This document shows positions 1 to 64,000 of a stretch of DNA of 64,000 nt, piece after piece. Location of the stretch: positions 1 through 64,000 of the forward strand of contig CAIQWJ010000041.1 in the NCBI GenBank assembly GCA_903875575.1, read 5' to 3'. Each line of letters starts with the position of its first letter. Within the stretch, counting starts at the first letter, position 1. This DNA is from an uncultured Acidobacteriia bacterium (lineage in GTDB: Bacteria > Acidobacteriota > Terriglobia > Bryobacterales > Bryobacteraceae). The translations under genes and the position numbers were made by a program. Below the pieces are notes generated by a model, which was not told the origin of the DNA, ran no database searches, and saw nothing but the letters and a program-made list of their open reading frames with translations.

Positions 1-310
1 GACGAAATAATCGGCTTTGACGGTCAATTCTGCCCGGGGCGCAACGGTTTCGTTCACCCGGCGGTTGCATCACCTGTCGGGCCGCAGAGTGTCCCGCATG
101 CAGTGAATCGTGCCCCGCCAGCCGAAGCAACCTTCTGAATCGCAAAGAGTTTTTCGAATGGAATCAATAGGTTCCGTGTTTCGCCGAACACCGTCGTGTT
201 TTACTGTGAACAACTGAGATGGTTTTGCCTGTGCCGTTTGGCGGCGGCACCGGTTGGTCTCCATCTTCATGGGTGGACAGTTGGATTGGCTGTCCACCCA
301 CCCTAACCTT
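1..310. other. Left-edge stretch without a supportable gene
   Basis: No reading frame here has a convincing start, ribosome binding site and protein-like composition. A minus-strand frame opens with GTG at base 57 and runs off the left edge (VNETVAPRAELTVKADYFV), with a weak AGGTGA about 11 bases upstream. It could be the first 19 residues of a neighbouring gene, but it is too short to judge. The only structured element is the hairpin at 271-299. Confidence 0.4.
271..299 (-). terminator. Perfect 10-bp hairpin after the SDR gene
   Basis: Arms gggtggacag (271-280) and ctgtccaccc (290-299) pair perfectly around a 9-base loop. The hairpin starts 12 bases beyond the SDR stop codon on the minus strand. 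No T-run follows in that direction, so it is either a weak or factor-assisted terminator or a 3'-end stabiliser. Confidence 0.45.
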
Positions 311-1039
311 CTACAGATAAGTCGGTAGAATCTGCATCTCCGGCACCACGGCGCGCTCCGGCAGTTTCGCCACCGCCAGAATTGCCTCCGCCACGTCTTC
401 CGCCTGCAGCGCATGTTGCATCACTTCCGCCGCCGGTTTCACTGGCCGGTTCTCCAGAATTTCCGTATCGACAAGACCTGGACAAATCACGCAGGTCCGT
501 ATACCGTGCTCCTTCTCTTCCACCCGAACGGCGTGCGCCAATCCGAGCACGCCGCGCTTCGCTGCCTGATAGGCCGCTCCCGATACATCGGGCACCAGGC
601 CTGATATGGAGGAAACGTAAATCAGGTACCCGCTTCGTGACTGGCGCATCGCACGCAACACTGCGTGTGTGGCGTAATAGGCACCATTCAGGTTGACGTC
701 CACTACTTTGAGCCAGGTCGGTATATCCAACCGCGAGAGCGCCCGGTTGGGGACATTCGTCCCGCTGACGTAGACCATAAAATCAATCTTGCCCAAAATC
801 TCTTCGGTGTAACGTGCCAGGGACTCCACCTCGAAAGCCTTGGTGACATCACACGCCCGGATCTCAATCGCATGACCCTCCCGCGCTATTTCATCGCGTA
901 ACTCCACAAGCCTGTGCTCGCGTCGCGCGGCTGCCATGACACGCGCGCCCTCGGCTGCAAACAAGCCAGCCACAGCCCGCCCGATTCCGCTCGAAGCCCC
1001 CACCACAAGTACCACCTTGTCACGTAATGAAACCGGCAT
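311..1039 (-). CDS. Short-chain dehydrogenase/reductase (SDR)
   Basis: A 242-residue cytosolic NAD(P)-dependent oxidoreductase of the classical SDR family. The dinucleotide-binding motif GASSGIG is at residues 14-20 after the first beta strand. The catalytic set is visible: serine in YVSSISG near 143-144 and the pair Tyr157 and Lys161 in YQAAK. Length is typical for a classical SDR. The dipeptide ARR after the second strand (around 38-40) suggests an NADPH preference, by family analogy. The substrate cannot be read from the sequence. It diverges from the acyl-CoA carboxylase gene at 1152, so the 112 bases between them must carry both promoters. Family assignment is firm; function within the family is open. 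Confidence 0.85.
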   Translation of the reverse strand: MPVSLRDKVVLVVGASSGIGRAVAGLFAAEGARVMAAARREHRLVELRDEIAREGHAIEIRACDVTKAFEVESLARYTEEILGKIDFMVYVSGTNVPNRALSRLDIPTWLKVVDVNLNGAYYATHAVLRAMRQSRSGYLIYVSSISGLVPDVSGAAYQAAKRGVLGLAHAVRVEEKEHGIRTCVICPGLVDTEILENRPVKPAAEVMQHALQAEDVAEAILAVAKLPERAVVPEMQILPTYL

Positions 1040-1151
1040 GTTTTCCGCGCCCCTTTTTCGCTCGCCTCAACAATATATCGTGCAACTGTGTTTGACTGGC
1101 ACCCGCGACCAAAGCTGACGGCTGATCGCTCACAGCTGATAGCTTATTTGT

Positions 1152-2687
1152 ATGAACCGCCTTGAGGAACTCCGTCGCCGCCATACTGCTGCCGAAGAGG
1201 GCGGAGGTGCGGAGCGGCGCGAACGCCAGCATCGTGAAGGCAAACTTTCGGCGCGCGAACGCGTCGAGTTGTTGCTCGACGAAGGCACCTTCGAAGAGAT
1301 CGACAAGCTGATCGAACACCGTTGCAGGGATTTCGGCATGGACCAGCAGGTCATCCCCGGTGACGGACTGGTGACAGGCTACGGTCGCGTCAGCGGTCGC
1401 CTCACTTTTGTCTTCGCACAGGATTTCACTGTCTTCGGCGGCTCGCTATCAGAAACCAACGCCATCAAGATCTGCAAGGTGATGGATCTCGCCCTCAAGA
1501 CAGGTGCGCCGCTCGTCGGCCTCAACGATTCCGGTGGCGCCCGCATTCAGGAGGGCGTCCTTTCACTGGGCGGGTACGCGGACATCTTCCTGCGAAACAC
1601 TCTCGCCAGCGGCGTGGTGCCGCAGATCTCAGCCGTCATGGGCCCCTGCGCCGGCGGTGCCGTTTACTCCCCCGCCATCACGGATTTCATCTTCATGGTG
1701 GCCGATACGAGCTACATGTTCGTGACCGGGCCCGACGTGATCAAAACCGTCACCCATGAGGACGTCACGAAGGAAGCTCTCGGCGGCTCCATGACGCACA
1801 ATGCCAAAAGCGGCGTGGGCCACTTCATAGCTGCCGACGATAAAGAGTGCATCCAGATGATCCGCGAACTGCTCAGCTATCTGCCGCAGAACAATCGCGA
1901 AGATGCGCCACGCCGCGCCTGCACGGACCCGATCGACCGCGCCGATCCTGAGCTCGACTGCATCGTTCCGCCCGAATCCAACCAACCCTACGACATCAAG
2001 GACGTGATTCATCGTGTGGTGGATGACGCGGAATTCTTCGAAGTCCACGAGCACTTCGCGAGAAACATCGTCGTCGGTTTCGCTCGTCTCGATGGCCGCC
2101 CGGTTGGAATCGTGGCCAACCAGCCTGCTTTTCTCGCTGGGTGCCTCGATATCAATTCATCTGTCAAAGGTGCCCGCTTTGTGCGGTTCTGCGACGCCTT
2201 CAATATTCCGATCATCACTTTTGAAGACGTCCCGGGTTTCCTGCCGGGCACCGATCAGGAATTTGGCGGTATCATTCGTCACGGCGCCAAGCTGCTTTAC
2301 GCGTACGCCGAGGCTACGGTGCCGAAAATCACTGTCATCACCCGCAAGGCGTATGGCGGTGCCTATTGCGTGATGGGCTCCAAACATCTCCGCACGGATG
2401 TCAACCTGGCGTGGCCAACCGCGGAAATCGCGGTCATGGGGGCGGAAGGCGCCGTCAATATCGTTTATCGCCGCGAACTCGCCTCGGGCGACGCAGATCT
2501 CCGCGCGCAGAAGATCGCCGACTTCAACGACCGCTTTGCCAGCCCGTTCGTGGCCGCCGAGCGCGGATTTGTTGACGACGTGATCGAACCCCGCGAGACC
2601 CGTGGCCGCCTCATCCGCAGCCTGCGCATGCTGGAGACGAAAGTGGACACCATGCCGCGGAAGAAGCACGGTAACATCCCGCTTTGA
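1152..2687 (+). CDS. Acyl-CoA carboxylase carboxyltransferase (beta) subunit, propionyl-CoA type
   Basis: A 511-residue carboxyltransferase that moves CO2 from carboxybiotin to an acyl-CoA, or runs the reverse reaction in methylmalonyl-CoA decarboxylase. Length and layout match PccB/MmdA: two crotonase-like halves, with GGARIQEG at residues 128-135 and [12 protein letters not shown] at 164-175 in the acyl-CoA half. The second half carries [13 protein letters not shown], which forms the other oxyanion hole. The ending KHGNIPL is typical of propionyl-CoA carboxylase beta chains. No biotin carboxylase or biotin carrier gene is adjacent, so the partner is encoded elsewhere. The link to propionate is supported by a MeaB-epimerase fusion at 60963, but acetyl-CoA or another short acyl-CoA remains possible. 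Confidence 0.9.
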
Positions 2688-2718
2688 GTGCCGGTGGCGG
2701 ACAGGGTATTCTGGCTGC

Positions 2719-3609
2719 ATGCGCACTCTGCTTCTCACCGTCCTGCTCACGCAAGCGGCACTGCATGCACAAAACGCGGTGCCACAGGTGGCACCGGCGA
2801 AATCTGCCGTCAGATACGGCTCTAATCCATCCGCCGGGAAAACCTTCACGCATGACGGCATCAAGCTCTATTACGAGGTTTACGGCGCAGGTAGCCCCCT
2901 CCTCCTTGTGCATGGCAACGGCGGCAGCATTCATGATCTGTCCGCGCAAATCGATTACTTCCGCAAACGATACAAAGTCATTGCGATGGACAGCCGCGAC
3001 CACGGCAGATCCGCCGACTCTCCGGACAAAATCACGTACGAAAAGATGACTGGCGACCTTGCTGCGCTCCTCGATCATCTCCAGACCGGTCCGGTCGACG
3101 TGCTGGGGTGGAGCGACGGCGGCATCGAAGCGCTTTTGCTCGGCGCCCAATACCCGTCAAAAGTGAAGAAACTCGCCGCTATGGCAGCCAACCTGGACCC
3201 CTCGCCGAGCGCCATCTATCCTGAAGTCGTCGCCTTGGTCGAGACCATGCTGAAGGGTATCTCGCCCGCCGAACGAGAAACTCCGGCCGGGAAGCGCGAT
3301 CTTAAAGTCACCCAAATGCTCCTCGACGAGCCGCATATCAACCCGTCGGATCTGGAAAAAATTTCCGCGCCAACCCTGGTCCTGGCCGCCGACCATGACC
3401 TCATCCGTGACGAACACACCCTTGTGATCTACCACCACATCCCCAATAGCCAGCTTTGCATCTTCCCAAACGCTACCCATCTGATTCCCTATGACGACCC
3501 CGCCACCTTCAACGCGGTGGTTGATCGCTTCCTCCGGACGCCCTTCGTGAAGAAGGATCGAATTTCGGATACGATGAAGTCATTCGATGCGATGCGCGCC
3601 AGGAAGTAG
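2719..3609 (+). CDS. Exported alpha/beta hydrolase
   Basis: A 296-residue serine hydrolase. I chose the ATG at 2719 because it begins a clear signal peptide (MRTLLLTVLLTQAALHA, cleavage after AHA-like alanines near residue 17). The longer frame from 2602 overlaps the carboxylase and has no protein-like character. HGNGG at 65-69 supplies the oxyanion hole, Ser132 in GWSDG is the nucleophile, Asp225 or Asp227 (AADHD) is the acid and His254 (NATHL) the base. It resembles peroxidase/esterase-type alpha/beta hydrolases, but the substrate is unknown. The start lies 31 bases after the carboxylase stop, so the two may be co-transcribed. Confidence 0.85.
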   Translation: MRTLLLTVLLTQAALHAQNAVPQVAPAKSAVRYGSNPSAGKTFTHDGIKLYYEVYGAGSPLLLVHGNGGSIHDLSAQIDYFRKRYKVIAMDSRDHGRSADSPDKITYEKMTGDLAALLDHLQTGPVDVLGWSDGGIEALLLGAQYPSKVKKLAAMAANLDPSPSAIYPEVVALVETMLKGISPAERETPAGKRDLKVTQMLLDEPHINPSDLEKISAPTLVLAADHDLIRDEHTLVIYHHIPNSQLCIFPNATHLIPYDDPATFNAVVDRFLRTPFVKKDRISDTMKSFDAMRARK

Positions 3610-3701
3610 CGCTCAGGTCCGTCCGGGTGGCCGCGCCAGGCAACTTGTTTTGGTACAACCATTTGCGCGAAAAACCTTGCGTCAAATCTTGACCCAAATA
3701 C

Positions 3702-3730
3702 TGTTCTTTTGGCAAGTTTGACCATATAAT
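3702..3730 (+). promoter_or_regulatory. Candidate promoter before the sugar cluster
   Basis: A perfect TATAAT (3725-3730) lies 44 bases before the ATG at 3775 in a locally AT-rich stretch. The -35 box at the right distance (TGTTCT, 3702-3707) is poor. Better -35 matches (TTGACC at 3689 and 3718) are at unsuitable spacing. Supported mainly by the -10 and by its position at the head of a co-directional gene run. Confidence 0.35.
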
Positions 3731-3774
3731 AGTCCTTCCCGTTCCCGTAGCGGCTAAGGACTTTTCTTTCTCAA

Positions 3775-4995
3775 ATGTTGACCCAGTCGGAAGTCCGCGA
3801 CGCCATCGGCGACGGAGCCGGAATCCTCAGGCTCGAACCCAATTGGGTTCCCCGGTCTTTTATGATTCCTGGTCGGCGTCTCAGGCTCCATCCGGATGAC
3901 CTGTATGCCTACGGTGGCCATCGCGGCGGCATCAATGAGCGCTGGTTCGCGTCCACCACAAAAGCGGCCAACGGTCCCGAGACCACAGAGTTTGAAGGCC
4001 TCAGCTTTGTCCGCCACGCCAACGGTTCGCATTTTCTCCTGAGGGAAGCAATGGACGTAGCCGGGGACGATGTGCTTGGCTCTGCCATGGCCCGCGAAGG
4101 TGGCTGGCATCTCCTCTGTAAGTTCTTCGACAACATGGGGCCCATCCCGCACCACATGCACCAGAGCGATGAATTCGCTGCATTGGTGGGACAGAAGGGC
4201 AAACCGGAAGCCTATTTCTTTCCTCCGCAATACAATCAGGTGGAAAACAATTTTCCATATACATTCATGGGGCTGGAGCCGGGTACCTCAAAGGACAACA
4301 TCCGGACCTGCCTTGGCAACTGGAATCAGGGCGACAACGGCATCCTGAACCATTCGCGCGCCTACCGACTCATCCCCGGCGAAGGCTGGCAGATCAATCC
4401 CGGCGTGTTGCACGCTCCAGGTTCCCTGGTGACCTACGAACCGCAGGTGGCGAGCGACGTCTTCTCCATGTTCCAGTCGCTTGTTGAAGGCCGCGTAGTC
4501 GATCGAAATCTGCTGACGAAAGATGTTCTGCCGGCATACCACAATGATCTCGATTACCTGATTTCCATGCTGGACTGGGAAGCCAACGTAAATGAGCGAT
4601 TCGCCGAATCCAATAAGTGCCATCCACGTCCAGTCCGGCCGATAGCCGAAATGCAGCATCTGGGCTATCGGGAAAACTGGATCGCCTACGGCACTTCCTT
4701 GTACTCTGCGAAGGAACTCACTGTCTTCCCCGGCCGCGCGGTGACACTCAAAGATGCCGAAGCATATGGCATCATCGTTACGCAGGGCGCGGGAAGATTT
4801 GGCATTTATGACGCAATGGCACCGTCTATGATTCGATTTGGAGAGATGACGCAGGACGAGTTCTTTGTGACCGCCGGTGCGGCACAGTCCGGCGTACGGA
4901 TTGTTAATAACAGCGATTCCGAGCCACTGGTCATCCTGAAACATTTTGGACCCAACAATCCCGATGCAGCCCTGTTGCGGGAGAAACGTCAGTAA
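3775..4995 (+). CDS. Large cupin protein, possible sugar isomerase-like metalloenzyme
   Basis: A 406-residue cytosolic protein of unassigned function with a complete cupin metal site: HMHQSDE gives His127, His129 and Glu133, and NPGVLH gives His213. The HxHxxxE...H arrangement and the two-lobed length recall type I phosphomannose isomerase and other large bicupins. It lacks the other PMI signatures I would look for, so I do not call it manA. A second beta-rich lobe fills the C-terminal half. No good ribosome site is near; AAGGA sits 15 bases before the ATG. It leads a plus-strand series with two TIM-barrel isomerase-like proteins and a Gfo/Idh/MocA oxidoreductase, which suggests a sugar or sugar-acid substrate. 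Confidence 0.75.
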   Translation: MLTQSEVRDAIGDGAGILRLEPNWVPRSFMIPGRRLRLHPDDLYAYGGHRGGINERWFASTTKAANGPETTEFEGLSFVRHANGSHFLLREAMDVAGDDVLGSAMAREGGWHLLCKFFDNMGPIPHHMHQSDEFAALVGQKGKPEAYFFPPQYNQVENNFPYTFMGLEPGTSKDNIRTCLGNWNQGDNGILNHSRAYRLIPGEGWQINPGVLHAPGSLVTYEPQVASDVFSMFQSLVEGRVVDRNLLTKDVLPAYHNDLDYLISMLDWEANVNERFAESNKCHPRPVRPIAEMQHLGYRENWIAYGTSLYSAKELTVFPGRAVTLKDAEAYGIIVTQGAGRFGIYDAMAPSMIRFGEMTQDEFFVTAGAAQSGVRIVNNSDSEPLVILKHFGPNNPDAALLREKRQ

Positions 4996-5051
4996 CTGCG
5001 GCGCAGTATGCCGATGCACAATGATCAACCAAGGCTTTCACGGAGAACACC

Positions 5052-6113
5052 ATGAGTACTCAAAACCTGCATAAATATCCAGCAATTCACAATGCGATGT
5101 GGCCCGGTCTGGTGGGCAAGGGCGGCGACGGCCCCGGTGCCGAACCACCTATCGACCTTGAGACCATGCTCGACCTCACCGCCAGCGCGGAAGTCGACGG
5201 CATCAAATTTGACGGTGTCGACATCTTCCTTTCTCTCCCGCACACCGACATCGATTCATCCGACGACGACCTGAAGAAGCTTGCCGATTCCGTCGCCCGT
5301 CGTGGCCTCGTCATCGGTTCTCTGGTCGCTCCGGTCTGGCCTCCCACGGGTGGTGGTTCCGCGATGGGCAGCGCCGAAGAGCGTGCCGCGTTCGTGGGGC
5401 AGGTACGCAAGGCCTGCGCAATCGGCAAGAAACTCAAAGATCTGGGCATTCGCAAGTACGGTGTCGTCCGTATTGACTCCGCTTGTGGGCCTGGTGACTG
5501 GGCAGCGGATCCGGCTGGCAACACCAAAAAGATCGCTGCGACCTTCCGCGATGCTGCTGCTGTCGCGGAAAGCTACGGCGAGCGTCTCGCGGCGGAAGGC
5601 GAAATCTGCTGGGGTGGCATGCACAGCTGGAAATATCTCGCTGAACTGATGGAGGAAACGGACCGTCCCGCCACAGTCGGCATCCAGGCCGATATGGCGC
5701 ACCTCTCCCTGTACACCCTTGGCTACAACGCGCCAGAACATCGCATCCTGCCCGAAGACTACGATTGGAAAGATATTTCTGTCTTCGAAGATGCCACTCG
5801 TACCATGGCGCAGGTTCTCCGCCCCTGGATCAAAGATTTCCATGTTGCCCAGAACGACGCTACTGTGAAGGGCCAGGGCTCTCACGATAAGACGGGTCGG
5901 CACTGCCTCCCGAAAGATCCGAATGGCAAGATCAACATCCCCACCGTCGCCGGTATCTGGCTGCGTGACGACAACGGCGTGGTGACCAAATCCACGCAGC
6001 ACATCTGCTGGGATGGCTGCATGTTCCCGAATGACGTGATGAGTTCGGCCTCTACCTGGCGGGACGTGCTTTCCGCAATGATTTCTGTGCGGAACGCGCA
6101 CGGCTGGGACTAA
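5052..6113 (+). CDS. Xylose isomerase-like TIM-barrel protein (sugar phosphate isomerase/epimerase family)
   Basis: A 353-residue cytosolic protein of the AP endonuclease family 2 / xylose-isomerase-like TIM-barrel group. Characteristic segments are [13 protein letters not shown] near residues 46-58, acidic metal-ligand candidates in [11 protein letters not shown] around residue 180, QADMAHL near 218 and KDFHVAQND near 265. Relatives isomerise or epimerise sugars, or cleave 3-keto-glycosides by beta-elimination with a divalent metal. A GGAG ribosome site lies 6 bases before the ATG. It sits between the cupin gene and an oxidoreductase gene only 35 bases downstream, consistent with one operon. 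It is cytosolic, unlike the exported paralogue at 8380. Confidence 0.85.
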
Positions 6114-6148
6114 AATCAATTCCGGGAAACAATCAAAAGGAAAATCCA

Positions 6149-7291
6149 ATGGCAAAGAAACATCTGAATATCGGATTAGTCGGCTACGGCTTCATGGGCC
6201 GAACCCACTCGAATGCATACCGGCAGGCTCCGGTCTTTTTCGATCTTCCCTACACGCTCGGCCTCAAAGCAGTCTGCGCCCGCAATCCTGAGCGCGCGAA
6301 GACCTTCGCCGATAACTGGGGTTACGAATCCTTCGAAACCGACTGGCGCAAGCTGATTGACCGCAAGGATATCGACATCATCGATATCGCCAGCCCCAAC
6401 GACACACACCATGACATTGCCATCGCCGCCGCGAAGGCCGGCAAGATGGTGCTCTGCGAGAAGCCGCTCGGTCGCAACGCGGCCGAGGCCAAAGCCATGG
6501 TGGATGCAGTGGAAGAAGCGAAGGTCGCCAACATGGTCTGGTACAACTACCGCCGTGTTCCCGCCGTCGTATTGCTCAAGCACCTTATCGACGAAGGTCG
6601 CCTCGGCCGGATTTTCCACTACCGCACGAAGTTCCTTCAGGACTGGACTATCTCTCAGGATTTGCCGCAGGGCGGGGAAGGTCTCTGGCGTCTGGATGCC
6701 TCGGTAGCCGGTTCGGGTGTGACTGGCGATCTGCTGGCGCATAACATCGACACCGCGCTCTGGCTGAATGGCGGTATCAACGAAGTGGTAGCCATGACGG
6801 AAACGTTCATCAAGGCCCGCAAACACAATCTGACGGGCGAGATGACGCCGGTGAATATCGACGACGCCAGCCTCTTCATGTGCCGGTTTGCGAATGGGTC
6901 GCTTGCCTCGTTTGAAGCCACCCGCTACGCCCGCGGCCACAAAGCACTCTACACTCTCGAAATCAACGGTGAAAAGGCGTCGGCCATTTGGGATCTGCAT
7001 GATCTGCATCGTCTCCAGTGGTACGATCACACCGACGAAGGCCGGTTGCGCGGCTGGCGCAGCATTCACATCACGGACGGCGACCATCCCTACATGAAGA
7101 ACTGGTGGGTTCCCGGTCTCCAGATCGGCTACGAACACACGTTCACGCATCAGGTGGCGGACTTCCTCACCGCGCTGGGTAAGGGCGAACAGGTCGCGCC
7201 GACATTCAAAGATGGCCTGGCTTGCGATTTCGTCACCGACGCTGTTCTGGAATCCGCAAAGTCCCGTCAGTGGGAGAAGGTTAAGGCATAA
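6149..7291 (+). CDS. Gfo/Idh/MocA family oxidoreductase
   Basis: A 380-residue NAD(P)-dependent dehydrogenase. The Rossmann motif GYGFMG (12-17) follows the first strand, and CEKPLG (103-108) carries the conserved Lys105 at the nicotinamide site. The C-terminal two thirds form the usual beta-sheet substrate domain. Relatives oxidise hydroxyls of sugars, inositols or glycosides, often at C3. No signal peptide is present. An AAAGGAAAAT ribosome site precedes the ATG. Its stop codon abuts the ATG of the DUF1080 gene (no gap), strong evidence for co-transcription. With the TIM-barrel and DUF1080 neighbours it fits a pathway where a keto-sugar is made and then cleaved. The exact substrate is unknown. 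Confidence 0.9.
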
Positions 7292-8269
7292 ATGAAAATC
7301 ACAACAAAGAAATCAGCGGCGTTTGCCGCAACCCTGTCCGCGGCTGCCTTCATGGCGATGTACGTGGTACCAGCGTCCTCGCAACCGCCCGCCGGCGCAC
7401 CAGGTGCGTCTGGTGCCTCCGGCCGTGGGCGCGGTGGTGGTGGGGGATTCACCCACGCTCCTGCCGCGGACTTCAACAATCACGACGGCTTCACGTCGAT
7501 TTACGATGGCAAGAGTCTTGCCGGGTGGGATGGCGACGCGAATCTCTGGTCCGTCAGGGATGGCGCGATCTACATCGCAGCTACTTGCGAGAAACCGACA
7601 GGTACGGTCTATCTGGTCTGGCAGGGCGGCGAAGTCGGCGACTTTGATCTGAAGCTTGAGATGAAGGGCACCGGCAGCATCAACGGCGGGGTGCAGTATC
7701 GCAGCTGGATAACCTCTGACCCCAATGCTCCGCAGCAGCCCGGTCGTGGCGGTGGAGCCGGTGGCGGTGGTGGCGCGCGTGGCGGCAGCGGGCGCGGCCC
7801 TGGCGGCGGCTCTGGCGGCTTCGGTGCCGGGCGTGGCCCGGCAGCCCCGTGCCCCAGCGGTCAGCCCCGTGGAACGGCTCCGGATCGTGCCAGCCAGCTG
7901 AAGTGGGATATGGGCGGTCCGCAGTATGATTTCGACAACAACAATCAGTACCCTGGTCAGCTGTATGAGCAGGCCACCGGTCGTGGCATCATCGCCTGGA
8001 AGGGCGAGGTTGTCGAAACCCTCGAAGGCGGCAGGAAGCAGCTCCTTTCCTCCCTCGGTGATGTCTCTTCGTACTACAACAAGGACAACTGGAATACTCT
8101 GGAAATCATCGCCATCGGCAACGTGATGAGCCACTTCATGAACGGTCATCTGATGTCGGTCACCATCGACAACGAGAAGTCGCGCTTCCATCCAAAGGGT
8201 AAGATCGGTATTGAAGTCGAAGCGACCGGCGAGTTGTTCACCCGTAACATCTGGCTGAAGAAGTACTGA
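7292..8269 (+). CDS. Exported DUF1080 (3-keto-disaccharide hydrolase-like) protein
   Basis: A 325-residue protein with an N-terminal signal peptide (hydrophobic core AAFMAMYVV, cleavage near the SSQ that follows) and a concanavalin-like DUF1080 fold. Typical DUF1080 segments are FTSIYDGKSLAGWDGD (about 70-85), GGVQYRSWI, and the closing GKIGIEVEATGELFTRNIWL. DUF1080 members have been described as acting on 3-keto-glycosides. A long Gly/Arg-rich insertion (about residues 150-180) splits the domain, and another Gly-rich stretch follows the signal peptide. The start immediately follows the oxidoreductase stop, and a strong terminator lies 34 bases after the gene, closing the operon. The enzymatic role is inferred from family and neighbours. 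Confidence 0.85.
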   Translation: MKITTKKSAAFAATLSAAAFMAMYVVPASSQPPAGAPGASGASGRGRGGGGGFTHAPAADFNNHDGFTSIYDGKSLAGWDGDANLWSVRDGAIYIAATCEKPTGTVYLVWQGGEVGDFDLKLEMKGTGSINGGVQYRSWITSDPNAPQQPGRGGGAGGGGGARGGSGRGPGGGSGGFGAGRGPAAPCPSGQPRGTAPDRASQLKWDMGGPQYDFDNNNQYPGQLYEQATGRGIIAWKGEVVETLEGGRKQLLSSLGDVSSYYNKDNWNTLEIIAIGNVMSHFMNGHLMSVTIDNEKSRFHPKGKIGIEVEATGELFTRNIWLKKY

Positions 8270-8302
8270 TGTACCGGTTCAGGCATTATTGCAATACTGA
8301 GG

Positions 8303-8344
8303 ACGCCCCGAACGCAGCTCTGCGTTCAGGGGCGTTTTCCTTTT
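8303..8344 (+). terminator. Strong intrinsic terminator after the DUF1080 gene
   Basis: A long hairpin pairs acgcccc and gaacgcag (8303-8317) with ctgcgttc and ggggcgt (8320-8335), with one bulged A, and is followed by a T-rich tail (8335-8344). It ends the transcript beginning near 3775 and separates it from the gene at 8380. Confidence 0.85.
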
Positions 8345-8379
8345 GGGTCCGTGATATATAGTGTCGGAAGGTCAATCCT

Positions 8380-9225
8380 ATGAACCGCAGATCATTTTTC
8401 GCTTCGTCAGCAGCCGTCACCGCCGGCGCGCTTTCCAGTTCAACTCCGGTAGCCGCAGCCGAAGGCAAATTTCAGCTCGGCTCCGTCACTTACAACCTGC
8501 TCCAGAATATGGATCTCGAAACCTGCATCACGACGCTTGAGAAAGCCGGTTACGCAGCCATTGAACTGCGCACCACTCACAAGCACGGTGTGGAACCTTC
8601 CATCGACGCCGCCGCCCGCGTCAAAGTGAAGGAACGCTTCGCTCGCTCCAAAGTCCGGCTGCTGAGCTACGGCAGCACCTGCGAATTTCAGTCACCTGAC
8701 GAAGCTGTTCGTCGGCAGCAGATTGAAATCGGTAAGACCTTCGTGGACCTGGCGAAGGACACTGGCGCTCTCGCCGTCAAAGTGCGCCCCAACGGACTCC
8801 CCGCCGGCGTTCCGGTGGAAACAACCGTGAAGAACATCGCTGGCGGCCTCCACGAATTGGCCGACTACGGCCAGTCGAAGGGCATTGAAATCTGGATGGA
8901 AGTCCACGGCTCCAAGACTCAGGAATTCCCGCTGGCCTCGCAAATCCTTCGCGCCGCCGACCACAAGAACGTCGGTGCCTGCTGGAACTCCAACCCCACC
9001 GATGTCGTGGATGGCTCCGTCAAACAGGCCTTCGCCGCACTGGGACCGTTCATTCGCAACTGCCACATCACGGAACTGACCAGCGGTTATCCGTACCGCG
9101 AATTCTTTGGATTGCTGCGCGCGTCCGGCTACTCCCGATACACTCTGGCTGAGGTCAACGAGAGCAAGGAAACGGATCGCTTCATGCTGTATTACCGTGC
9201 TTTGTGGGAACAGCTGAACAGCTAA
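8380..9225 (+). CDS. Tat-exported xylose isomerase-like TIM-barrel protein
   Basis: A 281-residue member of the sugar phosphate isomerase/epimerase TIM-barrel family. The start MNRRSFFASSAAVTAG is a Tat-type signal (twin Arg, FF, alanine-rich core, AAA cleavage site near residue 27), so the enzyme should work folded in the periplasm. Family features include GYAAIELRTTHKHG near 60 with likely ligand Glu, EIWMEVHG near 175, GACWNSNPTDV near 205, and NCHITEL near 228. Export is unusual for intracellular sugar isomerases but known for family members acting on keto-glycosides outside the cytoplasm. It follows a terminator, so it probably has its own promoter. The next gene starts 5 bases after its stop. 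Confidence 0.85.
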   Translation: MNRRSFFASSAAVTAGALSSSTPVAAAEGKFQLGSVTYNLLQNMDLETCITTLEKAGYAAIELRTTHKHGVEPSIDAAARVKVKERFARSKVRLLSYGSTCEFQSPDEAVRRQQIEIGKTFVDLAKDTGALAVKVRPNGLPAGVPVETTVKNIAGGLHELADYGQSKGIEIWMEVHGSKTQEFPLASQILRAADHKNVGACWNSNPTDVVDGSVKQAFAALGPFIRNCHITELTSGYPYREFFGLLRASGYSRYTLAEVNESKETDRFMLYYRALWEQLNS

Positions 9226-9229
9226 CACC

Positions 9230-10237
9230 ATGCCCGAACCTGCGATCCTCACCACTACAGTCGGCTCGTATCCGACTCCCGACTGGCTCGTCGCTCTCCC
9301 CAGCGAACAGGCACGCATAGACGCGACACGAGTCGTTTTCGACATCCAGCGTCAGGCCGGCCTTGATCTGCCCACAGATGGCGAACTGTACCGCTTCGAC
9401 GTCAATCATCCCGATACCAACGGGATGATCGAATACTTTCTGCGGCCGATGGCAGGCATCCGCAGCGTCGTGGGCAGGAGTGACCATGAAGACTTCGCTC
9501 GTCAGCGTCACATGCAGTTTCGTCGCAAGGCAGCTGGCGTCGTGGAAGGACCACTGGCCGAGGGTGGCCTCAATCTGCTGGCCGACTGCGAACTCGCAGC
9601 CAGCGTCGCCGGTGGGCCCTTCAAGTTCACCGTCACCAGCCCCTACATGCTGGCGCGAACTTTGCTCGACCGGCACTACGGCGATTTCCGATCGCTGCTT
9701 CTCGCAGTTGCCGATACGCTGGCCCAGCAGGTCTCGGACCTGCCTTGCGATTGCCTCCAGGTGGATGAAGCGAATATTCCGGGCAACCCGGAAGACGGAG
9801 CGATCGCCGCCGAAGCCATCAATCGTGTTCTGGCCGCCTTCCGCGGTCGACGCGCCGTGCATCTGTGCTTCGGCAACTACGGAGGCCAGTCGATCCAGCG
9901 CGGCACCTGGGTCGCCCTCACTGCTTTCCTGAACTCGCTCAATGCCGATCACGTTGTGCTCGAAATGGCGCACCGCCCGGAAGCAGATCTCCTGGCCATG
10001 AAGGAACTCGACCCGCGCATCCGGCTTGGCATCGGAGTCATAGATGTCAAAGTGAATCACGTCGAAACTGCGGAGGAAGTTGCCCGCAGAATCGAACGCG
10101 CCGAACTTCACCTCGGACAAGGCCGTGTTGGCTGGGTTCACCCCGATTGCGGCTTCTGGATGCTGAAACGCTCAGTGGTCGATCGAAAGATCGAAGCCCT
10201 CGTGAAGGGCCGCGATCTGTATCTCGGTCGGCGTTGA
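9230..10237 (+). CDS. MetE C-terminal-like (cobalamin-independent methionine synthase family) methyltransferase
   Basis: A 335-residue protein equivalent to the catalytic half of MetE. VGSYPTP near the N-terminus, LQVDEANIP mid-protein, and all four expected zinc ligands are present: His and Cys in HLCFGNYGG, Glu in VVLEMAHR and Cys in HPDCGFW. The N-terminal half of MetE is missing, as in archaeal-type core methionine synthases and in related enzymes that demethylate other compounds. A methyl transfer role to or from a thiol is therefore supported; the donor is not. It begins 5 bases after the exported TIM-barrel gene, so the two are likely co-transcribed. It converges with the ABC transporter genes. 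Confidence 0.8.
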   Translation: MPEPAILTTTVGSYPTPDWLVALPSEQARIDATRVVFDIQRQAGLDLPTDGELYRFDVNHPDTNGMIEYFLRPMAGIRSVVGRSDHEDFARQRHMQFRRKAAGVVEGPLAEGGLNLLADCELAASVAGGPFKFTVTSPYMLARTLLDRHYGDFRSLLLAVADTLAQQVSDLPCDCLQVDEANIPGNPEDGAIAAEAINRVLAAFRGRRAVHLCFGNYGGQSIQRGTWVALTAFLNSLNADHVVLEMAHRPEADLLAMKELDPRIRLGIGVIDVKVNHVETAEEVARRIERAELHLGQGRVGWVHPDCGFWMLKRSVVDRKIEALVKGRDLYLGRR

Positions 10238-10238
10238 C

Positions 10239-10994
10239 TTACGCAGTTCGCCCTTGTTGCGTGAGTAGTTCGATCAACTTCTCTTCGAAAGTATCAAGAT
10301 CGGCACCCAACTCGCTCGTAGCTCCCGTGTAGATGAGCTTTCCGTTCGCGATCACGCTGATCTCGCTGCACAAACTGCGAATCTCCTGCGCATCGTGGCT
10401 GCTAAGAAATGTCGTGACGTTTTCGGTGGCAGCCAGGCGACGTAACAGATTCCACATGTCGCGCTTGGCTGGCAGATCCAGTCCGCGCGTCGGTTCATCC
10501 AGGAAAAGCACTTTCGGATGCCCCATCAGCGCACGGGCAATTTCTACTCGCCGTTTCATTCCCGTGCTGTAATTGCCGATCGGCTTTCCTCGGAACCTGG
10601 CATCCAGACCCACGTCGTTGAGAATCTTCTCGACATGATCGTCGGCGTCTTTCATCCGGCGAATGCGCGCAAAGTAACCGAGGTACTCTCGCGCCGTCCA
10701 TGTCGACTGACTCTCGCTCGTCTCGTCACTCACCAACCCGACCAGCCCTCGCACCGCCAATGGCTCTTTTGCCACGTCGTGACCCCAGAGTTTCGTCGTC
10801 CCTCCGCTCGGAGGCAGCAACGTGGTCAGCATCCGGATGGTGGTCGTCTTCCCCGCGCCATTGAGCCCGAGGAAGCCGTAAAGATGGCCCTTCGGGATTC
10901 GCAGCGAGACGCCATCCACAGCCACAAAATCGCCGAAGCGCCGCGTCAGTCCGTCGGTTTCGATCGCGTATTCGATCATCTTGTTCGCCGCCAT
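10239..10994 (-). CDS. ABC-2 type exporter, ATP-binding protein
   Basis: A 251-residue ABC ATPase. Walker A is GLNGAGKTT, the signature is NYSTGMKRRVEIARAL, Walker B is VLFLDEPTRGLDL with a D-loop, and the H-loop His is in LSSHDAQEI. This is the DRA/NatA-like group that pairs with ABC-2 permeases. Two starts are possible: ATG at 10994 (overlapping the permease gene by 19 bases) or ATG at 10979, which makes an ATGA overlap with the permease stop. Longer upstream extensions lie within the permease frame. Translational coupling with the permease is clear in either case. The exported substrate is unknown. Confidence 0.9.
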   Translation of the reverse strand: MAANKMIEYAIETDGLTRRFGDFVAVDGVSLRIPKGHLYGFLGLNGAGKTTTIRMLTTLLPPSGGTTKLWGHDVAKEPLAVRGLVGLVSDETSESQSTWTAREYLGYFARIRRMKDADDHVEKILNDVGLDARFRGKPIGNYSTGMKRRVEIARALMGHPKVLFLDEPTRGLDLPAKRDMWNLLRRLAATENVTTFLSSHDAQEIRSLCSEISVIANGKLIYTGATSELGADLDTFEEKLIELLTQQGRTA

Positions 10995-12406
10995 CGTGAA
11001 ATTGCGGCGCCCAGGCAGAGCAACGGCAGGAATGCCGATACAATTCCCATCTGGTAAATCGCACCTGGTACCTGCGCCCCCACGGCACCGCGAGCGTTGA
11101 GCGTCCGCGTCTTCGATTCCGGACCTTCCGACACCTGATACGTGGCCGTAACCGTGAGCGGATACCGGTTGCCGCCGATGTCCCACGGCTTCGTGGGCGT
11201 CAATATAACCGGCACACGCGCCACCCAACCGTTTGCCAAATGCCGCCCATCCGGTAGAGCTGGCCCGGCATCGTTGGTGAATTCATGCGTTTCGAGGGCC
11301 TGTACACCGTCGGTTTGGACCGTCAACCCGCTTTCGCCCGCGATTCGCACATTCAGACCGTCGACATGGTCCGCGGCATCCACAGGCAGCAGCACCAGCA
11401 AGTCCCGTCGATTGGTCTCATCAGTTCCCAGTGCCGAGGTTTCGCGGTTCAGCAGCGGCCCGCAGCATCGCCGGGGCAACTGACGGCCAGTGGAAACCAT
11501 TGCCAGTGCGCCGCCTCCGCGCCCGAAACCGCCGCGTCCGGCGGGCGCGTTGTTGGCGGGCGGTGCGGGAGTGTCATAGTTCGTGTCTGCCAGCGTGGCA
11601 GGCAGCAGGACGAGCATCGCAATGCCAACCCGAATTCCCCAACGCTGCGAACTTGTGGCTTCCCATGTCTCCACGCCCTGCGCACGCAGGAAAATCCAGC
11701 CTGCCAGCGCGAAGGCCCCCACCACCACGATGAAGAACCCTATCCAGGTGAGGGTGGTGGTGGACGGTATGCTGCCCGCCACCAGCGTGAAACCAAGCGC
11801 ATTCTTCAGGAGCACTGCCGGACTCGACAGCGCCAGATGCCCGCTGCGCGTGGCTCCGTTGCCCCGCGCCACCATCAATTCCTGCAGCGGCACCATCCCC
11901 AGACAGAGCAGGAGAACGCCCATGCCCGTCGCGGCCGGCGCACCCACACTCCGTCCGATGAACATGACCCCGATCAACGTTCCCACGGCAATGCACGCCA
12001 GCAGGATTCCGGGTGTCCAAAGCAGAAACCGGCCCAGCAGAAACGGCAGCCCGACGTGTGAGGTGTAAACCACCAGCATCGGCAGCAGGGCCACATAGTA
12101 AGCGACAGCAAATGTCATCAACACCAGTACCCGCGCCACAAGCCAGTCTCGGCGCTCTACAGGCGCGGTAAAAACACTCTCCACAAACCGATTCGCCCGT
12201 GGGCCGGCGATGAACCCCGCAGCCAGCGGAATGAACGCCATCGGTACCAGTCCGTAGGCGATCATTCCGAACCCATCGAGCCACGTGTCCTGCGTTCCAA
12301 CGGTTGCCAGTCCGCCAAGGGCGAACAGAATGACTGCCGCACCCAGCCATGCGAAACGACCGCGCATGCTGGCCTTGAGTTCTTCTATGTAGAGTGTGGT
12401 AATCAT
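10976..12406 (-). CDS. ABC-2 type exporter, permease protein
   Basis: A 476-residue integral membrane protein. The ATG at 12406 gives the usual short cytoplasmic leader (MITTLYIEELKASMRGRFAW) and then about six hydrophobic segments up to residue 290. A roughly 140-residue periplasmic region follows and a final membrane segment ends in SRWRRTR. The periplasmic region begins with a Gly/Arg-rich stretch (RGGFGRGGG), a feature shared with two other proteins in this window. Its stop overlaps the start of the ATPase gene, so both subunits are made from one message. Upstream, the gene diverges from the VOC gene at 12517. Substrate unknown. Confidence 0.8.
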   Translation of the reverse strand: MITTLYIEELKASMRGRFAWLGAAVILFALGGLATVGTQDTWLDGFGMIAYGLVPMAFIPLAAGFIAGPRANRFVESVFTAPVERRDWLVARVLVLMTFAVAYYVALLPMLVVYTSHVGLPFLLGRFLLWTPGILLACIAVGTLIGVMFIGRSVGAPAATGMGVLLLCLGMVPLQELMVARGNGATRSGHLALSSPAVLLKNALGFTLVAGSIPSTTTLTWIGFFIVVVGAFALAGWIFLRAQGVETWEATSSQRWGIRVGIAMLVLLPATLADTNYDTPAPPANNAPAGRGGFGRGGGALAMVSTGRQLPRRCCGPLLNRETSALGTDETNRRDLLVLLPVDAADHVDGLNVRIAGESGLTVQTDGVQALETHEFTNDAGPALPDGRHLANGWVARVPVILTPTKPWDIGGNRYPLTVTATYQVSEGPESKTRTLNARGAVGAQVPGAIYQMGIVSAFLPLLCLGAAISRWRRTR

Positions 12407-12516
12407 TGCCGCCTGGCTGTCGAACCCCCATGAGAACACTCGGGGCTGAATAAACGCTGAAGTTCTCAATCTCTCCTGACACCACGGTGTCAGCAGCACT
12501 CCTGCACAATCACTGC

Positions 12517-12894
12517 ATGAACAACACATCACCCAACGCCGCGGAGTGGTTCGAAATCCCTACGGCTGATATCTCGAAAGCGGTCCCTTTCTATAATCAG
12601 GTCCTTGGTCTTCAGTTGGAATCTGTGGTCTGGGGCCCCGGTCTCATTGCCATGTTCCCCCATGTGGAGCCTGGCCCCGGAGGTTGCCTCATGCAGGCCC
12701 CTGGCATGGTGCCTTCCGGTACCGGCTCGGTCGTCTACTTGCCTGCCAACGACATGGACGCCGATCTTGCGAATGTCGTCACTGCGGGCGGCAGCGTGGT
12801 CATTCCGAAGACGCCTATCGGTCCCGACATGGGATTCTTCGCGCGCTTCCACGATCCGGAAGGCAACCTCGTGGGCCTCTGCGCAAAGGCGTGA
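12517..12894 (+). CDS. VOC (glyoxalase/bleomycin-resistance) family protein
   Basis: A 125-residue single-copy vicinal-oxygen-chelate fold protein. It opens with WFEIPTADISKAVPFYNQVLG, the usual first beta-alpha unit, and ends with ARFHDPEGNLVGLCAK, the usual last unit. Such small VOC proteins bind metals or small metabolites and include enzymes, resistance proteins and binding proteins, so no reaction is assigned. I preferred the ATG at 12517 to an ATG 30 bases upstream because the protein homology begins there. A regulator gene of the WYL type follows 44 bases later in the same direction and may control it. Confidence 0.8.
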   Translation: MNNTSPNAAEWFEIPTADISKAVPFYNQVLGLQLESVVWGPGLIAMFPHVEPGPGGCLMQAPGMVPSGTGSVVYLPANDMDADLANVVTAGGSVVIPKTPIGPDMGFFARFHDPEGNLVGLCAKA

Positions 12895-12938
12895 CAGGCG
12901 GACTGGGCGCGCCGTCCGTCACCAGGTAAAGTAAGAAC

Positions 12939-13634
12939 GTGCGCAGAGCCGACCGCCTCTTTCAAATCGTCCAGCACCTCCGGCTTCGCAAAACCCGCAC
13001 CACGGCGCGTGAACTTGCACGTCGGCAAAATGTCTCCGAGCGCACCATCTACCGCGATGTTCAGGATCTGGTGCGTTCGGGCGTTCCTATTGAAGGCGAG
13101 GCCGGGGTCGGGTATGTTCTGCGCGGCTTTGACGTACCTCCGCTCATGTTCACTCGCGAAGAGATAGAAGCCCTGGTGGTGGGAGCCCGCATGGTGGAAA
13201 CGTGGACCACGGAGCCGCTGGCGGTCGCCGCGCGCCAGGCGCTGGCAAAAATCGAGGCTGCGCTGCCGGAGCGTCTGAAAGCCGAAATCGGCAAGTCCCG
13301 CATGTACGCGGTTGATCATCGAACTACGCCTGAATTGCGCGCGCGGCTCGACTCTATCAGGCAGGCGGTGACCGCGACCCGAAGCATTGAGTTTGGATAC
13401 TTGACGGAGCGGGGAACTGCCTCGCGCCGAACCGTCCATCCACTTGGTCTCTACTTCTGGGGTAACGTCTGGACTCTGGTAGCCTGGTGTCTGCTACGCA
13501 ATGATTTCCGTCACTTCCGTGCGGATCGTATGACCGCCATCGAACCGGGCGATCCTTTTGTATCGCAACCGGGCCGCACCCTCGACGACTTCCTGGCACG
13601 CATCCAAGCCGAGGTCCAGCGGCCGGAGAAATAG
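12939..13634 (+). CDS. YafY-like transcriptional regulator (HTH-11 plus WYL domain)
   Basis: A 231-residue DNA-binding protein. The N-terminal winged helix reads MRRADRLFQIVQHL...TTARELARRQNVSERTIYRDV, the standard HTH-11 start and recognition helix; the first codon is GTG. A WYL domain follows (about 130-215), with IEFGYLTERG and HPLGLYFWGNVWTLVAWCLLR in place of the W-Y-L core. Related proteins sense small ligands or nucleic acids and repress or activate nearby genes. It ends 2 bases before the convergent toxin gene stop. The VOC gene upstream is the natural candidate target. Confidence 0.85.
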   Translation: MRRADRLFQIVQHLRLRKTRTTARELARRQNVSERTIYRDVQDLVRSGVPIEGEAGVGYVLRGFDVPPLMFTREEIEALVVGARMVETWTTEPLAVAARQALAKIEAALPERLKAEIGKSRMYAVDHRTTPELRARLDSIRQAVTATRSIEFGYLTERGTASRRTVHPLGLYFWGNVWTLVAWCLLRNDFRHFRADRMTAIEPGDPFVSQPGRTLDDFLARIQAEVQRPEK

Positions 13635-13635
13635 C

Positions 13636-14064
13636 TCAGGCCAGTTGCACATGTCGCTGCCTGCCGTACGTGGGGATATTACGGTCACTGATGAGCAGGC
13701 GCGCTTTCATGACGCGGGCGGTCGCCACGATGATGCGATCTGCGGGGTCGCCGTGAAACGTCCCGGGCAGGTGCGAACTTTCGATGGCGATGGCCGGCGT
13801 TAGCTGGGCAAGTGTCAATCCCGGCATCGCTAAAGCTTCTTCAACCCACTGTGCACAACTGGTATGAAGCTGAAGCCTGCCCTTCGATTCCAGCATTCCC
13901 ACTTCCCACACGGAGAAGACAGAAAGCAGCAACTTACCTGCTGACGCGGCGTGACGGATAATCTCAAGGTTTTGCGCAGTCAGGCGATCACCGAGTCCGC
14001 CCTGAAGCCAGAGCCAGTAGTGCGTATCGAGGAGAAGCGGCGATATGATTCCGTTATCGGTCAA
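13636..14064 (-). CDS. PIN-domain toxin (VapC family), module 1
   Basis: A 142-residue PIN-domain ribonuclease toxin. The acidic metal site is complete: Asp14 in LLLDTHYWLW, Glu in SVWEVG, Asp in HGDPADRIIVATA and Asp in LLISDRNI. Family members cleave tRNA or rRNA when freed from the antitoxin. The ATG at 14064 overlaps the end of the antitoxin gene by 11 bases, the usual antitoxin-first arrangement with coupled translation. An ATG 36 bases further upstream is possible but would deepen the overlap. Nothing indicates decay of the module. Confidence 0.85.
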   Translation of the reverse strand: MTDNGIISPLLLDTHYWLWLQGGLGDRLTAQNLEIIRHAASAGKLLLSVFSVWEVGMLESKGRLQLHTSCAQWVEEALAMPGLTLAQLTPAIAIESSHLPGTFHGDPADRIIVATARVMKARLLISDRNIPTYGRQRHVQLA

Positions 14065-14284
14065 CATCCCAGACGTCATGCATCGGTCCCACGATGTCAC
14101 CCAGAATCTCGAAGGTCCCCTTCATGCGCCCAAAAAGTTCCGGCGTGGTCTCTTCCACCGGAACAATGCGCGCCACAGCCTTGCCGCGCTTTGTGATCAC
14201 CACTTCCTGACGCCCACGCTGGACTTCGTCCAGTACGGCGAGACATGTCGCTTTGAACTTTCCAGCTGCAATCTGGCGTCTCAT
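14054..14284 (-). CDS. Phd/YefM-type antitoxin, module 1
   Basis: A 76-residue antitoxin partner for the PIN toxin. It shows the Phd/YefM pattern: an N-terminal DNA-binding section (MRRQIAAGKFKATCLAVLDEV), the conserved core EVVITKRGKAVARIVPV, and a variable, likely disordered C-terminus that wraps the toxin (ELFGRMKGTFEIL...). It normally autorepresses its own operon. It lies 34 bases downstream of nothing but the SDR gene stop at 14319, on the same strand, so a promoter would have to sit in or just after that gene. Confidence 0.8.
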   Translation of the reverse strand: MRRQIAAGKFKATCLAVLDEVQRGRQEVVITKRGKAVARIVPVEETTPELFGRMKGTFEILGDIVGPMHDVWDVDR

Positions 14285-14318
14285 CTTATGGTCATTTTAG
14301 TATGGTCACGAAGGGCCA

Positions 14319-15002
14319 TCACCGAGGATAGCTGCCATTATTCACGTCGAGCGTCGTGCCATTCACGTACTCCGGACACTCGCTGCCCAGCCAGAGAATC
14401 GCCGCCGCAACTTCTTCCGGCTGACAAACCCGTCCCGAGTAAACGGCACGCATCACGTTATCTTTCCGGGATTGCGGCAACTGATCGTACATGCGCGACC
14501 GGGTCGGCCCCGGAGCCACCGCATTCACGAGAACACGGTACGGACCCAGTACGCCCGCCCAGGTCTTTGTCAGATTCAATATTCCGGCCTTGGTGATGCC
14601 ATACCAAAGGTCCGGATGTCCTGTGAAGGCTGAGACGGAACTCACATTGACGATGCGTCCGCTGCCGCGCGCCTTCATCCCGGGAGCAAACGCTGCAATT
14701 AACGCCGCAGGCGCTTCCAGATTCACGGCCAGAATCTCTTTCCGGTGTTCCTCGGGAATAGCCTCGGGCGGATCGCAAAAGAGCACGGCCGCGTTGTTCA
14801 CAAGCGCGTCTACATGGCCAATGGATGCCGTCAGAGTGGCAATATCCGCCGTCTGTCGAAGGTCGAAATCGAGGCGGTCGCCGACGACCTCGAAACCAAA
14901 CTCCTTATCGAGCGACACGACCTGCCATCCTGCGGTTGCAAACGCCCGCGCGGTGGCAAGGCCGATCCCGCGACCAGCACCTGTCACAAGAACTTTCTTC
15001 AC
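14319..15002 (-). CDS. Short-chain dehydrogenase/reductase (SDR)
   Basis: A 227-residue classical SDR. GAGRGIG (8-14) binds the dinucleotide, NNAA (69-72) is the conserved structural motif, and Ser121/122, Tyr134 and Lys138 (YGITK) form the catalytic site. The ending GTTLDVNNGSYPR is the typical SDR tail. LDKEF after the second strand places an acidic residue where NADH-preferring enzymes have one. It starts 33 bases after the hscA stop on the same strand and may be read through from the isc operon, though nothing ties it to Fe-S chemistry. Confidence 0.85.
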   Translation of the reverse strand: MKKVLVTGAGRGIGLATARAFATAGWQVVSLDKEFGFEVVGDRLDFDLRQTADIATLTASIGHVDALVNNAAVLFCDPPEAIPEEHRKEILAVNLEAPAALIAAFAPGMKARGSGRIVNVSSVSAFTGHPDLWYGITKAGILNLTKTWAGVLGPYRVLVNAVAPGPTRSRMYDQLPQSRKDNVMRAVYSGRVCQPEEVAAAILWLGSECPEYVNGTTLDVNNGSYPR

Positions 15003-15035
15003 CTGTTCAGTTTACCGACGGTTGTGAAGCCGTTC

Positions 15036-16874
15036 TCAGACGTGGGTGCCCTTGAGCGCAGAATTGACAGCCGTATTCATCATGCGCTCTGCCAGGCTGT
15101 GCGTGACTTCGTTCAGCCGGTCGATCTGCGCGCGGATGATCTGGTGGTCTTCGTGATGGTAGGCCAGTTGCAGTCGGTTCGCCGCGTCGGTAACCGCCTG
15201 TCGCTCTTCATCAGTGAGCGAGAGCCATGCCGAATTCTTCTGCGCCTTGGCTGTCGCGGTCATGATCGCGTCGGCGTCGATTCGCGCGCCCGCCAGTTGG
15301 GCCGCCTGATAGTCTTCCTCGGCATGATCGATGGAGGCTTCAATCATGGCTTCCACCTGCTCATCCGTGAGTCCGTAAGTGGGCTTCACTTCGACTGACT
15401 GCTCCAACCCGGTTCGGCCATCCCGTGCCGTGACGTGAAGAATGCCGTTGGCGTCGATCAGGAAGCGCACTTCGATGCGGGCCATGCCTGCGGGCATGGG
15501 GGCGATGCCCTTGAGGTCAAAGCGGGCGAGGCTGCGGCAGTCTTTCGCGAGTTCGCGCTCGCCCTGCACCACGTGAATCAGGACGTTGGTTTGTCCGTCG
15601 ATACCGGTAGTGAAAGTCTCGCCGGCGCTGGCCGGAATGGTCGAGTTGCGGTGAATGATCTTCGAAACCACGCCGCCGTAGATCTCGATGCCGAGCGAAA
15701 GCGGAGTCACGTCGAGCAGCAATTGATTCTCTACCGTGCCTGCCAGTATTCCGGCCTGTACGGCGGCACCCAGAGCCACCACTTCATCGGGATTCAACTC
15801 GGTGTGTGGACGGGCCCGGAACAACACCTCCACGGCGCTGCGGACCATCGGAATTCGGGTGGAACCGCCAACTAACACCACCTCGTCGATCTGCTCTGGG
15901 GTGACATCGGCGTCTTTCATACAGTCGCGGCAGGGGCCGAGCGTCCTGTCCACGATGTCGCGAATCAGACCTTCAAAAAGTTCGCGTGTGATCTCGCGCC
16001 TGTAGGCCTTGCCGTGCCAGGTGAAGTCAACTGTCGCGGAAAGCGCGAAGGACAGCGCCTCCTTGGCCCGGATGACTGCCGCACGCAAAGTCTGAACTGC
16101 TTCACCGTAGTGCGAGACATCCTCGCCCCACTCGCTGGCAACGTCTTCGAGGGCGATCTTCAGCAGTCGGTTATCAATATCGTCGCCGCCCAGATGCGTG
16201 TCGCCATTGGTGGCGAGTACCTCGAAGATGCCGTCGTGCAGCCGCAGAATCGAGATATCGAAGGTGCCGCCGCCGAGATCGTACACGGCGATCACGCCCT
16301 GTTTGCGCTTGTCGAGGCCGTAAGCGAGTGCCGCTGCCGTTGGTTCGTTCACCAGTCGGAGCACGTCGAGCCCGGCGATGCGGCCGGCATCACGCGTTGC
16401 TTGCCGTTGCGCGTCGTTGAAGTAAGCCGGAACGGTGATTACGGCTTTGGTAACAGGCATCCCAAGCGCAGCCTCAGCGTTTGCTTTCAATTGCCGAAGA
16501 ATCAGCGCCGAGACTTCAGGCGGTGTCAGGGTTTTCTCGCCCAGCACCAGGCGAATCACCGATTCGCTGCCTTCCGCGATGTGGAAAGGGAACAGTTTCA
16601 GTTCTTCCTGAACGTCCGCAACACCGCGGCCCATGAGCCTCTTGACGGAATAGACCGTACGGGCTGGGTGGTCAATCAATTCCGCCCGCGCCGCATTGCC
16701 GACGATGGGTGCGCCTTCTGGCGGCAGGGAGACGATGCTCGGGACCATCCTGTTGCCGTCTTCGCCCGGAATCACTTCCGGTTTCGTGAGCTTCATGCAC
16801 GCGATGAGGCTGTTTGTCGTGCCGAGGTCGATCCCAACGACGCTATCCGGGCTGTCAAATTCAATCTGAAACAT
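15036..16874 (-). CDS. hscA: Fe-S assembly chaperone HscA (Hsp70 family)
   Basis: A 612-residue Hsp70 paralogue specialised for iron-sulfur cluster transfer from IscU. The ATPase domain holds [14 protein letters not shown], the phosphate-2 loop [15 protein letters not shown] and the adenosine motif [14 protein letters not shown]. The substrate domain begins after the interdomain linker near [12 protein letters not shown] and ends in a helical lid. The length (about 610, shorter than DnaK) and the position at the end of the isc operon identify HscA. It recognises the LPPVK motif, which is present in the IscU here. Its start overlaps the hscB stop by 14 bases. Confidence 0.93.
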
Positions 16875-17475
16875 GCGCTTCGTCTGTTCTCGCGATCAGG
16901 TTTGTTATGTATTTTCTGCGATTCAACTGGCCGCGAACGTCATCGAGTTTCGCGCGCTCATTGCCTGCATGCCATGCCGCGAATGACAACTGCATGGCGG
17001 CGTCGATCTCATCCCGCATACGCTCAAAGCGGAGCCGGGCGGGCTGCAACTGCGCCCGGGCATCGGCATCGCCCTCCCGAAGTTCTTCGAGGGCCATGTT
17101 CAGCTCAAATACTTCTTCCAGTAGTTCGGGCGGAACGTCTTTCGTGCCTTGCTCAGCAATGTCGAAGCCTTCCTGCTTCAGAACATACAACGCCCGACTG
17201 ACGGGATCCTTCAGCGTTCGGTAAGCGTCATTCAGTACGGCCGACGCCTCCAGCGCGTATTCCTGCTCACGCGCCGGTTTCCGGGAAAACAGATCGGGAT
17301 GCAACTGACGGCTCAGGCCGTAGAAACGCTTCTCCAGATCTTTGACATCGAGAGCCAATTGGCGGGACAGGCCGAAGAATTCAAAAAAATCATGCGCCGG
17401 GGGCTGCAGCGCTTTGCACTGTTCGCAGAAGCGGGCAGACACGGCAATACCGCAATTCCAGCAGGTCTGGCTCAT
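16861..17475 (-). CDS. hscB: Co-chaperone HscB with N-terminal zinc-finger-like motif
   Basis: A 204-residue J-protein that delivers IscU to HscA. The J-domain helix pair and HPD (residues 59-61, in RQLHPDLF) are clear, and the C-terminal three-helix IscU-binding region is present. The N-terminus carries four cysteines, CWNC (5-8) and CEQC (17-20), followed by KALQPP. This metal-binding arrangement is known from mitochondrial HSC20 and is absent in E. coli HscB. ATG at 17475 was chosen because it begins just before the first Cys pair; longer frames overlap iscA. The gene lies 7 bases after the iscA stop. Confidence 0.92.
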
Positions 17476-17482
17476 TGCGCGC

Positions 17483-17887
17483 TTAAGCCGTAAATGAAGT
17501 GCCGCAGCCGCAACTCTTCTTTGCGTTCGGATTCTCGAACACAAAGCCGGATTGCATCAGCGATTCTTTGTAATCGAGCGTGAGCCCGTTTAGGTAGAGG
17601 ATGCTCTTCGGGTCGACGAAAACCTGCACGCCGTCGAAGTTGAAGACTTTGTCCTTCGGACGCGGCTGAGTATCAAACTTGAATTGATAGCTCAGGCCGG
17701 AACAACCGCCGCCAAGGACGCCGAGGCGCAACCCGCCCTGCACACCCATCTTTTCGAAGGTGCTGCGGATCTTATTTACCGCCTTTGGCGTGACTTTGAT
17801 TTCACGCGCCGGGATCTCACGCGTCGGAAGGTTCACTTCCGGCGCGTGAGTTTCGGTACCTGGCTGGGTTTCGATCGCGGTCATCAC
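17483..17887 (-). CDS. iscA: A-type Fe-S carrier IscA (HesB family)
   Basis: A 134-residue A-type scaffold/carrier. The three cluster cysteines are present: Cys62 in GGGCSGLSY and Cys126 and Cys128 in CGCG near the C-terminus. The body follows the family closely, but an N-terminal extension of about 28 polar residues precedes the usual start (EIKVTPKAVNKI). A second Met follows the first. The ATG overlaps the iscU stop as ATGA, so translation is coupled. By location it is IscA rather than ErpA or SufA. Confidence 0.92.
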   Translation of the reverse strand: MMTAIETQPGTETHAPEVNLPTREIPAREIKVTPKAVNKIRSTFEKMGVQGGLRLGVLGGGCSGLSYQFKFDTQPRPKDKVFNFDGVQVFVDPKSILYLNGLTLDYKESLMQSGFVFENPNAKKSCGCGTSFTA

Positions 17888-18312
17888 GCCACCGCTTGTG
17901 CCGGGGTCTGCGCGGCAGCCGGAGCCTGCTTGCTCTGCTTGGCGCGATAGTCGCCAATGGCGGCCTTGATCGCATCTTCGGCGAGCACGGAGCAGTGAAT
18001 CTTGACCGGGGGCAGGCTGAGTTCGTTGACGATGTCGGTGTTCTTGATTTCAAGAGCCTCGTCAACCGTCTTGCCTTTCAGCCATTCGGTGGCGAGCGAA
18101 GAACTGGCAATCGCGCTGCCGCAGCCGAACGTCTTAAACTTCGCCTCTTCAATGATGCCGCTTACGTCATTGACGCGTATCTGCAGCTTCATGACGTCGC
18201 CGCACTCCGGCGCGCCCACCATACCGGTGCCAACGCTGGCCGAGCTCTTATCGAGCGAGCCGACGTTACGCGGATTGTTGTAATGATCGAGAACCTTATC
18301 GGAATATGCCAT
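17884..18312 (-). CDS. iscU: Fe-S cluster scaffold IscU
   Basis: A 142-residue scaffold on which IscS-derived sulfur and iron are assembled. The family's cluster site is complete: Cys37 and Asp39 (PECGD), Cys64 (FGCGSA) and Cys107 (HCSVLAEDAI). The HscA recognition motif LPPVK is at 100-104. An Ala/Pro/Gln-rich tail of about 20 residues extends beyond the usual C-terminus. The ATG at 18312 is the standard family start (MAYSDKVLDHY). It lies 32 bases after iscS. Confidence 0.95.
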   Translation of the reverse strand: MAYSDKVLDHYNNPRNVGSLDKSSASVGTGMVGAPECGDVMKLQIRVNDVSGIIEEAKFKTFGCGSAIASSSLATEWLKGKTVDEALEIKNTDIVNELSLPPVKIHCSVLAEDAIKAAIGDYRAKQSKQAPAAAQTPAQAVA

Positions 18313-18344
18313 GTCAGTGTCTCCCTGAATAATCTGTCTGAAAA

Positions 18345-19559
18345 CTAATCGTGCGACCACGAAACGGTGCTGAGATCAATGCCTTCTTTCGCCATTTCGT
18401 ATAGCGGCGAAAGTTCGCGCAGCTTGACGACGACGTCGATGAGCTTGTTGGCCACGTAGTCCACTTCTTCCTCGGTGTTAAAACGACCGAGACCGAAACG
18501 AATCGACGAGTGAGCGACGTCATCGCCGACGCCGAGCGCCTTCAGCACGTAGCTCGGTTCCAACGTAGCTGAGGTGCAGGCCGAACCGCTGGAAACCGCG
18601 ATGTCGTTGATTCCCATCAGCAGAGATTCGCCTTCCACATAAGCGAAGCTCATGTTGAGGTTGTGCGGCAGGCGGTGTTCCATGGAGCCATTGATGAAGA
18701 CTTCGTCGAGACCGGCTTCCAGCTTCGCCCTCAGTCTGTCGCGCAGCGCGCTGAGGCGCACTGTCTCTTCCGCCATTTCCTTGTTGCAGAGTTCGCAGGC
18801 CTCGCCGAGGCCAACAATTCCAGGCACGTTCAGCGTGCCGGAGCGCATGCCGCGTTCGTGACCGCCGCCATCGATTTGTGCCGTGATTTGCACGCGCGGG
18901 CCCTTGCGGCGAACATATAGAGCGCCAACGCCCTTGGGTCCGTACATTTTGTGGGCACTGAGAGACAGGAGATCGATGTTGTCCGCATTCACGTTGACAG
19001 GTACTTTGCCCACGGCCTGGACGCCGTCGGTGTGGAACAGGACGCCACGCTCGCGGCAGATCTTGCCAATCTCGCGGATGGGCTGAATAACGCCAAGCTC
19101 GTTGTTGGCATACATGATGCTGACAAGGATCGTCTTGTCCGTGATTGCTTCCTTCAGCATTTCCAGGTCAATCAGACCATCGCCCATCACCGGCAGATAG
19201 GTGATGCGGAAGCCGTTCTTCTCCAGCTTCTTGCAGGTATCGAGGACGGCCTTGTGCTCGGTGACTTCGGTAATGATGTGGTTGCCCTTTTCGGCATACA
19301 TCTCCGCCACACCCTTGATTGCAAGGTTGTTGGATTCGGTGGCTCCGCTGGTAAAGATGATTTCTTTCGAAGTGGCACCGATCAGATCCGCAATCTGTTT
19401 CCGCGCTTTGTCCACGGCCTGTTCCGCTTCCCAGCCGAACTCGTGGTTGCGGCTGGCCGCATTGCCATAGTGCTCCGTGAAGTACGGCAGCATGGCGGTG
19501 ACGACGCGCGGGTCCACCCGCGTTGTTGCATGATTATCGAAATAAATAGGCAGCTTCAT
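18345..19559 (-). CDS. iscS: Cysteine desulfurase IscS
   Basis: A 404-residue PLP enzyme that takes sulfur from cysteine for Fe-S clusters and other thiolated products. Lys204 in [10 protein letters not shown] binds PLP, Cys328 in SSGSACTSA is the persulfide cysteine, and [10 protein letters not shown] is the conserved cofactor region. The IscS start [13 protein letters not shown] is at 19559; a 12-residue extension overlaps iscR and is not needed. Only 16 bases separate it from iscR, so both are on one message. The extended loop around Cys328 makes this IscS/NifS group I rather than SufS. Confidence 0.95.
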
Positions 19560-19575
19560 ATAGGTCTTGTTTCCG

Positions 19576-20136
19576 TCAGAATTCCTGATGCACATCGCTC
19601 TCCAGCAACAGCGCGCGACCTGACCGCACGCCTGAACCTGAGGGCGTTGTCAAAGCCGCTGCAACCGCAGGACGTGCGGTCCGCGCGCTGGCGACCGGAT
19701 TCACCGGCACAGGCAGCGGCGTGAGTCTGATGACCGGCGATTCCGCCAGATCCGAGATGGTAAATCGATTGAGCACGTCCAGAATCGCTTCGTGAACCTT
19801 ACGCAGCGGTTCGCGTACCGTGCAGTTGTCGGACTGATCGCACGTACCGTGTTCGGTGAAGCAATGCGTCAGGATGACTGGACCATCAATGGCCCGAACG
19901 ACTTCCAGCGCTGATACAGCCGCCGGATGCCGAATCAGCTTGTACCCGCCGTTGGTGCCGGAGACAGACTGCACAATGCCGGCGCGCGAGAGTTGCTGCA
20001 ATACCTTGGCTAATAGGGTAACCGGCAGATGGTAGGCATCCGCGATGTCCTTCGTGCTGGCGGTCGCACCGGGCACTGAGGCCAGATGCCGCAGAGCGAT
20101 GAGACCGTAATCGGCTTTTTTGGTGAGCTTCAGCAT
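19576..20136 (-). CDS. iscR: Rrf2-family Fe-S regulator IscR
   Basis: A 186-residue winged-helix regulator heading the isc operon. The N-terminus ([20 protein letters not shown]) and HTH region are typical Rrf2. The cluster cysteines are Cys92, Cys99 and Cys105, spaced C-x6-C-x5-C, slightly wider than the C-x5-C-x5-C of E. coli IscR. The C-terminal 45 residues are Pro/Ala-rich and family-atypical. It likely senses Fe-S status and represses its own operon; a promoter and an inverted repeat lie just upstream. No Isc ferredoxin or iscX gene follows the operon. Confidence 0.9.
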
Positions 20137-20140
20137 GAAT

Positions 20141-20159
20141 CAGGACTGATTTGATCCTG
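20141..20159 (-). promoter_or_regulatory. iscR: Inverted repeat before iscR, possible operator
   Basis: CAGGA-N9-TCCTG, centred about 14 bases before the iscR ATG and downstream of the candidate promoter. The position would suit autorepression. The arms are only 5 bp, and it does not match the E. coli type 1 IscR site well, so chance cannot be excluded. Confidence 0.25.
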
Positions 20160-20164
20160 TATTG

Positions 20165-20193
20165 AGCATACCACAAGAACCCTTTGAAGTCAG
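20165..20193 (-). promoter_or_regulatory. iscR: Candidate promoter of the isc operon
   Basis: On the minus strand, CTGACT (20193-20188) and TATGCT (20170-20165) match 4 of 6 bases of each consensus with a 17-bp spacer. The -10 is 28 bases before the iscR start. No better pair occurs in the 94-base gap between iscR and the upstream toxin gene. Confidence 0.4.
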
Positions 20194-20230
20194 CGGGTTA
20201 AATTGCGACCAAACTGGTGGGGGTTCCGGC

Positions 20231-20770
20231 TTAGCCCAGCAGCGTACAGCGAATCAGCTGGAGCGGCCCAAGCTTAGGAAAACGCTGGGGTGAGGTTTCA
20301 ATTGCACTGCGGATGGCCTCGAAATCGGCCGCATTGTTGTGTATCAACGGCATCGCGGCAACCAAAGCAGTTGCCGCGATAGTGCTGTCGAAACGCCAAC
20401 GTGAGAGCCTGTCCTGCCTCGATTCCGCCATGCGGTGGGTGCGTCGCGGCGGTGTCGGCGGTTCCGGGATGAGCGACATGATTTCGCCCGCCACCACCGC
20501 CACCGCCGAATCCACTGGCAGAACGACACCAAGTTGATCCAGATACGCGATTCGCGCGATCTCTATCCGATCCTGAGATTCAACTGCGGCCCGCCGCCAC
20601 AGCAAACTATAGCCGCGAATGCGCTCTATGACGGTGACGGCCGAGACGGACATGCGGTGCAGCCCAAGATAGGTTTGCAGCCATTGCGTAACCTCCGGAG
20701 TGCCGTTGCGACCCAACCAGCTTTCCGCGCTGGTATCGAAGATGAACGGTCCGGACGCCGGGTTGACCAT
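20231..20770 (-). CDS. PIN-domain toxin (VapC family), module 2
   Basis: A 179-residue PIN-domain protein, somewhat longer than usual. Acidic residues sit at the expected places: Asp in FIFDTSAES, Glu in TVIERIRG, Asp in RWRFDSTIAATAL, and a terminal NNAADFE. An insertion of about 25 polar residues (EPPTPPRRTHRMAESRQDR) separates the third and fourth elements. Its ATG shares the A of the antitoxin TGA stop, a one-base overlap typical of toxin-antitoxin pairs. RNase activity is inferred from the family. Confidence 0.8.
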   Translation of the reverse strand: MVNPASGPFIFDTSAESWLGRNGTPEVTQWLQTYLGLHRMSVSAVTVIERIRGYSLLWRRAAVESQDRIEIARIAYLDQLGVVLPVDSAVAVVAGEIMSLIPEPPTPPRRTHRMAESRQDRLSRWRFDSTIAATALVAAMPLIHNNAADFEAIRSAIETSPQRFPKLGPLQLIRCTLLG

Positions 20771-21048
20771 CAGTTTCCGTCGGGACCGATCGGTTCCAGC
20801 ATCACACCATCCAGGATTGCGATCTCGTCGTCAGTGAATCCCGTGAAAGCTTTGCGGTACGATTCCAGAACCTGGCCCCCGCGATGCCGGGCCGCTTCTA
20901 CCTGAAGCCCAACCGAGACGACTTCCGCAATTACCGTACTGAGGTTGACGTGCCGGGAATCGGCGAGTTTTTGTGCCTCGTTCAGGGAATCCGCAGGCAA
21001 CGTGAGGGTTGTTCGTTTCTTAAGTAGTGCGACAGATGGGCTTGCCAT
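20770..21048 (-). CDS. Antitoxin-like small protein, module 2
   Basis: A 92-residue protein preceding the PIN toxin. The segment KRTTLTLPADSLNEAQKLADSRHVNLSTVIAEVV has the strand-helix-helix look of a ribbon-helix-helix DNA-binding domain, followed by a charged C-terminal tail that would contact the toxin. I placed the start at 21048 (MASPSVALLKKR); a longer start at 21072 adds eight unlikely residues. The order antitoxin-toxin and the one-base overlap support the call. The family is recognisable only in outline. Confidence 0.7.
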   Translation of the reverse strand: MASPSVALLKKRTTLTLPADSLNEAQKLADSRHVNLSTVIAEVVSVGLQVEAARHRGGQVLESYRKAFTGFTDDEIAILDGVMLEPIGPDGN

Positions 21049-21113
21049 AGATGCATTATAGCACAGATACAAGCATCAAACTACATCAAGCAAGAAAGGC
21101 AATGCGCAGGGCG

Positions 21114-21458
21114 CTACTGGAATGCTCTAAGTGCTTGTTCCTCAGTCTCTTGGATATCCAGCACATCATAAAGCCGGGTCACCAGGAACAGGTCGCGGAC
21201 CCTTCTGGATAGGCAGGATAACCGCACTTTCCCCTGCTTATTCGCCACCGAAACGTATCCGCTTACCAACTCACCGATGCCGGAGCTATCAATAAAAGTG
21301 ACCCCTGCTAAATTGAGCAAAATTTTAGGGTTACCCTGGGCCATCAGGTCGCGCATATTTTCGTGCAGAGCACTGGAGCCTTCCCCCAAAGTGATCCTGC
21401 CGACGATATCGACCACGGCAACATCGCCCACCTGTCGAATTGTAAGTTTTGCGCTCAA
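21114..21458 (-). CDS. STAS-domain protein (anti-sigma factor antagonist-like)
   Basis: A 114-residue single STAS domain. It has the antagonist layout: GDVAVVDIVGRITLGEGSSALHENMRDLMAQG, then ILLNLAGVTFIDSSGIGELVSGY, where a serine in DSSG is the usual phosphorylation site for an RsbW/SpoIIAB-type kinase. No kinase or sigma factor gene is adjacent. The start codon is TTG and no Shine-Dalgarno sequence is evident. A role in partner switching is inferred from the family. Confidence 0.85.
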   Translation of the reverse strand: MSAKLTIRQVGDVAVVDIVGRITLGEGSSALHENMRDLMAQGNPKILLNLAGVTFIDSSGIGELVSGYVSVANKQGKVRLSCLSRRVRDLFLVTRLYDVLDIQETEEQALRAFQ

Positions 21459-21504
21459 ACGGTCAGTATACAGGTGAACACTGCAAACCCGCTACAGTAG
21501 AAGG

Positions 21505-22206
21505 TTGGCTGATGCGGGCAATTACGAAATATTGAGGGTCGTCCTCGCCACGATTCTGGCCATTAGCTGTGCCATCGCGGGCATTCTGGCCGCTGGCGGC
21601 AGACGGGCCCGGGTTTTGGTCCCGATCAGCGGCGGTCTGTTGGCCGCGGTGGCATTGTTTGCGTTGATTCCCGAAACGGCGGGGCAGATCGGTTGGCCCG
21701 TGGCGCTTACCGCCGCAGCGGGTGGCTATCTGATACTTGAGGTGCTGGATCGCCTTGGGTTGCCGGTTTGCCCCTCCTGTTCGCACAGCCATGGCTTTTC
21801 GGGTCCGCTGGTTGCCGCTACCGCCATACACGCCTTTGTGGACGGCTGGGGCATGATGGCAGTTCGCGACTCACAGACGACCCACGTTTCCGGTGCGATC
21901 CTCGGCGTCCTCCTGCTGCATAAGATCCCTGAGGGGCTGGCTTTGGGGGCTATTCTGCGCATGTCGGCCGGAAGACCGGGACGGGCGGCCGGGCTGGCAG
22001 TGCTGGCCGAGGTACCAACGCTGGCTGGCGGGGCAGTGGGGCAATGGGGAGCGCAGGCAGTATGGATCGGCTATCCACTCGCGCTGGCCGGCGGTGCGTA
22101 CCTGTTTCTGGGGCTGCATGCGGTGAAAGCCTGGTTGTTTCCGGCGCACCAGCACTCTCACGGTGATCATTCGCATTCCCATTCGCACGAAAAGCTGTCA
22201 CAATAG
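21505..22206 (+). CDS. ZIP family metal transporter
   Basis: A 233-residue inner-membrane protein with about seven hydrophobic segments. The ZIP metal path is visible: HAFVDGWGM in TM4 and HKIPEGLALG in TM5. A Cys/His pair (CPSCSHSHG) in the loop after TM3 and a His-rich tail (HQHSHGDHSHSHSHE) are typical metal-handling additions, and suggest zinc or a related divalent cation. The upstream-most start is TTG at 21505 with AGAAGG almost touching it; TTG at 21529 is an alternative. The direction of transport cannot be read from sequence. Confidence 0.8.
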   Translation: MADAGNYEILRVVLATILAISCAIAGILAAGGRRARVLVPISGGLLAAVALFALIPETAGQIGWPVALTAAAGGYLILEVLDRLGLPVCPSCSHSHGFSGPLVAATAIHAFVDGWGMMAVRDSQTTHVSGAILGVLLLHKIPEGLALGAILRMSAGRPGRAAGLAVLAEVPTLAGGAVGQWGAQAVWIGYPLALAGGAYLFLGLHAVKAWLFPAHQHSHGDHSHSHSHEKLSQ

Positions 22207-22259
22207 TCGGTCGTTGGCAGCATTCGGCGGCGGCAACGGTCGAACTTCAAGGAGAAAAC

Positions 22260-23231
22260 GTGCTGATTCGGAAAGCTGTTCTTGTGACTGTTTTTGCATT
22301 AAGCGCGATGGAGGGATTTGCGGCTGTGAAAGTAGACAAAGTTGAGTACAAGGGCTGGAAGAACTGCTATCGGGTGACGAATGGCGAAATCGAGGCCGTC
22401 GTGACCGGCGATGTGGGCCCGCGCGTGATTCGCTTTGGGTTTGTCGGCGGCCAGAACATGTTCAAGGAATATGCCGAGCAAATGGGCAAGTCCGGTGAAA
22501 AGGACTTTCAGTTGCGCGGTGGCAGCCGCGTGTGGAAAGCGCCCGAAGATCCGGTTGCAACCTGGGCACCCGACAACGTGCCGGTGGCAATCAAGATGAC
22601 GCCGATGGGCCTGATCGCTACCGCTCCGGTGGAACCGCTCACAAAGCTCCAGAAAGAGATTGAGATATCTATGGAGCCGACGGGTACCAAAGTGACGGTT
22701 TCACACCGCATCACGAATCACGGTCTCTTCCCGCTGGAATTCGCACCATGGGTGTTGACGATGATGGCGCAGGGCGGCATGATGGTTTCCGGGTTCCCGC
22801 CTCGCGGCACGCACCCGGCGAATCTGGAAGCCACAAATCCCCTCGTCATGTGGGCTTACACCGATCTGTCAGATCCGCGCTGGAAGTTTACGAAGAAGTT
22901 CATGACGCTGCGGCAGGACCCGAATAATTCCAACGCGCAAAAGCTTGGCACGTTCAATAAAGACACCTGGGCGGCGTATCTGCTCAATGGCGAGGCTTTC
23001 GTGAAACGGGCGCAGGCCGATCCGTCGAAGACCTACACCGACTTTGGCTGTTCGTTTGAGACCTTCACCAATAACGATTTTCTGGAGATCGAGACGCTGG
23101 GCCCGGTCACGAAAGTGCAGCCGGAACAGACCGTGGAGCAGGTGGAACACTGGGGTCTTTATCGGAACGTGAAGCCCGCGGCAATTACGGATGAAGAATT
23201 AACCCGCGTGCTGGAACCGCTCCTGCGATAG
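22260..23231 (+). CDS. Exported protein with galactose mutarotase-like fold (DUF4380-like)
   Basis: A 323-residue secreted protein. The GTG start is set by a good AAGGAG six bases upstream. The leader MLIRKAVLVTVFALSAMEGFAA is a signal peptide. The mature chain is beta-rich and resembles aldose-1-epimerase-like sandwiches, with motifs such as NGEIEAVVTGDVGPRVIRFGF and RITNHGLFPLEFAPWVLTMM. Homologues are usually listed as DUF4380 or hypothetical. No catalytic pair can be named with confidence. It ends 6 bases from a convergent gene. Confidence 0.65.
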   Translation: MLIRKAVLVTVFALSAMEGFAAVKVDKVEYKGWKNCYRVTNGEIEAVVTGDVGPRVIRFGFVGGQNMFKEYAEQMGKSGEKDFQLRGGSRVWKAPEDPVATWAPDNVPVAIKMTPMGLIATAPVEPLTKLQKEIEISMEPTGTKVTVSHRITNHGLFPLEFAPWVLTMMAQGGMMVSGFPPRGTHPANLEATNPLVMWAYTDLSDPRWKFTKKFMTLRQDPNNSNAQKLGTFNKDTWAAYLLNGEAFVKRAQADPSKTYTDFGCSFETFTNNDFLEIETLGPVTKVQPEQTVEQVEHWGLYRNVKPAAITDEELTRVLEPLLR

Positions 23232-23237
23232 TAGGGT

Positions 23238-24860
23238 CTATTGCAGCACGCGCAGGTCAACCGTCTGTCCCGGGTTCGTGGCGGCGGCCGGATCCTTCGC
23301 TTTCACGCTGACAGCTTGTCCCCGGGCTTCGTAGTCTTTGAGGAAGTCCGGATCGAACCAACTGTATTGCGCTGCGTCCTGCCAGGCGAAGAGTTTGTAA
23401 TCGCCGGGGGCGATGGCCTTGATTTCGAAATGCCCGCTCAGATCGGTGATTACATCCTTCGTAAAGTTGAAACTCCCCCGAAGTGTTGGGTCGTTCGGGA
23501 GGATGACTATGGTGGCTCCGGGCACCGGCTTGCTGTCAGCGTCTCTGACTATGCCATTCACCTGGCCACCATCCGTTGCGAGGACCACTTCCAGATCGGC
23601 ATTGGCCGATCCGCTTACCGTCATGCCCCTATGCAGAATGTCCTCAGTGCCCGCCGTAATGCTCTTAATGAAAACGTCACGGTCCAGAGGAGTCCCCAGG
23701 AGTTCGATTCGGTTAATGCCCGGTGAAAGGTCCAGCGTAAACGAGCCATCGGATCGCACACGCGCATTATTCACCACTAGTTCAGACAGTTTTGGGGGAT
23801 GCTCGCCCTCGATTCGAAGATGGCCCGCAACCGTTGGGCACAATCCGTTCGGGCTGACGCGCACGGCTATGTCAGTCTGGCCAACCGTGAGGGGCATCCT
23901 TTCCTCCTCACATGAACCTCCCTGTGATTCGTCAATTACCCCCTCATACGGCCTAATCTTCCATGCAAAGAAACCAAGATTATAGGTACCTGGGGGAACG
24001 TCAGTGATGGAAAAATCACCCTTGGAATCCGCTTTGGCGTGGCCCGAATTGCCGACCACGTCGAAGCCTGGAGTCGAATAGTTCAGGCTGACGCCGGACC
24101 GGGATCCCCTTGGTGTATCCAGATGCACGGTCACTTGGTACGCGCGGCCTCGAATTATTGTGATATCGGCCGTTGTGACGCCCACACCGGGCGTCACGTC
24201 AACGGGACTGGCGGCAGCGGGGTCCAGAACGCCTGAGTACCAGGTTTTGAGAGCGGTTGCAGTCGGTTCCTTCTGCTTCACGGAATGATCTATCGTTGGG
24301 TCCTGCGGAGTCGGGCTCATTCCGGCCTCGAGATAATACTTTCCCGATTCCAGATCTGAAACACGGTATTGGCCGACGTCGTTCGTCCACGTTTGAGATC
24401 TCTGGTCGATCTGCCGTCCCCTTCGCGTATATACACTCGAATAAATCAGAACCCGCGCTCCCACAACAATTTCGCCGTCCGTGTCTCGTACGGTGCCGGT
24501 GATGACTCCGTATGGCATCAACTGGAACTGCAAACCCTCCAGCTTCTGTCCTTCTGCAAGCGCCACAGAACTACCAATGCTCGTTGGTCGGCGCGCGCCA
24601 TAGAAGATCTTTTGGTAGCCGCCGCGTTGTGCTGATACACGATATTGCCCGGTGTCGAGGTCCACCATGAGGAACTTTCCCGCAGCGTCGGTTGTTGTGG
24701 AAGCGTGTGGCTCGGAAGTACCCAGATGTTCCGCCACGATCACTACCTTGCTGAGTGGCCGGCCCGTCACGGAATCGATTACCGTCCCGGAGATGGAACA
24801 TTTCTCGGGAGCTGCCACCTGCTGTGCGAACAGGAGCGCAAGAATCAATGATGAAGTCAC
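23238..24860 (-). CDS. Secreted carboxypeptidase-regulatory-like domain protein
   Basis: A 540-residue exported protein with a short signal sequence (MTSSLILALLFAQQVAA). It is built of repeated Ig-like carboxypeptidase-regulatory units: SISGTVIDSVTGRPLSKVVIVAE (about 22-44), ITGTVRDTDGEIVVGARVLI (about 120-140) and VNGIVRDADSKPVPGATIVIL (about 430-450). Each is followed by a DAAGKF, DVGQYR or LSGHFEIK strand. Such proteins are abundant in Solibacter-type Acidobacteria, function unknown, probably cell-surface binding or adhesion. It begins 33 bases after the amine oxidase stop on the same strand. Confidence 0.75.
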   Translation of the reverse strand: MTSSLILALLFAQQVAAPEKCSISGTVIDSVTGRPLSKVVIVAEHLGTSEPHASTTTDAAGKFLMVDLDTGQYRVSAQRGGYQKIFYGARRPTSIGSSVALAEGQKLEGLQFQLMPYGVITGTVRDTDGEIVVGARVLIYSSVYTRRGRQIDQRSQTWTNDVGQYRVSDLESGKYYLEAGMSPTPQDPTIDHSVKQKEPTATALKTWYSGVLDPAAASPVDVTPGVGVTTADITIIRGRAYQVTVHLDTPRGSRSGVSLNYSTPGFDVVGNSGHAKADSKGDFSITDVPPGTYNLGFFAWKIRPYEGVIDESQGGSCEEERMPLTVGQTDIAVRVSPNGLCPTVAGHLRIEGEHPPKLSELVVNNARVRSDGSFTLDLSPGINRIELLGTPLDRDVFIKSITAGTEDILHRGMTVSGSANADLEVVLATDGGQVNGIVRDADSKPVPGATIVILPNDPTLRGSFNFTKDVITDLSGHFEIKAIAPGDYKLFAWQDAAQYSWFDPDFLKDYEARGQAVSVKAKDPAAATNPGQTVDLRVLQ

Positions 24861-24893
24861 GATGTGTTACCTGCTATTGTAGGCCAGTTTTGC

Positions 24894-26303
24894 CTATCGA
24901 TGCAGGATGTCGTTCGCGGCGCGAATGCCGGATTCGAGCGCGCCTTCCATCGTTCCAGGCAGGGTCGAAATATGCTCGCCGGCGAAATACACCAGGCCCT
25001 CGGGCTTGATCAGTTCCGGATACCATGCGCTGAATTGTCCGAGTTCATATTTCGAATAGGCGTTATCCCAAACCTGATGCGTGGCCGAGACGAACTCCCG
25101 GTGTGCGCCCGGATGCACCAATTCGAGATCGTTCAACCCGATGCGCACGCGTTCCTCAGTCGAATAACTCTTCATGGAGAGTGCCCCCGGACCCTGTGTA
25201 TAGGCTTCCAGAATGCCGGGCGAATCTACGCCTGTCGTCATGGGATGGCGGGGTTCCTCTAAGACCTGCATGAGCGAAGTGTCCGTGGAAGCGTCGCCCG
25301 ATACCCTGGCGTCGGCCCAATACCGCCGCTTCATCTGAAAAAACAGACGCGTGACGTTCTCGTATTTCAGTTGCGCCACGGCTTCCGCCTTCACTTTTGA
25401 AAGCACCGGAGTGAATTCGACCTCCCGCAGCGCTGAGAAGGGCAGGGTACAGACGATGCGATCCGCCTCCAGCGTGCGAATGGCATTGCCTTCGCGAACC
25501 GTGACCCGCACTTTATCCTTCAACTGCTGGATGCGCGTGACTGTGGCGTTGTATCGAATGCGTTTACCCAGTTTCGCGGCCATTGCCTTCGGCAGGGCGT
25601 CATTTCCACCGGGGACCGCGTGCGCCGCCTGCTCCTGTGGCAGGCCGATCATCATGCCGGACAGCACTGCCTGCAAAGCCGATTGCGTATCGGCGCTGGC
25701 TGTGTACCAGGCCGTCCAGCGCAGCAGCTCCTGGGCCTCGGCGGAGGCACCATTGTTACGCAGCATGTCGATCGTGGCCATGCGGTCGAAACGCTTGCCC
25801 GCGTTCTGGAGCCAGTTTGGTTTGGTGCGTGGCCCCATATCCGTGTTCAGCTTCGTGACAATCCCCGCGAGTATGCCGTCCGGGCCCAGTGCCGCTTCTT
25901 TCGGTGTCAATTGATAGGGCCAGTCTCCGGGTTCACCTGGATTCACGCGGAAACGCCGACCGCGCAGGTAGTAGATGTGTGGTGTCGTCGATTCGGGCAG
26001 GCGCTTCATTTCGACATGAAGGTCCCGTGCGTATCGCAGTGCATTGGTCGCGTTATCGGGGAAGGCGATGCCGCCAGCTTCGGCGTAAAGTCCCCCTGCA
26101 AACGGTGTCCGCAGTGTCAGCACGCGTCCCCCTGGAATCTGACGTGTTTCCAGCACTGTGACCGGATGCCCGGCTTCGCTGAGTTCCAGTGCGGCCGCAA
26201 GCCCAGAGAGGCCTGCACCGAGGACGAGCACTCGATCCCGGCCCTTCGCGAGAAGGGGGGCGGTCACAGCCGGCAACAGACTCAGGAATGTTCGACGCCG
26301 CAT
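24894..26303 (-). CDS. Tat-exported flavin amine oxidase
   Basis: A 469-residue FAD enzyme. MRRRTFLSLLPAVTAPLLA is a Tat-like signal. VLVLGAGLSGLAAALEL (about 25-41) binds FAD, followed by the GG doublet region VLETRQIPGGRVLTLRTPF, and the C-terminal FAD motif is GLVYFAGEHISTLPGTMEGALESG. The pattern matches the monoamine oxidase/phytoene desaturase-like superfamily. The amine or other substrate cannot be deduced. Its start faces a 120-base gap before the FtsB-like gene. Confidence 0.85.
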   Translation of the reverse strand: MRRRTFLSLLPAVTAPLLAKGRDRVLVLGAGLSGLAAALELSEAGHPVTVLETRQIPGGRVLTLRTPFAGGLYAEAGGIAFPDNATNALRYARDLHVEMKRLPESTTPHIYYLRGRRFRVNPGEPGDWPYQLTPKEAALGPDGILAGIVTKLNTDMGPRTKPNWLQNAGKRFDRMATIDMLRNNGASAEAQELLRWTAWYTASADTQSALQAVLSGMMIGLPQEQAAHAVPGGNDALPKAMAAKLGKRIRYNATVTRIQQLKDKVRVTVREGNAIRTLEADRIVCTLPFSALREVEFTPVLSKVKAEAVAQLKYENVTRLFFQMKRRYWADARVSGDASTDTSLMQVLEEPRHPMTTGVDSPGILEAYTQGPGALSMKSYSTEERVRIGLNDLELVHPGAHREFVSATHQVWDNAYSKYELGQFSAWYPELIKPEGLVYFAGEHISTLPGTMEGALESGIRAANDILHR

Positions 26304-26423
26304 ACCTATAATCTACTTCTTTTCGTTCAGGTGTGCTTGTGGTCAGTGCGAGGAGGGAAAGTGTGTTACGGAAAATATGCCGGAAGCTTGATTCCCGGAC
26401 TAAGTCAGGTTACAGATTGCGAC

Positions 26424-26729
26424 TTACTTCTTTGCCGGCGCATTAGCGTCGTCATAGATATAGATCTTCTCTCCGGGCTTGGCGAGTTTGAGTTGCTGGC
26501 GAATCACCATCTCCTGTTCGAGTGGGTTATTCTCCAGACGTTCGATCTTCTGCTCTTTCTGCATGTTTTCCCGCATGATCTGCTGGTTTTGCTGCTCGTA
26601 TTCCGCCACCAGATGCCGCTTGGCAAGCAGAGCCGGAATGCCGTTTGGCCCTTCCAGTGCCACGAACGCGTAGACCACGCCACTCAGGACCGTGATCGCG
26701 TAAGCAGTTTTCAATGCCGGGTTCTTCAT
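26424..26729 (-). CDS. FtsB/DivIC-like septum formation protein
   Basis: A 101-residue bitopic membrane protein. One membrane segment (about residues 9-27, AYAITVLSGVVYAFVALEG) is followed by a periplasmic coiled coil (HLVAEYEQQNQQIMRENMQKEQKIERLENNP) and the typical NPLEQEMVIRQQLKLAKPGEKIYIY box of FtsB/DivIC. These proteins link FtsL and FtsQ in the division complex. No other division gene is adjacent. It diverges from cutA across a short AT-rich gap. Confidence 0.8.
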   Translation of the reverse strand: MKNPALKTAYAITVLSGVVYAFVALEGPNGIPALLAKRHLVAEYEQQNQQIMRENMQKEQKIERLENNPLEQEMVIRQQLKLAKPGEKIYIYDDANAPAKK

Positions 26730-26791
26730 AACAGTATCTTTAAATTAAGAGGTACTCCGAAAAAATAATAGTAACATTGAAGTGACCCCGA

Positions 26792-27145
26792 ATGACAGAA
26801 AAAATTGTTGTACTTAGCACGTGCGGATCGGAAGAAGAAGCGGTGCGCATTGCGAAGCGCCTGGTGAATGATCGGCTGGCCGCCTGCGTAAATCTGGTGC
26901 CAGGAATTCGCAGCTTCTACCGTTGGGAAGGCAAGGTGGAAGATTCGCACGAATGGCTTCTCATCGTGAAGACTTCCAGAGATCGTTTCGACGCTCTGCA
27001 TATGGTTCTCGAAACTGCGCATTCGTACGAACTCCCGGAGGTTCTCGCGCTACCGATCGTGGATGGCTCCCCGAACTACCTCGAATGGATGACTGCGGAG
27101 TTGCAACCGGAAGCGACTTCTGACGGGGAGACGTCGCGTGGCTGA
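26792..27145 (+). CDS. cutA: Divalent-cation tolerance protein CutA
   Basis: A 117-residue protein of the trimeric CutA1 family. KIVVLSTCGSEEEAVRIAKRLVNDRLAACVNLVPGIRSFYRWEGKVE is the family's opening half, and HSYELPEVLALPIVDGSPNYLEWM the closing half. The fold is that of PII-like signalling proteins, and a role in copper tolerance was proposed from E. coli. The downstream HAD gene overlaps the end by 8 bases. Confidence 0.93.
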   Translation: MTEKIVVLSTCGSEEEAVRIAKRLVNDRLAACVNLVPGIRSFYRWEGKVEDSHEWLLIVKTSRDRFDALHMVLETAHSYELPEVLALPIVDGSPNYLEWMTAELQPEATSDGETSRG

Positions 27146-27794
27146 GATCCTGGCATTCCTTTTCGATATGGACGGCGTCATCCTCGATTCCAATCCACTG
27201 CACCGCGAGTCGTGGGCTGAGTACAACCGTCGCCAAGGCGTAGAGACGACGGAGGCCATGCAGCAGCGCATGTATGGCAAGCGCAATGACATGATCGTGC
27301 GCGATTACCTTGGCCAGCACCTGACCGACGAAGAGGTCTTTTTTCACGGTGCAGCCAAAGAGGCGCTGTACCGTGAAATGCTGGCCCCGAAATTTCAGGA
27401 AACCCTGGTGCCGGGCCTGGTAGACTTTCTGGAGCGACATAAAAACATCCCCAAGGCGGTTGCCACCAACGCGGAAGCGCCGAATGTCGAATTCGTGCTG
27501 AGGGAAGGGAAGCTGGACCGGTTCTTCCTGGCTGCCGTCAACGGCCAGCAGGTACCGAACGCCAAGCCGCATCCTGATGTCTACCTGCGCGCGGCGGAAC
27601 TCATCGGCATCCCTCCTGCCAATTGCGTAGTCTTCGAAGACTCCCACGGAGGCGTCGCAGCCGGGCTCGCGGCAGGTATGCGAGTGATCGGCATCACTAC
27701 CACATATGCCGCCCTTCCCGGCACCTCTTTACTGGTTCGGGACTTCAACGATCCGGCTCTGGAAGCCTGGCTGACGCTGGAAATGCAGAGATAA
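27138..27794 (+). CDS. HAD-family sugar phosphatase / beta-phosphoglucomutase-like
   Basis: A 218-residue HAD-superfamily hydrolase. [14 protein letters not shown] (residues about 9-22) carries the nucleophile Asp and the second Asp, AVATNAEAP is motif II, and [17 protein letters not shown] plus [17 protein letters not shown] give motifs III and IV. The cap domain is of the helical C1 type, as in beta-phosphoglucomutases and sugar phosphatases. The GTG start overlaps cutA, implying coupled translation. Substrate not assignable. Confidence 0.85.
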
Positions 27795-27836
27795 TCTCCC
27801 TCAGGCAAAAGGATTTCCGGGTTCGTTCGTATTCTT

Positions 27837-27868
27837 TTGACCTTCGCCTCGCTTTCGTGTGCTACACT
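27837..27868 (+). promoter_or_regulatory. rpsO: Candidate promoter of rpsO-pnp
   Basis: TTGACC (27837-27842) and TACACT (27863-27868) in the gap before rpsO. The spacer is 20 bp, longer than ideal, but the -10 is extended (TGC before it), which relaxes the need for a good -35. It lies about 50 bases before the rpsO ATG. Confidence 0.4.
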
Positions 27869-27916
27869 GTCATTGATACTAAACGAGAAAGAACAAGAAG
27901 GAGTAGCAACCCCCGG

Positions 27917-28186
27917 ATGGCATTGGCGGCAGAAGCAAAAAAGAAGATCGTAACCGGTAATCAGACTCACAAGTCGGATACAGGTTCACCGGAAGTGCAG
28001 ATCGCACTGTTGAGCACGCGTATCGCTCAATTGACCGACCATTTCAAATCTCATAAGAAGGATCATTCTTCGCGGCGTGGTCTGTTGACCCTCGTGGCGA
28101 AGCGCCGCCGTTTATTGACATATCTGAAGCGCACCAGCCCGGATCGTTATAAAGCGGTTCTGCTGAAGCTTTCGATCCGTCACTAA
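27917..28186 (+). CDS. rpsO: 30S ribosomal protein S15
   Basis: An 89-residue protein, the standard S15 length. [20 protein letters not shown] and [18 protein letters not shown] are the conserved 16S-binding regions; the ending [13 protein letters not shown] is also typical. The ATG at 27917 is the family start ([10 protein letters not shown]), with AAGGAG 13 bases upstream, a rather long spacing. It is followed by pnp, the arrangement conserved in many bacteria. Confidence 0.96.
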
Positions 28187-28212
28187 TTTTTGTCAGGGTC
28201 CAATTACTCGAA

Positions 28213-28429
28213 GCGCCTGGTCCGAAAACGCTGAACCGCTGGCTGTTCGGCTTGAAACCAGGCGCATTCGCACGTCCTCTCTGCGGGGCTGCGAAACTAC
28301 GGCTGATCGCTTTTCTGCGGTCGGAAGTATCCTCCTTTTCAATTCCCTCGAATAGTTCAAGATAGCTGTGCTGCCGGTGTTTAACCCGGTGCGCGGCAGA
28401 TTAAGGATAGCCGGGGAATGTAACCCGGC
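28213..28429 (+). promoter_or_regulatory. pnp: Structured rpsO-pnp intercistronic region / pnp leader
   Basis: The 255 bases between rpsO and pnp contain three stem-loops. One pairs gcgcctggt (28213-28221) with accaggcgc (28257-28265), one pairs ctgccg (28371-28376) with cggcag (28394-28399), and one pairs gccggg (28410-28415) with cccggc (28424-28429). The last ends 12 bases before the pnp ATG. No Shine-Dalgarno sequence is visible before the ATG. In E. coli the pnp leader is cut by RNase III and represses pnp through PNPase itself; the layout here would allow something similar, but this is inference. Confidence 0.45.
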
Positions 28430-28441
28430 AACGAACGATAG

Positions 28442-30547
28442 ATGAATATACAAACAGTTGAAGTGGATCTCGACGGTCGCAAGTTAACCATTGAGACCGG
28501 CAAGATTGCCAAACAGTCCAGCGGCAGCGTAGTCGTGCGATTTGGCGATTCGGTTGTCCTTGTGAGCGCCTGCATGGCGCCGAAACCGAAACCGAACCAG
28601 TCCTTCTTCCCCCTCACTTGCGATTACCGTGAATACACGTACTCCGCAGGTAAGATTCCCGGCGGCTACATCAAGCGCGAAGGGCGTATGTCCGAAAAGG
28701 AAACGCTCACCAGTCGCATGATTGACCGGCCGTTGCGCCCCCTGTTCCCGGAAGGTTTCCTCAACGAAACCCAGATTATTGCGTTCGTGCTTTCGGCGGA
28801 TCCCGATAACGACCCTGGCATTCTCGCCATCGTCGGTGCTGGTGCGGCCCTCGCCATCTCCGATATCCCCTTTAGCCACATCGTCAGCGGCGTTCGCGTT
28901 GGCATGGTGGACGGCAAGTACATTGCAAACCCCACCTACGAAGAAAGCCGCGCCGCTAAGCTCAACATCACTGTTGCAGCCACGCCCGATGGCATCTGCA
29001 TGGTGGAATCCGGCGCTCAGGAAGTTTCGGAAAGCGAGATTCTGGGCGCTCTGGACTTCGGTCACGATTGCGTCAAGCAGATCGCCTCCGCCGTGAAGCA
29101 GTTGGTTGCCGTATCCGGCAAGACCAAGAAAGTCTTCGTGGCTCCGGAACTGAACAAGGAACTCTACGCGACGATCGAGAAGAAGATCCGCGTGGAACTC
29201 ACCGACGCTCTGGATACCAAAAAGTACGCCAAGCTCGAAAGCTATGCCCGCATTGACGCCGCGCACGACGCCGCCCTTGCCGACATTCCTGAAGAACAGA
29301 AGGCGGAAGCCAACGAAATCTTCAAGAGCCTGAAGGAACGCATCTTCCGCGACGAAATGCTCGGTTCGCATCGCCGTCCGGATGGCCGTAAGTTCGACGA
29401 AGTCCGCGACATTTGGGGCGAAGCCGGCCTGCTGCCGCGCACGCACGGTTCCGCGCTCTTCACTCGTGGCGAAACACAGGCACTGGTCACCGTCACCCTT
29501 GGTACCAAGGACGACGAACAGCGCATCGAACTGCTGGAAGCGGGCGAATACTTCAAGCGCTTCATGCTGCACTACAACTTCCCGCCGTTCAGCGTCGGCG
29601 AAGTCGGCTTCATGCGCGGCGCGGGCCGTCGCGAAATCGGGCACGGTGCTCTGGCCGAACGCGCCGTTCAGGCAGTGATCCCGGATCAGGATAAGTTCCC
29701 CTACACGCTTCGCGTGGTGAGCGACATTCTGGAATCGAACGGTTCCAGCTCCATGGCCAGCGTTTGCGGCGCCAGTATGGCTCTGATGGATGCCGGGGTG
29801 CCTCTGACGGCAGCGGTTTCCGGCGTTGCCATGGGTCTGGTTAAGGAAGGCGACAAGTACGCCATCCTTACCGACATCGCGGGCGCTGAAGATCACTACG
29901 GTGACATGGATTTCAAGGTTGCCGGCACCAGAAACGGCATCACCGCGCTCCAGATGGATATTAAGGTTCCGAACGTCACTTCATCCCTGATGAAGGAAGC
30001 GCTCGAACAGGCCCGCCAGGGCCGTCTTCACATCCTGGACGAGATGGACAAGGTGATCAGTTCGGGCCGCGGTGAAATGTCGCCCCATGCCCCCCGCATC
30101 TACACCATGAAGATCCCTGTCGACAAGATCCGTGACGTCATCGGACCGGGCGGCAAGGTCATCCGTGGCATCATCGAGCAGACCGGCGTCAAGATTGACG
30201 TTGAGGACGATGGCACCATTCACGTGGCGTCGAGCGATCCGGTGGCCTCCAACAAGGCCCTGCAGATCATTCGCGACCTCACGGCGTCCGCCGAAATGGG
30301 CAAAACCTACCTCGGCAAAGTGGTCCGGATCGTCGACTTTGGCGCGTTCGTGGAAATCTTCCCCGGTACCGACGGCTTGCTGCACATCAGCGAGATCGCC
30401 GAGAGCCGCGTGAAGGAAGTCCGCGACGAACTGAAAGAGGATGACCAGATTCTGGTGAAAGTGATCGGCCTCGAAGGCAACAAGATCAAGCTCAGCCGCA
30501 AGGCCGTTCTCAAGGAACAGCGCGAAAAACTCAAGGCCGCCGAGTAA
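28442..30547 (+). CDS. pnp: Polyribonucleotide nucleotidyltransferase (PNPase)
   Basis: A 701-residue phosphorolytic 3'-5' exoribonuclease, trimeric, part of RNA turnover. Two RNase PH domains are present, with RPLRPLFPEGF in the first and FPPFSVGEVGFMRGAGRREIGHG in the second, separated by the helical domain. A KH domain follows (DVIGPGGKVIRGIIEQTGVKIDVEDDGTI, about 565-600), then an S1 domain (GKTYLGKVVRIVDFGAFVEIFPGTDGLLHISEIA, about 620-690). All domains are complete. A strong terminator closes the transcript 23 bases after the stop. Confidence 0.97.
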   Translation: MNIQTVEVDLDGRKLTIETGKIAKQSSGSVVVRFGDSVVLVSACMAPKPKPNQSFFPLTCDYREYTYSAGKIPGGYIKREGRMSEKETLTSRMIDRPLRPLFPEGFLNETQIIAFVLSADPDNDPGILAIVGAGAALAISDIPFSHIVSGVRVGMVDGKYIANPTYEESRAAKLNITVAATPDGICMVESGAQEVSESEILGALDFGHDCVKQIASAVKQLVAVSGKTKKVFVAPELNKELYATIEKKIRVELTDALDTKKYAKLESYARIDAAHDAALADIPEEQKAEANEIFKSLKERIFRDEMLGSHRRPDGRKFDEVRDIWGEAGLLPRTHGSALFTRGETQALVTVTLGTKDDEQRIELLEAGEYFKRFMLHYNFPPFSVGEVGFMRGAGRREIGHGALAERAVQAVIPDQDKFPYTLRVVSDILESNGSSSMASVCGASMALMDAGVPLTAAVSGVAMGLVKEGDKYAILTDIAGAEDHYGDMDFKVAGTRNGITALQMDIKVPNVTSSLMKEALEQARQGRLHILDEMDKVISSGRGEMSPHAPRIYTMKIPVDKIRDVIGPGGKVIRGIIEQTGVKIDVEDDGTIHVASSDPVASNKALQIIRDLTASAEMGKTYLGKVVRIVDFGAFVEIFPGTDGLLHISEIAESRVKEVRDELKEDDQILVKVIGLEGNKIKLSRKAVLKEQREKLKAAE

Positions 30548-30570
30548 CCTCTCGAGCAGCTGAAGTAAGA

Positions 30571-30609
30571 GAAACGCCCCGCCGGGTCACCGTGCGGGGC
30601 GTTTCTTTT
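30571..30609. terminator. Bidirectional intrinsic terminator between pnp and the PQQ dehydrogenase gene
   Basis: A 12-bp perfect stem, gaaacgccccgc (30571-30582) with gcggggcgtttc (30594-30605), an 11-base loop and TTTT (30606-30609). On the minus strand the same stem is followed by a pyrimidine-rich tail, so it can serve both convergent genes. Confidence 0.85.
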
Positions 30610-30625
30610 GATCCGAATGGATGCG

Positions 30626-32641
30626 CTACGGCAGCTTGTAAGCCACGAGTTCGCTCGGAACTCCGGTCCCGCCGATCGCCAGTACCAGATACTGTTTCCC
30701 GTTGAGCATGTAAGTCATCGGCGATCCCGTTTGTGGCGCTGGCATCGCCACAGCACCGGCATCCTTGCCTGATACTTTGTCATAGGCGCGCAGCATGGCC
30801 CCACGTTCCCCGTTCGGCATGGTGAAGAAGCCCGCCTCACCCGCAATCAGCAGCGACTTCGTCACCAGCGTGCCGATCATCCCCACCCGTCCCGTACGCG
30901 GGATCGTCAGGCCTTTCAGCGCCGGACTGTTCCGAACCACGTCCGGAGTCTCGCCATGCGCGATCTGCCAGAGGATCTCCCCCTTATTCATGTCGATGGC
31001 GCTGATCCGTCCGTAAGGTGGCTTCACCAGAGGCATGCCCTGCACCGTAATCCCGCCGCGTCCTCCACCGCCACCACCGCCGCGGCCTCCACGGCCACCA
31101 GTTGCCGGTGCTGCATTCCCCTGTACATACGCGATGTCCGGAGGATTCGCCCCCGACGGTGGCAGCAGCCCAAACGGCGCAATTTCCGTCTGCGAAAACA
31201 CATAAAGGATGTGAGTCTCCGGGTCGTACGACCCTCCCGGCCAATTCGTGCCGCCGTTGGGCGGCCCGAGCGCAAGGGTCGCCAGTGGACCTTCCGCCTT
31301 ACTGACCACCGGTGGCGTAAACGCCGGTCCCAGTTTGTAGTGCGAAACGATCTCTTCCGCCTGCTTTCGTAGCTCCGGAGTGAAATCGATCAGGTCGTCG
31401 ATAGTCACTCCCTGCCGGTCGTATGCTGCTGGTTTAGTCGGGAAAGGCTGGGTCGGCGAATACCACTCCCCCGGTACGTCGCCTTTCGGAACAGGCCGCT
31501 CTTCAATTGGCCAGACCGGCTTTCCCGTCACGCGGTCAAAAGTGTAGAGAAGGGCCTGCTTGGTCGGCTGAGCCACTGCTTTAATGAGCTGCCCGTTAAC
31601 GTTGATATCAATCAACATAGGCGCACAGGGAATATCCATATCCCAGATGCCATGGTGTACCAGTTGGTAATGCCACTTCCGCACGCCGGTCTTCAGATCC
31701 AGCGCCACCAGTGTCTCGCCAAACAGCCCATTACCTGGCCGATGCCCGCCGTAAAAATCGCTCGTCGGAAGCTCCACTGGCAGATAAACCAATCCGAGCG
31801 CCTCATCCACCGAGATCTGCCCCCAGACGCCGGTATTACCGGTGTAGGTGGCGGAATCATTCAACCAGGTGTCATAGCCAAATTCGCCGGGTTTGGGAAT
31901 CGTGTGGAAGATCCAGAGACGCTTCCCGGTCTTAGCGTCGAAGCCCCGAACGTAACCCTTCACGTTGGTCTTGCCGGTCTTCGGGATGTTGCCGTTGCTG
32001 TGCAGGGCCCCCACCACCACGATGTCGCCAGCCACCACCGGCGTGGAATTCAGCCCGATATCGGCTGTGTCGATATCCATCACCTGGTCGTCGTCCTGCT
32101 TCAGGTCGATGAGGCCATTCTGCCCGAAGCTCGATACCGGCATCCCGGTCTTCGCATCCAGAGCAACCAGTTGGTAGCCCAGAGTCACATACAGGATCCG
32201 TTCTTCTTTCCCGTCGGTCCAGTACGCCAGTCCGCGGCCGGAAAGTTGGTGTGGCGCGTTCACCCCACGCGCGCCCTCCCGTTCGCTGTGAACCCAAAGC
32301 TGTTCGCCCGTTGCGGCGTCAAGCGCCACCACGGCCCTTCGCGTGCCGCCCGTGGAATACAGCACGCCCTTGACCATGAGCGGAGTGCTCTCCAGATTGG
32401 TCTCCACGCGGGGGCCCAGATTGGCCGTGCTGAAGCGCCAGGCCACCTGCAGCTTATCGAAATTCTGCGCGTTGATCTGTTCAAGCGCGGCATATCGCGT
32501 ATTCGCCAGGTCGCCGCCGTAGGTACTCCAGTCGCCATTCTTCGCTCCGGACTGTGCGCGTCCGGTCGTCGTGACCGCGAATAACAGCATGGCTGCCCCG
32601 GCGGCGGTTCCCGTGATGTTTCGCAATAGGGATTTCTTCAT
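30626..32641 (-). CDS. Exported PQQ-dependent dehydrogenase (glucose/alcohol type)
   Basis: A 671-residue periplasmic quinoprotein. The ATG at 32641 starts a signal peptide (MKKSLLRNITGTAAGAAMLLFAVTTTGRA). Beta-propeller repeats begin with DWSTYGGDLANTRYAAL, and the segment VNAPHQLSGRGLAYW is typical of PQQ glucose-dehydrogenase-like enzymes. QLVHHGIWDMDIPCAPMLID and GTNWPGGSYDPE are further conserved blades. A Gly/Arg-rich insertion (about residues 525-540) interrupts a late blade. The five N-terminal membrane helices of E. coli Gcd are absent, so electrons would go to a soluble or membrane partner. Substrate is not certain. Confidence 0.85.
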   Translation of the reverse strand: MKKSLLRNITGTAAGAAMLLFAVTTTGRAQSGAKNGDWSTYGGDLANTRYAALEQINAQNFDKLQVAWRFSTANLGPRVETNLESTPLMVKGVLYSTGGTRRAVVALDAATGEQLWVHSEREGARGVNAPHQLSGRGLAYWTDGKEERILYVTLGYQLVALDAKTGMPVSSFGQNGLIDLKQDDDQVMDIDTADIGLNSTPVVAGDIVVVGALHSNGNIPKTGKTNVKGYVRGFDAKTGKRLWIFHTIPKPGEFGYDTWLNDSATYTGNTGVWGQISVDEALGLVYLPVELPTSDFYGGHRPGNGLFGETLVALDLKTGVRKWHYQLVHHGIWDMDIPCAPMLIDINVNGQLIKAVAQPTKQALLYTFDRVTGKPVWPIEERPVPKGDVPGEWYSPTQPFPTKPAAYDRQGVTIDDLIDFTPELRKQAEEIVSHYKLGPAFTPPVVSKAEGPLATLALGPPNGGTNWPGGSYDPETHILYVFSQTEIAPFGLLPPSGANPPDIAYVQGNAAPATGGRGGRGGGGGGGRGGITVQGMPLVKPPYGRISAIDMNKGEILWQIAHGETPDVVRNSPALKGLTIPRTGRVGMIGTLVTKSLLIAGEAGFFTMPNGERGAMLRAYDKVSGKDAGAVAMPAPQTGSPMTYMLNGKQYLVLAIGGTGVPSELVAYKLP

Positions 32642-32743
32642 GGCCTGTTTTCCTTGTAACAACAATACTCCACACCGGGCATCACAGTCGCCCCCGCCAC
32701 GCGCATGCCTCACACTTCCCGGAGGTTTGTCGCAACTGAAACC

Positions 32744-32769
32744 GAATTGTCACAATTCGCCTGTACACT
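32744..32769 (+). promoter_or_regulatory. 15-bp palindrome next to a TACACT box
   Basis: GAATTGT-C-ACAATTC (32744-32758) is a perfect 7-1-7 inverted repeat, followed 5 bases later by TACACT (32764-32769), a plausible -10 for the histidine kinase gene whose GTG is at 32782. The short leader would leave little room for a ribosome site. The palindrome sits where a -35 or repressor site would be, between the divergent PQQ dehydrogenase and kinase genes. Confidence 0.35.
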
Positions 32770-32781
32770 GAATCGCGTCCA

Positions 32782-34167
32782 GTGGCTACTTCTATCCGTA
32801 TTCGTCTCTTCGTCACCTGCTTTCTGTTGCTCGGTTTGATCGCCCTGATTGTCGATCTCAGTCAATCCATCAACCGTGTCGTACTCTCGGTTCTGGAGCT
32901 TTCTCTGTGCCTGGGCGGTTCGGCCCTGATGACTTCCATACTCTATCGTGCATTGACCTGGCGTATCCAGCGCCTGCGCGAGTTCACCGATAACCTTCTG
33001 GACGCCGACCGTACCGAATCGCCACTACCTGCCGAAGATTATGCGACCCACGCCCTGAATCAATCCCTTCGACGCATGGCGGGTCGGATTCACGAACTCG
33101 TGGAACGCCTCAGCCACGAATCCAATCGGCTGGATGCGATTCTCAAAAGCATGGGAGAGGGGGTTTTAGCCGTCGATCACCAGATGCGCGTCCAGTTCGC
33201 CAACCAGGCACTTGAGACTGTGCTCGGGTTACGGGTCCCGGTGGAACGCGATACGCCGCTGGTCGGCGTGGTGCGTGACCCTGCATTTCTCGCGCTGATC
33301 GCCGGGGTTGTCTCATCCGGCGCTCCCGCTACCTGCCGCCTCCAGTTTCAGGGTGGAGACTCGGCTGTTTTCGAAGCTCATGCCTCTCCCTTCGCGGTTC
33401 CGCCCCATCAGGGCGCTCTCGTGATACTGCACGATATTACCGGCATTGAACGCCTGGAGCGCGTCCGCAAGGACTTCGTCGCCAATGTTTCCCATGAACT
33501 GAGAACCCCCCTGGCTGCCATCCGTGGGTATGCCGAAACCCTGCTGGGTGGCGCTCTGGAAGACCCTGGCCACAATCGACGCTTTGTCGAGATCATTCAG
33601 GCACAAGCCATTCGCCTGAACAACATCGCCACCGATCTGCTTACTCTTTCTGATTTGGAATCCGGACGGAAAGATGCCGAACCGGGTCCCGTTTCGCTGG
33701 TCGACTCTGTGAATACAGCGCTGCTCACGGTGGAAACCGAAGCCCGGATTCGCGGCGTAAATCTGGTTCGCGGCATGGTCCGCGACGCCATTGTGACCGG
33801 CCATGCCATCCGCCTGGAGCAGGCACTCGTCAATCTTTTGGATAACGCGGTAAAGTTCAACAAGCCGGGCGGGGAAGTCCGCATCGATGCCGGGCCCGGC
33901 ACTCATGCGCAGCAGGATCGAATCGTCATTTCGGTTTCCGATACCGGAACCGGCATCCCGTCCTCGGATTTACCCCGCATTTTTGAACGCTTCTATAGGG
34001 TCGACAAAGCACGCTCGCGTGAGGTGGGCGGTACGGGTCTGGGATTATCGATAGTGAAGCATGTAGTAGAGCGAATGGAAGGAACCATCGGAGTGGAGAG
34101 CCGCCTGGGTCAGGGCTCCACCTTTACGATTACGTTCCCGGCGGGGCGTGGCTCCCGCGCGGCATGA
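32782..34167 (+). CDS. PhoR-like sensor histidine kinase
   Basis: A 461-residue inner-membrane kinase. Two hydrophobic segments (about 8-26 and 34-56) leave almost no periplasmic loop, so the signal is probably internal or membrane-borne. A HAMP-like linker (57-115) is followed by a PAS domain (about 117-222). The HisKA box DFVANVSHELRTPLAAIRGY has the phospho-acceptor His238. The ATPase domain shows NLLDNAVKFN (N box), SDTGTGIP (G1) and GGTGLGLSIVKH (G2). No response regulator gene is adjacent; ppk1 follows 28 bases later. By type and neighbour it may belong to phosphate control, which is inference. Confidence 0.9.
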   Translation: MATSIRIRLFVTCFLLLGLIALIVDLSQSINRVVLSVLELSLCLGGSALMTSILYRALTWRIQRLREFTDNLLDADRTESPLPAEDYATHALNQSLRRMAGRIHELVERLSHESNRLDAILKSMGEGVLAVDHQMRVQFANQALETVLGLRVPVERDTPLVGVVRDPAFLALIAGVVSSGAPATCRLQFQGGDSAVFEAHASPFAVPPHQGALVILHDITGIERLERVRKDFVANVSHELRTPLAAIRGYAETLLGGALEDPGHNRRFVEIIQAQAIRLNNIATDLLTLSDLESGRKDAEPGPVSLVDSVNTALLTVETEARIRGVNLVRGMVRDAIVTGHAIRLEQALVNLLDNAVKFNKPGGEVRIDAGPGTHAQQDRIVISVSDTGTGIPSSDLPRIFERFYRVDKARSREVGGTGLGLSIVKHVVERMEGTIGVESRLGQGSTFTITFPAGRGSRAA

Positions 34168-34195
34168 TTCCTTCGCAACTTAGCGCTCAGGAACG

Positions 34196-36391
34196 GTGAA
34201 AGCAGTGGCAACTTTGGACACAAAGCAGAAACACGGGGCGAATCAGGCCCCTGGGCAGAAGGCATCCCGCCCAAAATCTTCGGCAACCTCGCCGAAAACA
34301 GCACGGGACAAGATCTCAACCCTGCCTCCCGAGCCATCCCTCGACGATCCCGCATTCTATTTCAACCGGGAACTGAGCCTGCTTGAATTTCAGCGACGTG
34401 TCCTCGATGAAGCCCGTGATGTCCGTAACAAGCTCCTGGAACGAGTAAAATTTCTGGCGATTGTCAGCTCCAATCTGGACGAGTTTTTCATGATCCGTCT
34501 GGCCGCGCTCAAGCAGAAGCAAAAGGCCGGCAATCAGGACCTCAGTATCGACGGCAAGACCGTGGCCCAGCAACTCTCCGCCGTGCGGGCCAACGTCGGG
34601 GGGCTCATCCGCGAGATCTACGATTGCTTCCACAAGCAATTGGTGCCCGGTCTCTCCCGCGCGGGGATTCGGATCGTCACCTGGGACTCGCTCGACCCGC
34701 GCGAGCGCGAAGCCGTCACCGCGTACTACAAAGAAACCGTGTTTCCGGTTCTGACGCCCCTGGCTGTTGATACTGGCCGTCCTTTCCCGCATATTTCGAA
34801 TCTCAGCATGAATCTGGCGGTCGTGCTCAATGACACCGACGGTCGCGAACACTTCGCCCGGGTGAAAGTTCCGGAACGCCTGCCGCAGCTGGTCAGCGTC
34901 CCCGCGCGACCCACGGCCCGCAAAACAGAAGCTGTTAAGAAGTTCGTCTGGATCGAAGACGTGATTGCGGCCAATCTCGAAGGTCTGTTTCCCGGGCTGG
35001 AAGTTGTCGAGTCGTACCCGTTTCACGTGACCCGCGACGCCGAAGTCGCCATTAAGGAACTGGAAAGTGACGATCTGCTCGAATCCGTCGAAGAAGCCGT
35101 CTGGCGGCGTCGCTTCCGCAAACCAGTTCGCCTCCAGACCGACACCGGCATCTCCGGCCGCGTACTCCAAACCCTGGTTGAAAACCTCGGCGTGGACCCC
35201 GCCGACGTCTTCCGGGTTCGCGGTCCACTGGATCTGTCCCGCCTCCGTCAGCTTCCCTCGCTCGATCGCCCTGAACTGTGCGACCCACCCTTCGAACCCT
35301 TCATTCCGGAGATCTTTTCCTCCCATTCAGATGAAGACATGTTCTCTGTCATTCGCCGTGCGGATCGGCTGCTCCACCACCCCTACCATTCCTTCCAGCC
35401 CGTGGTCGACCTGCTGCGAAAGGCGGCGGTCGATCCTGACGTGCTCGCCATCAAGATGACGCTATACCGCGTGGGCAAGAACTCTCCCATCGTAAAAGCG
35501 CTCCTCGAAGCCATTGAGAACGGCAAACAGGTCGCCGTTCTGGTCGAACTCAAAGCTCGTTTTGACGAAGAGAGCAACATTGAATGGGCCCGGGCCCTCG
35601 AACGCGAGGGCGTCCACGTGGTTTACGGCCTCGTCGGGCTGAAAGTGCATTGCAAGATCGCCCTGATCGTGCGACGTGAGGCCGATGGCATCCGGCGTTA
35701 CGTGCATCTCGGGACGGGTAACTACAATCCGTTTACGGGCCGCCTTTACACGGATATCAGCCTTTTCAGCGCCAATGAGGAACTGGGTTCGGACGCCTCC
35801 GATCTGTTCAACCAATTGACCGGCTATTCCCATAAGGCAGACTTCCGCCGTCTCCTCGTGGCTCCGAAGACAATGCGGGAGAGTCTCGCGGACAAGGTCC
35901 GCCGTGAAATCGAATTGGGTCCGCGTGGCCACCTGATCTTCAAGACTAATGCGCTCGAAGACAAGGGGATGATCAGCCTGCTCTACGAGGCCTCTCGCGC
36001 CGGCGTTAAGATCGACCTGATTGTCCGCGGCCTTTGTTGCCTGCGCCCGGGAATCCCCGGGGTCAGCGAAAACATCACCGTGCGCAGCATCGTGGGCCGT
36101 TTCCTGGAGCACAGTCGTATCTATTACTTCGGCAATGATGGCAAGGAAGAGATCTATTCCGGCAGTGCAGATCTGATGCCGCGCAATCTCGATCGTCGTG
36201 TAGAACTGCTCTTCCCGATTCTGGACCCGAAGATCGTCCGCTACCTCAAAGACGTCGTAATCGATAAGTACCTGGCCGACACCCGTAAAGTACGGTTCTC
36301 CCGCGCCGATGGGACTTATGAAATTGGGCGCGGCGCCATGGATAGTCAGGCCTGGTTCGTCGCGCATCGTACCAAGACGCGGGAAGCCTGA
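34196..36391 (+). CDS. ppk1: Polyphosphate kinase 1
   Basis: A 731-residue enzyme making and degrading inorganic polyphosphate from ATP, membrane-associated. All four PPK1 domains appear. FNRELSLLEFQRRVLDEA starts the N domain, SSNLDEFFMIRL follows, and KVHCKIALIVRREADG and VHLGTGNYNPFTGRLYTDISLF flank the catalytic phospho-histidine region. The last part has FLEHSRIYYFGNDGKEEIYSGSADLMPRNLDRRVE. A low-complexity Lys/Ser/Pro-rich leader of about 50 residues precedes the conserved part; the start is GTG. It is probably co-transcribed with the kinase gene upstream. Confidence 0.96.
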   Translation: MKAVATLDTKQKHGANQAPGQKASRPKSSATSPKTARDKISTLPPEPSLDDPAFYFNRELSLLEFQRRVLDEARDVRNKLLERVKFLAIVSSNLDEFFMIRLAALKQKQKAGNQDLSIDGKTVAQQLSAVRANVGGLIREIYDCFHKQLVPGLSRAGIRIVTWDSLDPREREAVTAYYKETVFPVLTPLAVDTGRPFPHISNLSMNLAVVLNDTDGREHFARVKVPERLPQLVSVPARPTARKTEAVKKFVWIEDVIAANLEGLFPGLEVVESYPFHVTRDAEVAIKELESDDLLESVEEAVWRRRFRKPVRLQTDTGISGRVLQTLVENLGVDPADVFRVRGPLDLSRLRQLPSLDRPELCDPPFEPFIPEIFSSHSDEDMFSVIRRADRLLHHPYHSFQPVVDLLRKAAVDPDVLAIKMTLYRVGKNSPIVKALLEAIENGKQVAVLVELKARFDEESNIEWARALEREGVHVVYGLVGLKVHCKIALIVRREADGIRRYVHLGTGNYNPFTGRLYTDISLFSANEELGSDASDLFNQLTGYSHKADFRRLLVAPKTMRESLADKVRREIELGPRGHLIFKTNALEDKGMISLLYEASRAGVKIDLIVRGLCCLRPGIPGVSENITVRSIVGRFLEHSRIYYFGNDGKEEIYSGSADLMPRNLDRRVELLFPILDPKIVRYLKDVVIDKYLADTRKVRFSRADGTYEIGRGAMDSQAWFVAHRTKTREA

Positions 36392-36472
36392 CGTTTCGTC
36401 AACCGGCGCTATCGATTCACCGCATTCACCACTCACAGGAGCTGGCAGACCAGCAGCGTCACTTTGGTGAGA

Positions 36473-36754
36473 TCAGTCCCTGATGGGGATCGCATCTTCG
36501 GCACCTGGGCATAGGCGTCGGTCGGGTTGTCCGGCAATTTTGAGACTGGCCATCGGGCGCAGCGGGAAATTGACGCTGCAACCTTTAATGTATAGGCCGC
36601 TGGCGCCATTCCGCAGGTTGCCGCAGTTGAAACGGCTGTCGGGTGTAATTGGTGGCTTCCGCTGGCTGCACGATCGAAGTTTGCCGCCGAGCGCGATTCC
36701 TGTCACCCCAAAGAACACAAGACAGACACCTGCCGTCTGGACCGCAGACGACAC
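36473..36754 (-). CDS. Candidate small exported protein
   Basis: A 93-codon frame beginning with GTG, in an otherwise gene-free 420-base gap (36392-36813). The N-terminus has a hydrophobic stretch (AGVCLVFFGVTGIALGG, residues 8-24) like a signal or membrane anchor, then a polar chain with four further cysteines (RSCSQ, FNCGN, KGCSV, RLCPG). Codon third positions are mildly GC-rich, as in real genes nearby. No clear ribosome site and no recognised family. It would converge with ppk1 and diverge from the VWFA gene. Confidence 0.3.
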   Translation of the reverse strand: MSSAVQTAGVCLVFFGVTGIALGGKLRSCSQRKPPITPDSRFNCGNLRNGASGLYIKGCSVNFPLRPMASLKIAGQPDRRLCPGAEDAIPIRD

Positions 36755-36813
36755 GTCCCGCGCAACGTAGCACGGATACGCGCCATCGGGCCGTAACGCA
36801 GATAATAGAATCC

Positions 36814-38832
36814 ATGCGCGTCAGACGGTTTGCAATCTTGTTCTGCCTCACGGTACTCCTTGCGGTTTCCCAGTCGCCCGCGCCAACCCCGGTTTCCGCG
36901 GCCGATCCCGTCATCCGGGTCTCCGTCAACCTGGTGCAGATCGACGCCGTGGTCACCGACTCCAAAGGTCGTCACATCGCCGGTCTCGGCCCCGACGACT
37001 TCCAGGTCTTCGAAGACGGCAAGCCTCAGAAGGTCACGCACTTGTCGTACATGGATGCCACGCCGCCTCCGGCACCGCCGCCTGTCGCTCCACCCGTTCC
37101 CGGAAGGAAGCCTGCATCCCCCGACGAAGTGGTTGCAGCGCCCGCCCGCAAGCCGCGCAAGGACGACGTCCACCGCGCGCTGGTCTTCCTCGTGGACGAC
37201 ATCCACACCTCGCCGGAAGACCTCATCCAGCTCAAGCCTGTTGCGAAGAAATTCGTTAATGAGCAGGTGGCCCCGGGAGATCTGGTCTCCATCGCGGCGG
37301 TTCGCGGCGGCATGGGTTTTTACGAGCAGTTCACCAGCGATCGCAGCGTCCTCAATGCGGCGGTGGAGAGCCTCGCAAAGCGCGTGGGCGGTAGTTCCGA
37401 TGCCGTCGACGAAAGTGAAGCTGGTGCCGGTTGTTTGCGCGCCCAGATGCTGTTCGACGCCGTCATGGGCAAACTGGGTTGGGCCATTCAATCGCTCAAT
37501 GAGCTGCCGGGGCGCAAAGCGATCGTTCTGTTCTCCGATGGCCTCGAGATCCCGCGCCAAAGTTGCCCCTTCGAAGCCCAGGCCATGACGGACAGCATGC
37601 AGCGTCTCGCAGACCAGAGCAACCGTTCAGGCGTTGCCATTTATGCCATCGACTCACGCGGTTTGACCACAAACGCGATCACCGCCAGCATGAACGTTTC
37701 CGGCAGGGGTGCCATGGGAATGGGCAGGGCAATGAGTGCGCACTCCCTCGCCCTCCAGGAAACCTCAGATTTTCTGGCCGACGAAACCGGCGGCATCTTC
37801 TTCCGCAACACAAACGGCCTGAGCGAGGCCCTGGGTAAATCTGTGGCTGATATGAGCGGCTACTACCTCATCGGCTTCCAGCCCCAGCGCAACGATTTCG
37901 AGCTGAAGAACGGTGCCGCGGTCTATCACAAGGTGTCAATCAGGCTGCGGCGCTCGGGCCTTTCCGTTCGCTTCGGCCGCGGCTTCCTCGGTACGCCGGA
38001 TGCCACGGACTCCGGCGCACCGCCAACGCCTGCCCAGGAACTGGCGCACGCCCTGATTTCGCCCTTCGATACCGGCGGCATCCGCGTTCGTCTGACGCCT
38101 CTCTACACGGCGCCGGTTCCGGGCCCGAATGGCGAACGACGCCCCACCATCATGAAAGCGCTGCTGGCCATCGATGGCAGCACGCTGGGTCTCGCCGATG
38201 AACCCGACAACAGGAAGAAAATAGTTCTGGAAGTCCTTGCCGCCGCCTATCGGGCAGATAATACGCCGATCGGCACGCGCTCCCGGGAGTACACGATATC
38301 GCTGCCCGTCGAAGACATCGGAAGGCTGTCGAAGGGGCTCACATACCAGACTGAGATCGAGCTTCCAAAATCGGGTGCCTACCAGCTTCGGGTGGCGGTT
38401 CGGGACGGCAAAACGGGTAACCTTGGTTCGGCCAACGCCTTCGTGATGGTGCCGGATTTCAACCGCCCTCACATCACTTTGTCTAGTCTCATGCTCACCA
38501 GTGCCGCGGGTGGCGACACGCTTTCTCAGGCGGCCGCACGCGAATTCAAGCCTGGTGCGAACATCGCCTACGCCTGCGAAGTCTACGGGTCGAAGGCCGG
38601 TGCCGAGACCGAGCTTCGGCTGTTCCGCGATGGTGTGCAGGTCCTGGCGACTCCCGCCGTTGCAAAGAGCCCGGTTGCCGGAGCGAAGGGAATTCCTTTT
38701 GTCGGCAAGCTGGAATTGCCCACGACCCTGGCTGAGGGTGATTACCAGGTGCAGGTGATCGCGCGTGACCCTCTGGCCCCCGCGAAGCAACAGACGACCT
38801 CGCAGTGGACCGACCTCACGCTGGTGAAGTAG
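36814..38832 (+). CDS. Exported VWFA-related protein of the acidobacterial type
   Basis: A 672-residue secreted protein. Signal peptide MRVRRFAILFCLTVLLAVSQSPAPTPVSA. The mature part starts with the conserved RVSVNLVQIDAVVTDSKGRHIAGLGPDDFQVFEDGK and then a Pro/Ala-rich hinge. A von Willebrand A-like domain follows (LVFLVDDIHTSPEDLIQLKPVA ... GRKAIVLFSDGLE ... YAIDSRGL), ending with SDFLADETGGIFFRNTNGL. The C-terminal half is beta-rich. ATG at 36814 was chosen because it begins the signal peptide; earlier frames are not protein-like. Proteins of this kind are multicopy in Acidobacteria, and their function is unknown, likely surface binding. Confidence 0.8.
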   Translation: MRVRRFAILFCLTVLLAVSQSPAPTPVSAADPVIRVSVNLVQIDAVVTDSKGRHIAGLGPDDFQVFEDGKPQKVTHLSYMDATPPPAPPPVAPPVPGRKPASPDEVVAAPARKPRKDDVHRALVFLVDDIHTSPEDLIQLKPVAKKFVNEQVAPGDLVSIAAVRGGMGFYEQFTSDRSVLNAAVESLAKRVGGSSDAVDESEAGAGCLRAQMLFDAVMGKLGWAIQSLNELPGRKAIVLFSDGLEIPRQSCPFEAQAMTDSMQRLADQSNRSGVAIYAIDSRGLTTNAITASMNVSGRGAMGMGRAMSAHSLALQETSDFLADETGGIFFRNTNGLSEALGKSVADMSGYYLIGFQPQRNDFELKNGAAVYHKVSIRLRRSGLSVRFGRGFLGTPDATDSGAPPTPAQELAHALISPFDTGGIRVRLTPLYTAPVPGPNGERRPTIMKALLAIDGSTLGLADEPDNRKKIVLEVLAAAYRADNTPIGTRSREYTISLPVEDIGRLSKGLTYQTEIELPKSGAYQLRVAVRDGKTGNLGSANAFVMVPDFNRPHITLSSLMLTSAAGGDTLSQAAAREFKPGANIAYACEVYGSKAGAETELRLFRDGVQVLATPAVAKSPVAGAKGIPFVGKLELPTTLAEGDYQVQVIARDPLAPAKQQTTSQWTDLTLVK

Positions 38833-39576
38833 CTACCAGGGCAGGACATGATCGGCACACCACCACATGTGGGGTTCCACGCGCAACAGGCCCGCTTTGA
38901 CGGCCGGGTCATCAATCAGAGCCGCTTCTGCTTCGGCGCGTGCGCCAGGCCGAAAAACGACGATGCCCGCCAGTTCCTGGACGCCGCCATCGTCCACTGA
39001 GCCCGCCGCAGCCAGACGTCCTGTCTTTCGCAGCCCTTCGATAAACTGTTCATGCGCAGCCAGCAGAGAAGCGCGTTTGGCAGCCAGCTTGGCCCAGGCT
39101 ACGCCGTGATAAAGCATCAGGAACGGTCGCGTCTGCATGTTCTCCGGGGTGGAGGGATTGCTCTTGTGAAGCCGGAAATACTCCGTGCCAATTTCCGGCG
39201 GACCATGCCAGGCGAACGTATCCACCAAATTACGGTGACCCACCACGGTGGGGTCGCCTTCCGCGATCGCTTTGGCCTGCCCGAGCGACGCCGCCTTCAT
39301 GACGAAGATGCCGCTGATGGTAACGGGCGTATCGTCGAATGGACCGGCCGCGACCAAAACGCCGTCATCGGCCATCTTCTGGATGTTGGCCATGTGGGCC
39401 GCCTGCATGCGCTCACCTTCGTCTTTAGGAAGAGCCGTGCGCGCGGGATCAGGTCGCAGGCAGACCAAATAATAGATTGATTCTGAGTTGGACGCCGCAA
39501 TTACGGACGCACAAAGGCACAACGCCAGGGAAACAAGACAAGTGCGGTTTGTTAGGCGATGAGTTCGGCGGAACAT
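38833..39576 (-). CDS. Exported protein with two tandem YCII-related domains
   Basis: A 247-residue protein with a signal peptide (hydrophobic CLVSLALCLCASVIA, about residues 13-27) followed by two copies of the YCII fold. The first copy runs from YYLVCLRPDPARTALP to about residue 130, with HMANIQKMADDGVLVAAGPFDD. The second starts at PFLMLYHGVAWAKLAAKRASLLAAHEQFIEGLRKTGRLAAAGSVDD. YCII domains carry a His-Asp pair and are found in small cytosolic enzymes; export and duplication are unusual. Each copy keeps the H-x(n)-GP/GS-D pattern. It converges with the VWFA gene with no gap after that gene's stop. Confidence 0.7.
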   Translation of the reverse strand: MFRRTHRLTNRTCLVSLALCLCASVIAASNSESIYYLVCLRPDPARTALPKDEGERMQAAHMANIQKMADDGVLVAAGPFDDTPVTISGIFVMKAASLGQAKAIAEGDPTVVGHRNLVDTFAWHGPPEIGTEYFRLHKSNPSTPENMQTRPFLMLYHGVAWAKLAAKRASLLAAHEQFIEGLRKTGRLAAAGSVDDGGVQELAGIVVFRPGARAEAEAALIDDPAVKAGLLRVEPHMWWCADHVLPW

Positions 39577-39766
39577 GCGTGGCGTCTCCTGTATTTTCTC
39601 GCAGTGTCTCACATCAGTGTGCGCTTAGTTGCTTTCGCCGTTTCTCTGTGGCGTAATGCGTCCCCCACGTTCCAACAGAGCATCGTTGGGTATCGCAAGG
39701 CCGTAAGAGATGGCCAGAAGTACGCTGCCGATATCTGGAAACAGCGCAGGGAAGTGCCTGCGATAA

Positions 39767-41239
39767 TTGTCGAACGTGCCCAGCCGCAGAGTCTGTCTCT
39801 TCCTGATCGCCGCCGTCTTTGCAATATCACGGCTCCTCTATTTCCTCTGGGGGGTCCGGTTTGACACTGAGACTCTCAGTTTCTATTTCCAGGTGATCGA
39901 TCCCCTGTTGCTCAAAGTTGACTTCTGGCGCAGCATTCTTTACCTGGAATGGCAGGTTCCGGTATTTAACATCTTTCTCGGCACCGTGCTGAAGTTATTT
40001 CCTTCGCACACCGCCGAAGCGTTTCAGGCTGTGTATTTGGGGCTTGGGCTGGTTCTCTCGTTCAGCCTCTTTGAGTTGATGCGCGTATTTCGCGTGGACC
40101 TACGCATTGCCACGGTCCTGATTCTGTTCTTCATCCTCAGCCCCTCGGCCATCCTCTACGAGAACATTCTGTTTTACGAGTATCCACTGACTGTGTTGTT
40201 CTGCGTCGCTGCCTTATTCCTCCACCGCTTCGCCAGCCAGGGAAAAACGCGCGACGCCTTGGTGTTTTTCTGTTCGCTGGGCCTCATTTCAGGCCTGCGC
40301 GGCGCATATCACCTGCTTTGGTACGTTGCGATTGTATCCGCCGTGGCCTGGACGCTTGGCAAGTGGCGGACCCGCATCATCTGGGCCGCCGCGATTCCCT
40401 CTTTGCTGCTCACCGCTCTGTATGCGAAGAATCTCGTGGCTTTTGGGAGTCTTGCCCCGGGAGCGAGGACACTGGCCGGACAGAACTTCGTCAGGATGGC
40501 GACGGACCTGGTGCCCGTCGATGAAATCAACCGAATGATCGCAGCCGGCGAAATTTCTCCGCTTCTGCATTACGATCTGTTCGCCATGGGGAAAGATTTT
40601 GACTCCGATCCGGGACAGAGCCCGGTGGCAAGGATCGTGCCTGTCCCCCCCGAAACAGGTATTCCCATTCTGGACGACTGTCGAAAATCTACAGGCAGCT
40701 TCAACTGGAACTGCACCTGGGCCGGCGACGTAGTTTCCGCCTACCGGCGGGACGCCATGGTCGTTTTCCGCGCTCACCCGGAAGCCTGGGTGGGTGCCGT
40801 GCGCGCCAACCTCGCCCGTTACTTCCATCCGGACACAGATGGTTGGCCTTTCGATGGGCGGCAGGACCTTCGGAACCCTAAGGTCCTTGCCCGGCTTCTG
40901 ACCCTCTATCGCCTGATCACGGCGGGCGAAGGTTTGACGGCATCCGGGCGTCCCTGGCTGGCATATATATGGGTGACCGCTTTAATAGTCTTTGGGGTGT
41001 GGCGCGTTCGGGACTGGATTACCGGAATCGTGAGCAAGACTGCCTTGCGCGATGATGCCGATGGCATTGTGCTGACATTCATGCTGGCCAACATTCTGTT
41101 TCTGTCGCCGGTTGTGATCCTTCTGAGCTGCGGGGATCAGAATCGCTACCGCAGCGAGATTTCCGCATTCTTTCCTGTTCTGCTGGGCCTCGCGCTGGAG
41201 AGGTTTCGCCGTTTCAAAGCCGAGGCATCCGGCGTTTAG
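39767..41239 (+). CDS. Polytopic membrane protein, GT-C glycosyltransferase-like
   Basis: A 490-residue integral membrane protein with roughly ten hydrophobic segments, a long periplasmic loop (about 215-365), and a final group of helices. The layout of N-terminal helices, short loops rich in Asp/Glu (RFDTETLSFYFQVID) and a large later loop resembles GT-C dolichyl- or polyprenyl-phosphate-sugar glycosyltransferases, but no diagnostic motif is certain. The furthest start is TTG at 39767; GTG at 39776 is an alternative. No glycan gene is adjacent. It converges with the sulfatase genes. Confidence 0.55.
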   Translation: MSNVPSRRVCLFLIAAVFAISRLLYFLWGVRFDTETLSFYFQVIDPLLLKVDFWRSILYLEWQVPVFNIFLGTVLKLFPSHTAEAFQAVYLGLGLVLSFSLFELMRVFRVDLRIATVLILFFILSPSAILYENILFYEYPLTVLFCVAALFLHRFASQGKTRDALVFFCSLGLISGLRGAYHLLWYVAIVSAVAWTLGKWRTRIIWAAAIPSLLLTALYAKNLVAFGSLAPGARTLAGQNFVRMATDLVPVDEINRMIAAGEISPLLHYDLFAMGKDFDSDPGQSPVARIVPVPPETGIPILDDCRKSTGSFNWNCTWAGDVVSAYRRDAMVVFRAHPEAWVGAVRANLARYFHPDTDGWPFDGRQDLRNPKVLARLLTLYRLITAGEGLTASGRPWLAYIWVTALIVFGVWRVRDWITGIVSKTALRDDADGIVLTFMLANILFLSPVVILLSCGDQNRYRSEISAFFPVLLGLALERFRRFKAEASGV

Positions 41240-41272
41240 CCGTCAAACCAAAAGTTGCGCAGAAGCCTGGGA

Positions 41273-42667
41273 CTATTTCGCTGCCGGTGCCGGTGTCGGG
41301 TACGCGCCGGTTGCGGTAGCCGGATTCGCCTTACGCGCCTGTTGCTCCGCATAGGCCTTGCGCACCTGTTCCGGGAAGGTCTTCACCATTTCATCGATGT
41401 GCGTCTGAATTGTCGCCACGATCTGGGGATTCTCTCCGGCAACATCGTAGCTTTCATCCGGATCCACAGCAAGGTTATACAGCTCCGGTTTGGGCAGCAA
41501 AAAGCTGTGGCGTCCGCCCGCGGGCGCCGGCGTATAGGCCGCGGTATTGTGACGCGCGATATGCAGTTTCCAGTTCATCCAGCGGGCGCACTGCAGATCC
41601 CAATTGTCGAAATACAGCAGCGGGGCTCGCTCAATGGAAGGCCTGTCCCCGTGAATCAACGACCAGATATTGATGCCATCGAGGGGTTTTGCAGGCAGCG
41701 TGGCATTGCACAGTCCAGCCACAGTGGGGAAGATGTCCAGCATGGAAGCCAGCCCCTCGCAAACGCGTCCCGCCGGAATCCGTCCTTTCCAGCGTGCAAT
41801 GAAGGGTTCCCGGACTCCGCCTTCGTAGGTGGTGTTCTTTCGTCCGCGCAGCTTCCCCGGGCTCCCCTGGTACCAGGGACCGTTATCGCTCGTGCACATG
41901 ATGATCGTGTCCTGCTCCAGCCCGTTACGCTTCAGGGACGTCATGATCTCGCCCAGGCTCCAGTCGAGCTCCTCCACCACATCCCCATACAGCCCTTCCG
42001 CAGACTTGCCCCGGAAGCGCGCAGACGCGCCCAGCGGGATATGCGGGAACGTCTGCGGCATATACAGGAAGAACGGCGAACCCTTGGACCGGTCGATAAA
42101 CTTCGTCGCCTGCTCTGTGTACTTCGCCGTCAGCGAGTCGAGATCCGCCGTCTCTTCGACCACCTCCCTGTTGTGCAGGAGTGGTCTGGGATTCATGTCG
42201 TTGCTGTAGGGTATGCCAAAGTACTCGTCGAAGCCGCGGCTGTTCGGCATGTACTGGTCGGGCCGGCCAAGGTGCCACTTTCCGACGCACATGGTGTTAT
42301 AGCCGCGCGCCTTCAGCGTATCTGCCAGCGTGGTCTCATCCAGGTTCAGGCCACCGGTATCGGTTGGAAAGAAAACAGTCGGCACCCCCACCCGCGTGGG
42401 ATAGCGGCCTGTCAGCAGCGCGGCACGGGAAGGCGAACACACAGGGTCCGCTGACGAGAAATTGGTAAAGCGAACGCCCTCCGCTGCCAGGCGATCGAAG
42501 TTCGGCGTGCGGATCTTTGATCCGTAAGAACCCAGATCGCCGTATCCAAGGTCATCGCACAACATGAAGATGATGTTGGGTGTGCGGGCCGGTGCCGCAA
42601 CCATCTGCGAACCAACCGCCGCACCTGCCAGTGTGAGCAGATGCCTGCGTGTCATCGGATTTGTCAT
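41273..42667 (-). CDS. Tat-exported sulfatase (type I, formylglycine-dependent)
   Basis: A 464-residue sulfatase. MTRRHLLTLAGAA is a Tat signal. IIFMLCDDLGYGD carries the first calcium ligands, and CSPSRAALLTGR (Cys77) is the canonical C-x-P-S-R site matured to formylglycine. VGKWHLG and CTSDNGPW supply further active-site residues. It probably removes sulfate esters from polysaccharides in the periplasm or outside. The ATG overlaps the stop of the upstream sulfatase as ATGA, so the two are translated together. No formylglycine-generating enzyme gene is in the window. Confidence 0.93.
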   Translation of the reverse strand: MTNPMTRRHLLTLAGAAVGSQMVAAPARTPNIIFMLCDDLGYGDLGSYGSKIRTPNFDRLAAEGVRFTNFSSADPVCSPSRAALLTGRYPTRVGVPTVFFPTDTGGLNLDETTLADTLKARGYNTMCVGKWHLGRPDQYMPNSRGFDEYFGIPYSNDMNPRPLLHNREVVEETADLDSLTAKYTEQATKFIDRSKGSPFFLYMPQTFPHIPLGASARFRGKSAEGLYGDVVEELDWSLGEIMTSLKRNGLEQDTIIMCTSDNGPWYQGSPGKLRGRKNTTYEGGVREPFIARWKGRIPAGRVCEGLASMLDIFPTVAGLCNATLPAKPLDGINIWSLIHGDRPSIERAPLLYFDNWDLQCARWMNWKLHIARHNTAAYTPAPAGGRHSFLLPKPELYNLAVDPDESYDVAGENPQIVATIQTHIDEMVKTFPEQVRKAYAEQQARKANPATATGAYPTPAPAAK

Positions 42668-44130
42668 GCGGGATCCTCTGGCAGATGTTTATTGTAGCCC
42701 CGCGAAATATCGACGGGGTCTTCAAAAAACACCAATCGATCATTCTCCGCCACGAAATCGTCAACCAGGCCGCGTAGCCGCTTCAGTGTGTCCCTGTAAT
42801 TTGAATCTCCGGCCAGGTTCCGAACTTCGTCCGGATCGGCCTGAATATCGAACAGTTCCTCAATGGGCTTCTCGACTGCGGCGAACAGCGCCTGCTCTTT
42901 CGTGAGCTTGCCCTGCCGGGCCCAATCCTTGACCAGGTTCCACGTCGGATAATTCTGCTCCTTGTATTCGTTGTGCTGCATATAAGGAGTCCCGGGCAGG
43001 TAGTTCCGGATGTATTTGAACTCCTTTGTGCGCACGGCCCGCATCCGGTCGATGGAGGTGTCCATGCGGTCGCGCGCGGCGAAAACGTGTGGGCGGGGAC
43101 GATAGGCGGCACCGAAGATATCCTGTCCCTGCATGGCGACGGCCGGGGGCCGGATGCCAGCGAATCCGAGTAATGTCGGTGCAATATCGATTGCGCTCAC
43201 GAAGCGGTCATCGACCGTTCCCGCCGCAAAACCGGATGGTGCGTGTCCGACGGGAAATCGGAGCATCAGCGGAATGTGCATGCCGCCGTCGTAGAGGAAC
43301 TGCTTGCCGCGAAATAGTGGTCCGTGGTCGCTTGAGACCACAACCACGGTATTCTCCGCAAGGCCGTCGGCCTCGAGTCGCGCCAGAACCTGTCCGAGGT
43401 AGCCGTCGCACAATGAGATCGCATCCAGGTAGTTCGCATACTCATCGCGCACGATGGGGCTATCCGGGTTATAGGCCGCCAGTTTCAGCTTGGCAGGATC
43501 CACGAGTTCGGATTGCGGCCGCTGTCGCGCCACCTTCCAGCCGTCGCCTTTGTGCGTTTCAAAAATCGTGATGTGTGCAAAGAATGGCTGGCCATCTTTG
43601 CGCTGCTTCCAGTCGTAGCCATCGAAGAAGACAGCTTTGTCCCTTGCATTGGAATGGAAGTTCAGGTCGATCTTGCCATCGCCGGCGGCACCCTTCAGAC
43701 CCTTCCTGGCGCCGGGCGGCGGCTGCAGATTGCAGGTAAAGTATCCGGCGTCGCGGAACCAGTCGCAGACATGTTTGGCGGGTGCCGCAAGCTGGGTCTT
43801 GTGCCAATCCCAGGTACGGTGATTGTGGGCTCCAATGTTGTTCTGATAGCGCCCGGTCATGAGGGCGGATCGGCTGGCCGAACAGACGGGAGCCGCGCAG
43901 AATGCATTCGTAAAGCGTATTCCCTGTCTGGCGAACCGGTCGATGTTGGGTGTCCTGACAAGGGGCTCGCCATAACAGGCAAAGTTAGGCCCGGTGTCTT
44001 CCAGAATCACGTAAAGGACGTTCGGGTGGTTCCTCGTGCCGGTATTCTGCGCGCTGGCAGCGCCGGTGGTGCTGAGCACGCTAACCGCGCCTAATCCCTT
44101 CTCAAGAAGATCACGTCGCGAAATCGCCAT
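42664..44130 (-). CDS. Tat-exported sulfatase (type I), C-x-A-x-R variant
   Basis: A 488-residue sulfatase distantly related to its neighbour. MAISRRDLLEKGLGAVSVLS is a Tat signal. VLYVILEDTGPNFACYG replaces the usual DD metal site with ED, and CSASRSALMTGR (Cys83) has Ala instead of Pro in the formylglycine motif, which some maturases accept. VVVVSSDHGPLFRGKQFLYDGG is the conserved second metal region. N-sulfoglucosamine sulfohydrolase-like enzymes share this variant. The message continues into the second sulfatase. Confidence 0.9.
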   Translation of the reverse strand: MAISRRDLLEKGLGAVSVLSTTGAASAQNTGTRNHPNVLYVILEDTGPNFACYGEPLVRTPNIDRFARQGIRFTNAFCAAPVCSASRSALMTGRYQNNIGAHNHRTWDWHKTQLAAPAKHVCDWFRDAGYFTCNLQPPPGARKGLKGAAGDGKIDLNFHSNARDKAVFFDGYDWKQRKDGQPFFAHITIFETHKGDGWKVARQRPQSELVDPAKLKLAAYNPDSPIVRDEYANYLDAISLCDGYLGQVLARLEADGLAENTVVVVSSDHGPLFRGKQFLYDGGMHIPLMLRFPVGHAPSGFAAGTVDDRFVSAIDIAPTLLGFAGIRPPAVAMQGQDIFGAAYRPRPHVFAARDRMDTSIDRMRAVRTKEFKYIRNYLPGTPYMQHNEYKEQNYPTWNLVKDWARQGKLTKEQALFAAVEKPIEELFDIQADPDEVRNLAGDSNYRDTLKRLRGLVDDFVAENDRLVFFEDPVDISRGYNKHLPEDPA

Positions 44131-44186
44131 AGGGACAGATTATCCTGGTACGGCCATGCGTGGGGTGCTTTTTGCAGGGGTAACGC

Positions 44187-44219
44187 AAAAAAAGGGCAAG
44201 AGACGAGTGTCTCCTGCCC
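44187..44219 (-). terminator. Strong intrinsic terminator ending the cytochrome locus
   Basis: Read on the minus strand, an 11-bp stem with one mismatch (gggcaggagac / gtctcttgccc, loop actc) is followed directly by TTTTTTT (44193-44187). It lies 23 bases after the small cytochrome c gene. Confidence 0.9.
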
Positions 44220-44241
44220 CTTCCGAAAACAAAGACCGCTG

Positions 44242-44568
44242 TTACTTCTTCAGCGAACGAATATACGCCACAACGTCGTCAATCGCGGAACCGGTCACGT
44301 TCTTGGCTGCCGGCATTTTGCCTTTGCCCGCCGTGATGACGGTCTTGATATCGGCGTCGCTCTTACCCTGGATTGCGGCGTCAGAGAGGACCGGGATGGC
44401 TACGCCAAACGACTTGGCGACTGCGGCGTTCGGGGTGGCCCCGCCTTCGCCGTGGCACATTTTGCAGGACTTGCCAAATACCTCGGCTCCATTCTTAACA
44501 TCCGCCGCAAGGGCGACACCGGCGACGGTTGCGGTCAGGGCAACAAACGTAACGATCAGTTTCTTCAT
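44242..44568 (-). CDS. Periplasmic monohaem cytochrome c (class I)
   Basis: A 108-residue protein with a signal peptide (MKKLIVTFVALTATVAGVALA) and one c-type haem in GKSCKMCHGEGG (about residues 32-43). The downstream Met candidate is in GKMPAAKN. This is a small soluble electron shuttle. AAGGAG lies 6 bases before the ATG, the best ribosome site in this locus. It is the last gene before the terminator and follows the tetrahaem gene after a 71-base gap. By position it could carry electrons between the multihaem proteins. Confidence 0.92.
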   Translation of the reverse strand: MKKLIVTFVALTATVAGVALAADVKNGAEVFGKSCKMCHGEGGATPNAAVAKSFGVAIPVLSDAAIQGKSDADIKTVITAGKGKMPAAKNVTGSAIDDVVAYIRSLKK

Positions 44569-44639
44569 AAATCTCCTTCTGCTCTGTAATTATATCTGTC
44601 GCGCAGGCCAATCGGCACGCGCGGGTCCGTTAAAGTTTC

Positions 44640-45767
44640 CTAATTCGTCTTCTGCTCGTTCAGGAACGCCAGCATGTCCGCCATCTCGCCGGCTTTGAAG
44701 GTCGGCCATGGAATATTCTTCTGTTCCATCATGTTCTTCATCTGTGGACCATGGCTCCATATAACAGAGACCATTCGAATGGGGTTAAAGGTTCCAGCTT
44801 GTTCCGCCAGTTTCGGTCCCGGCCCCGCTCCCGCGTGACATTCGGTACATCGTTTCGCCTCAAACACCTTCTTGCCGCGAACGGCGCTGCCGTTGACTCC
44901 GAAGAACTGACCGGCCCAGTAGTAGCCCAGAACCGACCTCATCTCGTCGCCTTCGAACCGTGGCGGCTTGTTGTGCAGAAAGGAAGCGTGATTCCACATG
45001 GAAGCCGCTATGCTCGTCAGCGTCGATTCTTTGGCCGCGATCTTGCTCGGGTCATGACAAGTCGCGCACCCGCGCGACGTAAACAGGCTGGCACCTGTCT
45101 CTCCCGCCAGAATATGGAACTTCGGCTTCTCGGCGCGTGCCGCCGCGGAACTCGTGCGGATGTAAACCAGGAGATCCGTCATCTCCTGCGAGTTCAGCGT
45201 AGGCCACTTGAAATTCTTCCGCTGGACTTCGTCCCACATATCGGACGAATGGTTCCAGTTGGCGCTCACCAGTGCAACCGGATCGGAGAGTCCCTGCCAC
45301 AAACTCAGCGGCTTGGCCTTGGGATTGACCGGCGTCGTAATGCCGTGGCACTTCGCGCAGGCTTTCTCGGTGAAGAGTTCCTTGCCGCGGGCAGCGTCCC
45401 CGGCCTTCTCAAAGAAGCGCGAGGCGTAGAGCATCGCCAGCAGATCGGCCGCATCGTTCACGGTCAGCCTGCCCACGGTCACGTTGCGCTCGGTTCCCTT
45501 GGCCCACATCCCCGGCGCGTGATTCCACATGGTGCTGGCCAGTTCCGCCGGCGTGAAAGCCCGGTCCAGGACGCGCAGCAAGTTGGGGCCAATTTTGCCC
45601 CCTCTGCCGTTCAGTTCATGGCACTGGATACAGCCCATATCGACGAATACCTTCTCGCCGCGCACCGAATCCATATCGGGAATACCGGCCGCCAGTGCGG
45701 TGGCAGAACACCCGGCGAAGAACAACACAGCCATCGACAACGCCGTTAGCCAAACGGATTTTCTCAT
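44640..45767 (-). CDS. Tetrahaem cytochrome c made of four tandem domains
   Basis: A 375-residue exported protein with a hydrophobic leader ending FFAGC-S, which may be a lipobox (lipid anchor on Cys20). Four CXXCH sites: Cys46-His50, Cys137-His141, Cys234-His238 and Cys307-His311. Each is followed about 30-35 residues later by a W-x-H motif and then Met or Leu: MWNHAPGM (80-87), WNHSSDM (171-177), MWNHASFL (257-264), WSHGPQM (337-343). Each domain ends in a GEM/SQEM-like helix. This looks like fourfold duplication of one class I cytochrome c unit. The ATG overlaps the porin stop as ATGA, tying its expression to the porin. Confidence 0.9.
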   Translation of the reverse strand: MRKSVWLTALSMAVLFFAGCSATALAAGIPDMDSVRGEKVFVDMGCIQCHELNGRGGKIGPNLLRVLDRAFTPAELASTMWNHAPGMWAKGTERNVTVGRLTVNDAADLLAMLYASRFFEKAGDAARGKELFTEKACAKCHGITTPVNPKAKPLSLWQGLSDPVALVSANWNHSSDMWDEVQRKNFKWPTLNSQEMTDLLVYIRTSSAAARAEKPKFHILAGETGASLFTSRGCATCHDPSKIAAKESTLTSIAASMWNHASFLHNKPPRFEGDEMRSVLGYYWAGQFFGVNGSAVRGKKVFEAKRCTECHAGAGPGPKLAEQAGTFNPIRMVSVIWSHGPQMKNMMEQKNIPWPTFKAGEMADMLAFLNEQKTN

Positions 45768-47842
45768 CGCGTATACCTCAATCCAACGGTCACCAGGTGC
45801 GCCCGGAAACTCTGATACTGGTAGAAGGCTTCTCCGAAGCCGTAGTAACGCCACTCACCGAAGAACGAGACCTTTTTCGCCATCGGCGCGGTGATTTTCG
45901 CCGTCGGTTGATACCAGGTCGTCGGATTTGTTCCGGAGGTCATGACTGCGGCACCGCCGGCTTCCAGGGTCATTGTCCGTTTCTTTGCCCCCTTGCCCGC
46001 TGACAGCGTCGCATTGAGATTGCCGGAAATCCGGTGGCAGTTCTCGGTGAATACCGAGTTGCCGGGCGAGAGCATTTGCGGCACCAGGAACGCTACCTCG
46101 GTGTGATAGCCACAATGCTCGTACGTGGCATCAACCGTGAACGCCTTGCTGCGCGGAGTATATGCCAGAGTTGCCGACGCCTGATGCGTCAGGTACTTGT
46201 ACGTATCGCCGGCCAGAGGGTTCTGATTACTCATGATACGAAAATCGCCCGAAACCTGCCAGCGCTTCAGGAACGAATAACGTCCCATGGCGCGGACTCT
46301 CTGGTAATTGTACAGGCTGGAGCGGAAGTAGGTGCCCCCGCTTTCCGCGACCTCGGCTTCACCGCTGACGAAGATCTTCTGCGTAGGTCGCCAGGAGATT
46401 GTGCCCATTTCGACGTTACGCCGCATTTTATCCGTGCTCAACAGAAAGAGGCCGTCGGCCGGAGCTACCGCGTCATTCGTCGTCCCCCACATGTACCGAT
46501 AGCCGCCCCGGAGCGTAAGTCCGTCGCCGGCATCGAACAGGACGTTGGTCTCCGCCTGACTCGAATGATAGTCCAGCGTGGAGTTTAGCGCCAGCGCCGT
46601 CGTCGCAATGTTGTTGCCGGATACGGCCTGCGCCCCGTTTTGCGTCGCGGTACTCCTGTTCGCCATCCGATCCGTCAGAAAGGACTGCAGAATTCGGATC
46701 CGGTGATAAGGCCGGATTTCCCAGCCCGCGTTTATTGTGGTGTGCGGGAACCGCGTGGAAGAACTCACCAGATACTGTTCGCTGCTGTAGAAAAGCAACT
46801 GACTCAGGATCACCATGTTCCCGTTGTCGAACTGCTGATAATTCACATCGGCGTGCGGTCTTGTGTACATGGCCTGGGCATACACGTCGAACCACGAAGT
46901 GGGGCTCGAAGTCAGAATGGCTTTCGTAAAATTGCTGCTGCCGCGAATCCCGTAAGCCTGCATCAGATGAGTCAGACTCAGCGTCTGGCCATAAATCGGA
47001 TTGGTCAGATCGCCCAGGTTGGTGCCGTTGGTCAGGTCACTCTGGTCGCCGCGGAAATTTGTGTAGCCTTCTTCCAGTGTGGCGTCAAAGTGCCGGAATG
47101 CGGCACGGAAGCCTGCCCGCAACAGGTTGGTCAAATCGTCCATCTGATCCGCAATCGGATATACGTTGCCATCGCTCTGGAACGTCGTGACGCCGGTGCC
47201 CCGGCTGGAATCGCGTTCTGCGGCAACGTAGGGCGTAAAGGCGCGGCCCGGATGGAATTCGAAATTGAGGCTGGTGATCCTCCGATGCCGGTCAAACGAC
47301 TGCTGGTCGAGCGCAATGCCCCTGGCCAGCAGCGGGTCCGCGTAGGCAGGCAGATTGTTGAAGTAGGAAATACCCCGATAGTCGATGTTCAGTCGGTACG
47401 TCTCCGCCTTCTTGGCGTCGAAATGAAACGTCGAATAAGGATCGCCACCCCAGCCGGCTGCCCGAAGATGAGCAGTATCGAACAGGCGACGGCTGGCCTG
47501 CAGGAATGTCAGGTCCAGGCCGACCAGCTTTGGCCCCTGGCCCAGGTTCACGACGCTCCGGTAGGTATCGAAACTGCCGCCGGGGGTATTCAGCCACCGA
47601 TAGCCGATGTCCAGCGTGCCGGTTACCCACGAATCGCCGGTCGGCCTCGATTCGGGCGCTGCGGCCGGGGCGGGGGCCGCCGATACCGTTGTGTCGGCGG
47701 GTTTCGCTTCGGCGGCGGGAGTTGCAATGGCCGCCGGTGCGGCACCCGTTGCCGCCGGAGGCGTCTGCGCAGAGAGAATGCATGTCGCCCCTGAGAGGCT
47801 GACCACGAGCATCATTGTGCGGAAATCCATGTGGCGTCTCAT
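45764..47842 (-). CDS. Outer-membrane beta-barrel partner of a decahaem cytochrome (MtrB/PioB-like), copy 1
   Basis: A 692-residue outer-membrane protein. A signal sequence (MMLVVSLSGATCILSA) is followed by an Ala/Pro-rich linker of about 45 residues and then many amphipathic strands rich in Tyr, Phe and Arg; the chain ends VTVGLRYTR. Strand signatures such as GGYRYMWGTTNDAV and YSFLKRWQVSGDFRIMSNQN suit MtrB/PioB-type barrels, which hold a periplasmic multihaem cytochrome in the membrane. The N-terminal CXXC of Shewanella MtrB is not present. It starts at an ATGA overlap with the decahaem gene and ends at an ATGA overlap with the tetrahaem gene, a strong sign that the three work together. 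Other multistrand porins remain possible. Confidence 0.75.
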   Translation of the reverse strand: MRRHMDFRTMMLVVSLSGATCILSAQTPPAATGAAPAAIATPAAEAKPADTTVSAAPAPAAAPESRPTGDSWVTGTLDIGYRWLNTPGGSFDTYRSVVNLGQGPKLVGLDLTFLQASRRLFDTAHLRAAGWGGDPYSTFHFDAKKAETYRLNIDYRGISYFNNLPAYADPLLARGIALDQQSFDRHRRITSLNFEFHPGRAFTPYVAAERDSSRGTGVTTFQSDGNVYPIADQMDDLTNLLRAGFRAAFRHFDATLEEGYTNFRGDQSDLTNGTNLGDLTNPIYGQTLSLTHLMQAYGIRGSSNFTKAILTSSPTSWFDVYAQAMYTRPHADVNYQQFDNGNMVILSQLLFYSSEQYLVSSSTRFPHTTINAGWEIRPYHRIRILQSFLTDRMANRSTATQNGAQAVSGNNIATTALALNSTLDYHSSQAETNVLFDAGDGLTLRGGYRYMWGTTNDAVAPADGLFLLSTDKMRRNVEMGTISWRPTQKIFVSGEAEVAESGGTYFRSSLYNYQRVRAMGRYSFLKRWQVSGDFRIMSNQNPLAGDTYKYLTHQASATLAYTPRSKAFTVDATYEHCGYHTEVAFLVPQMLSPGNSVFTENCHRISGNLNATLSAGKGAKKRTMTLEAGGAAVMTSGTNPTTWYQPTAKITAPMAKKVSFFGEWRYYGFGEAFYQYQSFRAHLVTVGLRYTR

Positions 47843-48798
47843 TTCATCAGGAACCTGTCCGCATAGCTGCCGTGAAGCTTCTGGTGGCAGACCGTGCAGT
47901 TTTGATAAACGGGAGAATTCAGATTGTGCAGTGCTGGCGGCACCACGCCCATGGCGAGACTCTCGCCGGGCACCGCGTTCGGCATATTCGCGTGGCATTC
48001 CAGACAAACCTGCCGCACTGTTGAGCGAACCAGCATTCGCGGATTTGCCGAGCCATGCTGTTCATGGCACGCCGTACATCCATCGAACTTCACCGGCGCG
48101 TGTTCAAAGGTAAACGGGCCACGCTTGTCGCCATGGCAGGAAAGGCAACCAGGCTCGCTGGCCGCAAACGTTTGCGTCATGGTGGGCCGCACTGTGCCAT
48201 GCGGATTGTGACAATCCACGCACTTCATGGCGTTTTCCGGAATCTTGTGCCGGAAGGGCATTTCAAACTGAGCTTTCACATTGGCGTGGCAGCCTTCACA
48301 GAGAGTGTTGACGTCTGCGTTCTTCCGCGCCACCAGCAGCGTGCCGCCATTGACATGCATTTTGTGGCAACTGGGGCAGGACACAGCGTTTTTCGCGTGC
48401 GTGCTTTGTATGCGGCCCGCGTGCGTCGGCTGATTCAGATGGCAATTGAGACACATCTTGTCGGTTTCGGCCGCCGACAGCTTAGAAGGGAATCGTATGA
48501 AGGAAATATCACCTGTAGAAGCGTGTTTGGCACCCGGTCCGTGGCAGGATTCACAGACGTGTCCCTGAAAGCCATAGCGGGGATCCGTCTCCAGCACGCG
48601 GTGGGCGTTGTTGTGGGTGACGTTGTTGAAATTGTCCTCATGGCACATCTGGCACATATCGGAGCCCGCGTAATCGTCCCCAAAGGCCTTGGGGACTACA
48701 GCGGGCTTCTGTGCGAACAGACTTCCGGAGAGGAACAAAAGCGCCGCAACCCCGGTTGCCCGAAGGTTGCGGCGGCGAGAAGGACAGACATTTTCCAT
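47839..48798 (-). CDS. Periplasmic decahaem cytochrome c (DmsE/MtrA-like), copy 1
   Basis: A 319-residue exported cytochrome with ten CXXCH sites at residues 49-53, 82-86, 116-120, 141-145, 167-171, 193-197, 218-222, 241-245, 265-269 and 301-305. Doubled pairs such as CVDCHNPHG and CTACHEQHG are typical of the DmsE/MtrA family, whose haem chain carries electrons through an outer-membrane barrel. The signal peptide is around residues 13-29 (RATGVAALLFLSGSLFA). I preferred the ATG at 48798 (GGTGA nine bases upstream) to a GTG at 48810 that lies within a hairpin. The stop overlaps the porin start. Confidence 0.92.
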   Translation of the reverse strand: MENVCPSRRRNLRATGVAALLFLSGSLFAQKPAVVPKAFGDDYAGSDMCQMCHEDNFNNVTHNNAHRVLETDPRYGFQGHVCESCHGPGAKHASTGDISFIRFPSKLSAAETDKMCLNCHLNQPTHAGRIQSTHAKNAVSCPSCHKMHVNGGTLLVARKNADVNTLCEGCHANVKAQFEMPFRHKIPENAMKCVDCHNPHGTVRPTMTQTFAASEPGCLSCHGDKRGPFTFEHAPVKFDGCTACHEQHGSANPRMLVRSTVRQVCLECHANMPNAVPGESLAMGVVPPALHNLNSPVYQNCTVCHQKLHGSYADRFLMK

Positions 48799-48814
48799 GC
48801 TGTTAGTCACCGGA

Positions 48815-48848
48815 GCCCCACGGTCCCGGAAATCCGAAACCGTGGGGC
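48815..48848 (-). promoter_or_regulatory. Intercistronic stem-loop between the two decahaem genes
   Basis: A perfect 10-bp stem (gccccacggt / accgtggggc) with a further small stem in its loop fills most of the gap between the OmcA/MtrC-like gene and the DmsE/MtrA-like gene. There is no T-run on the minus strand, so it is not a classical terminator. It may set different levels of the two proteins by stabilising or attenuating the transcript. Confidence 0.55.
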
Positions 48849-48863
48849 AGCTTTCATTTTGTT

Positions 48864-51059
48864 TTAGTATTCTGCGTGAGCGATGGAAACCGCGAACGGC
48901 TGAACAACTCCGTTCACTGCTGCACTGTTATGGCAGATCGTGCAGCTCTCACCGAGTGTGCTGGTGTTGGCCAGCATATGGGAAGAGGCAGCCTGACTCG
49001 CATGGCATCCGCTGCAGGCCGCTGTAATGGCCGGCGCCGGATTGATGAGACCCTGCGGGGTCGTCATCACGTTCTTGTTCAGCGGAAGAGCGTTCTCGGT
49101 ACCCGCCAGGTGGCACATGGAGCAATTCGCCACATCCTGCGTGCCACCAGTGGGTGTGAAACCCGGATACCGGGTGGTGGAGTAATCGTGATGACTACCG
49201 CCGAACCCGACTACCGTGTAGCTGGAGCCGTCATTCGCCAGATTGCCGCCGTTGTGGATGCGGTGGACCAGGTAGTTGAAGTTAACGGCCTGGTTCGGTG
49301 CCGTTTTATCAGCCGCAACAACCGCGCTCGGACGTACCGGAGAATCGGTGGTCGACGGATTGTGGCACATGATGCACAGTTCCGTGTTCCGGCGCGATCC
49401 GCCGTGCAGTTCCAGTGAGAAGTGGCAGTTGTTGTTGCAGTTTGCCGTGGAAACTACCGCGCGGCGATTGACCACCGGCGTGCCATCCACAGAGAAGTAG
49501 ATCACGTTATTGTAGGGGCTTTCCGTGACCGTTTTCGCCGCTGTCGTGCCGGCGAGCAGGGTCTGTGCCACTCGCGATCCGTAGAAGCTGATCGCGTAGG
49601 TTCCGGTTGCGTTGGCCGGAAGCTTGTTTGTGAAGGTGTAAGAGCAGGCGCCAGCTGCGGAGCAGGTGACAGTCGTTGCGCTGCCGCTTTCCGTCAGATA
49701 GCCGGGAGTGGTGATGTTGCTGCCGAAGCTCGTATAACCATAGTCAGTGGTCGGGCCGGCCATCACGAAGGTGAGGGACGCCATCTGAGAATAAGCAAGC
49801 GCTTTACCGCTGCCGTCCAGAAGGTTGAAGTTGATGGTCGGAGCCTTGCCTGCCACGCCATTTGTGACGCTGGTCAGAGTGATCGCAACGCCGCCAAGTA
49901 AGGGATAGGTACTGCCTGGCTTGGCGTCTTCGGCGACGAAGTGCGCGCCCTTAACGGAAGCATCGAAGGGAAGTTCACCCTGCGGAATATGGCAGTTGGC
50001 GCACTGGCTGTCGCTCGCCTGCGGTCCACCGGGGTGATTCACGCCAGTCTTGAAGTTCACATCGTCATGGCAGGAACCGCAGGCTGCGGCCGTGGGTTTA
50101 GTCATGTAGAAGTTGGCCTGTTTCGCGCCTGCATTCTGATCATGGCACTTCTCGCAGCGGAAACCATTGGTCGCCGTGGCGTCGGAAGCTGATGTTGAGG
50201 CAGGGAATATGTTGGGAGAGAAGTCGTCGCTCCCAATCTTATAGATGCCGCCGGCAAGCACGCTGGGAAGCTGTGAACCCAGGTGGATCTTGTGAATCAT
50301 GACCTTGAAGTCCACCGTGTTGCCTGTGGCTGAGTCGGTGCTCTGCGGCGTGTGGCAAATGATGCAGAGTGCCACCTGACGGCGCGTACCGCCATGGTGA
50401 GACATCTGGTCGTGGCAGTTGTTGCAGGACGCCGTTGCGACGATGTCCCGGATCTGGGTGACGGCCGAACCATTTGGCAGGAAGCTATAGGTCGTGCTTG
50501 CGTAGTTGTTCGGAATATTGAAGGATGTCAGTGTGCGACGACCATACACACCAATCGTGTGAGTAGCTGTCGCGTCGAAGCCTGTCGGCGCCTTATTACC
50601 AAATACGTAGGTATACTGGCCGTTGCCAAGAGCCGTCAGTACGCCGCCCGAATCGGCGGCCGCAACCGCGAACGTTCCTGCTGCGCCGGTTTTGTTCGAT
50701 GTAATGTACGACGTGTACTGATCGCCGGTCTTCGGAATGTAGGCAACTACATAGCTCATCGTGATGACGCCGGGAGTGTTAATGCCTGTGTTATCCAGCG
50801 GTAGCCCGGAAGTGTCCTTCAACGTATAGGTAACCGAAATCACACCGGCTGATGAGATGGATGCCGTGTTGATGGTGACATTCAAACCGGATGCACCCGG
50901 AAAGTTAATGTTTGCGTCTGTAATATAAGCCAGCTTGTCCCGTAGGCCATACGGACTCTTGCCCGCGCCCGCCATGGTCAGCGCGGCGGCGGAAAGAAGA
51001 ATGAGCCAACAAGTCCTGGCCGTCAATCGTCTTCCTATCCTTCTCGCGATATTTTTCAT
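48864..51059 (-). CDS. OmcA/MtrC-family decahaem cytochrome c
   Basis: A 731-residue exported protein with two pentahaem modules, each after a beta-rich domain, as in MtrC/OmcA. Module one: haem sites at 212-216, 232-236, 302-306, 327-331 and 353-357. Module two: 541-546, 562-566, 646-650, 682-686 and 706-710. The first site of module two is CNNNCH, a CX3CH motif. A Cys466-Cys472 pair (CSAAGAC) is placed for a disulfide in the second beta domain. The signal region (CWLILLSAAALTMAGAG) has no lipobox, unlike Shewanella MtrC, so surface attachment must be by other means. ATG at 51059 was chosen because it precedes the signal. It would be the terminal reductase of the conduit. Confidence 0.9.
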   Translation of the reverse strand: MKNIARRIGRRLTARTCWLILLSAAALTMAGAGKSPYGLRDKLAYITDANINFPGASGLNVTINTASISSAGVISVTYTLKDTSGLPLDNTGINTPGVITMSYVVAYIPKTGDQYTSYITSNKTGAAGTFAVAAADSGGVLTALGNGQYTYVFGNKAPTGFDATATHTIGVYGRRTLTSFNIPNNYASTTYSFLPNGSAVTQIRDIVATASCNNCHDQMSHHGGTRRQVALCIICHTPQSTDSATGNTVDFKVMIHKIHLGSQLPSVLAGGIYKIGSDDFSPNIFPASTSASDATATNGFRCEKCHDQNAGAKQANFYMTKPTAAACGSCHDDVNFKTGVNHPGGPQASDSQCANCHIPQGELPFDASVKGAHFVAEDAKPGSTYPLLGGVAITLTSVTNGVAGKAPTINFNLLDGSGKALAYSQMASLTFVMAGPTTDYGYTSFGSNITTPGYLTESGSATTVTCSAAGACSYTFTNKLPANATGTYAISFYGSRVAQTLLAGTTAAKTVTESPYNNVIYFSVDGTPVVNRRAVVSTANCNNNCHFSLELHGGSRRNTELCIMCHNPSTTDSPVRPSAVVAADKTAPNQAVNFNYLVHRIHNGGNLANDGSSYTVVGFGGSHHDYSTTRYPGFTPTGGTQDVANCSMCHLAGTENALPLNKNVMTTPQGLINPAPAITAACSGCHASQAASSHMLANTSTLGESCTICHNSAAVNGVVQPFAVSIAHAEY

Positions 51060-51370
51060 GCTCCACACCTTTCGCGCCGGCTGTCCTGGTCCGGCCTGGT
51101 GCGTTAAGAGCATTCCAGGGGCCAATGTCGCCTTGTTTCCATAGATTTGTAGATTCGCAAAAACGCCCGCTTTTTGCCATGTTCACGTCTGGCTGCCCCA
51201 AAAACGCCTGCGCCCCTGAGGGTGGAGCCTGAGTGATTTGACGCAACTCCAGAGGGAGCGGGCACAGTTGGCTTGTTCCGATATACGTCCCGCCCTCCAA
51301 AACGGAAATGGAGAGCGAACCAACGAAAACTCCAAAAAGAGCGTATAGCGAAAAAATGTGGTTGAAACGG
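51060..51370. other. Upstream region of the OmcA/MtrC-like gene
   Basis: No protein-like frame. The gap must hold the promoter for the downstream half of the cytochrome locus, because a terminator sits at its upstream end (51371-51397). I find A/T-rich runs and a TATATC-like box near 51283 but no promoter pair with acceptable spacing on the minus strand. Confidence 0.35.
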
Positions 51371-51397
51371 AAAATGCCCGGGAGGGAGGCCCGGGCA
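51371..51397 (-). terminator. Intrinsic terminator after the first NapC-like gene
   Basis: Minus strand: 8-bp stem tgcccggg / cccgggca with a 7-base loop, then TTTT and a pyrimidine-rich stretch. It lies 30 bases after the stop of the NapC-like gene and divides the cytochrome locus into two transcription units. Confidence 0.8.
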
Positions 51398-51426
51398 CTG
51401 AACAACGATTTCGAAGGTAGCCTCTG

Positions 51427-52053
51427 TTATTTCGGCTCAGTCCAGAACTTGGCGTCTTTCAGATCGCCCACTTCATGGATCGTGTCGTGGCAGCTGGACG
51501 ACGTGCAGGAAAGCTGGCTCGCCTTCACCTTTTGCAGCATATCCGCTGTCTTGTGATGTCCGTTGACGGTTTCAAAGGCGCGGCTGCCCAGATGGCAATG
51601 CAGGCAGGTGGAATTCGGGAACGGTGAGGAGATCTTGATATCGGCAGGCTTGCGCGGAGTTCCGAAGTACTGAACATAAACATTCTTCAAGCCGTGAATC
51701 TTGGAAGTAATCCCTCCAAAGAGCGCGTAATCGGCGTGGCAGGTAAAACACGCCTGATCGCGGGGCACAAACCTGTTTTCAAAGTGCACTGCCGGGATGT
51801 AGCTCTTGTCGTCATAATGCAGGGTCTTGCCAAAATCCGCCATGACATGGCACTGCAGACAAAACTCCGTTGTACTCGCCCGCTCCTCATGCTCCGTATA
51901 GCCGCCCCAGACCGCTACGACGGGCAGTACCAGCAAAGCGACAAACGACAGGATCCTGCCTTCCCGCGTTCTTGAGATGCCGGCACGGAGGCCGACAAAT
52001 GCGGCGAGCGCGAAACTCAGAGCGATCAGCGTGAGGGTAATGGCGTACTGCAT
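51427..52053 (-). CDS. NapC/NirT-like membrane tetrahaem cytochrome c, copy 1
   Basis: A 208-residue inner-membrane protein with two N-terminal hydrophobic segments (about 3-22 and 34-52) and a periplasmic haem domain. Haem sites: CLQCH (65-69), CFTCH (102-106), CLHCH (150-154) and CTSSSCH (183-189), the last a CX4CH motif. Family members take electrons from quinols and pass them to periplasmic partners, as CymA or NrfH do. It is about two thirds identical to the gene at 52527 by eye. ATG at 52053 was chosen over a longer start because it begins the first membrane segment. A 252-base gap, with a hairpin at 52154-52172, separates it from the upstream small membrane protein. Confidence 0.88.
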   Translation of the reverse strand: MQYAITLTLIALSFALAAFVGLRAGISRTREGRILSFVALLVLPVVAVWGGYTEHEERASTTEFCLQCHVMADFGKTLHYDDKSYIPAVHFENRFVPRDQACFTCHADYALFGGITSKIHGLKNVYVQYFGTPRKPADIKISSPFPNSTCLHCHLGSRAFETVNGHHKTADMLQKVKASQLSCTSSSCHDTIHEVGDLKDAKFWTEPK

Positions 52054-52305
52054 AAGGTTTCGCTTCTCCCGAACTCGTAAAATGCCATCGCTGGAAAACC
52101 CTGCCGCGAGTCTGGACATAGTGCCAGCACCCGAGGCAGGCTTCCGGCAGGTCCCGTGGAAGCACTCCACGGACCAAAGTTACAGAACTCTTATAAACCG
52201 GGCAAATCGCCGCAATCCGGGCTTCCCGTCCTGCTTCGTCCGCCCCATGTAACGCTGGCTTTGCGCGATTAGACGCCACATCTGCGCGGGTTCGCTCTTC
52301 CCGGC

Positions 52306-52530
52306 TTAAGACTGGCCAGCCCGAGTCGCCGGGCTCACCGGCGCATCCGGGTGAGTGTGGCTCAGCAGGCTGAACACGTAATAAGCCACGCCAATCAGCA
52401 TGATCGGCACGCCGAAACCGACGAAAGCGATGAAAGCCAGCGGATGCAGCGGCAGCAGCGACAGGAATTGCAGCAACAGACCCGCGGCTACCATGAATCC
52501 GGCTCGGCGGAGTTTTGTCTCGATGTTCAC
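52306..52530 (-). CDS. Small membrane protein coupled to the NapC-like gene
   Basis: A 74-residue protein with two hydrophobic segments (about 10-28 and 31-55) and a polar Pro/Ala-rich tail (HTHPDAPVSPATRAGQS). No family recognised. The ATG overlaps the stop of the upstream NapC-like gene as ATGA, so it is made together with that protein. It has no Cys, so it binds no haem; an assembly or anchoring role in the quinol oxidase complex is a guess based on position. Confidence 0.6.
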   Translation of the reverse strand: MNIETKLRRAGFMVAAGLLLQFLSLLPLHPLAFIAFVGFGVPIMLIGVAYYVFSLLSHTHPDAPVSPATRAGQS

Positions 52531-53168
52531 TTGGCTTCAGTCTCCTTCGGTTCAGTCCAGAACTTCGCATCCTTCAGATCGCCCACCGCATGAATCGTGT
52601 CGTGGCAGCCGGAAGAGGTGCAGGAAAGCTTGCTCGCTTTCACCTTCTCCAGCATGTCGGCGGTCTTGTGATGCCCGTTCACTTCCTCGAACTTGCGTGA
52701 ACCCAGATGGCAGTGCAGGCAGGTTTCGTTCGGGAACGGCTTGTACAACTTGATATCGGCGGGCTTCGGAACATCACCGAAGTACTGCACATAAATGTGG
52801 TGCATCCCGTTAAACTTGGCTTTGATCCCGCCAAACATGGCGTAATCGGTATGGCATGTATAGCAAGCGTGTTCGCGTGGCACGCGATTATTCTGAAAAT
52901 GCGCGGCTGGAATATAGCTCTTGTCGTCGTAGTGCAGGCTCTTGCCGAAATCTTCCATGACGTGGCACGAAAGGCAGAACTGCGTTGAAGTGGCCCGGTC
53001 CAGGTGCTGTTCGAAACCGCCCCAGACCGAGACCACCGGAAGAATAAACAGCGCAACGAAGGCCAGCATCTTGCCCTCGCGCGTTCGCGAGAGTCCTTCC
53101 CGGAGTCCGACGAATAACGCGAGAATAAGACTCACTGCGATCAGCGCGAGGGTGATGGATATTGGCAT
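52527..53168 (-). CDS. NapC/NirT-like membrane tetrahaem cytochrome c, copy 2
   Basis: A 213-residue paralogue of the 51427 gene with the same layout: two N-terminal membrane segments, then CLSCH (65-69), CYTCH (102-106), CLHCH (150-154) and CTSSGCH (183-189). The fourth site again has CX4CH, and the flanking sequence DTIHAVGDLKDAKFWTEPK is nearly identical in both copies. It follows a monohaem cytochrome gene after 4 bases. As the likely entry point from the quinone pool, it could feed the decahaem-porin pairs. Confidence 0.88.
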   Translation of the reverse strand: MPISITLALIAVSLILALFVGLREGLSRTREGKMLAFVALFILPVVSVWGGFEQHLDRATSTQFCLSCHVMEDFGKSLHYDDKSYIPAAHFQNNRVPREHACYTCHTDYAMFGGIKAKFNGMHHIYVQYFGDVPKPADIKLYKPFPNETCLHCHLGSRKFEEVNGHHKTADMLEKVKASKLSCTSSGCHDTIHAVGDLKDAKFWTEPKETEAK

Positions 53169-53172
53169 AAAG

Positions 53173-53490
53173 TTACTTTGCGAGACTCCTGTAGTACTGA
53201 ACCAGGCCTTTGATCTGGTCCGGCTTGTAGTCCTTACCGAAACCGTCCATGTCCTTGCCCTTGCCTTCGGTGGCAATCTTGATCATGTCCGCTTCGGATT
53301 CCTTGGTCACGGTCTCGTGAATGTCCTTGACCTTCAGCTTCTTGCCCTTGGCGGTCTTCCCGGTTCCGTCTTCTCCGTGGCAGATGGAGCACTTATCCAG
53401 GAAGATGGCCTTGATGTCGGCCTGCGCCCAGCCTGCGGCTGTGCAGGTGAGACAGAAAAGAACGGCGGCTGCGATTTTCGATTTTGACAC
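53173..53490 (-). CDS. Periplasmic monohaem cytochrome c
   Basis: A 105-residue exported protein, signal peptide MSKSKIAAAVLFCLTCTAAGWA, one haem in LDKCSICHGEDGTG (about residues 31-44). The distal Met is probably in KDMDGFGKDY. Start is GTG directly after the porin stop codon, with AAGGAG 9 bases upstream inside the porin frame. Similar in size to, but not a close copy of, the 44242 protein. It probably moves electrons between the NapC-like proteins and the periplasmic decahaem cytochrome. Confidence 0.9.
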   Translation of the reverse strand: MSKSKIAAAVLFCLTCTAAGWAQADIKAIFLDKCSICHGEDGTGKTAKGKKLKVKDIHETVTKESEADMIKIATEGKGKDMDGFGKDYKPDQIKGLVQYYRSLAK

Positions 53491-55530
53491 TTAAAAACTC
53501 CTTGTCCATGAAATAAGTAGAATCTTCGCGCCAAAATTATTTCCCGGCACGATTTGTTCAATATAGTACGTGCGCTGCAATTGAACAGTCAGCTTGCCGA
53601 GCTTCACCGCATCCCAGCTCAGCGAACCGCTGGCATACGGGAAGGTCATCGGACCATATAACGGCAGAGAACCTAACACAATCCCCTGACCATTCACACG
53701 AACATAGTTGCCCGCGAGACTTACGCTGAAATGCTTCACCGGTCCCGCATTGACACCCGCCTGCCACAACCGGTCCACACTCTGATCCGTCAACGTGGCC
53801 TGCGAGACGAGAGCCAGCCCCGGCAGGAAGTTTACCGTGCTCTTCGCCCAGAAGCTGTCGTACGAGAAGCCCGCAAATGTCGAGACTTTGTCGCTGATTT
53901 CATAGGTCGCGGTGGAGGCGTTCGCACGCAGCCGGCTGTGGAAGTCCACCACGCTGAGCTTGCTGTCGCGCGTCGTTGTCGTATTTTCAATCCAGAACTT
54001 TTCGAGCGGCCGGACCCGCACCGTCACGTGGCTCCCCACGTCCGTATGCGGCGTCATCTGTGTATATGCGGTGCCGTTGTTGACTTCATCCACACTGGCG
54101 CGAACGGTAATCATCTGATTCGGCTTCCAGTTGACGTTGAGGGTTGGCCAGAACGTCTTGATTCGCTTCGTCTCGGATTGGTCGATCAGGCCATCCTCCA
54201 GCCGCTCAATATCGCTCTTGAGAAATCGAAATCCGGCGCGAACCAACAGCTTTGAAGATGGCGTGAACAACAGGTTGTAGTCGAACGTGCTGGTGCCGAT
54301 CTTCCACTGGTTCACGCTTGTTCCGGCGACTGTATATCCATTCCCGTATTGGGTCGTGACTCCGGTTTCCGTGGAACTGAACGCGCCGTTCCCGGTGACT
54401 TCAAATCTGGAGTAGCGATAGTCCGCCTGCATACTCAGCCAATTCTTTACATCCAATGTGAAGCCCTGATCGAGTACATGGCTTTTTTCGGTGAGCGTCG
54501 AAGCCGCCGTCTCGGAAAGTGAATAAGGCACAATCGTCGCAATCGAGGTCGTTCCGGCCTGACCGGAAGCCGACAATGCCAGCGTCGCAGGTCCCGTATA
54601 GTTGCGATAGTTATAGCTGCCGCGCGTTCTGAGCCTCGAAAAGATCTTCCCCGCGTAAGAGAATTCGTGAACCGGTGTCGAGAGCTTCCGGTAATCCGCC
54701 CACTTCGCGCTGGATAGCGGTTCCTGCGCCGACATGGCGCTGCTCACATTGAGACTGGTCTGGTTCGGGTAGGGATTAAATCCGTTGAACGAATCGCGCA
54801 TCCGTTCGAGCCCAGCCTTGTAGTGGAAGCTGAACGCGCGCAGCGTGTAATCCACGCCAACGGCCCCGCGGTTGGAAGTTTCGTCGATTAGCCCAACCAG
54901 GTAAAAGGGATTGTTTAACGCATAAGGTCGCCATTCCGAAGGCGAGCCGAAATAGTCCATGGTCCGCGTCGTATCATTCACTCCGTGCCGGGCGTTGTGG
55001 TTGTACTCCACCGTGAAGCGCAGGGAATTCGTCGCATGAATCAGCAGGTTGACCGAGCCAATACGCCGCACCGTAGCCCAGTCATGATTCGAAGTCAGGC
55101 CGAGCGCACCGCTCGGCAGCGTCGCGCCATCGTTCTGATTCCAGTAATAATGCGATTGCTGTACATTGACGCGCAGATCGTAGCGCTTCTTCTTCGAGGC
55201 CGTCATCTGCACCGTGCCCCACGGCTCGCCGCCGATGCCGTTGGCAACAATCGAATAGTTGTCGATGAACCGCGATTTCTTGCCATCGGCGAGTTTGCCA
55301 AAGAGGCTGAAATCGAGCAGACGGGGTCCGCTCTCCAGATCAAACAACTGCTGGTAGGAGGGTGTATAGCCGCTGAGCGACGTGAAACGATACCCAAATG
55401 TGACCGAGCCGGAGTTTTCGAAACTACCGATGACCAGGGGCTTATCCTGAGCGAACAGGGGAACGGTCAAAGCTCCGAGTGCCACCAGTGCCGCCGTCAG
55501 GGATTGGATTTTGTGAATGGTCCGTGTCAT
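53491..55530 (-). CDS. Outer-membrane beta-barrel partner of a decahaem cytochrome (MtrB/PioB-like), copy 2
   Basis: A 679-residue outer-membrane protein: signal sequence up to PLFAQ (about residue 28), then many amphipathic strands (for example GSVTFGYRFTSLSG, KWLSM-type and MSMQADYRYSRFEVTG-like repeats), and a C-terminal Phe (SWTRSF), the usual barrel insertion signal. It differs strongly from copy 1 but has the same neighbours and size range. It lies 16 bases after a decahaem gene, matching the MtrA-MtrB gene order. Porin identity rests on composition and context. Confidence 0.75.
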   Translation of the reverse strand: MTRTIHKIQSLTAALVALGALTVPLFAQDKPLVIGSFENSGSVTFGYRFTSLSGYTPSYQQLFDLESGPRLLDFSLFGKLADGKKSRFIDNYSIVANGIGGEPWGTVQMTASKKKRYDLRVNVQQSHYYWNQNDGATLPSGALGLTSNHDWATVRRIGSVNLLIHATNSLRFTVEYNHNARHGVNDTTRTMDYFGSPSEWRPYALNNPFYLVGLIDETSNRGAVGVDYTLRAFSFHYKAGLERMRDSFNGFNPYPNQTSLNVSSAMSAQEPLSSAKWADYRKLSTPVHEFSYAGKIFSRLRTRGSYNYRNYTGPATLALSASGQAGTTSIATIVPYSLSETAASTLTEKSHVLDQGFTLDVKNWLSMQADYRYSRFEVTGNGAFSSTETGVTTQYGNGYTVAGTSVNQWKIGTSTFDYNLLFTPSSKLLVRAGFRFLKSDIERLEDGLIDQSETKRIKTFWPTLNVNWKPNQMITVRASVDEVNNGTAYTQMTPHTDVGSHVTVRVRPLEKFWIENTTTTRDSKLSVVDFHSRLRANASTATYEISDKVSTFAGFSYDSFWAKSTVNFLPGLALVSQATLTDQSVDRLWQAGVNAGPVKHFSVSLAGNYVRVNGQGIVLGSLPLYGPMTFPYASGSLSWDAVKLGKLTVQLQRTYYIEQIVPGNNFGAKILLISWTRSF

Positions 55531-55546
55531 CTCATTTACCCGTTCG

Positions 55547-56614
55547 TCAGTTCAGGAAATTCCGGTCCGAATTCGAACCGTGAATCACCGAATGGCATCG
55601 TGTGCAGGCCCCGTTGGCCTGGAAGCTCTGGATATTGTGTGGCATGAGCGCTGTCGTGGTCGGCTTACCCACGTGGCACTGGATGCAAAGTGTACGCTCT
55701 TCGCGCCGGGCGAGCAGCATTTTGCTTGTGCTCCCGTGAGGAGTGTGGCACGCCGTGCAGCCTTCCACTCGTGACGCGGCATGTTCAAAAACAAAGGGTC
55801 CGCGCTTCTCCGCATGGCATTGCGTGCAGGTTTCAGATGCCAGTTGCTGTAGTTCGTGCTGGTTTGAGGTCCCGTGCGGCGAATGGCAGTCTGTGCACTT
55901 CATCGCGCCTTCCGGTACCCGGTGGTGCGTGGGCAGCGCGAACGCCGCCTTCACGTTCGCATGGCACTGGTAGCAGAGTTCCGGTTGATTCTTTTTCAGC
56001 AGACTGCTGTGCAGCCAGCGGTTCTCTTCGGGCAGTGCAGGCACGGAGAAGAATTTCGCCTGTGCGCTCTGGATGGCCTCGCCTTTCGGATTGTCGCTCG
56101 CCTCCACCAGATGGATGGAGTGGCAATCGAGGCAGGCCACACCCTGTTGTGCGTGGCTGGAATGATCGAACTGCGATTGCTGTTTGCTGCTCTGATGGCA
56201 AACCAGGCAACGCTCGGAGTTTACTTTCGAGTTGCCCTTGAACGCGAAGATCAGCTTATTGGCCGCTGCCGATTTGGCTTCGTCGCCATGGGACGCTTCC
56301 TGCCCGTCCGCATGAGCTTTACCGGCGCCGTGGCACATTTCGCAGCCAACCACGGAATCCTTGTGCTGGGGCAGCGAGGCATGCACCGTCTTGCCGAATT
56401 CGGTGAACTCGGACTTGTGGCATCTCCGGCAACGATCATTGCCAACGTAATCCGCCGCGGGAGACTTCTGGGGGATTGCCTTGGTGGTGACGGATGCCGG
56501 GACCTTCGATGCAGGGAGCGTTTGGGCCATCGCCACGGTCCCGGCCAGCGCGACCGCTGTCAAAACAACTGACAGTTTGACAAGCCCAAGTGTGTGTTTT
56601 CCGGTTGTAGTCAT
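55547..56614 (-). CDS. Periplasmic decahaem cytochrome c (DmsE/MtrA-like), copy 2
   Basis: A 355-residue exported cytochrome with ten CXXCH sites at residues 62-66, 91-95, 136-140, 161-165, 214-218, 240-244, 263-267, 286-290, 310-314 and 337-341. Signal peptide VVLTAVALAGTVAMA, ending near residue 30. CTDCHSPHG and CTACHTPHG are the same doubled motifs as in copy 1, but there is a longer insertion between sites four and five. ATG at 56614 was chosen because it opens the signal region; a longer frame to 56731 would cover the upstream control region. It is the first gene of the locus. Confidence 0.92.
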   Translation of the reverse strand: MTTTGKHTLGLVKLSVVLTAVALAGTVAMAQTLPASKVPASVTTKAIPQKSPAADYVGNDRCRRCHKSEFTEFGKTVHASLPQHKDSVVGCEMCHGAGKAHADGQEASHGDEAKSAAANKLIFAFKGNSKVNSERCLVCHQSSKQQSQFDHSSHAQQGVACLDCHSIHLVEASDNPKGEAIQSAQAKFFSVPALPEENRWLHSSLLKKNQPELCYQCHANVKAAFALPTHHRVPEGAMKCTDCHSPHGTSNQHELQQLASETCTQCHAEKRGPFVFEHAASRVEGCTACHTPHGSTSKMLLARREERTLCIQCHVGKPTTTALMPHNIQSFQANGACTRCHSVIHGSNSDRNFLN

Positions 56615-56746
56615 CAGGCCATCCCAAACTAAGTCTGGATCGATGCACATTGCTGGCCAAACTGTTGAATCGGCGGTTTGTCGCGAAACCATGCAATTGG
56701 CCGGGTTCTGGAGGTTCAGTCGCCACAGCACCAGAGTCTTTCGGTT

Positions 56747-56779
56747 GCGCGATATGACGCAGGTGCGGCGCGATATGAC
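56747..56779. repeat. Two exact 12-bp direct repeats 21 bp apart upstream of the cytochrome locus
   Basis: GCGCGATATGAC occurs at 56747-56758 and 56768-56779, 133-165 bases upstream of the first decahaem gene's ATG. A start-to-start distance of 21 bp is two helical turns, which would place both copies on the same DNA face, as for tandem binding of an activator or response regulator. I saw no third copy in the intergenic stretches I compared. Confidence 0.55.
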
Positions 56780-56807
56780 CTGGTGACGTTCGGTCGTCGC
56801 GCATCCC

Positions 56808-57437
56808 TTACCGACGCGCCAGCGTGAACGCGAAATCCCTGCCGAATCCGCCCTTTACCGCCAACCAGATCCACAACAGTGCGTAAGGCTCCAGCAATCG
56901 GGAATTCGCCAGTGGCCCGGCATCGACGGGCTCGAAACCCGTATCGGCGGCCAGCATCGCTGCGACTCTCCGGGCGTCGCCGTCATCGGAACAATAGAAC
57001 ATCAGAATGGCCGCTCCCTGATAAACGGGGTCCTCCATATTGCCGAACCCCGTGGTATTGAAAACCTTCGCGACCTTGGCCCCTTTCGCCCACTCCGCTA
57101 CCTTCTCTCCGCCTGACGACGTCGTCCCCACTTCCAGGCCGCTCAATCCGGGCAACAGGGGGTTGGAACAGTCGAGCAGAACCTTGCCTGCCAATGGCAA
57201 CGCTGTAAGGACGTCCTTCGTCGCCGGCCACGGCAACGCATTCACGATCACGTCACCAAATGCCGCCGCTTCCGTCGCACTGCCGGCGTGCGCGCTGCCA
57301 CCTGATTTTGCCAGAATCTCTGCCATCTCCGGCGATTCCGGATTCCGGACACCATAGAACACCTCATGCCCTTTTGCCGTCCATGACACGCCAAGCGCGC
57401 CACCCACGTTCCCGCCGCCCAGAATTCCAATCTTCAT
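56808..57437 (-). CDS. NAD(P)-binding protein related to F420-dependent NADP reductase
   Basis: A 209-residue Rossmann-fold protein. MKIGILGGGNVGGALGVSWTAKGHEVFYGVRNP is the NADP-binding start with an Arg that favours NADP. DVIVNALPWPATKDVL and KVFNTTGFGNMEDPVY follow the F420:NADP oxidoreductase / YgfF-like pattern. The deazaflavin-specific residues cannot be judged by eye, so the reaction stays open. It is co-directional with, and 193 bases upstream of, the cytochrome locus, but a control region lies between. Confidence 0.75.
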   Translation of the reverse strand: MKIGILGGGNVGGALGVSWTAKGHEVFYGVRNPESPEMAEILAKSGGSAHAGSATEAAAFGDVIVNALPWPATKDVLTALPLAGKVLLDCSNPLLPGLSGLEVGTTSSGGEKVAEWAKGAKVAKVFNTTGFGNMEDPVYQGAAILMFYCSDDGDARRVAAMLAADTGFEPVDAGPLANSRLLEPYALLWIWLAVKGGFGRDFAFTLARR

Positions 57438-57592
57438 GTTCGGTGAGATGCCAAACCCGGTTCTCCGGATGCAACGGTCTCTCGCCGAGGGGCGTCAAAC
57501 CTGACAGCCCTTTACATTCCGAAGATGTTGAATGCGGTATAACAAAACTGAAGGCCCGGTTGGACTAGCCGGATGGTGAAGACGACACTTTT

Positions 57593-58045
57593 ATGATACG
57601 AACTCTGCTGATTCTCACAACACTTTTTGCCGCCTCCGCGTGGGCGCAGGATCTGCCCGACGGTCCGGGCAAGCCAGCCACGGAGCGCATCTGCACCGGC
57701 TGCCACGGTGCGGAGATGTTCGCAACCTATCATAAGAGCGCGGACGATTGGGAGCGCACCATTACCACCATGACCGAAAAGGGTCTCTCCATCTCCGATG
57801 CAGATTATGCGACGGTTCTGGATTACCTCTCGAAGTCGCTGGGTCCTCTGCCTCCCAAGGTCAACGTCAACAAAGCAACCGCCGCTGATTTGGTCCGCAT
57901 CCTCAAGATTACGGATAAGCAGGCCGAGGCGATCGTCGCCTATCGCACGAAGAACGGCGACTTCAAGGATCTGGATGGCGTGAAGAAGGTAGACGGTTTG
58001 GATGCCGCAACCGTAGACGGTAAGAAAGACAATATCGTTTTCTAA
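57593..58045 (+). CDS. Exported cytochrome c fused to a ComEA-like helix-hairpin-helix domain
   Basis: A 150-residue exported protein. Signal peptide MIRTLLILTTLFAASAWA. A single haem site CTGCH (34-38) sits in a short domain with KSADDWERTITTM, like the haem domain of quinohaemoprotein amine dehydrogenases. Residues about 89-137 (VNVNKATAADLVRILKITDKQAEAIVAYR) form a ComEA-type helix-hairpin-helix, normally a DNA-binding module. A TATAAC box at 57538-57543 is a possible -10. A strong terminator follows 36 bases after the stop. No competence genes are near. Confidence 0.8.
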   Translation: MIRTLLILTTLFAASAWAQDLPDGPGKPATERICTGCHGAEMFATYHKSADDWERTITTMTEKGLSISDADYATVLDYLSKSLGPLPPKVNVNKATAADLVRILKITDKQAEAIVAYRTKNGDFKDLDGVKKVDGLDAATVDGKKDNIVF

Positions 58046-58080
58046 GGCATTGCGGTTCGGGCTGAGCCTGAAACGATAAC

Positions 58081-58125
58081 GCGCTGAGTGGCCGGTGCTG
58101 TCCGCACCCCGCTCAGCGCTTTTTT
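58081..58125 (+). terminator. Strong intrinsic terminator after the cytochrome-HhH gene
   Basis: Stem gcgctgag (58081-58088) with ctcagcgc (58112-58119), an inner ggtgc/gcacc stem (58094-58098 and 58104-58108), then a run of T (58120-58125). The rest of the gene-free stretch to 58367 shows no promoter or frame I can support. Confidence 0.85.
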
Positions 58126-58367
58126 GTTGTTTGATCAGACGACTGCGCGCGCAACCCCTGCTACGGTCGTCTCCCCCGAGATTCACCGCCGGAGTCACGC
58201 GCCAGCCTATCCTTGATCCTGTTGTATCGTGAGAGTGGCCGCTCGCGCCAGCGAAAAGGCGCGCTTCTGGCCGCATTTCAACAGGTTTTTTGCGAAGCAA
58301 ACACAGGGACTTACGTGAGCTGAATGTGGGTAGCCTGTGGATGCTCGGTGGATAAAACAGGAATACC

Positions 58368-59495
58368 ATGATTTGTTCCGCACGAAATACCGCAACTGGC
58401 GAGTTTGTCTCCGTCGATTTCGATGACGTGATCCGCTCCGTGACTCCGGCAACCGCTCTTGACGACGGTGGTCTCTGGATCGCCCCGGGCTTCATTGATA
58501 TCCAGGTGAACGGTTTCGCAGGCGTCGATTTCAACCGCCCGGGCACTCCGTTGCCAAATCTCCAGCGTGCCTTTGACCTGATCCTCTCGACAGGTGTCAC
58601 CCGCTGCCTCCCGACTGTGATCACTGGCCCGCCCGACCACATGCTGGGTTGCCTCCGTAATCTGGCCCGCGCCCGCCGTGAACTGCCCAGAGGCCGCGCC
58701 ATCGCCGGCTTTCACGTCGAAGGACCTTACATCTCCGACGAAGACGGCCCGCGTGGCGCGCACCCACTCGCCTCGGTTCGCCCGCCCGATCTCGACGAAT
58801 ACCGGCGTTGGCAGGAAGCCACCGATGGTGTCATCCGTCTCATTACCCTCTCGCCGCACTGGCCCGATGCCGCGGCCTTCATCGAAGCGGTCACCCGCGA
58901 TGGTGTGACCGTCAGCATCGGCCACACCGGTGCCACAACCGACCAGATTGCGGCCGCCGTTGACGCGGGCGCGACGCTCTCCACTCACATCGGCAATGCA
59001 GGCCACTCTGTACTCCCCAAACACCCCAATTACATCTGGGACCAGCTAGCTGAAGATCGCCTGAAGGCCAGCTTCATCGTCGACGGCATCCATCTGGGGC
59101 CTGCGTTCCTTCGCGCAGCCCTGCGTGCCAAGACGATCTCTCGTTCGGTCCTTGTCACCGACGCCTCTGCTCCGGCAGGGGCCGAACCGGGCAGATACTG
59201 GCTCGGCGATCAGGCCGCCGATCTGACCGCCGACGGTCGCGTCGTTCTCGCAGGCACGAACCGCCTCGCCGGTTCCGCCCTCAAAATGAACGATGCCGTT
59301 GCCAACATGATGCGGATGGCCGGAGTTTCGCTCTCCGAAGCAATCGACATGGCGACCGTGAACCCGGCCCGGACCATCGGCCTCGAAGGCCACACAAAAG
59401 GGCTGGTCGAAGGCGAGACCGCTGACCTGGTCCTTTTGCGCGCTGGTGAGGGCATCACCGTCGATTCGGTCTACCTCAACGGCGAACGAGTGTAA
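58368..59495 (+). CDS. nagA: N-acetylglucosamine-6-phosphate deacetylase
   Basis: A 375-residue amidohydrolase. GFIDIQVNGFAGVDF (about 41-55) is the NagA version of the metal-site strand, with Q-x-N in place of H-x-H; HVEGPYIS has the metal ligand Glu118; GHTGATT and STHIGNAGHS give the two His positions; and LVTDAS supplies the catalytic Asp. The enzyme yields glucosamine-6-phosphate from GlcNAc-6-phosphate in amino sugar recycling. AGGAA lies 6 bases before the ATG. No nagB or kinase gene is adjacent. Confidence 0.9.
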   Translation: MICSARNTATGEFVSVDFDDVIRSVTPATALDDGGLWIAPGFIDIQVNGFAGVDFNRPGTPLPNLQRAFDLILSTGVTRCLPTVITGPPDHMLGCLRNLARARRELPRGRAIAGFHVEGPYISDEDGPRGAHPLASVRPPDLDEYRRWQEATDGVIRLITLSPHWPDAAAFIEAVTRDGVTVSIGHTGATTDQIAAAVDAGATLSTHIGNAGHSVLPKHPNYIWDQLAEDRLKASFIVDGIHLGPAFLRAALRAKTISRSVLVTDASAPAGAEPGRYWLGDQAADLTADGRVVLAGTNRLAGSALKMNDAVANMMRMAGVSLSEAIDMATVNPARTIGLEGHTKGLVEGETADLVLLRAGEGITVDSVYLNGERV

Positions 59496-59507
59496 CCCGG
59501 TAACTGC

Positions 59508-59807
59508 GTGGCCCACAAAGACTGTTCTAAACAATTTGAGTCTGAAAATGCCCGTAGCTGGGGCTGCATGACTGTTCTGATCATCGTCATTTCCCTGTTC
59601 TGCGTGTTGTGGGCAACTCTTGTCATATTGACGGGCTTTCACGACTCCATGGGTAATCCTCGGAATCATGACCTGCCTGGTATTCTGCGGGTTTTTTGCG
59701 TTGCGCTCGCACCCTGTGTGGTTCCGGTCTTTTTCGCCGTTGTGCACTTCCGGGCGCGGCGCCGTTCTCGCATGCGCCCGGTCGCGCCACCCAATTCGCT
59801 GCCATAA
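59508..59807 (+). CDS. Small hypothetical membrane protein
   Basis: A 99-residue protein with a GTG start, a polar N-terminus ([19 protein letters not shown]), two hydrophobic segments (about 23-43 and 58-79, [20 protein letters not shown] and [19 protein letters not shown]) and a basic tail ([10 protein letters not shown]). No family recognised. It begins 12 bases after nagA and ends 7 bases before the acyl-CoA dehydrogenase gene, so it is likely within a read-through unit. Confidence 0.55.
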
Positions 59808-59814
59808 TCGAATC

Positions 59815-60966
59815 GTGGACTTCGAATACACCCCCGAACAGATCCAGCTCCGCCACGCGGTCCGCGAATTCGCGGCCGCCGAGATCGCTCCCCACGTCAT
59901 GGAATGGGACGAAGCCCAAACCTTTCCCCTGGAAGTCATCCGCAAACTCGGTGGCCTCGGCTACATGGGCTGCATCTTCCCGGAGGAATACGGCGGCGCG
60001 GGTCTCGGCTACGTCGAGTACTCCATCATCATCGAAGAACTCTCCCGCGTCGATGGCTCCGTCGGCATCATCGTCGCGGCCCACACTTCCCTCTGTTCGA
60101 ATCACATCGCCAAAGCCGGCACGCCGGAACAAAAGAAAAAATACCTGCCCAAACTGACCTCCGGCGAATGGCTCGGCTGCTGGTCCCTCACAGAATCCGA
60201 AGCCGGTTCCGATGCCGCGGGAACCCGCAGTACAGCCGTTCGCGATGGCGATGACTGGGTCCTCAACGGTGCCAAAAGCTTCACCACCAATGCCCACTAT
60301 GCCGACGTCTGCGTTGGCATGGCAGTGACCAACCGTACAGCGGCACAGCACGGCATCTCCGCCTTCATTCTCGAAAAGGGTACGCCAGGCTTCCGCGCGG
60401 GCAAGAAGGAAAACAAACTCGGCCTCCGCGCCAGCGCGACGGGCGACGTCATCTTCACCGATTGCCGCCTGCCGCACTCGCAACTCCTCGGTAAACAGGA
60501 CGAAGGCTTTGTCGATAGCCTTCGCATTCTCGACGGCGGCCGCATCTCCATAGCCGCGCTATCGATCGGCATGGCGCAGGGAGCCTACGACGCCGCGCTC
60601 AAATACGCCAAACTCCGCAAGCAGTTCGGCCGCCCCATCTCGGAATTTCAGGCCATCCAGCACAAGCTGGTTGACATGGCCACGAAGATCGACGCCTCCC
60701 GCCTGCTCACCTACCGCGCCGCCACCATGCTCGATAGCGGCAAACGAGTCACCCGCGAATCCGCCATGGCAAAGCTCTTCGCCTCCGAAAGCGCGGTTTA
60801 CATCGCCAACGAAGCCGTGCAGATCCACGGTGGCTACGGCTTCACCAAAGACTATCCCGTAGAGAAATTCTATCGCGACGTCAAACTCTGCACCATCGGC
60901 GAGGGCACCAGCGAAATCCAGCGCCTCGTCATCGCCCGCCAACTCCTGAAAGACCAGGCGAAATGA
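59815..60966 (+). CDS. Acyl-CoA dehydrogenase
   Basis: A 383-residue FAD enzyme of fatty-acid or branched-chain amino-acid breakdown. GTG at 59815 is chosen: it begins the family start [20 protein letters not shown] with no need for the longer frame. [14 protein letters not shown] and [14 protein letters not shown] bind substrate and [19 protein letters not shown] and [21 protein letters not shown] are the later signatures, and the catalytic Glu is in [11 protein letters not shown]. It reads like a short-chain (butyryl-type) enzyme, uncertain. The stop overlaps the next start as ATGA. Confidence 0.92.
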
Positions 60967-62081
60967 CGACGCGCGAACTCGCACAGCAGGCCACTGCCGT
61001 GGAAAACGGCAACCCGGTTCCGTCCGATCTCCCCCAGGGCCACGGCCTCATCATCGGTATCACTGGCCCCCCCGGCGCAGGTAAAAGTACGCTGACCACA
61101 GCGCTCGTGACCGAAATCCGGCGCCGCGACAAGACCGTGGCCGTAGTCGCCGTGGATCCCTCCAGCCAGGCTTCCGGCGGCGCACTGCTGGGCGACCGCA
61201 TTCGCATGCAGCGCCACCATGATGACCACGGCGTGTTCATTCGTTCCATGGCAACTCGCGGCGCGGTCGGCGGTCTCGCCCGCACCAGCGCCGCCCTCGC
61301 CCGGCTGTTCCGTGGCGCAGGGTTCGATTTCATCCTCATCGAAACCGTTGGCGCGGGTCAGGATGAAATCGATATCGCCGCCGCCGCCGATGCCACTCTC
61401 GTCGTCATTGTGCCCGGCATGGGCGACGATGTCCAGGCCATCAAAGCCGGCATGATGGAGATCGCCGACATCTTCGTCATCAACAAGGCCGATCGGCCAG
61501 GCGTGGAACAAACAGCCAGTGAGATGGAGGCCATGCTTTCGCTCACACCGGAAGACGATCGCCCTCCCGTTTTCCGTACCATCGCCACCAACGGCACCGG
61601 CGTCTCCGAACTCATGGATGTCCTCATTCACCTTGCTCCCCGGCCCCGTTCGATACCCGGCCCCCAATGGCAGGCCGATCATCTCGGCATTGCCGTTCGC
61701 TCCCTGGCCGAATCCCTCCCGTTCTATACCGACCAACTGGGCATGAAACTCCTCGCCCGCGAAACCGTGGAACACGAAAAAGTGAACGTTGTCATGCTTT
61801 CCGCAGGCACCTCGCGCGTGGAACTCCTCGAACCCACCTCACCCGACTCCCCCATAGCGAGATTCATCGAAAAGCGCGGTCCCGGCCTTCACCACGCGGC
61901 CATGCGTGTCGACGACCTCCCGGCAACCATTCGCCGTCTCGAACTGGGCGGTGCCCGCATCCTCAGCGAGCCACGGCGCGGTGCGGGCGGCCACCTCTAT
62001 GTGTTCGTCCATCCGGCCAGCGCCGGTGGCGTACTATGGGAGATTATTCAGGATTCGTACTCCGCGCCCCACACGAATTAG
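60963..62081 (+). CDS. MeaB-type G-protein chaperone fused to methylmalonyl-CoA epimerase
   Basis: A 372-residue fusion. Residues 1-about 230 are a MeaB/ArgK GTPase: Walker [10 protein letters not shown] (35-43), switch region [13 protein letters not shown] (127-139), NKAD (174-177). They stop where MeaB would continue into its dimerisation arm. Residues about 237-365 are a complete VOC-fold epimerase: DHLGIAV (His240), VELLEP (Glu288), GPGLHHAAM (His310/311) and GVLWEII (Glu360) as metal ligands. MeaB protects the B12 mutase that uses the epimerase's product. The overlap with the acyl-CoA dehydrogenase shows co-translation. No mutase gene is in the window. Confidence 0.9.
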
Positions 62082-62114
62082 CCGTGTGGCCGGAAGCCTT
62101 CAAGGAGAGGTCAT

Positions 62115-62972
62115 TTGCCTAAAATCGGCGTCATCGGCGGTAGCGGTCTTTACTCAATGCCCGGGTTCACCGGTCAGCGCGAGGTCACGGTGGAAACGCC
62201 CTTCGGCGCGCCTTCCGATAACTACATCGTGGGCGAACTCGAAGGTCAGGAAGTCGCCTTCCTCGCTCGTCACGGACGCGGTCATCGCATTTCGCCCTCC
62301 GAACTGAACTTCCGCGCCAATATCTACGGCATGAAGTCTCTCGGTGTGGAGCGTATCGTCTCCCTCAGTGCCGTTGGCTCTCTCAAGGAAGAACACCGCC
62401 CGCTCGATTTCGTGATTCCAGATCAGTTCGTCGATCGAACGCGCGGTCGCATCTCCACCTTCTTCGGCGAAGGCCTGGTTGCCCACGTGAGTTTTGCAGA
62501 TCCCGTCTGCCCGCAACTCGCCAATACTGTGGAAGCCGCGTGTCAGGCCGCCGGTGTCAACGCGAAGAAGGGCGGCACCTACATCTGCATGGAGGGCCCC
62601 ATGTTCTCCACTAAGGCGGAGTCGAACCTCTACCGCTCCTGGGGGATGGACGTCATCGGCATGACGAACCTCCAGGAAGCCAAACTGGCCCGCGAAGCGG
62701 AAATCTGCTACGTCACAGTCGCCATGGTGACCGATTATGATTGCTGGCACTCGGAACACGAGGCTGTCGAGGTCACCGACATCATCCGCGTCTTGACGCA
62801 GAATGCCGTCAACGCCGCCCGCGTGGTGGCCGAAGCCGTGCGAGCCATGCCCGCTGAGCGCGCCTGCAAGTGCGGTTCGTCCCTGCAACACGCGCTGATT
62901 ACCGACAAGAAAATGGTGCCGGAAGCCACCGTCAGGAAGCTGGAGAAGATTGTCGGCAAGTACTTCCAGTAA
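62115..62972 (+). CDS. mtnP: S-methyl-5'-thioadenosine phosphorylase
   Basis: A 285-residue phosphorylase of the methionine salvage route, cleaving methylthioadenosine to adenine and methylthioribose-1-phosphate. KIGVIGGSGLYSMPGF is the family opening, FLARHGRGHRISPSELNFRANI holds the phosphate-binding residues, and CMEGPMFSTKAESNLYRSWGMDVIGMTNLQEAKLAREAE is the purine- and sugar-binding block. Start TTG at 62115 is set by AAGGAGAGG 5 bases upstream. It follows the fusion gene after 33 bases and overlaps the next gene. Confidence 0.93.
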   Translation: MPKIGVIGGSGLYSMPGFTGQREVTVETPFGAPSDNYIVGELEGQEVAFLARHGRGHRISPSELNFRANIYGMKSLGVERIVSLSAVGSLKEEHRPLDFVIPDQFVDRTRGRISTFFGEGLVAHVSFADPVCPQLANTVEAACQAAGVNAKKGGTYICMEGPMFSTKAESNLYRSWGMDVIGMTNLQEAKLAREAEICYVTVAMVTDYDCWHSEHEAVEVTDIIRVLTQNAVNAARVVAEAVRAMPAERACKCGSSLQHALITDKKMVPEATVRKLEKIVGKYFQ

Positions 62973-64000
62973 TCCGGAAACACGCGCCGCGACCCTGCTT
63001 GCCGCTCTGCGACGCGGTGAAACGCTGTCCCCGCATGAAGTTCGCGATCTGGGCGAAGCGCATCCCGGCATCTTCTTCCGCGATATCGTGGAGCCGCTGG
63101 CCGACTCTTTCGATGCCAAACAGGCAACAGCTTACGACAAGCTGATGCAGGTCTGGATCACGCCGCAGCCGCCCGTTGCGCCGCGGGTCCCCGAACGTGT
63201 CGACACAGTCTACGTGCTCTCCCGCGTCACGCTTGGTGCCGATATCAAGATCGTCAGCCCCATCCTTGCCGCGATGAAAGCGCGTTTTCCGGAAGCGCGA
63301 ATTGTTTTCGTGGCCAATCGAAAATCAGCCGAACTCTTCGCCGCCGATCCCCGCATCGATCACCTCAACGCCGATTATCCCCGCTCCGGCCCGGTCACCG
63401 CGCGTTTGCAATTCGCCGAAGACCTGCGATCCCGGCTCAATGCTCCGAACAGTATCGTCATCGATCCCGATTCCCGCATGACGCAATTGGGCCTTGTGGC
63501 AGTCTGTCCGCCGGAGAGCTGCTTTCATTTCCAGAGCCGGGTTGTAGGCGGTGAAACGGATTCGAACCTCTCGGATTTGATCGCCCGCTGGCTGGTCGCG
63601 AAGTTCGGCCTCGATGCCCAGGGCTACATCGCGCCGGTGAAGGAACCGTTGCCCCCGACGAACCCCTGTGCTGCCATGAGCCTCGGCGTCGGAGACAACG
63701 AAACCAAGCGTGTCGGCGGCGATTTCGAAGCCCGCCTCATCGCTGCATTGGCTACCCGTTACGAAACCCTGTGGGTGGACCGTGGAGTCGGGGGCGGGGA
63801 AGCACAACGGGTCACCGCCGCCGTCGAAGCCTCCGGTGCCGCTCGGAAAGTGCGCTTCTGGGAAGGCGGCTTCGCCGGGTTCGCTTCGATCATTGCACAA
63901 TCCGCCCTTTACGCGGGCTACGATTCCGCCGGCCAACACGCGGCCGCAGCCTCAGGCGTCCCCCTGATCTCCATCTTTGCTGGTGCTCCTTCCACCCGCT
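62950..64000 (+). CDS. Glycosyltransferase family 9-like protein, cut by the window edge
   Basis: An open frame of 350 codons that begins with TTG at 62950, inside the end of mtnP, and continues beyond the right edge. GGAG lies 4 bases before the TTG; later GTG and ATG codons would cut into the conserved part. After a helical leader of about 70 residues (TRAATLLAALRRGETLSPHE) the chain resembles ADP-heptose:LPS transferases: VYVLSRVTLGADIKIVSPIL, PEARIVFVANRKSAELF, and GYDSAGQHAAAASGVPLISI near the end. It would add a sugar in envelope or glycan synthesis. The acceptor and the C-terminus are unknown. Confidence 0.75.
   Translation, partial: MSASTSSNPETRAATLLAALRRGETLSPHEVRDLGEAHPGIFFRDIVEPLADSFDAKQATAYDKLMQVWITPQPPVAPRVPERVDTVYVLSRVTLGADIKIVSPILAAMKARFPEARIVFVANRKSAELFAADPRIDHLNADYPRSGPVTARLQFAEDLRSRLNAPNSIVIDPDSRMTQLGLVAVCPPESCFHFQSRVVGGETDSNLSDLIARWLVAKFGLDAQGYIAPVKEPLPPTNPCAAMSLGVGDNETKRVGGDFEARLIAALATRYETLWVDRGVGGGEAQRVTAAVEASGAARKVRFWEGGFAGFASIIAQSALYAGYDSAGQHAAAASGVPLISIFAGAPSTR

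Follow-up and report, generated by a model that had tools for sequence, protein, structure and literature searches.

The locus considered here raises the question of whether two adjacent pairs of decahaem cytochrome and outer-membrane barrel genes in an acidobacterium provide one route for extracellular electron transfer (EET) or two, and from where and in which direction electrons would pass through each of them. Within the window, the whole 64,000-nucleotide stretch of DNA that was analysed, eleven minus-strand genes at 44242-56614 carry 44 haem motifs (41 CXXCH, one CX3CH in the MtrC-like protein and two CX4CH, the fourth motif of NapA and of NapB), where about 0.7 would be expected (mean 0.73, maximum 5 when the residues of the ten larger proteins were shuffled 1000 times). 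The numbers of genes and haem motifs, with the coordinates and strand, agreed with an earlier note on this DNA. That note had counted eleven genes and listed ten proteins; the count was correct and the protein absent from its list is a small two-helix membrane protein.

Features of the decahaem-barrel cluster in the window, in order of transcription
Feature	Position	Strand	Basis
MtrA2 (module 2), DmsE/MtrA-family decahaem cytochrome, 355 aa, 10 CXXCH	55547..56614	-	TIGR03508; own clade
BAR2 (module 2), MtrB-like outer-membrane barrel (predicted), 679 aa	53491..55530	-	AlphaFold2 and PDB fold match
Module 2 monohaem class I cytochrome c, 105 aa, GTG start	53173..53490	-	PF13442
NapA (module 2), NapC-like tetrahaem, 213 aa, probable quinol dehydrogenase	52527..53168	-	PF03264, motifs, hydropathy, alignment
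Small two-helix membrane protein (module 2), 74 aa, GTG start	52306..52530	-	Profile search
NapB, second NapC-like protein, 208 aa	51427..52053	-	PF03264; 73% identical to NapA
Terminator-like hairpin between NapB and mtrC	51373..51399	-	10-pair stem, folding energy
MtrC (module 1), OmcA/MtrC-family decahaem, 731 aa, 9 CXXCH and 1 CX3CH	48864..51059	-	TIGR03507
MtrA1 (module 1), decahaem cytochrome, 319 aa, 10 CXXCH	47839..48798	-	TIGR03508; PDB 6r2q_A
BAR1 (module 1), MtrB-like barrel (predicted), 688 aa	45764..47830	-	AlphaFold2 and PDB fold match
Module 1 tetrahaem cytochrome, class I domains, 375 aa, 4 CXXCH	44640..45767	-	PF00034/PF13442
Module 1 monohaem cytochrome c, 108 aa	44242..44568	-	PF13442

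Gaps of 65 and 8 bp separate mtrC, mtrA1 and BAR1. The several ATGA overlaps reported earlier were reduced to a single one of 4 bp (BAR1/tetrahaem) and one GTGA, in which the GTG start of the small-protein gene overlaps the NapA stop. The run is interrupted by a 252-bp gap before the NapB gene and by a 367-bp gap before mtrC, the latter containing the terminator-like hairpin (-18.2 kcal/mol, z -3.75). Terminator-like sites were not in excess in the region (10 against 13 expected from shuffles) and only this hairpin was therefore used, on its position and energy, while a promoter scan returned 2 sites against 5.5 expected. The two modules are probably transcribed separately.

Module 1 (mtrC-mtrA-mtrB-tetrahaem-monohaem) is the MtrCAB cluster published as Group 5 of Bryobacterales, for which the families of its proteins point to electron transfer to the outside. 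MtrC scored 438.9 bits against an NCBIfam cut-off of 209.3 (TIGR03507) and matched MtrF, MtrC and OmcA in the PDB, and MtrA1 scored 240.9 bits against 192.2 (TIGR03508) and matched 6r2q_A (MtrA) at E 8e-36. The tetrahaem protein consists of class I cytochrome c domains in series, which together hold four CXXCH, and its gene follows the barrel gene in many relatives, corresponding to the 'c-cytgroup 5' position of PMC8805035. In the order published for Group 5 of Acidobacteriia, mtrB comes last in mtrCAB and is immediately followed by a tetrahaem gene (Baker et al. 2022, PMC8805035), and module 1 shares mtrC, mtrA, mtrB, the position of the tetrahaem gene and the taxon. A functionally parallel but differently arranged conduit had been proposed; module 1 is instead a homologous MtrCAB in an already published order. 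The account of Group 5 in PMC8805035 reports no inner-membrane quinone oxidoreductase near the clusters it describes, an observation rather than a requirement for the group, whereas two NapC-like genes lie upstream here. The gene order of module 1 was found again across the genus and in named Acidobacteria MAGs, and, of 19 genomes from one genus, 17 contained mtrC. A lipobox was not detected in the window MtrC by a simple pattern search that matched 2 of 55 distinct MtrC homologues, and the surface location of the protein is therefore assumed. Shewanella MtrC, from which it differs in this respect, is a lipoprotein.

BAR1 had no Pfam or NCBIfam match and neither barrel's profile matched a PDB sequence, so a fold search was needed. 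AlphaFold2 models of BAR1 (pLDDT 82.2) and BAR2 (pLDDT 81.0) both had 6r2q_B (MtrB) as the top PDB match, with E 8.5e-16 and TM 0.65/0.69 for BAR1 and E 1.3e-15 and TM 0.67/0.69 for BAR2, while the remaining listed matches of both barrels had TM values below 0.48. By profile the two barrels are nearest each other (99.9%, E 7e-36). Both are thus predicted to fold as MtrB, and the earlier assignment of two MtrA/MtrB-type pairs, which a failed barrel prediction would have refuted, was upheld; a check for best matches of the decahaem proteins to soluble reductases did not overturn it either. Together with the MtrA and MtrC families and a NapC-family quinol protein, the MtrB fold makes up the likeness to Shewanella MtrCAB-CymA. 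The structure 6R2Q is that of S. baltica.

A different conduit, module 2 (mtrA2-barrel2-monohaem-NapC-like-small protein), occurs across the class and recurs in several of its families. MtrA2 also exceeded the TIGR03508 cut-off (214 bits against 192.2). Among 28 sampled homologous loci, mtrA2 lies directly upstream of the barrel gene in 27, the monohaem gene lies downstream of it in 24 and NapA is present in 18; mtrC is absent beside module 2 in 24. An OmcA/MtrC protein over the cut-off was found in none of 22 genomes chosen for carrying module 2 (positive control, 8/8), and module 2 stands alone without MtrC in two sister species and elsewhere in the class. In the window, as first noted, the OmcA/MtrC protein belongs to one module and the NapC-like proteins accompany the other. 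Both modules occur in four genomes of the genus, two of which (L023 and L024) have a separate MtrC for module 2. A search of a plasmid collection with MtrA2 gave two distant matches, in Photobacterium and Vibrio.

A recent tandem duplication of one module was considered and rejected, the barrels being 18% identical (alignment A6) and the MtrA proteins falling into separate clades. MtrA1 and MtrA2 each belong to their own supported clade in a tree made by a quick method with SH-aLRT support only, in which four long rows are unsure and, since labels were assigned by locus, one module-1 MtrA (L023_13259) is mislabelled as module 2. Each module was also found without the other in close relatives. 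From the separate clades and this independent occurrence, modules 1 and 2 are taken to be separate lineages, which would be old and have been joined in this sub-lineage.

NapA and NapB both exceeded the Pfam cut-off for the NapC/NirT domain (PF03264, 41.7 bits against 24.1), while all their NCBIfam scores for the named subfamilies NapC, NapC/NirT, TorC and NrfH were far under cut-off and NapA alone had no match in the PDB. A Met two residues past the first haem His is near-invariant in this NapC-like family (alignment A2). CymA has four CX2CH motifs. It is described as tetrahaem, with a single short membrane domain at the N-terminus (PMC6295460), unlike NapA, which is unusual in having two hydrophobic stretches and three CX2CH plus one CX4CH. 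The Shewanella CymA gene does not lie beside mtrCAB according to PMC8805035. A homologue of the small protein, itself without a Pfam match over cut-off, follows NapA in 29/29 loci (14/14 in a held-out subset, E < 1e-21) and in 0/305 control positions downstream of six other genes, and a profile built without the window protein recovered it at E 3.9e-27. Judging from their family, NapA and NapB most likely take electrons from menaquinol and supply them to both pores, through which acceptors outside the cell would be reduced. Members of the NapC family may work in either direction.

The probable reading of the locus is therefore of two side-by-side MtrAB-type conduits fed by NapA and NapB, the first ending at MtrC and the second at MtrA2 or a partner. 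The two-helix tetrahaem proteins NapA, with its small membrane partner, and NapB would oxidise menaquinol at the inner membrane, and the class I cytochromes with one or four haems would ferry electrons through the periplasm to MtrA-like decahaem cytochromes, each presumably seated inside its MtrB-like barrel and conducting across the outer membrane. Module 1 would pass electrons to surface MtrC and on to Fe(III), Mn(IV), humics or another cell, and module 2, having no MtrC of its own here, would end at MtrA2 or at a partner that was not found. Part of the same probable account is that the EET-type quinol feeder arrived with module 2.

Other feeders occur among relatives. Beside an MtrA/barrel pair, one locus (L025) encodes an ImcH-like protein with six haem motifs and three helices and another (L122) a CbcL-like protein with nine haems and a cytochrome b-like region; they resemble Geobacter ImcH and CbcL (PMC6295460) in architecture, although the ImcH-like protein has six haem motifs rather than seven. 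The ImcH-like gene adjoins the module 1 cluster in some relatives, where it may be the feeder, while in this genome the feeder would be that of module 2; the ImcH-like and CbcL-like proteins had no match in this genome in a search that had no built-in positive control. In a further locus (L041) a single open frame between mtrC and the barrel gene joins an NrfH-like region, four triheme repeats and a DmsE-type decahaem region, a fusion that links dehydrogenases of this sort to MtrA. Since a signal-peptide-like stretch is retained before the MtrA part, that part may be cut off or started separately.

An alternative that we regard as unlikely is that module 2 works inward, as in Sideroxydans Mto or PioAB, with Fe(II), minerals or a partner giving electrons that pass through the monohaem cytochrome and NapA to quinones while module 1 works outward. 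The usual lack of MtrC would suit it, as would PioA/MtoA homologues reported in Acidobacteriia (27 hits, PMC10654088) and a composition equal to that of the Mto cluster of Sideroxydans lithotrophicus ES-1 (slit_2494-2498, PMC13390432), with which module 2, known here from its genes, shares a decahaem protein, a barrel, a monohaem protein and a NapC/NirT-family protein. Unlike Mto, module 2 has a NapC-like protein with two hydrophobic stretches and a CX4CH fourth motif, a small partner gene, one monohaem gene rather than two (MtoD and PmcA) and a neighbouring MtrCAB. However, ImoA of the Mto cluster is itself reported to oxidise quinol (PMC9600427), and cluster composition therefore does not fix direction. 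None of the seven PDB chains matched by the module 2 monohaem protein is named MtoD, and RuBisCO was not found in this genome, so that nothing points to Calvin-cycle autotrophy. In composition, module 2 is as close to the Mto cluster of an Fe(II) oxidiser as to a reducing system.

Less likely still are two outward conduits with different acceptors, minerals through MtrC for module 1 and soluble or shuttle compounds, reached without a surface cytochrome, for module 2. The parallel is DmsEF, which serves an extracellular molybdoenzyme; both decahaems are of the DmsE family by TIGR03508, and the occurrence of module 2 alone in the sister species and elsewhere in the class would fit. Module 2 does, however, have its own MtrC in two of the four genomes with both modules, and no reductase is immediately adjacent to the cluster. 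It is bordered by two sulfatases and an F420-type oxidoreductase, where DmsEFAB has adjacent molybdoenzyme genes; the relatives' loci were scanned for cytochromes and window proteins, so a reductase there could be missed. A cluster unused for EET, whether as a remnant or as an electron sink in the periplasm, is very improbable, given eleven open reading frames, haem motifs and gene order conserved across genera and families, and two barrels that model well.

The paired-conduit reading bears on a group of bacteria common in soil and peat, and the host is a soil-type acidobacterium. A 2018 comparison of 24 genomes reported that complete mtr/omc operons like those of Shewanella or Geobacter were absent, with just an omcA/mtrC-related cluster in Geothrix (PMC5900883). 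Only clusters having mtrC, mtrA and mtrB were retained in the survey that defined Group 5 (PMC8805035), which was therefore blind to the module 2 kind, and in the papers searched module 2 was not found described as a unit. Module 1 belongs to a known type of mineral respiration. Its relative, module 2, has received less description and comes with inner-membrane feeders of its own, of which the conserved pair of NapC-like and small protein is a concrete candidate for the quinone link in acidobacterial EET. It is conceivable, if somewhat doubtful, that this pair (a two-helix tetrahaem NapC relative and a small two-helix subunit) forms a new inner-membrane quinone enzyme of a conduit normally without OmcA/MtrC, which beside MtrCAB would give one cell two ports, running in opposite directions or at different potentials, on one shared quinone enzyme.

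A mosaic origin of the window MtrC, from the two types found in the sister species, was also considered and was rejected, as windowed identities had no clear breakpoint. Its identity was 68-69% to the module-2-type copies of the sister species and 62-66% to the module-1 copies, placing it slightly nearer the former.

Eleven minus-strand genes of the window, whose source genome is 5.98 Mb and 98% complete, were arranged in the order mtrA2, barrel 2, monohaem cytochrome, NapC-like A (NapA), 74-aa membrane protein, NapC-like B (NapB), mtrC, mtrA1, barrel 1, tetrahaem cytochrome and monohaem cytochrome. Their products carry 44 haem motifs (41 CXXCH, one CX3CH and two CX4CH) against a mean of 0.73 and a maximum of 5 in 1000 residue shuffles, and the gene and motif counts of an earlier note were both recovered. 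No open frame of at least 60 aa in the rest of the window had more than two haem motifs, and the direct flanks of the cluster were two sulfatases and an F420-type oxidoreductase. A terminator-like hairpin about 28 bp behind NapB (-18.2 kcal/mol, z -3.75) points to separate transcription of the two modules.

Coordinates of the cluster, its parts and loci of other contigs
Feature	Location	Strand
Eleven-gene cluster	window, 56614-44242	-
Module 2 (mtrA2 to small membrane protein)	window, 56614-52306	-
NapA	window, 52527-53168	-
NapB	window, 51427-52053	-
Module 1 (mtrC to monohaem)	window, 51059-44242	-
NapA relative, small protein and PF13447-matching cytochrome	L142:9145-11280	-
NapA relative, small protein and PF13447-matching cytochrome	L141:8733-10157	+
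9-haem and 5+1-haem proteins	L122:11331-14584	+
Long multihaem open frame	L041:4814-8320	-
Third decahaem/barrel pair of the window's genome (contig G000:C33)	L233:1495-4568	+

The MtrC-like protein matched TIGR03507 at 438.9 bits (cut-off 209.3), and its PDB matches were MtrF, MtrC and OmcA chains. Both decahaem proteins exceeded the TIGR03508 cut-off of 192.2 bits (240.9 for MtrA1 and 214 for MtrA2), and MtrA1 matched chain A of the Mtr complex 6r2q (E 8e-36), a chain oddly named in the results table. Searches of Pfam and NCBIfam at E 0.001 gave no model for either barrel, and barrel profiles built from 28 and 17 homologues matched no PDB sequence at E 1. The AlphaFold2 models (pLDDT 82.2 for barrel 1 and 81.0 for barrel 2) both had 6r2q_B, the MtrB barrel, as best PDB fold match (TM 0.65/0.69 and 0.67/0.69, respectively). 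Every other match among the 50 listed was a TonB-dependent receptor or a similar barrel, with TM under 0.48. The two barrel families matched one another (hhalign 99.9%, E 7e-36). Since the predicted folds are closest to MtrB and the decahaem proteins match their family, the findings that the earlier note had named as speaking against its reading, failed barrel predictions or best matches to soluble reductases, were not encountered.

Module 1 is already known as the Group 5 arrangement of Baker et al. 2022 (PMC8805035), in which the order mtrC-mtrA-mtrB is followed at once by a tetrahaem gene. That paper describes the group as exclusive to Acidobacteriia and as having no quinone oxidoreductase of the inner membrane close by. 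Homologues of mtrC were present in 24 of the 41 genomes searched, the window's own included, and the module 1 order also occurred in genus loci and in named MAGs of Bryobacterales, Solibacteraceae and other Acidobacteria. Six of the 20 loci of the relatives' set holding mtrC and mtrA1 (L025, L026, L029, L034, L036 and L040) encode a protein of 460-521 aa that carries five CXXCH motifs plus a longer one. All three such proteins scanned (L025, L036 and, from elsewhere, L122) contain an NrfH-like region below the model cut-off, and the L025 protein has three helices by hydropathy, matching the ImcH architecture described in PMC6295460. Homologues of the L025 protein were on the same strand in 10/27 named loci with mtrC and mtrA1, a few of these loci being contigs that also appear among the unnamed loci. 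These ImcH-like counts are lower bounds because many loci stop at contig edges.

Recent duplication of one module was rejected, as MtrA1 and MtrA2 fell in separate supported clades of a rapidly built tree of 131 MtrA-like sequences. The module-2 clade had 23 rows (SH-aLRT 99) and the module-1 clade 46 (SH-aLRT 99; 40 labelled module 1, five unlabelled and one mislabelled), and the lone stray module-2 label was a labelling error at a locus with both modules. Within the genus, mtrC was found in 17/19 genomes and barrel 2 (at least 50% identity) in 6/19, the latter from searches of 12 and 7 genomes; four genomes had both, thirteen mtrC only and two barrel 2 only. Of the four with both, the window genome and G008 (L023) have the modules next to each other; G006 and G012 carry them on separate contigs. 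Module 2 has its own mtrC in G008 and G006, and none was seen on the 20-kb stretch of G012 examined.

Module 2 is a separate conduit spread across the class. In a search of 399 class genomes, 102 matched barrel 2 at E <= 1e-8, many of them through short matches to other barrels. The 28 loci kept, in which barrel 2 is almost full-length, are the best search matches and no random sample; two are from the window's genus and have both modules. The mtrA2 gene was directly upstream of barrel 2 in 27/28 loci, the remaining locus ending at a contig edge, and a monohaem gene (24/28) and NapA (18/28) lay downstream. Same-strand mtrC was present in only four (L023, L024, L133 and L134). Among 22 genomes chosen for carrying barrel 2, no OmcA/MtrC protein exceeded the cut-off and one weak partial match was seen (G016); the same search recovered 8/8 genomes known to hold mtrC. 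The barrel-2 locus was examined in 21 of the 22 (all but G126), none with mtrC; three further genomes with examined loci, G075, G108 and G113, were outside this set.

Five of the ten barrel-2 loci lacking NapA (L122, L126, L127, L128 and L130) carry a same-strand protein of about 500 aa with the 5+1 motif pattern, and L122, L128 and L130 additionally have a 9-haem protein of about 600 aa, the two lying together behind MtrA2 and barrel 2. The L122 pair alone was scanned, and its 9-haem protein gave a weak formate-dehydrogenase cytochrome b match, a CbcL-like architecture. Acidobacterial conduits seem to swap quinone enzyme kinds; in L122 the architectures are CbcL-like and ImcH-like.

NapA and NapB are 73% identical and match the NapC/NirT domain at 41.7 bits (cut-off 24.1), and both were far below all cut-offs of the NCBIfam subfamily models. 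NapA-type proteins were found in 67/399 class genomes (E 1e-8) and 20/396 phylum genomes (E 1e-20). All 26 NapA-type homologues in the loci searched have two hydrophobic stretches ahead of the first haem; 24 have three CXXCH and one CX4CH, and two (L141 and L142) four CXXCH. A hydrophobic protein of 59-88 aa followed NapA in 29/29 loci. A profile built from 15 of these proteins detected 14/14 held-out loci (E < 1e-21), picked up the small protein of the window at E 3.9e-27, and found nothing among genes downstream of mtrA1 (0/90), mtrA2 (0/39), barrel 1 (0/68), barrel 2 (0/28), mtrC (0/57) or tetrahaem genes (0/23). The small protein exceeded no Pfam cut-off, and we propose a role for it as a NapA enzyme subunit. 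No such partner was seen for NapB, the translated 367 bp behind it being unmatched to ORFs of the first loci sets. The four-CXXCH relatives and a small protein of the same kind adjoin PF13447-matching multihaem cytochromes (eight haem motifs in L142), which suggests that the NapA-type quinol enzyme also serves periplasmic reductases.

Alongside the families, predicted folds, gene order and conservation, which are shown here, we infer the flow of electrons, its direction and its partners in both modules. NapA with the small protein, and NapB, would oxidise menaquinol, class I cytochromes would ferry electrons through the periplasm, each MtrA would move them outward inside its own barrel, and surface MtrC would hand on those from module 1. 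ImcH-like and CbcL-like proteins of relatives had no match in the window genome, in a search with no built-in positive control, which leaves NapA and NapB as best candidate feeders of both modules. RuBisCO was not found in this genome, a weak point against lithoautotrophic electron uptake.

The literature searched, which includes little of the subscription journals and bioRxiv, yielded no account of module 2 as one unit, of the two-helix NapC family or of the small protein. Some components of module 2 have probably been observed before, as related papers report decahaem cytochromes in Arctic peat Acidobacteria (PMC3669403), two porin-cytochrome complexes, one MtrB-related, in a Holophaga MAG (PMC7399161) and 27 hits to PioA/MtoA in Acidobacteriia (PMC10654088). 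For MAGs from hot springs, PMC6137239 describes three Acidobacteria with putative EET systems as well as 'mto-like' systems that lack outside cytochromes.

A third DmsE-family decahaem/barrel pair of the window's genome (L233) had local identities of 38% and 23% to module 1; genes for a pectate lyase and for a response regulator lie close to it. MtrA-barrel pairs with no other labelled cytochrome nearby were frequent in named loci, including L175, L188, L190, L192, L197 and L202. In L041, from a same-order genome, a single open frame of 1169 codons and 28 haem motifs lies between mtrC and the barrel gene. Its NrfH-like region has three hydrophobic stretches, and it also contains four triheme repeats and a decahaem region of DmsE type. 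The product could possibly bridge the inner and outer membranes in one piece, and it may be cut or separately started, given the signal-peptide-like stretch ahead of the decahaem part. The MtrA proteins of L163 and L180, contigs titled Arcobacter sp. and Bordetella parapertussis, fell inside acidobacterial clades, and these MAG records look wrongly titled or the contigs misbinned.
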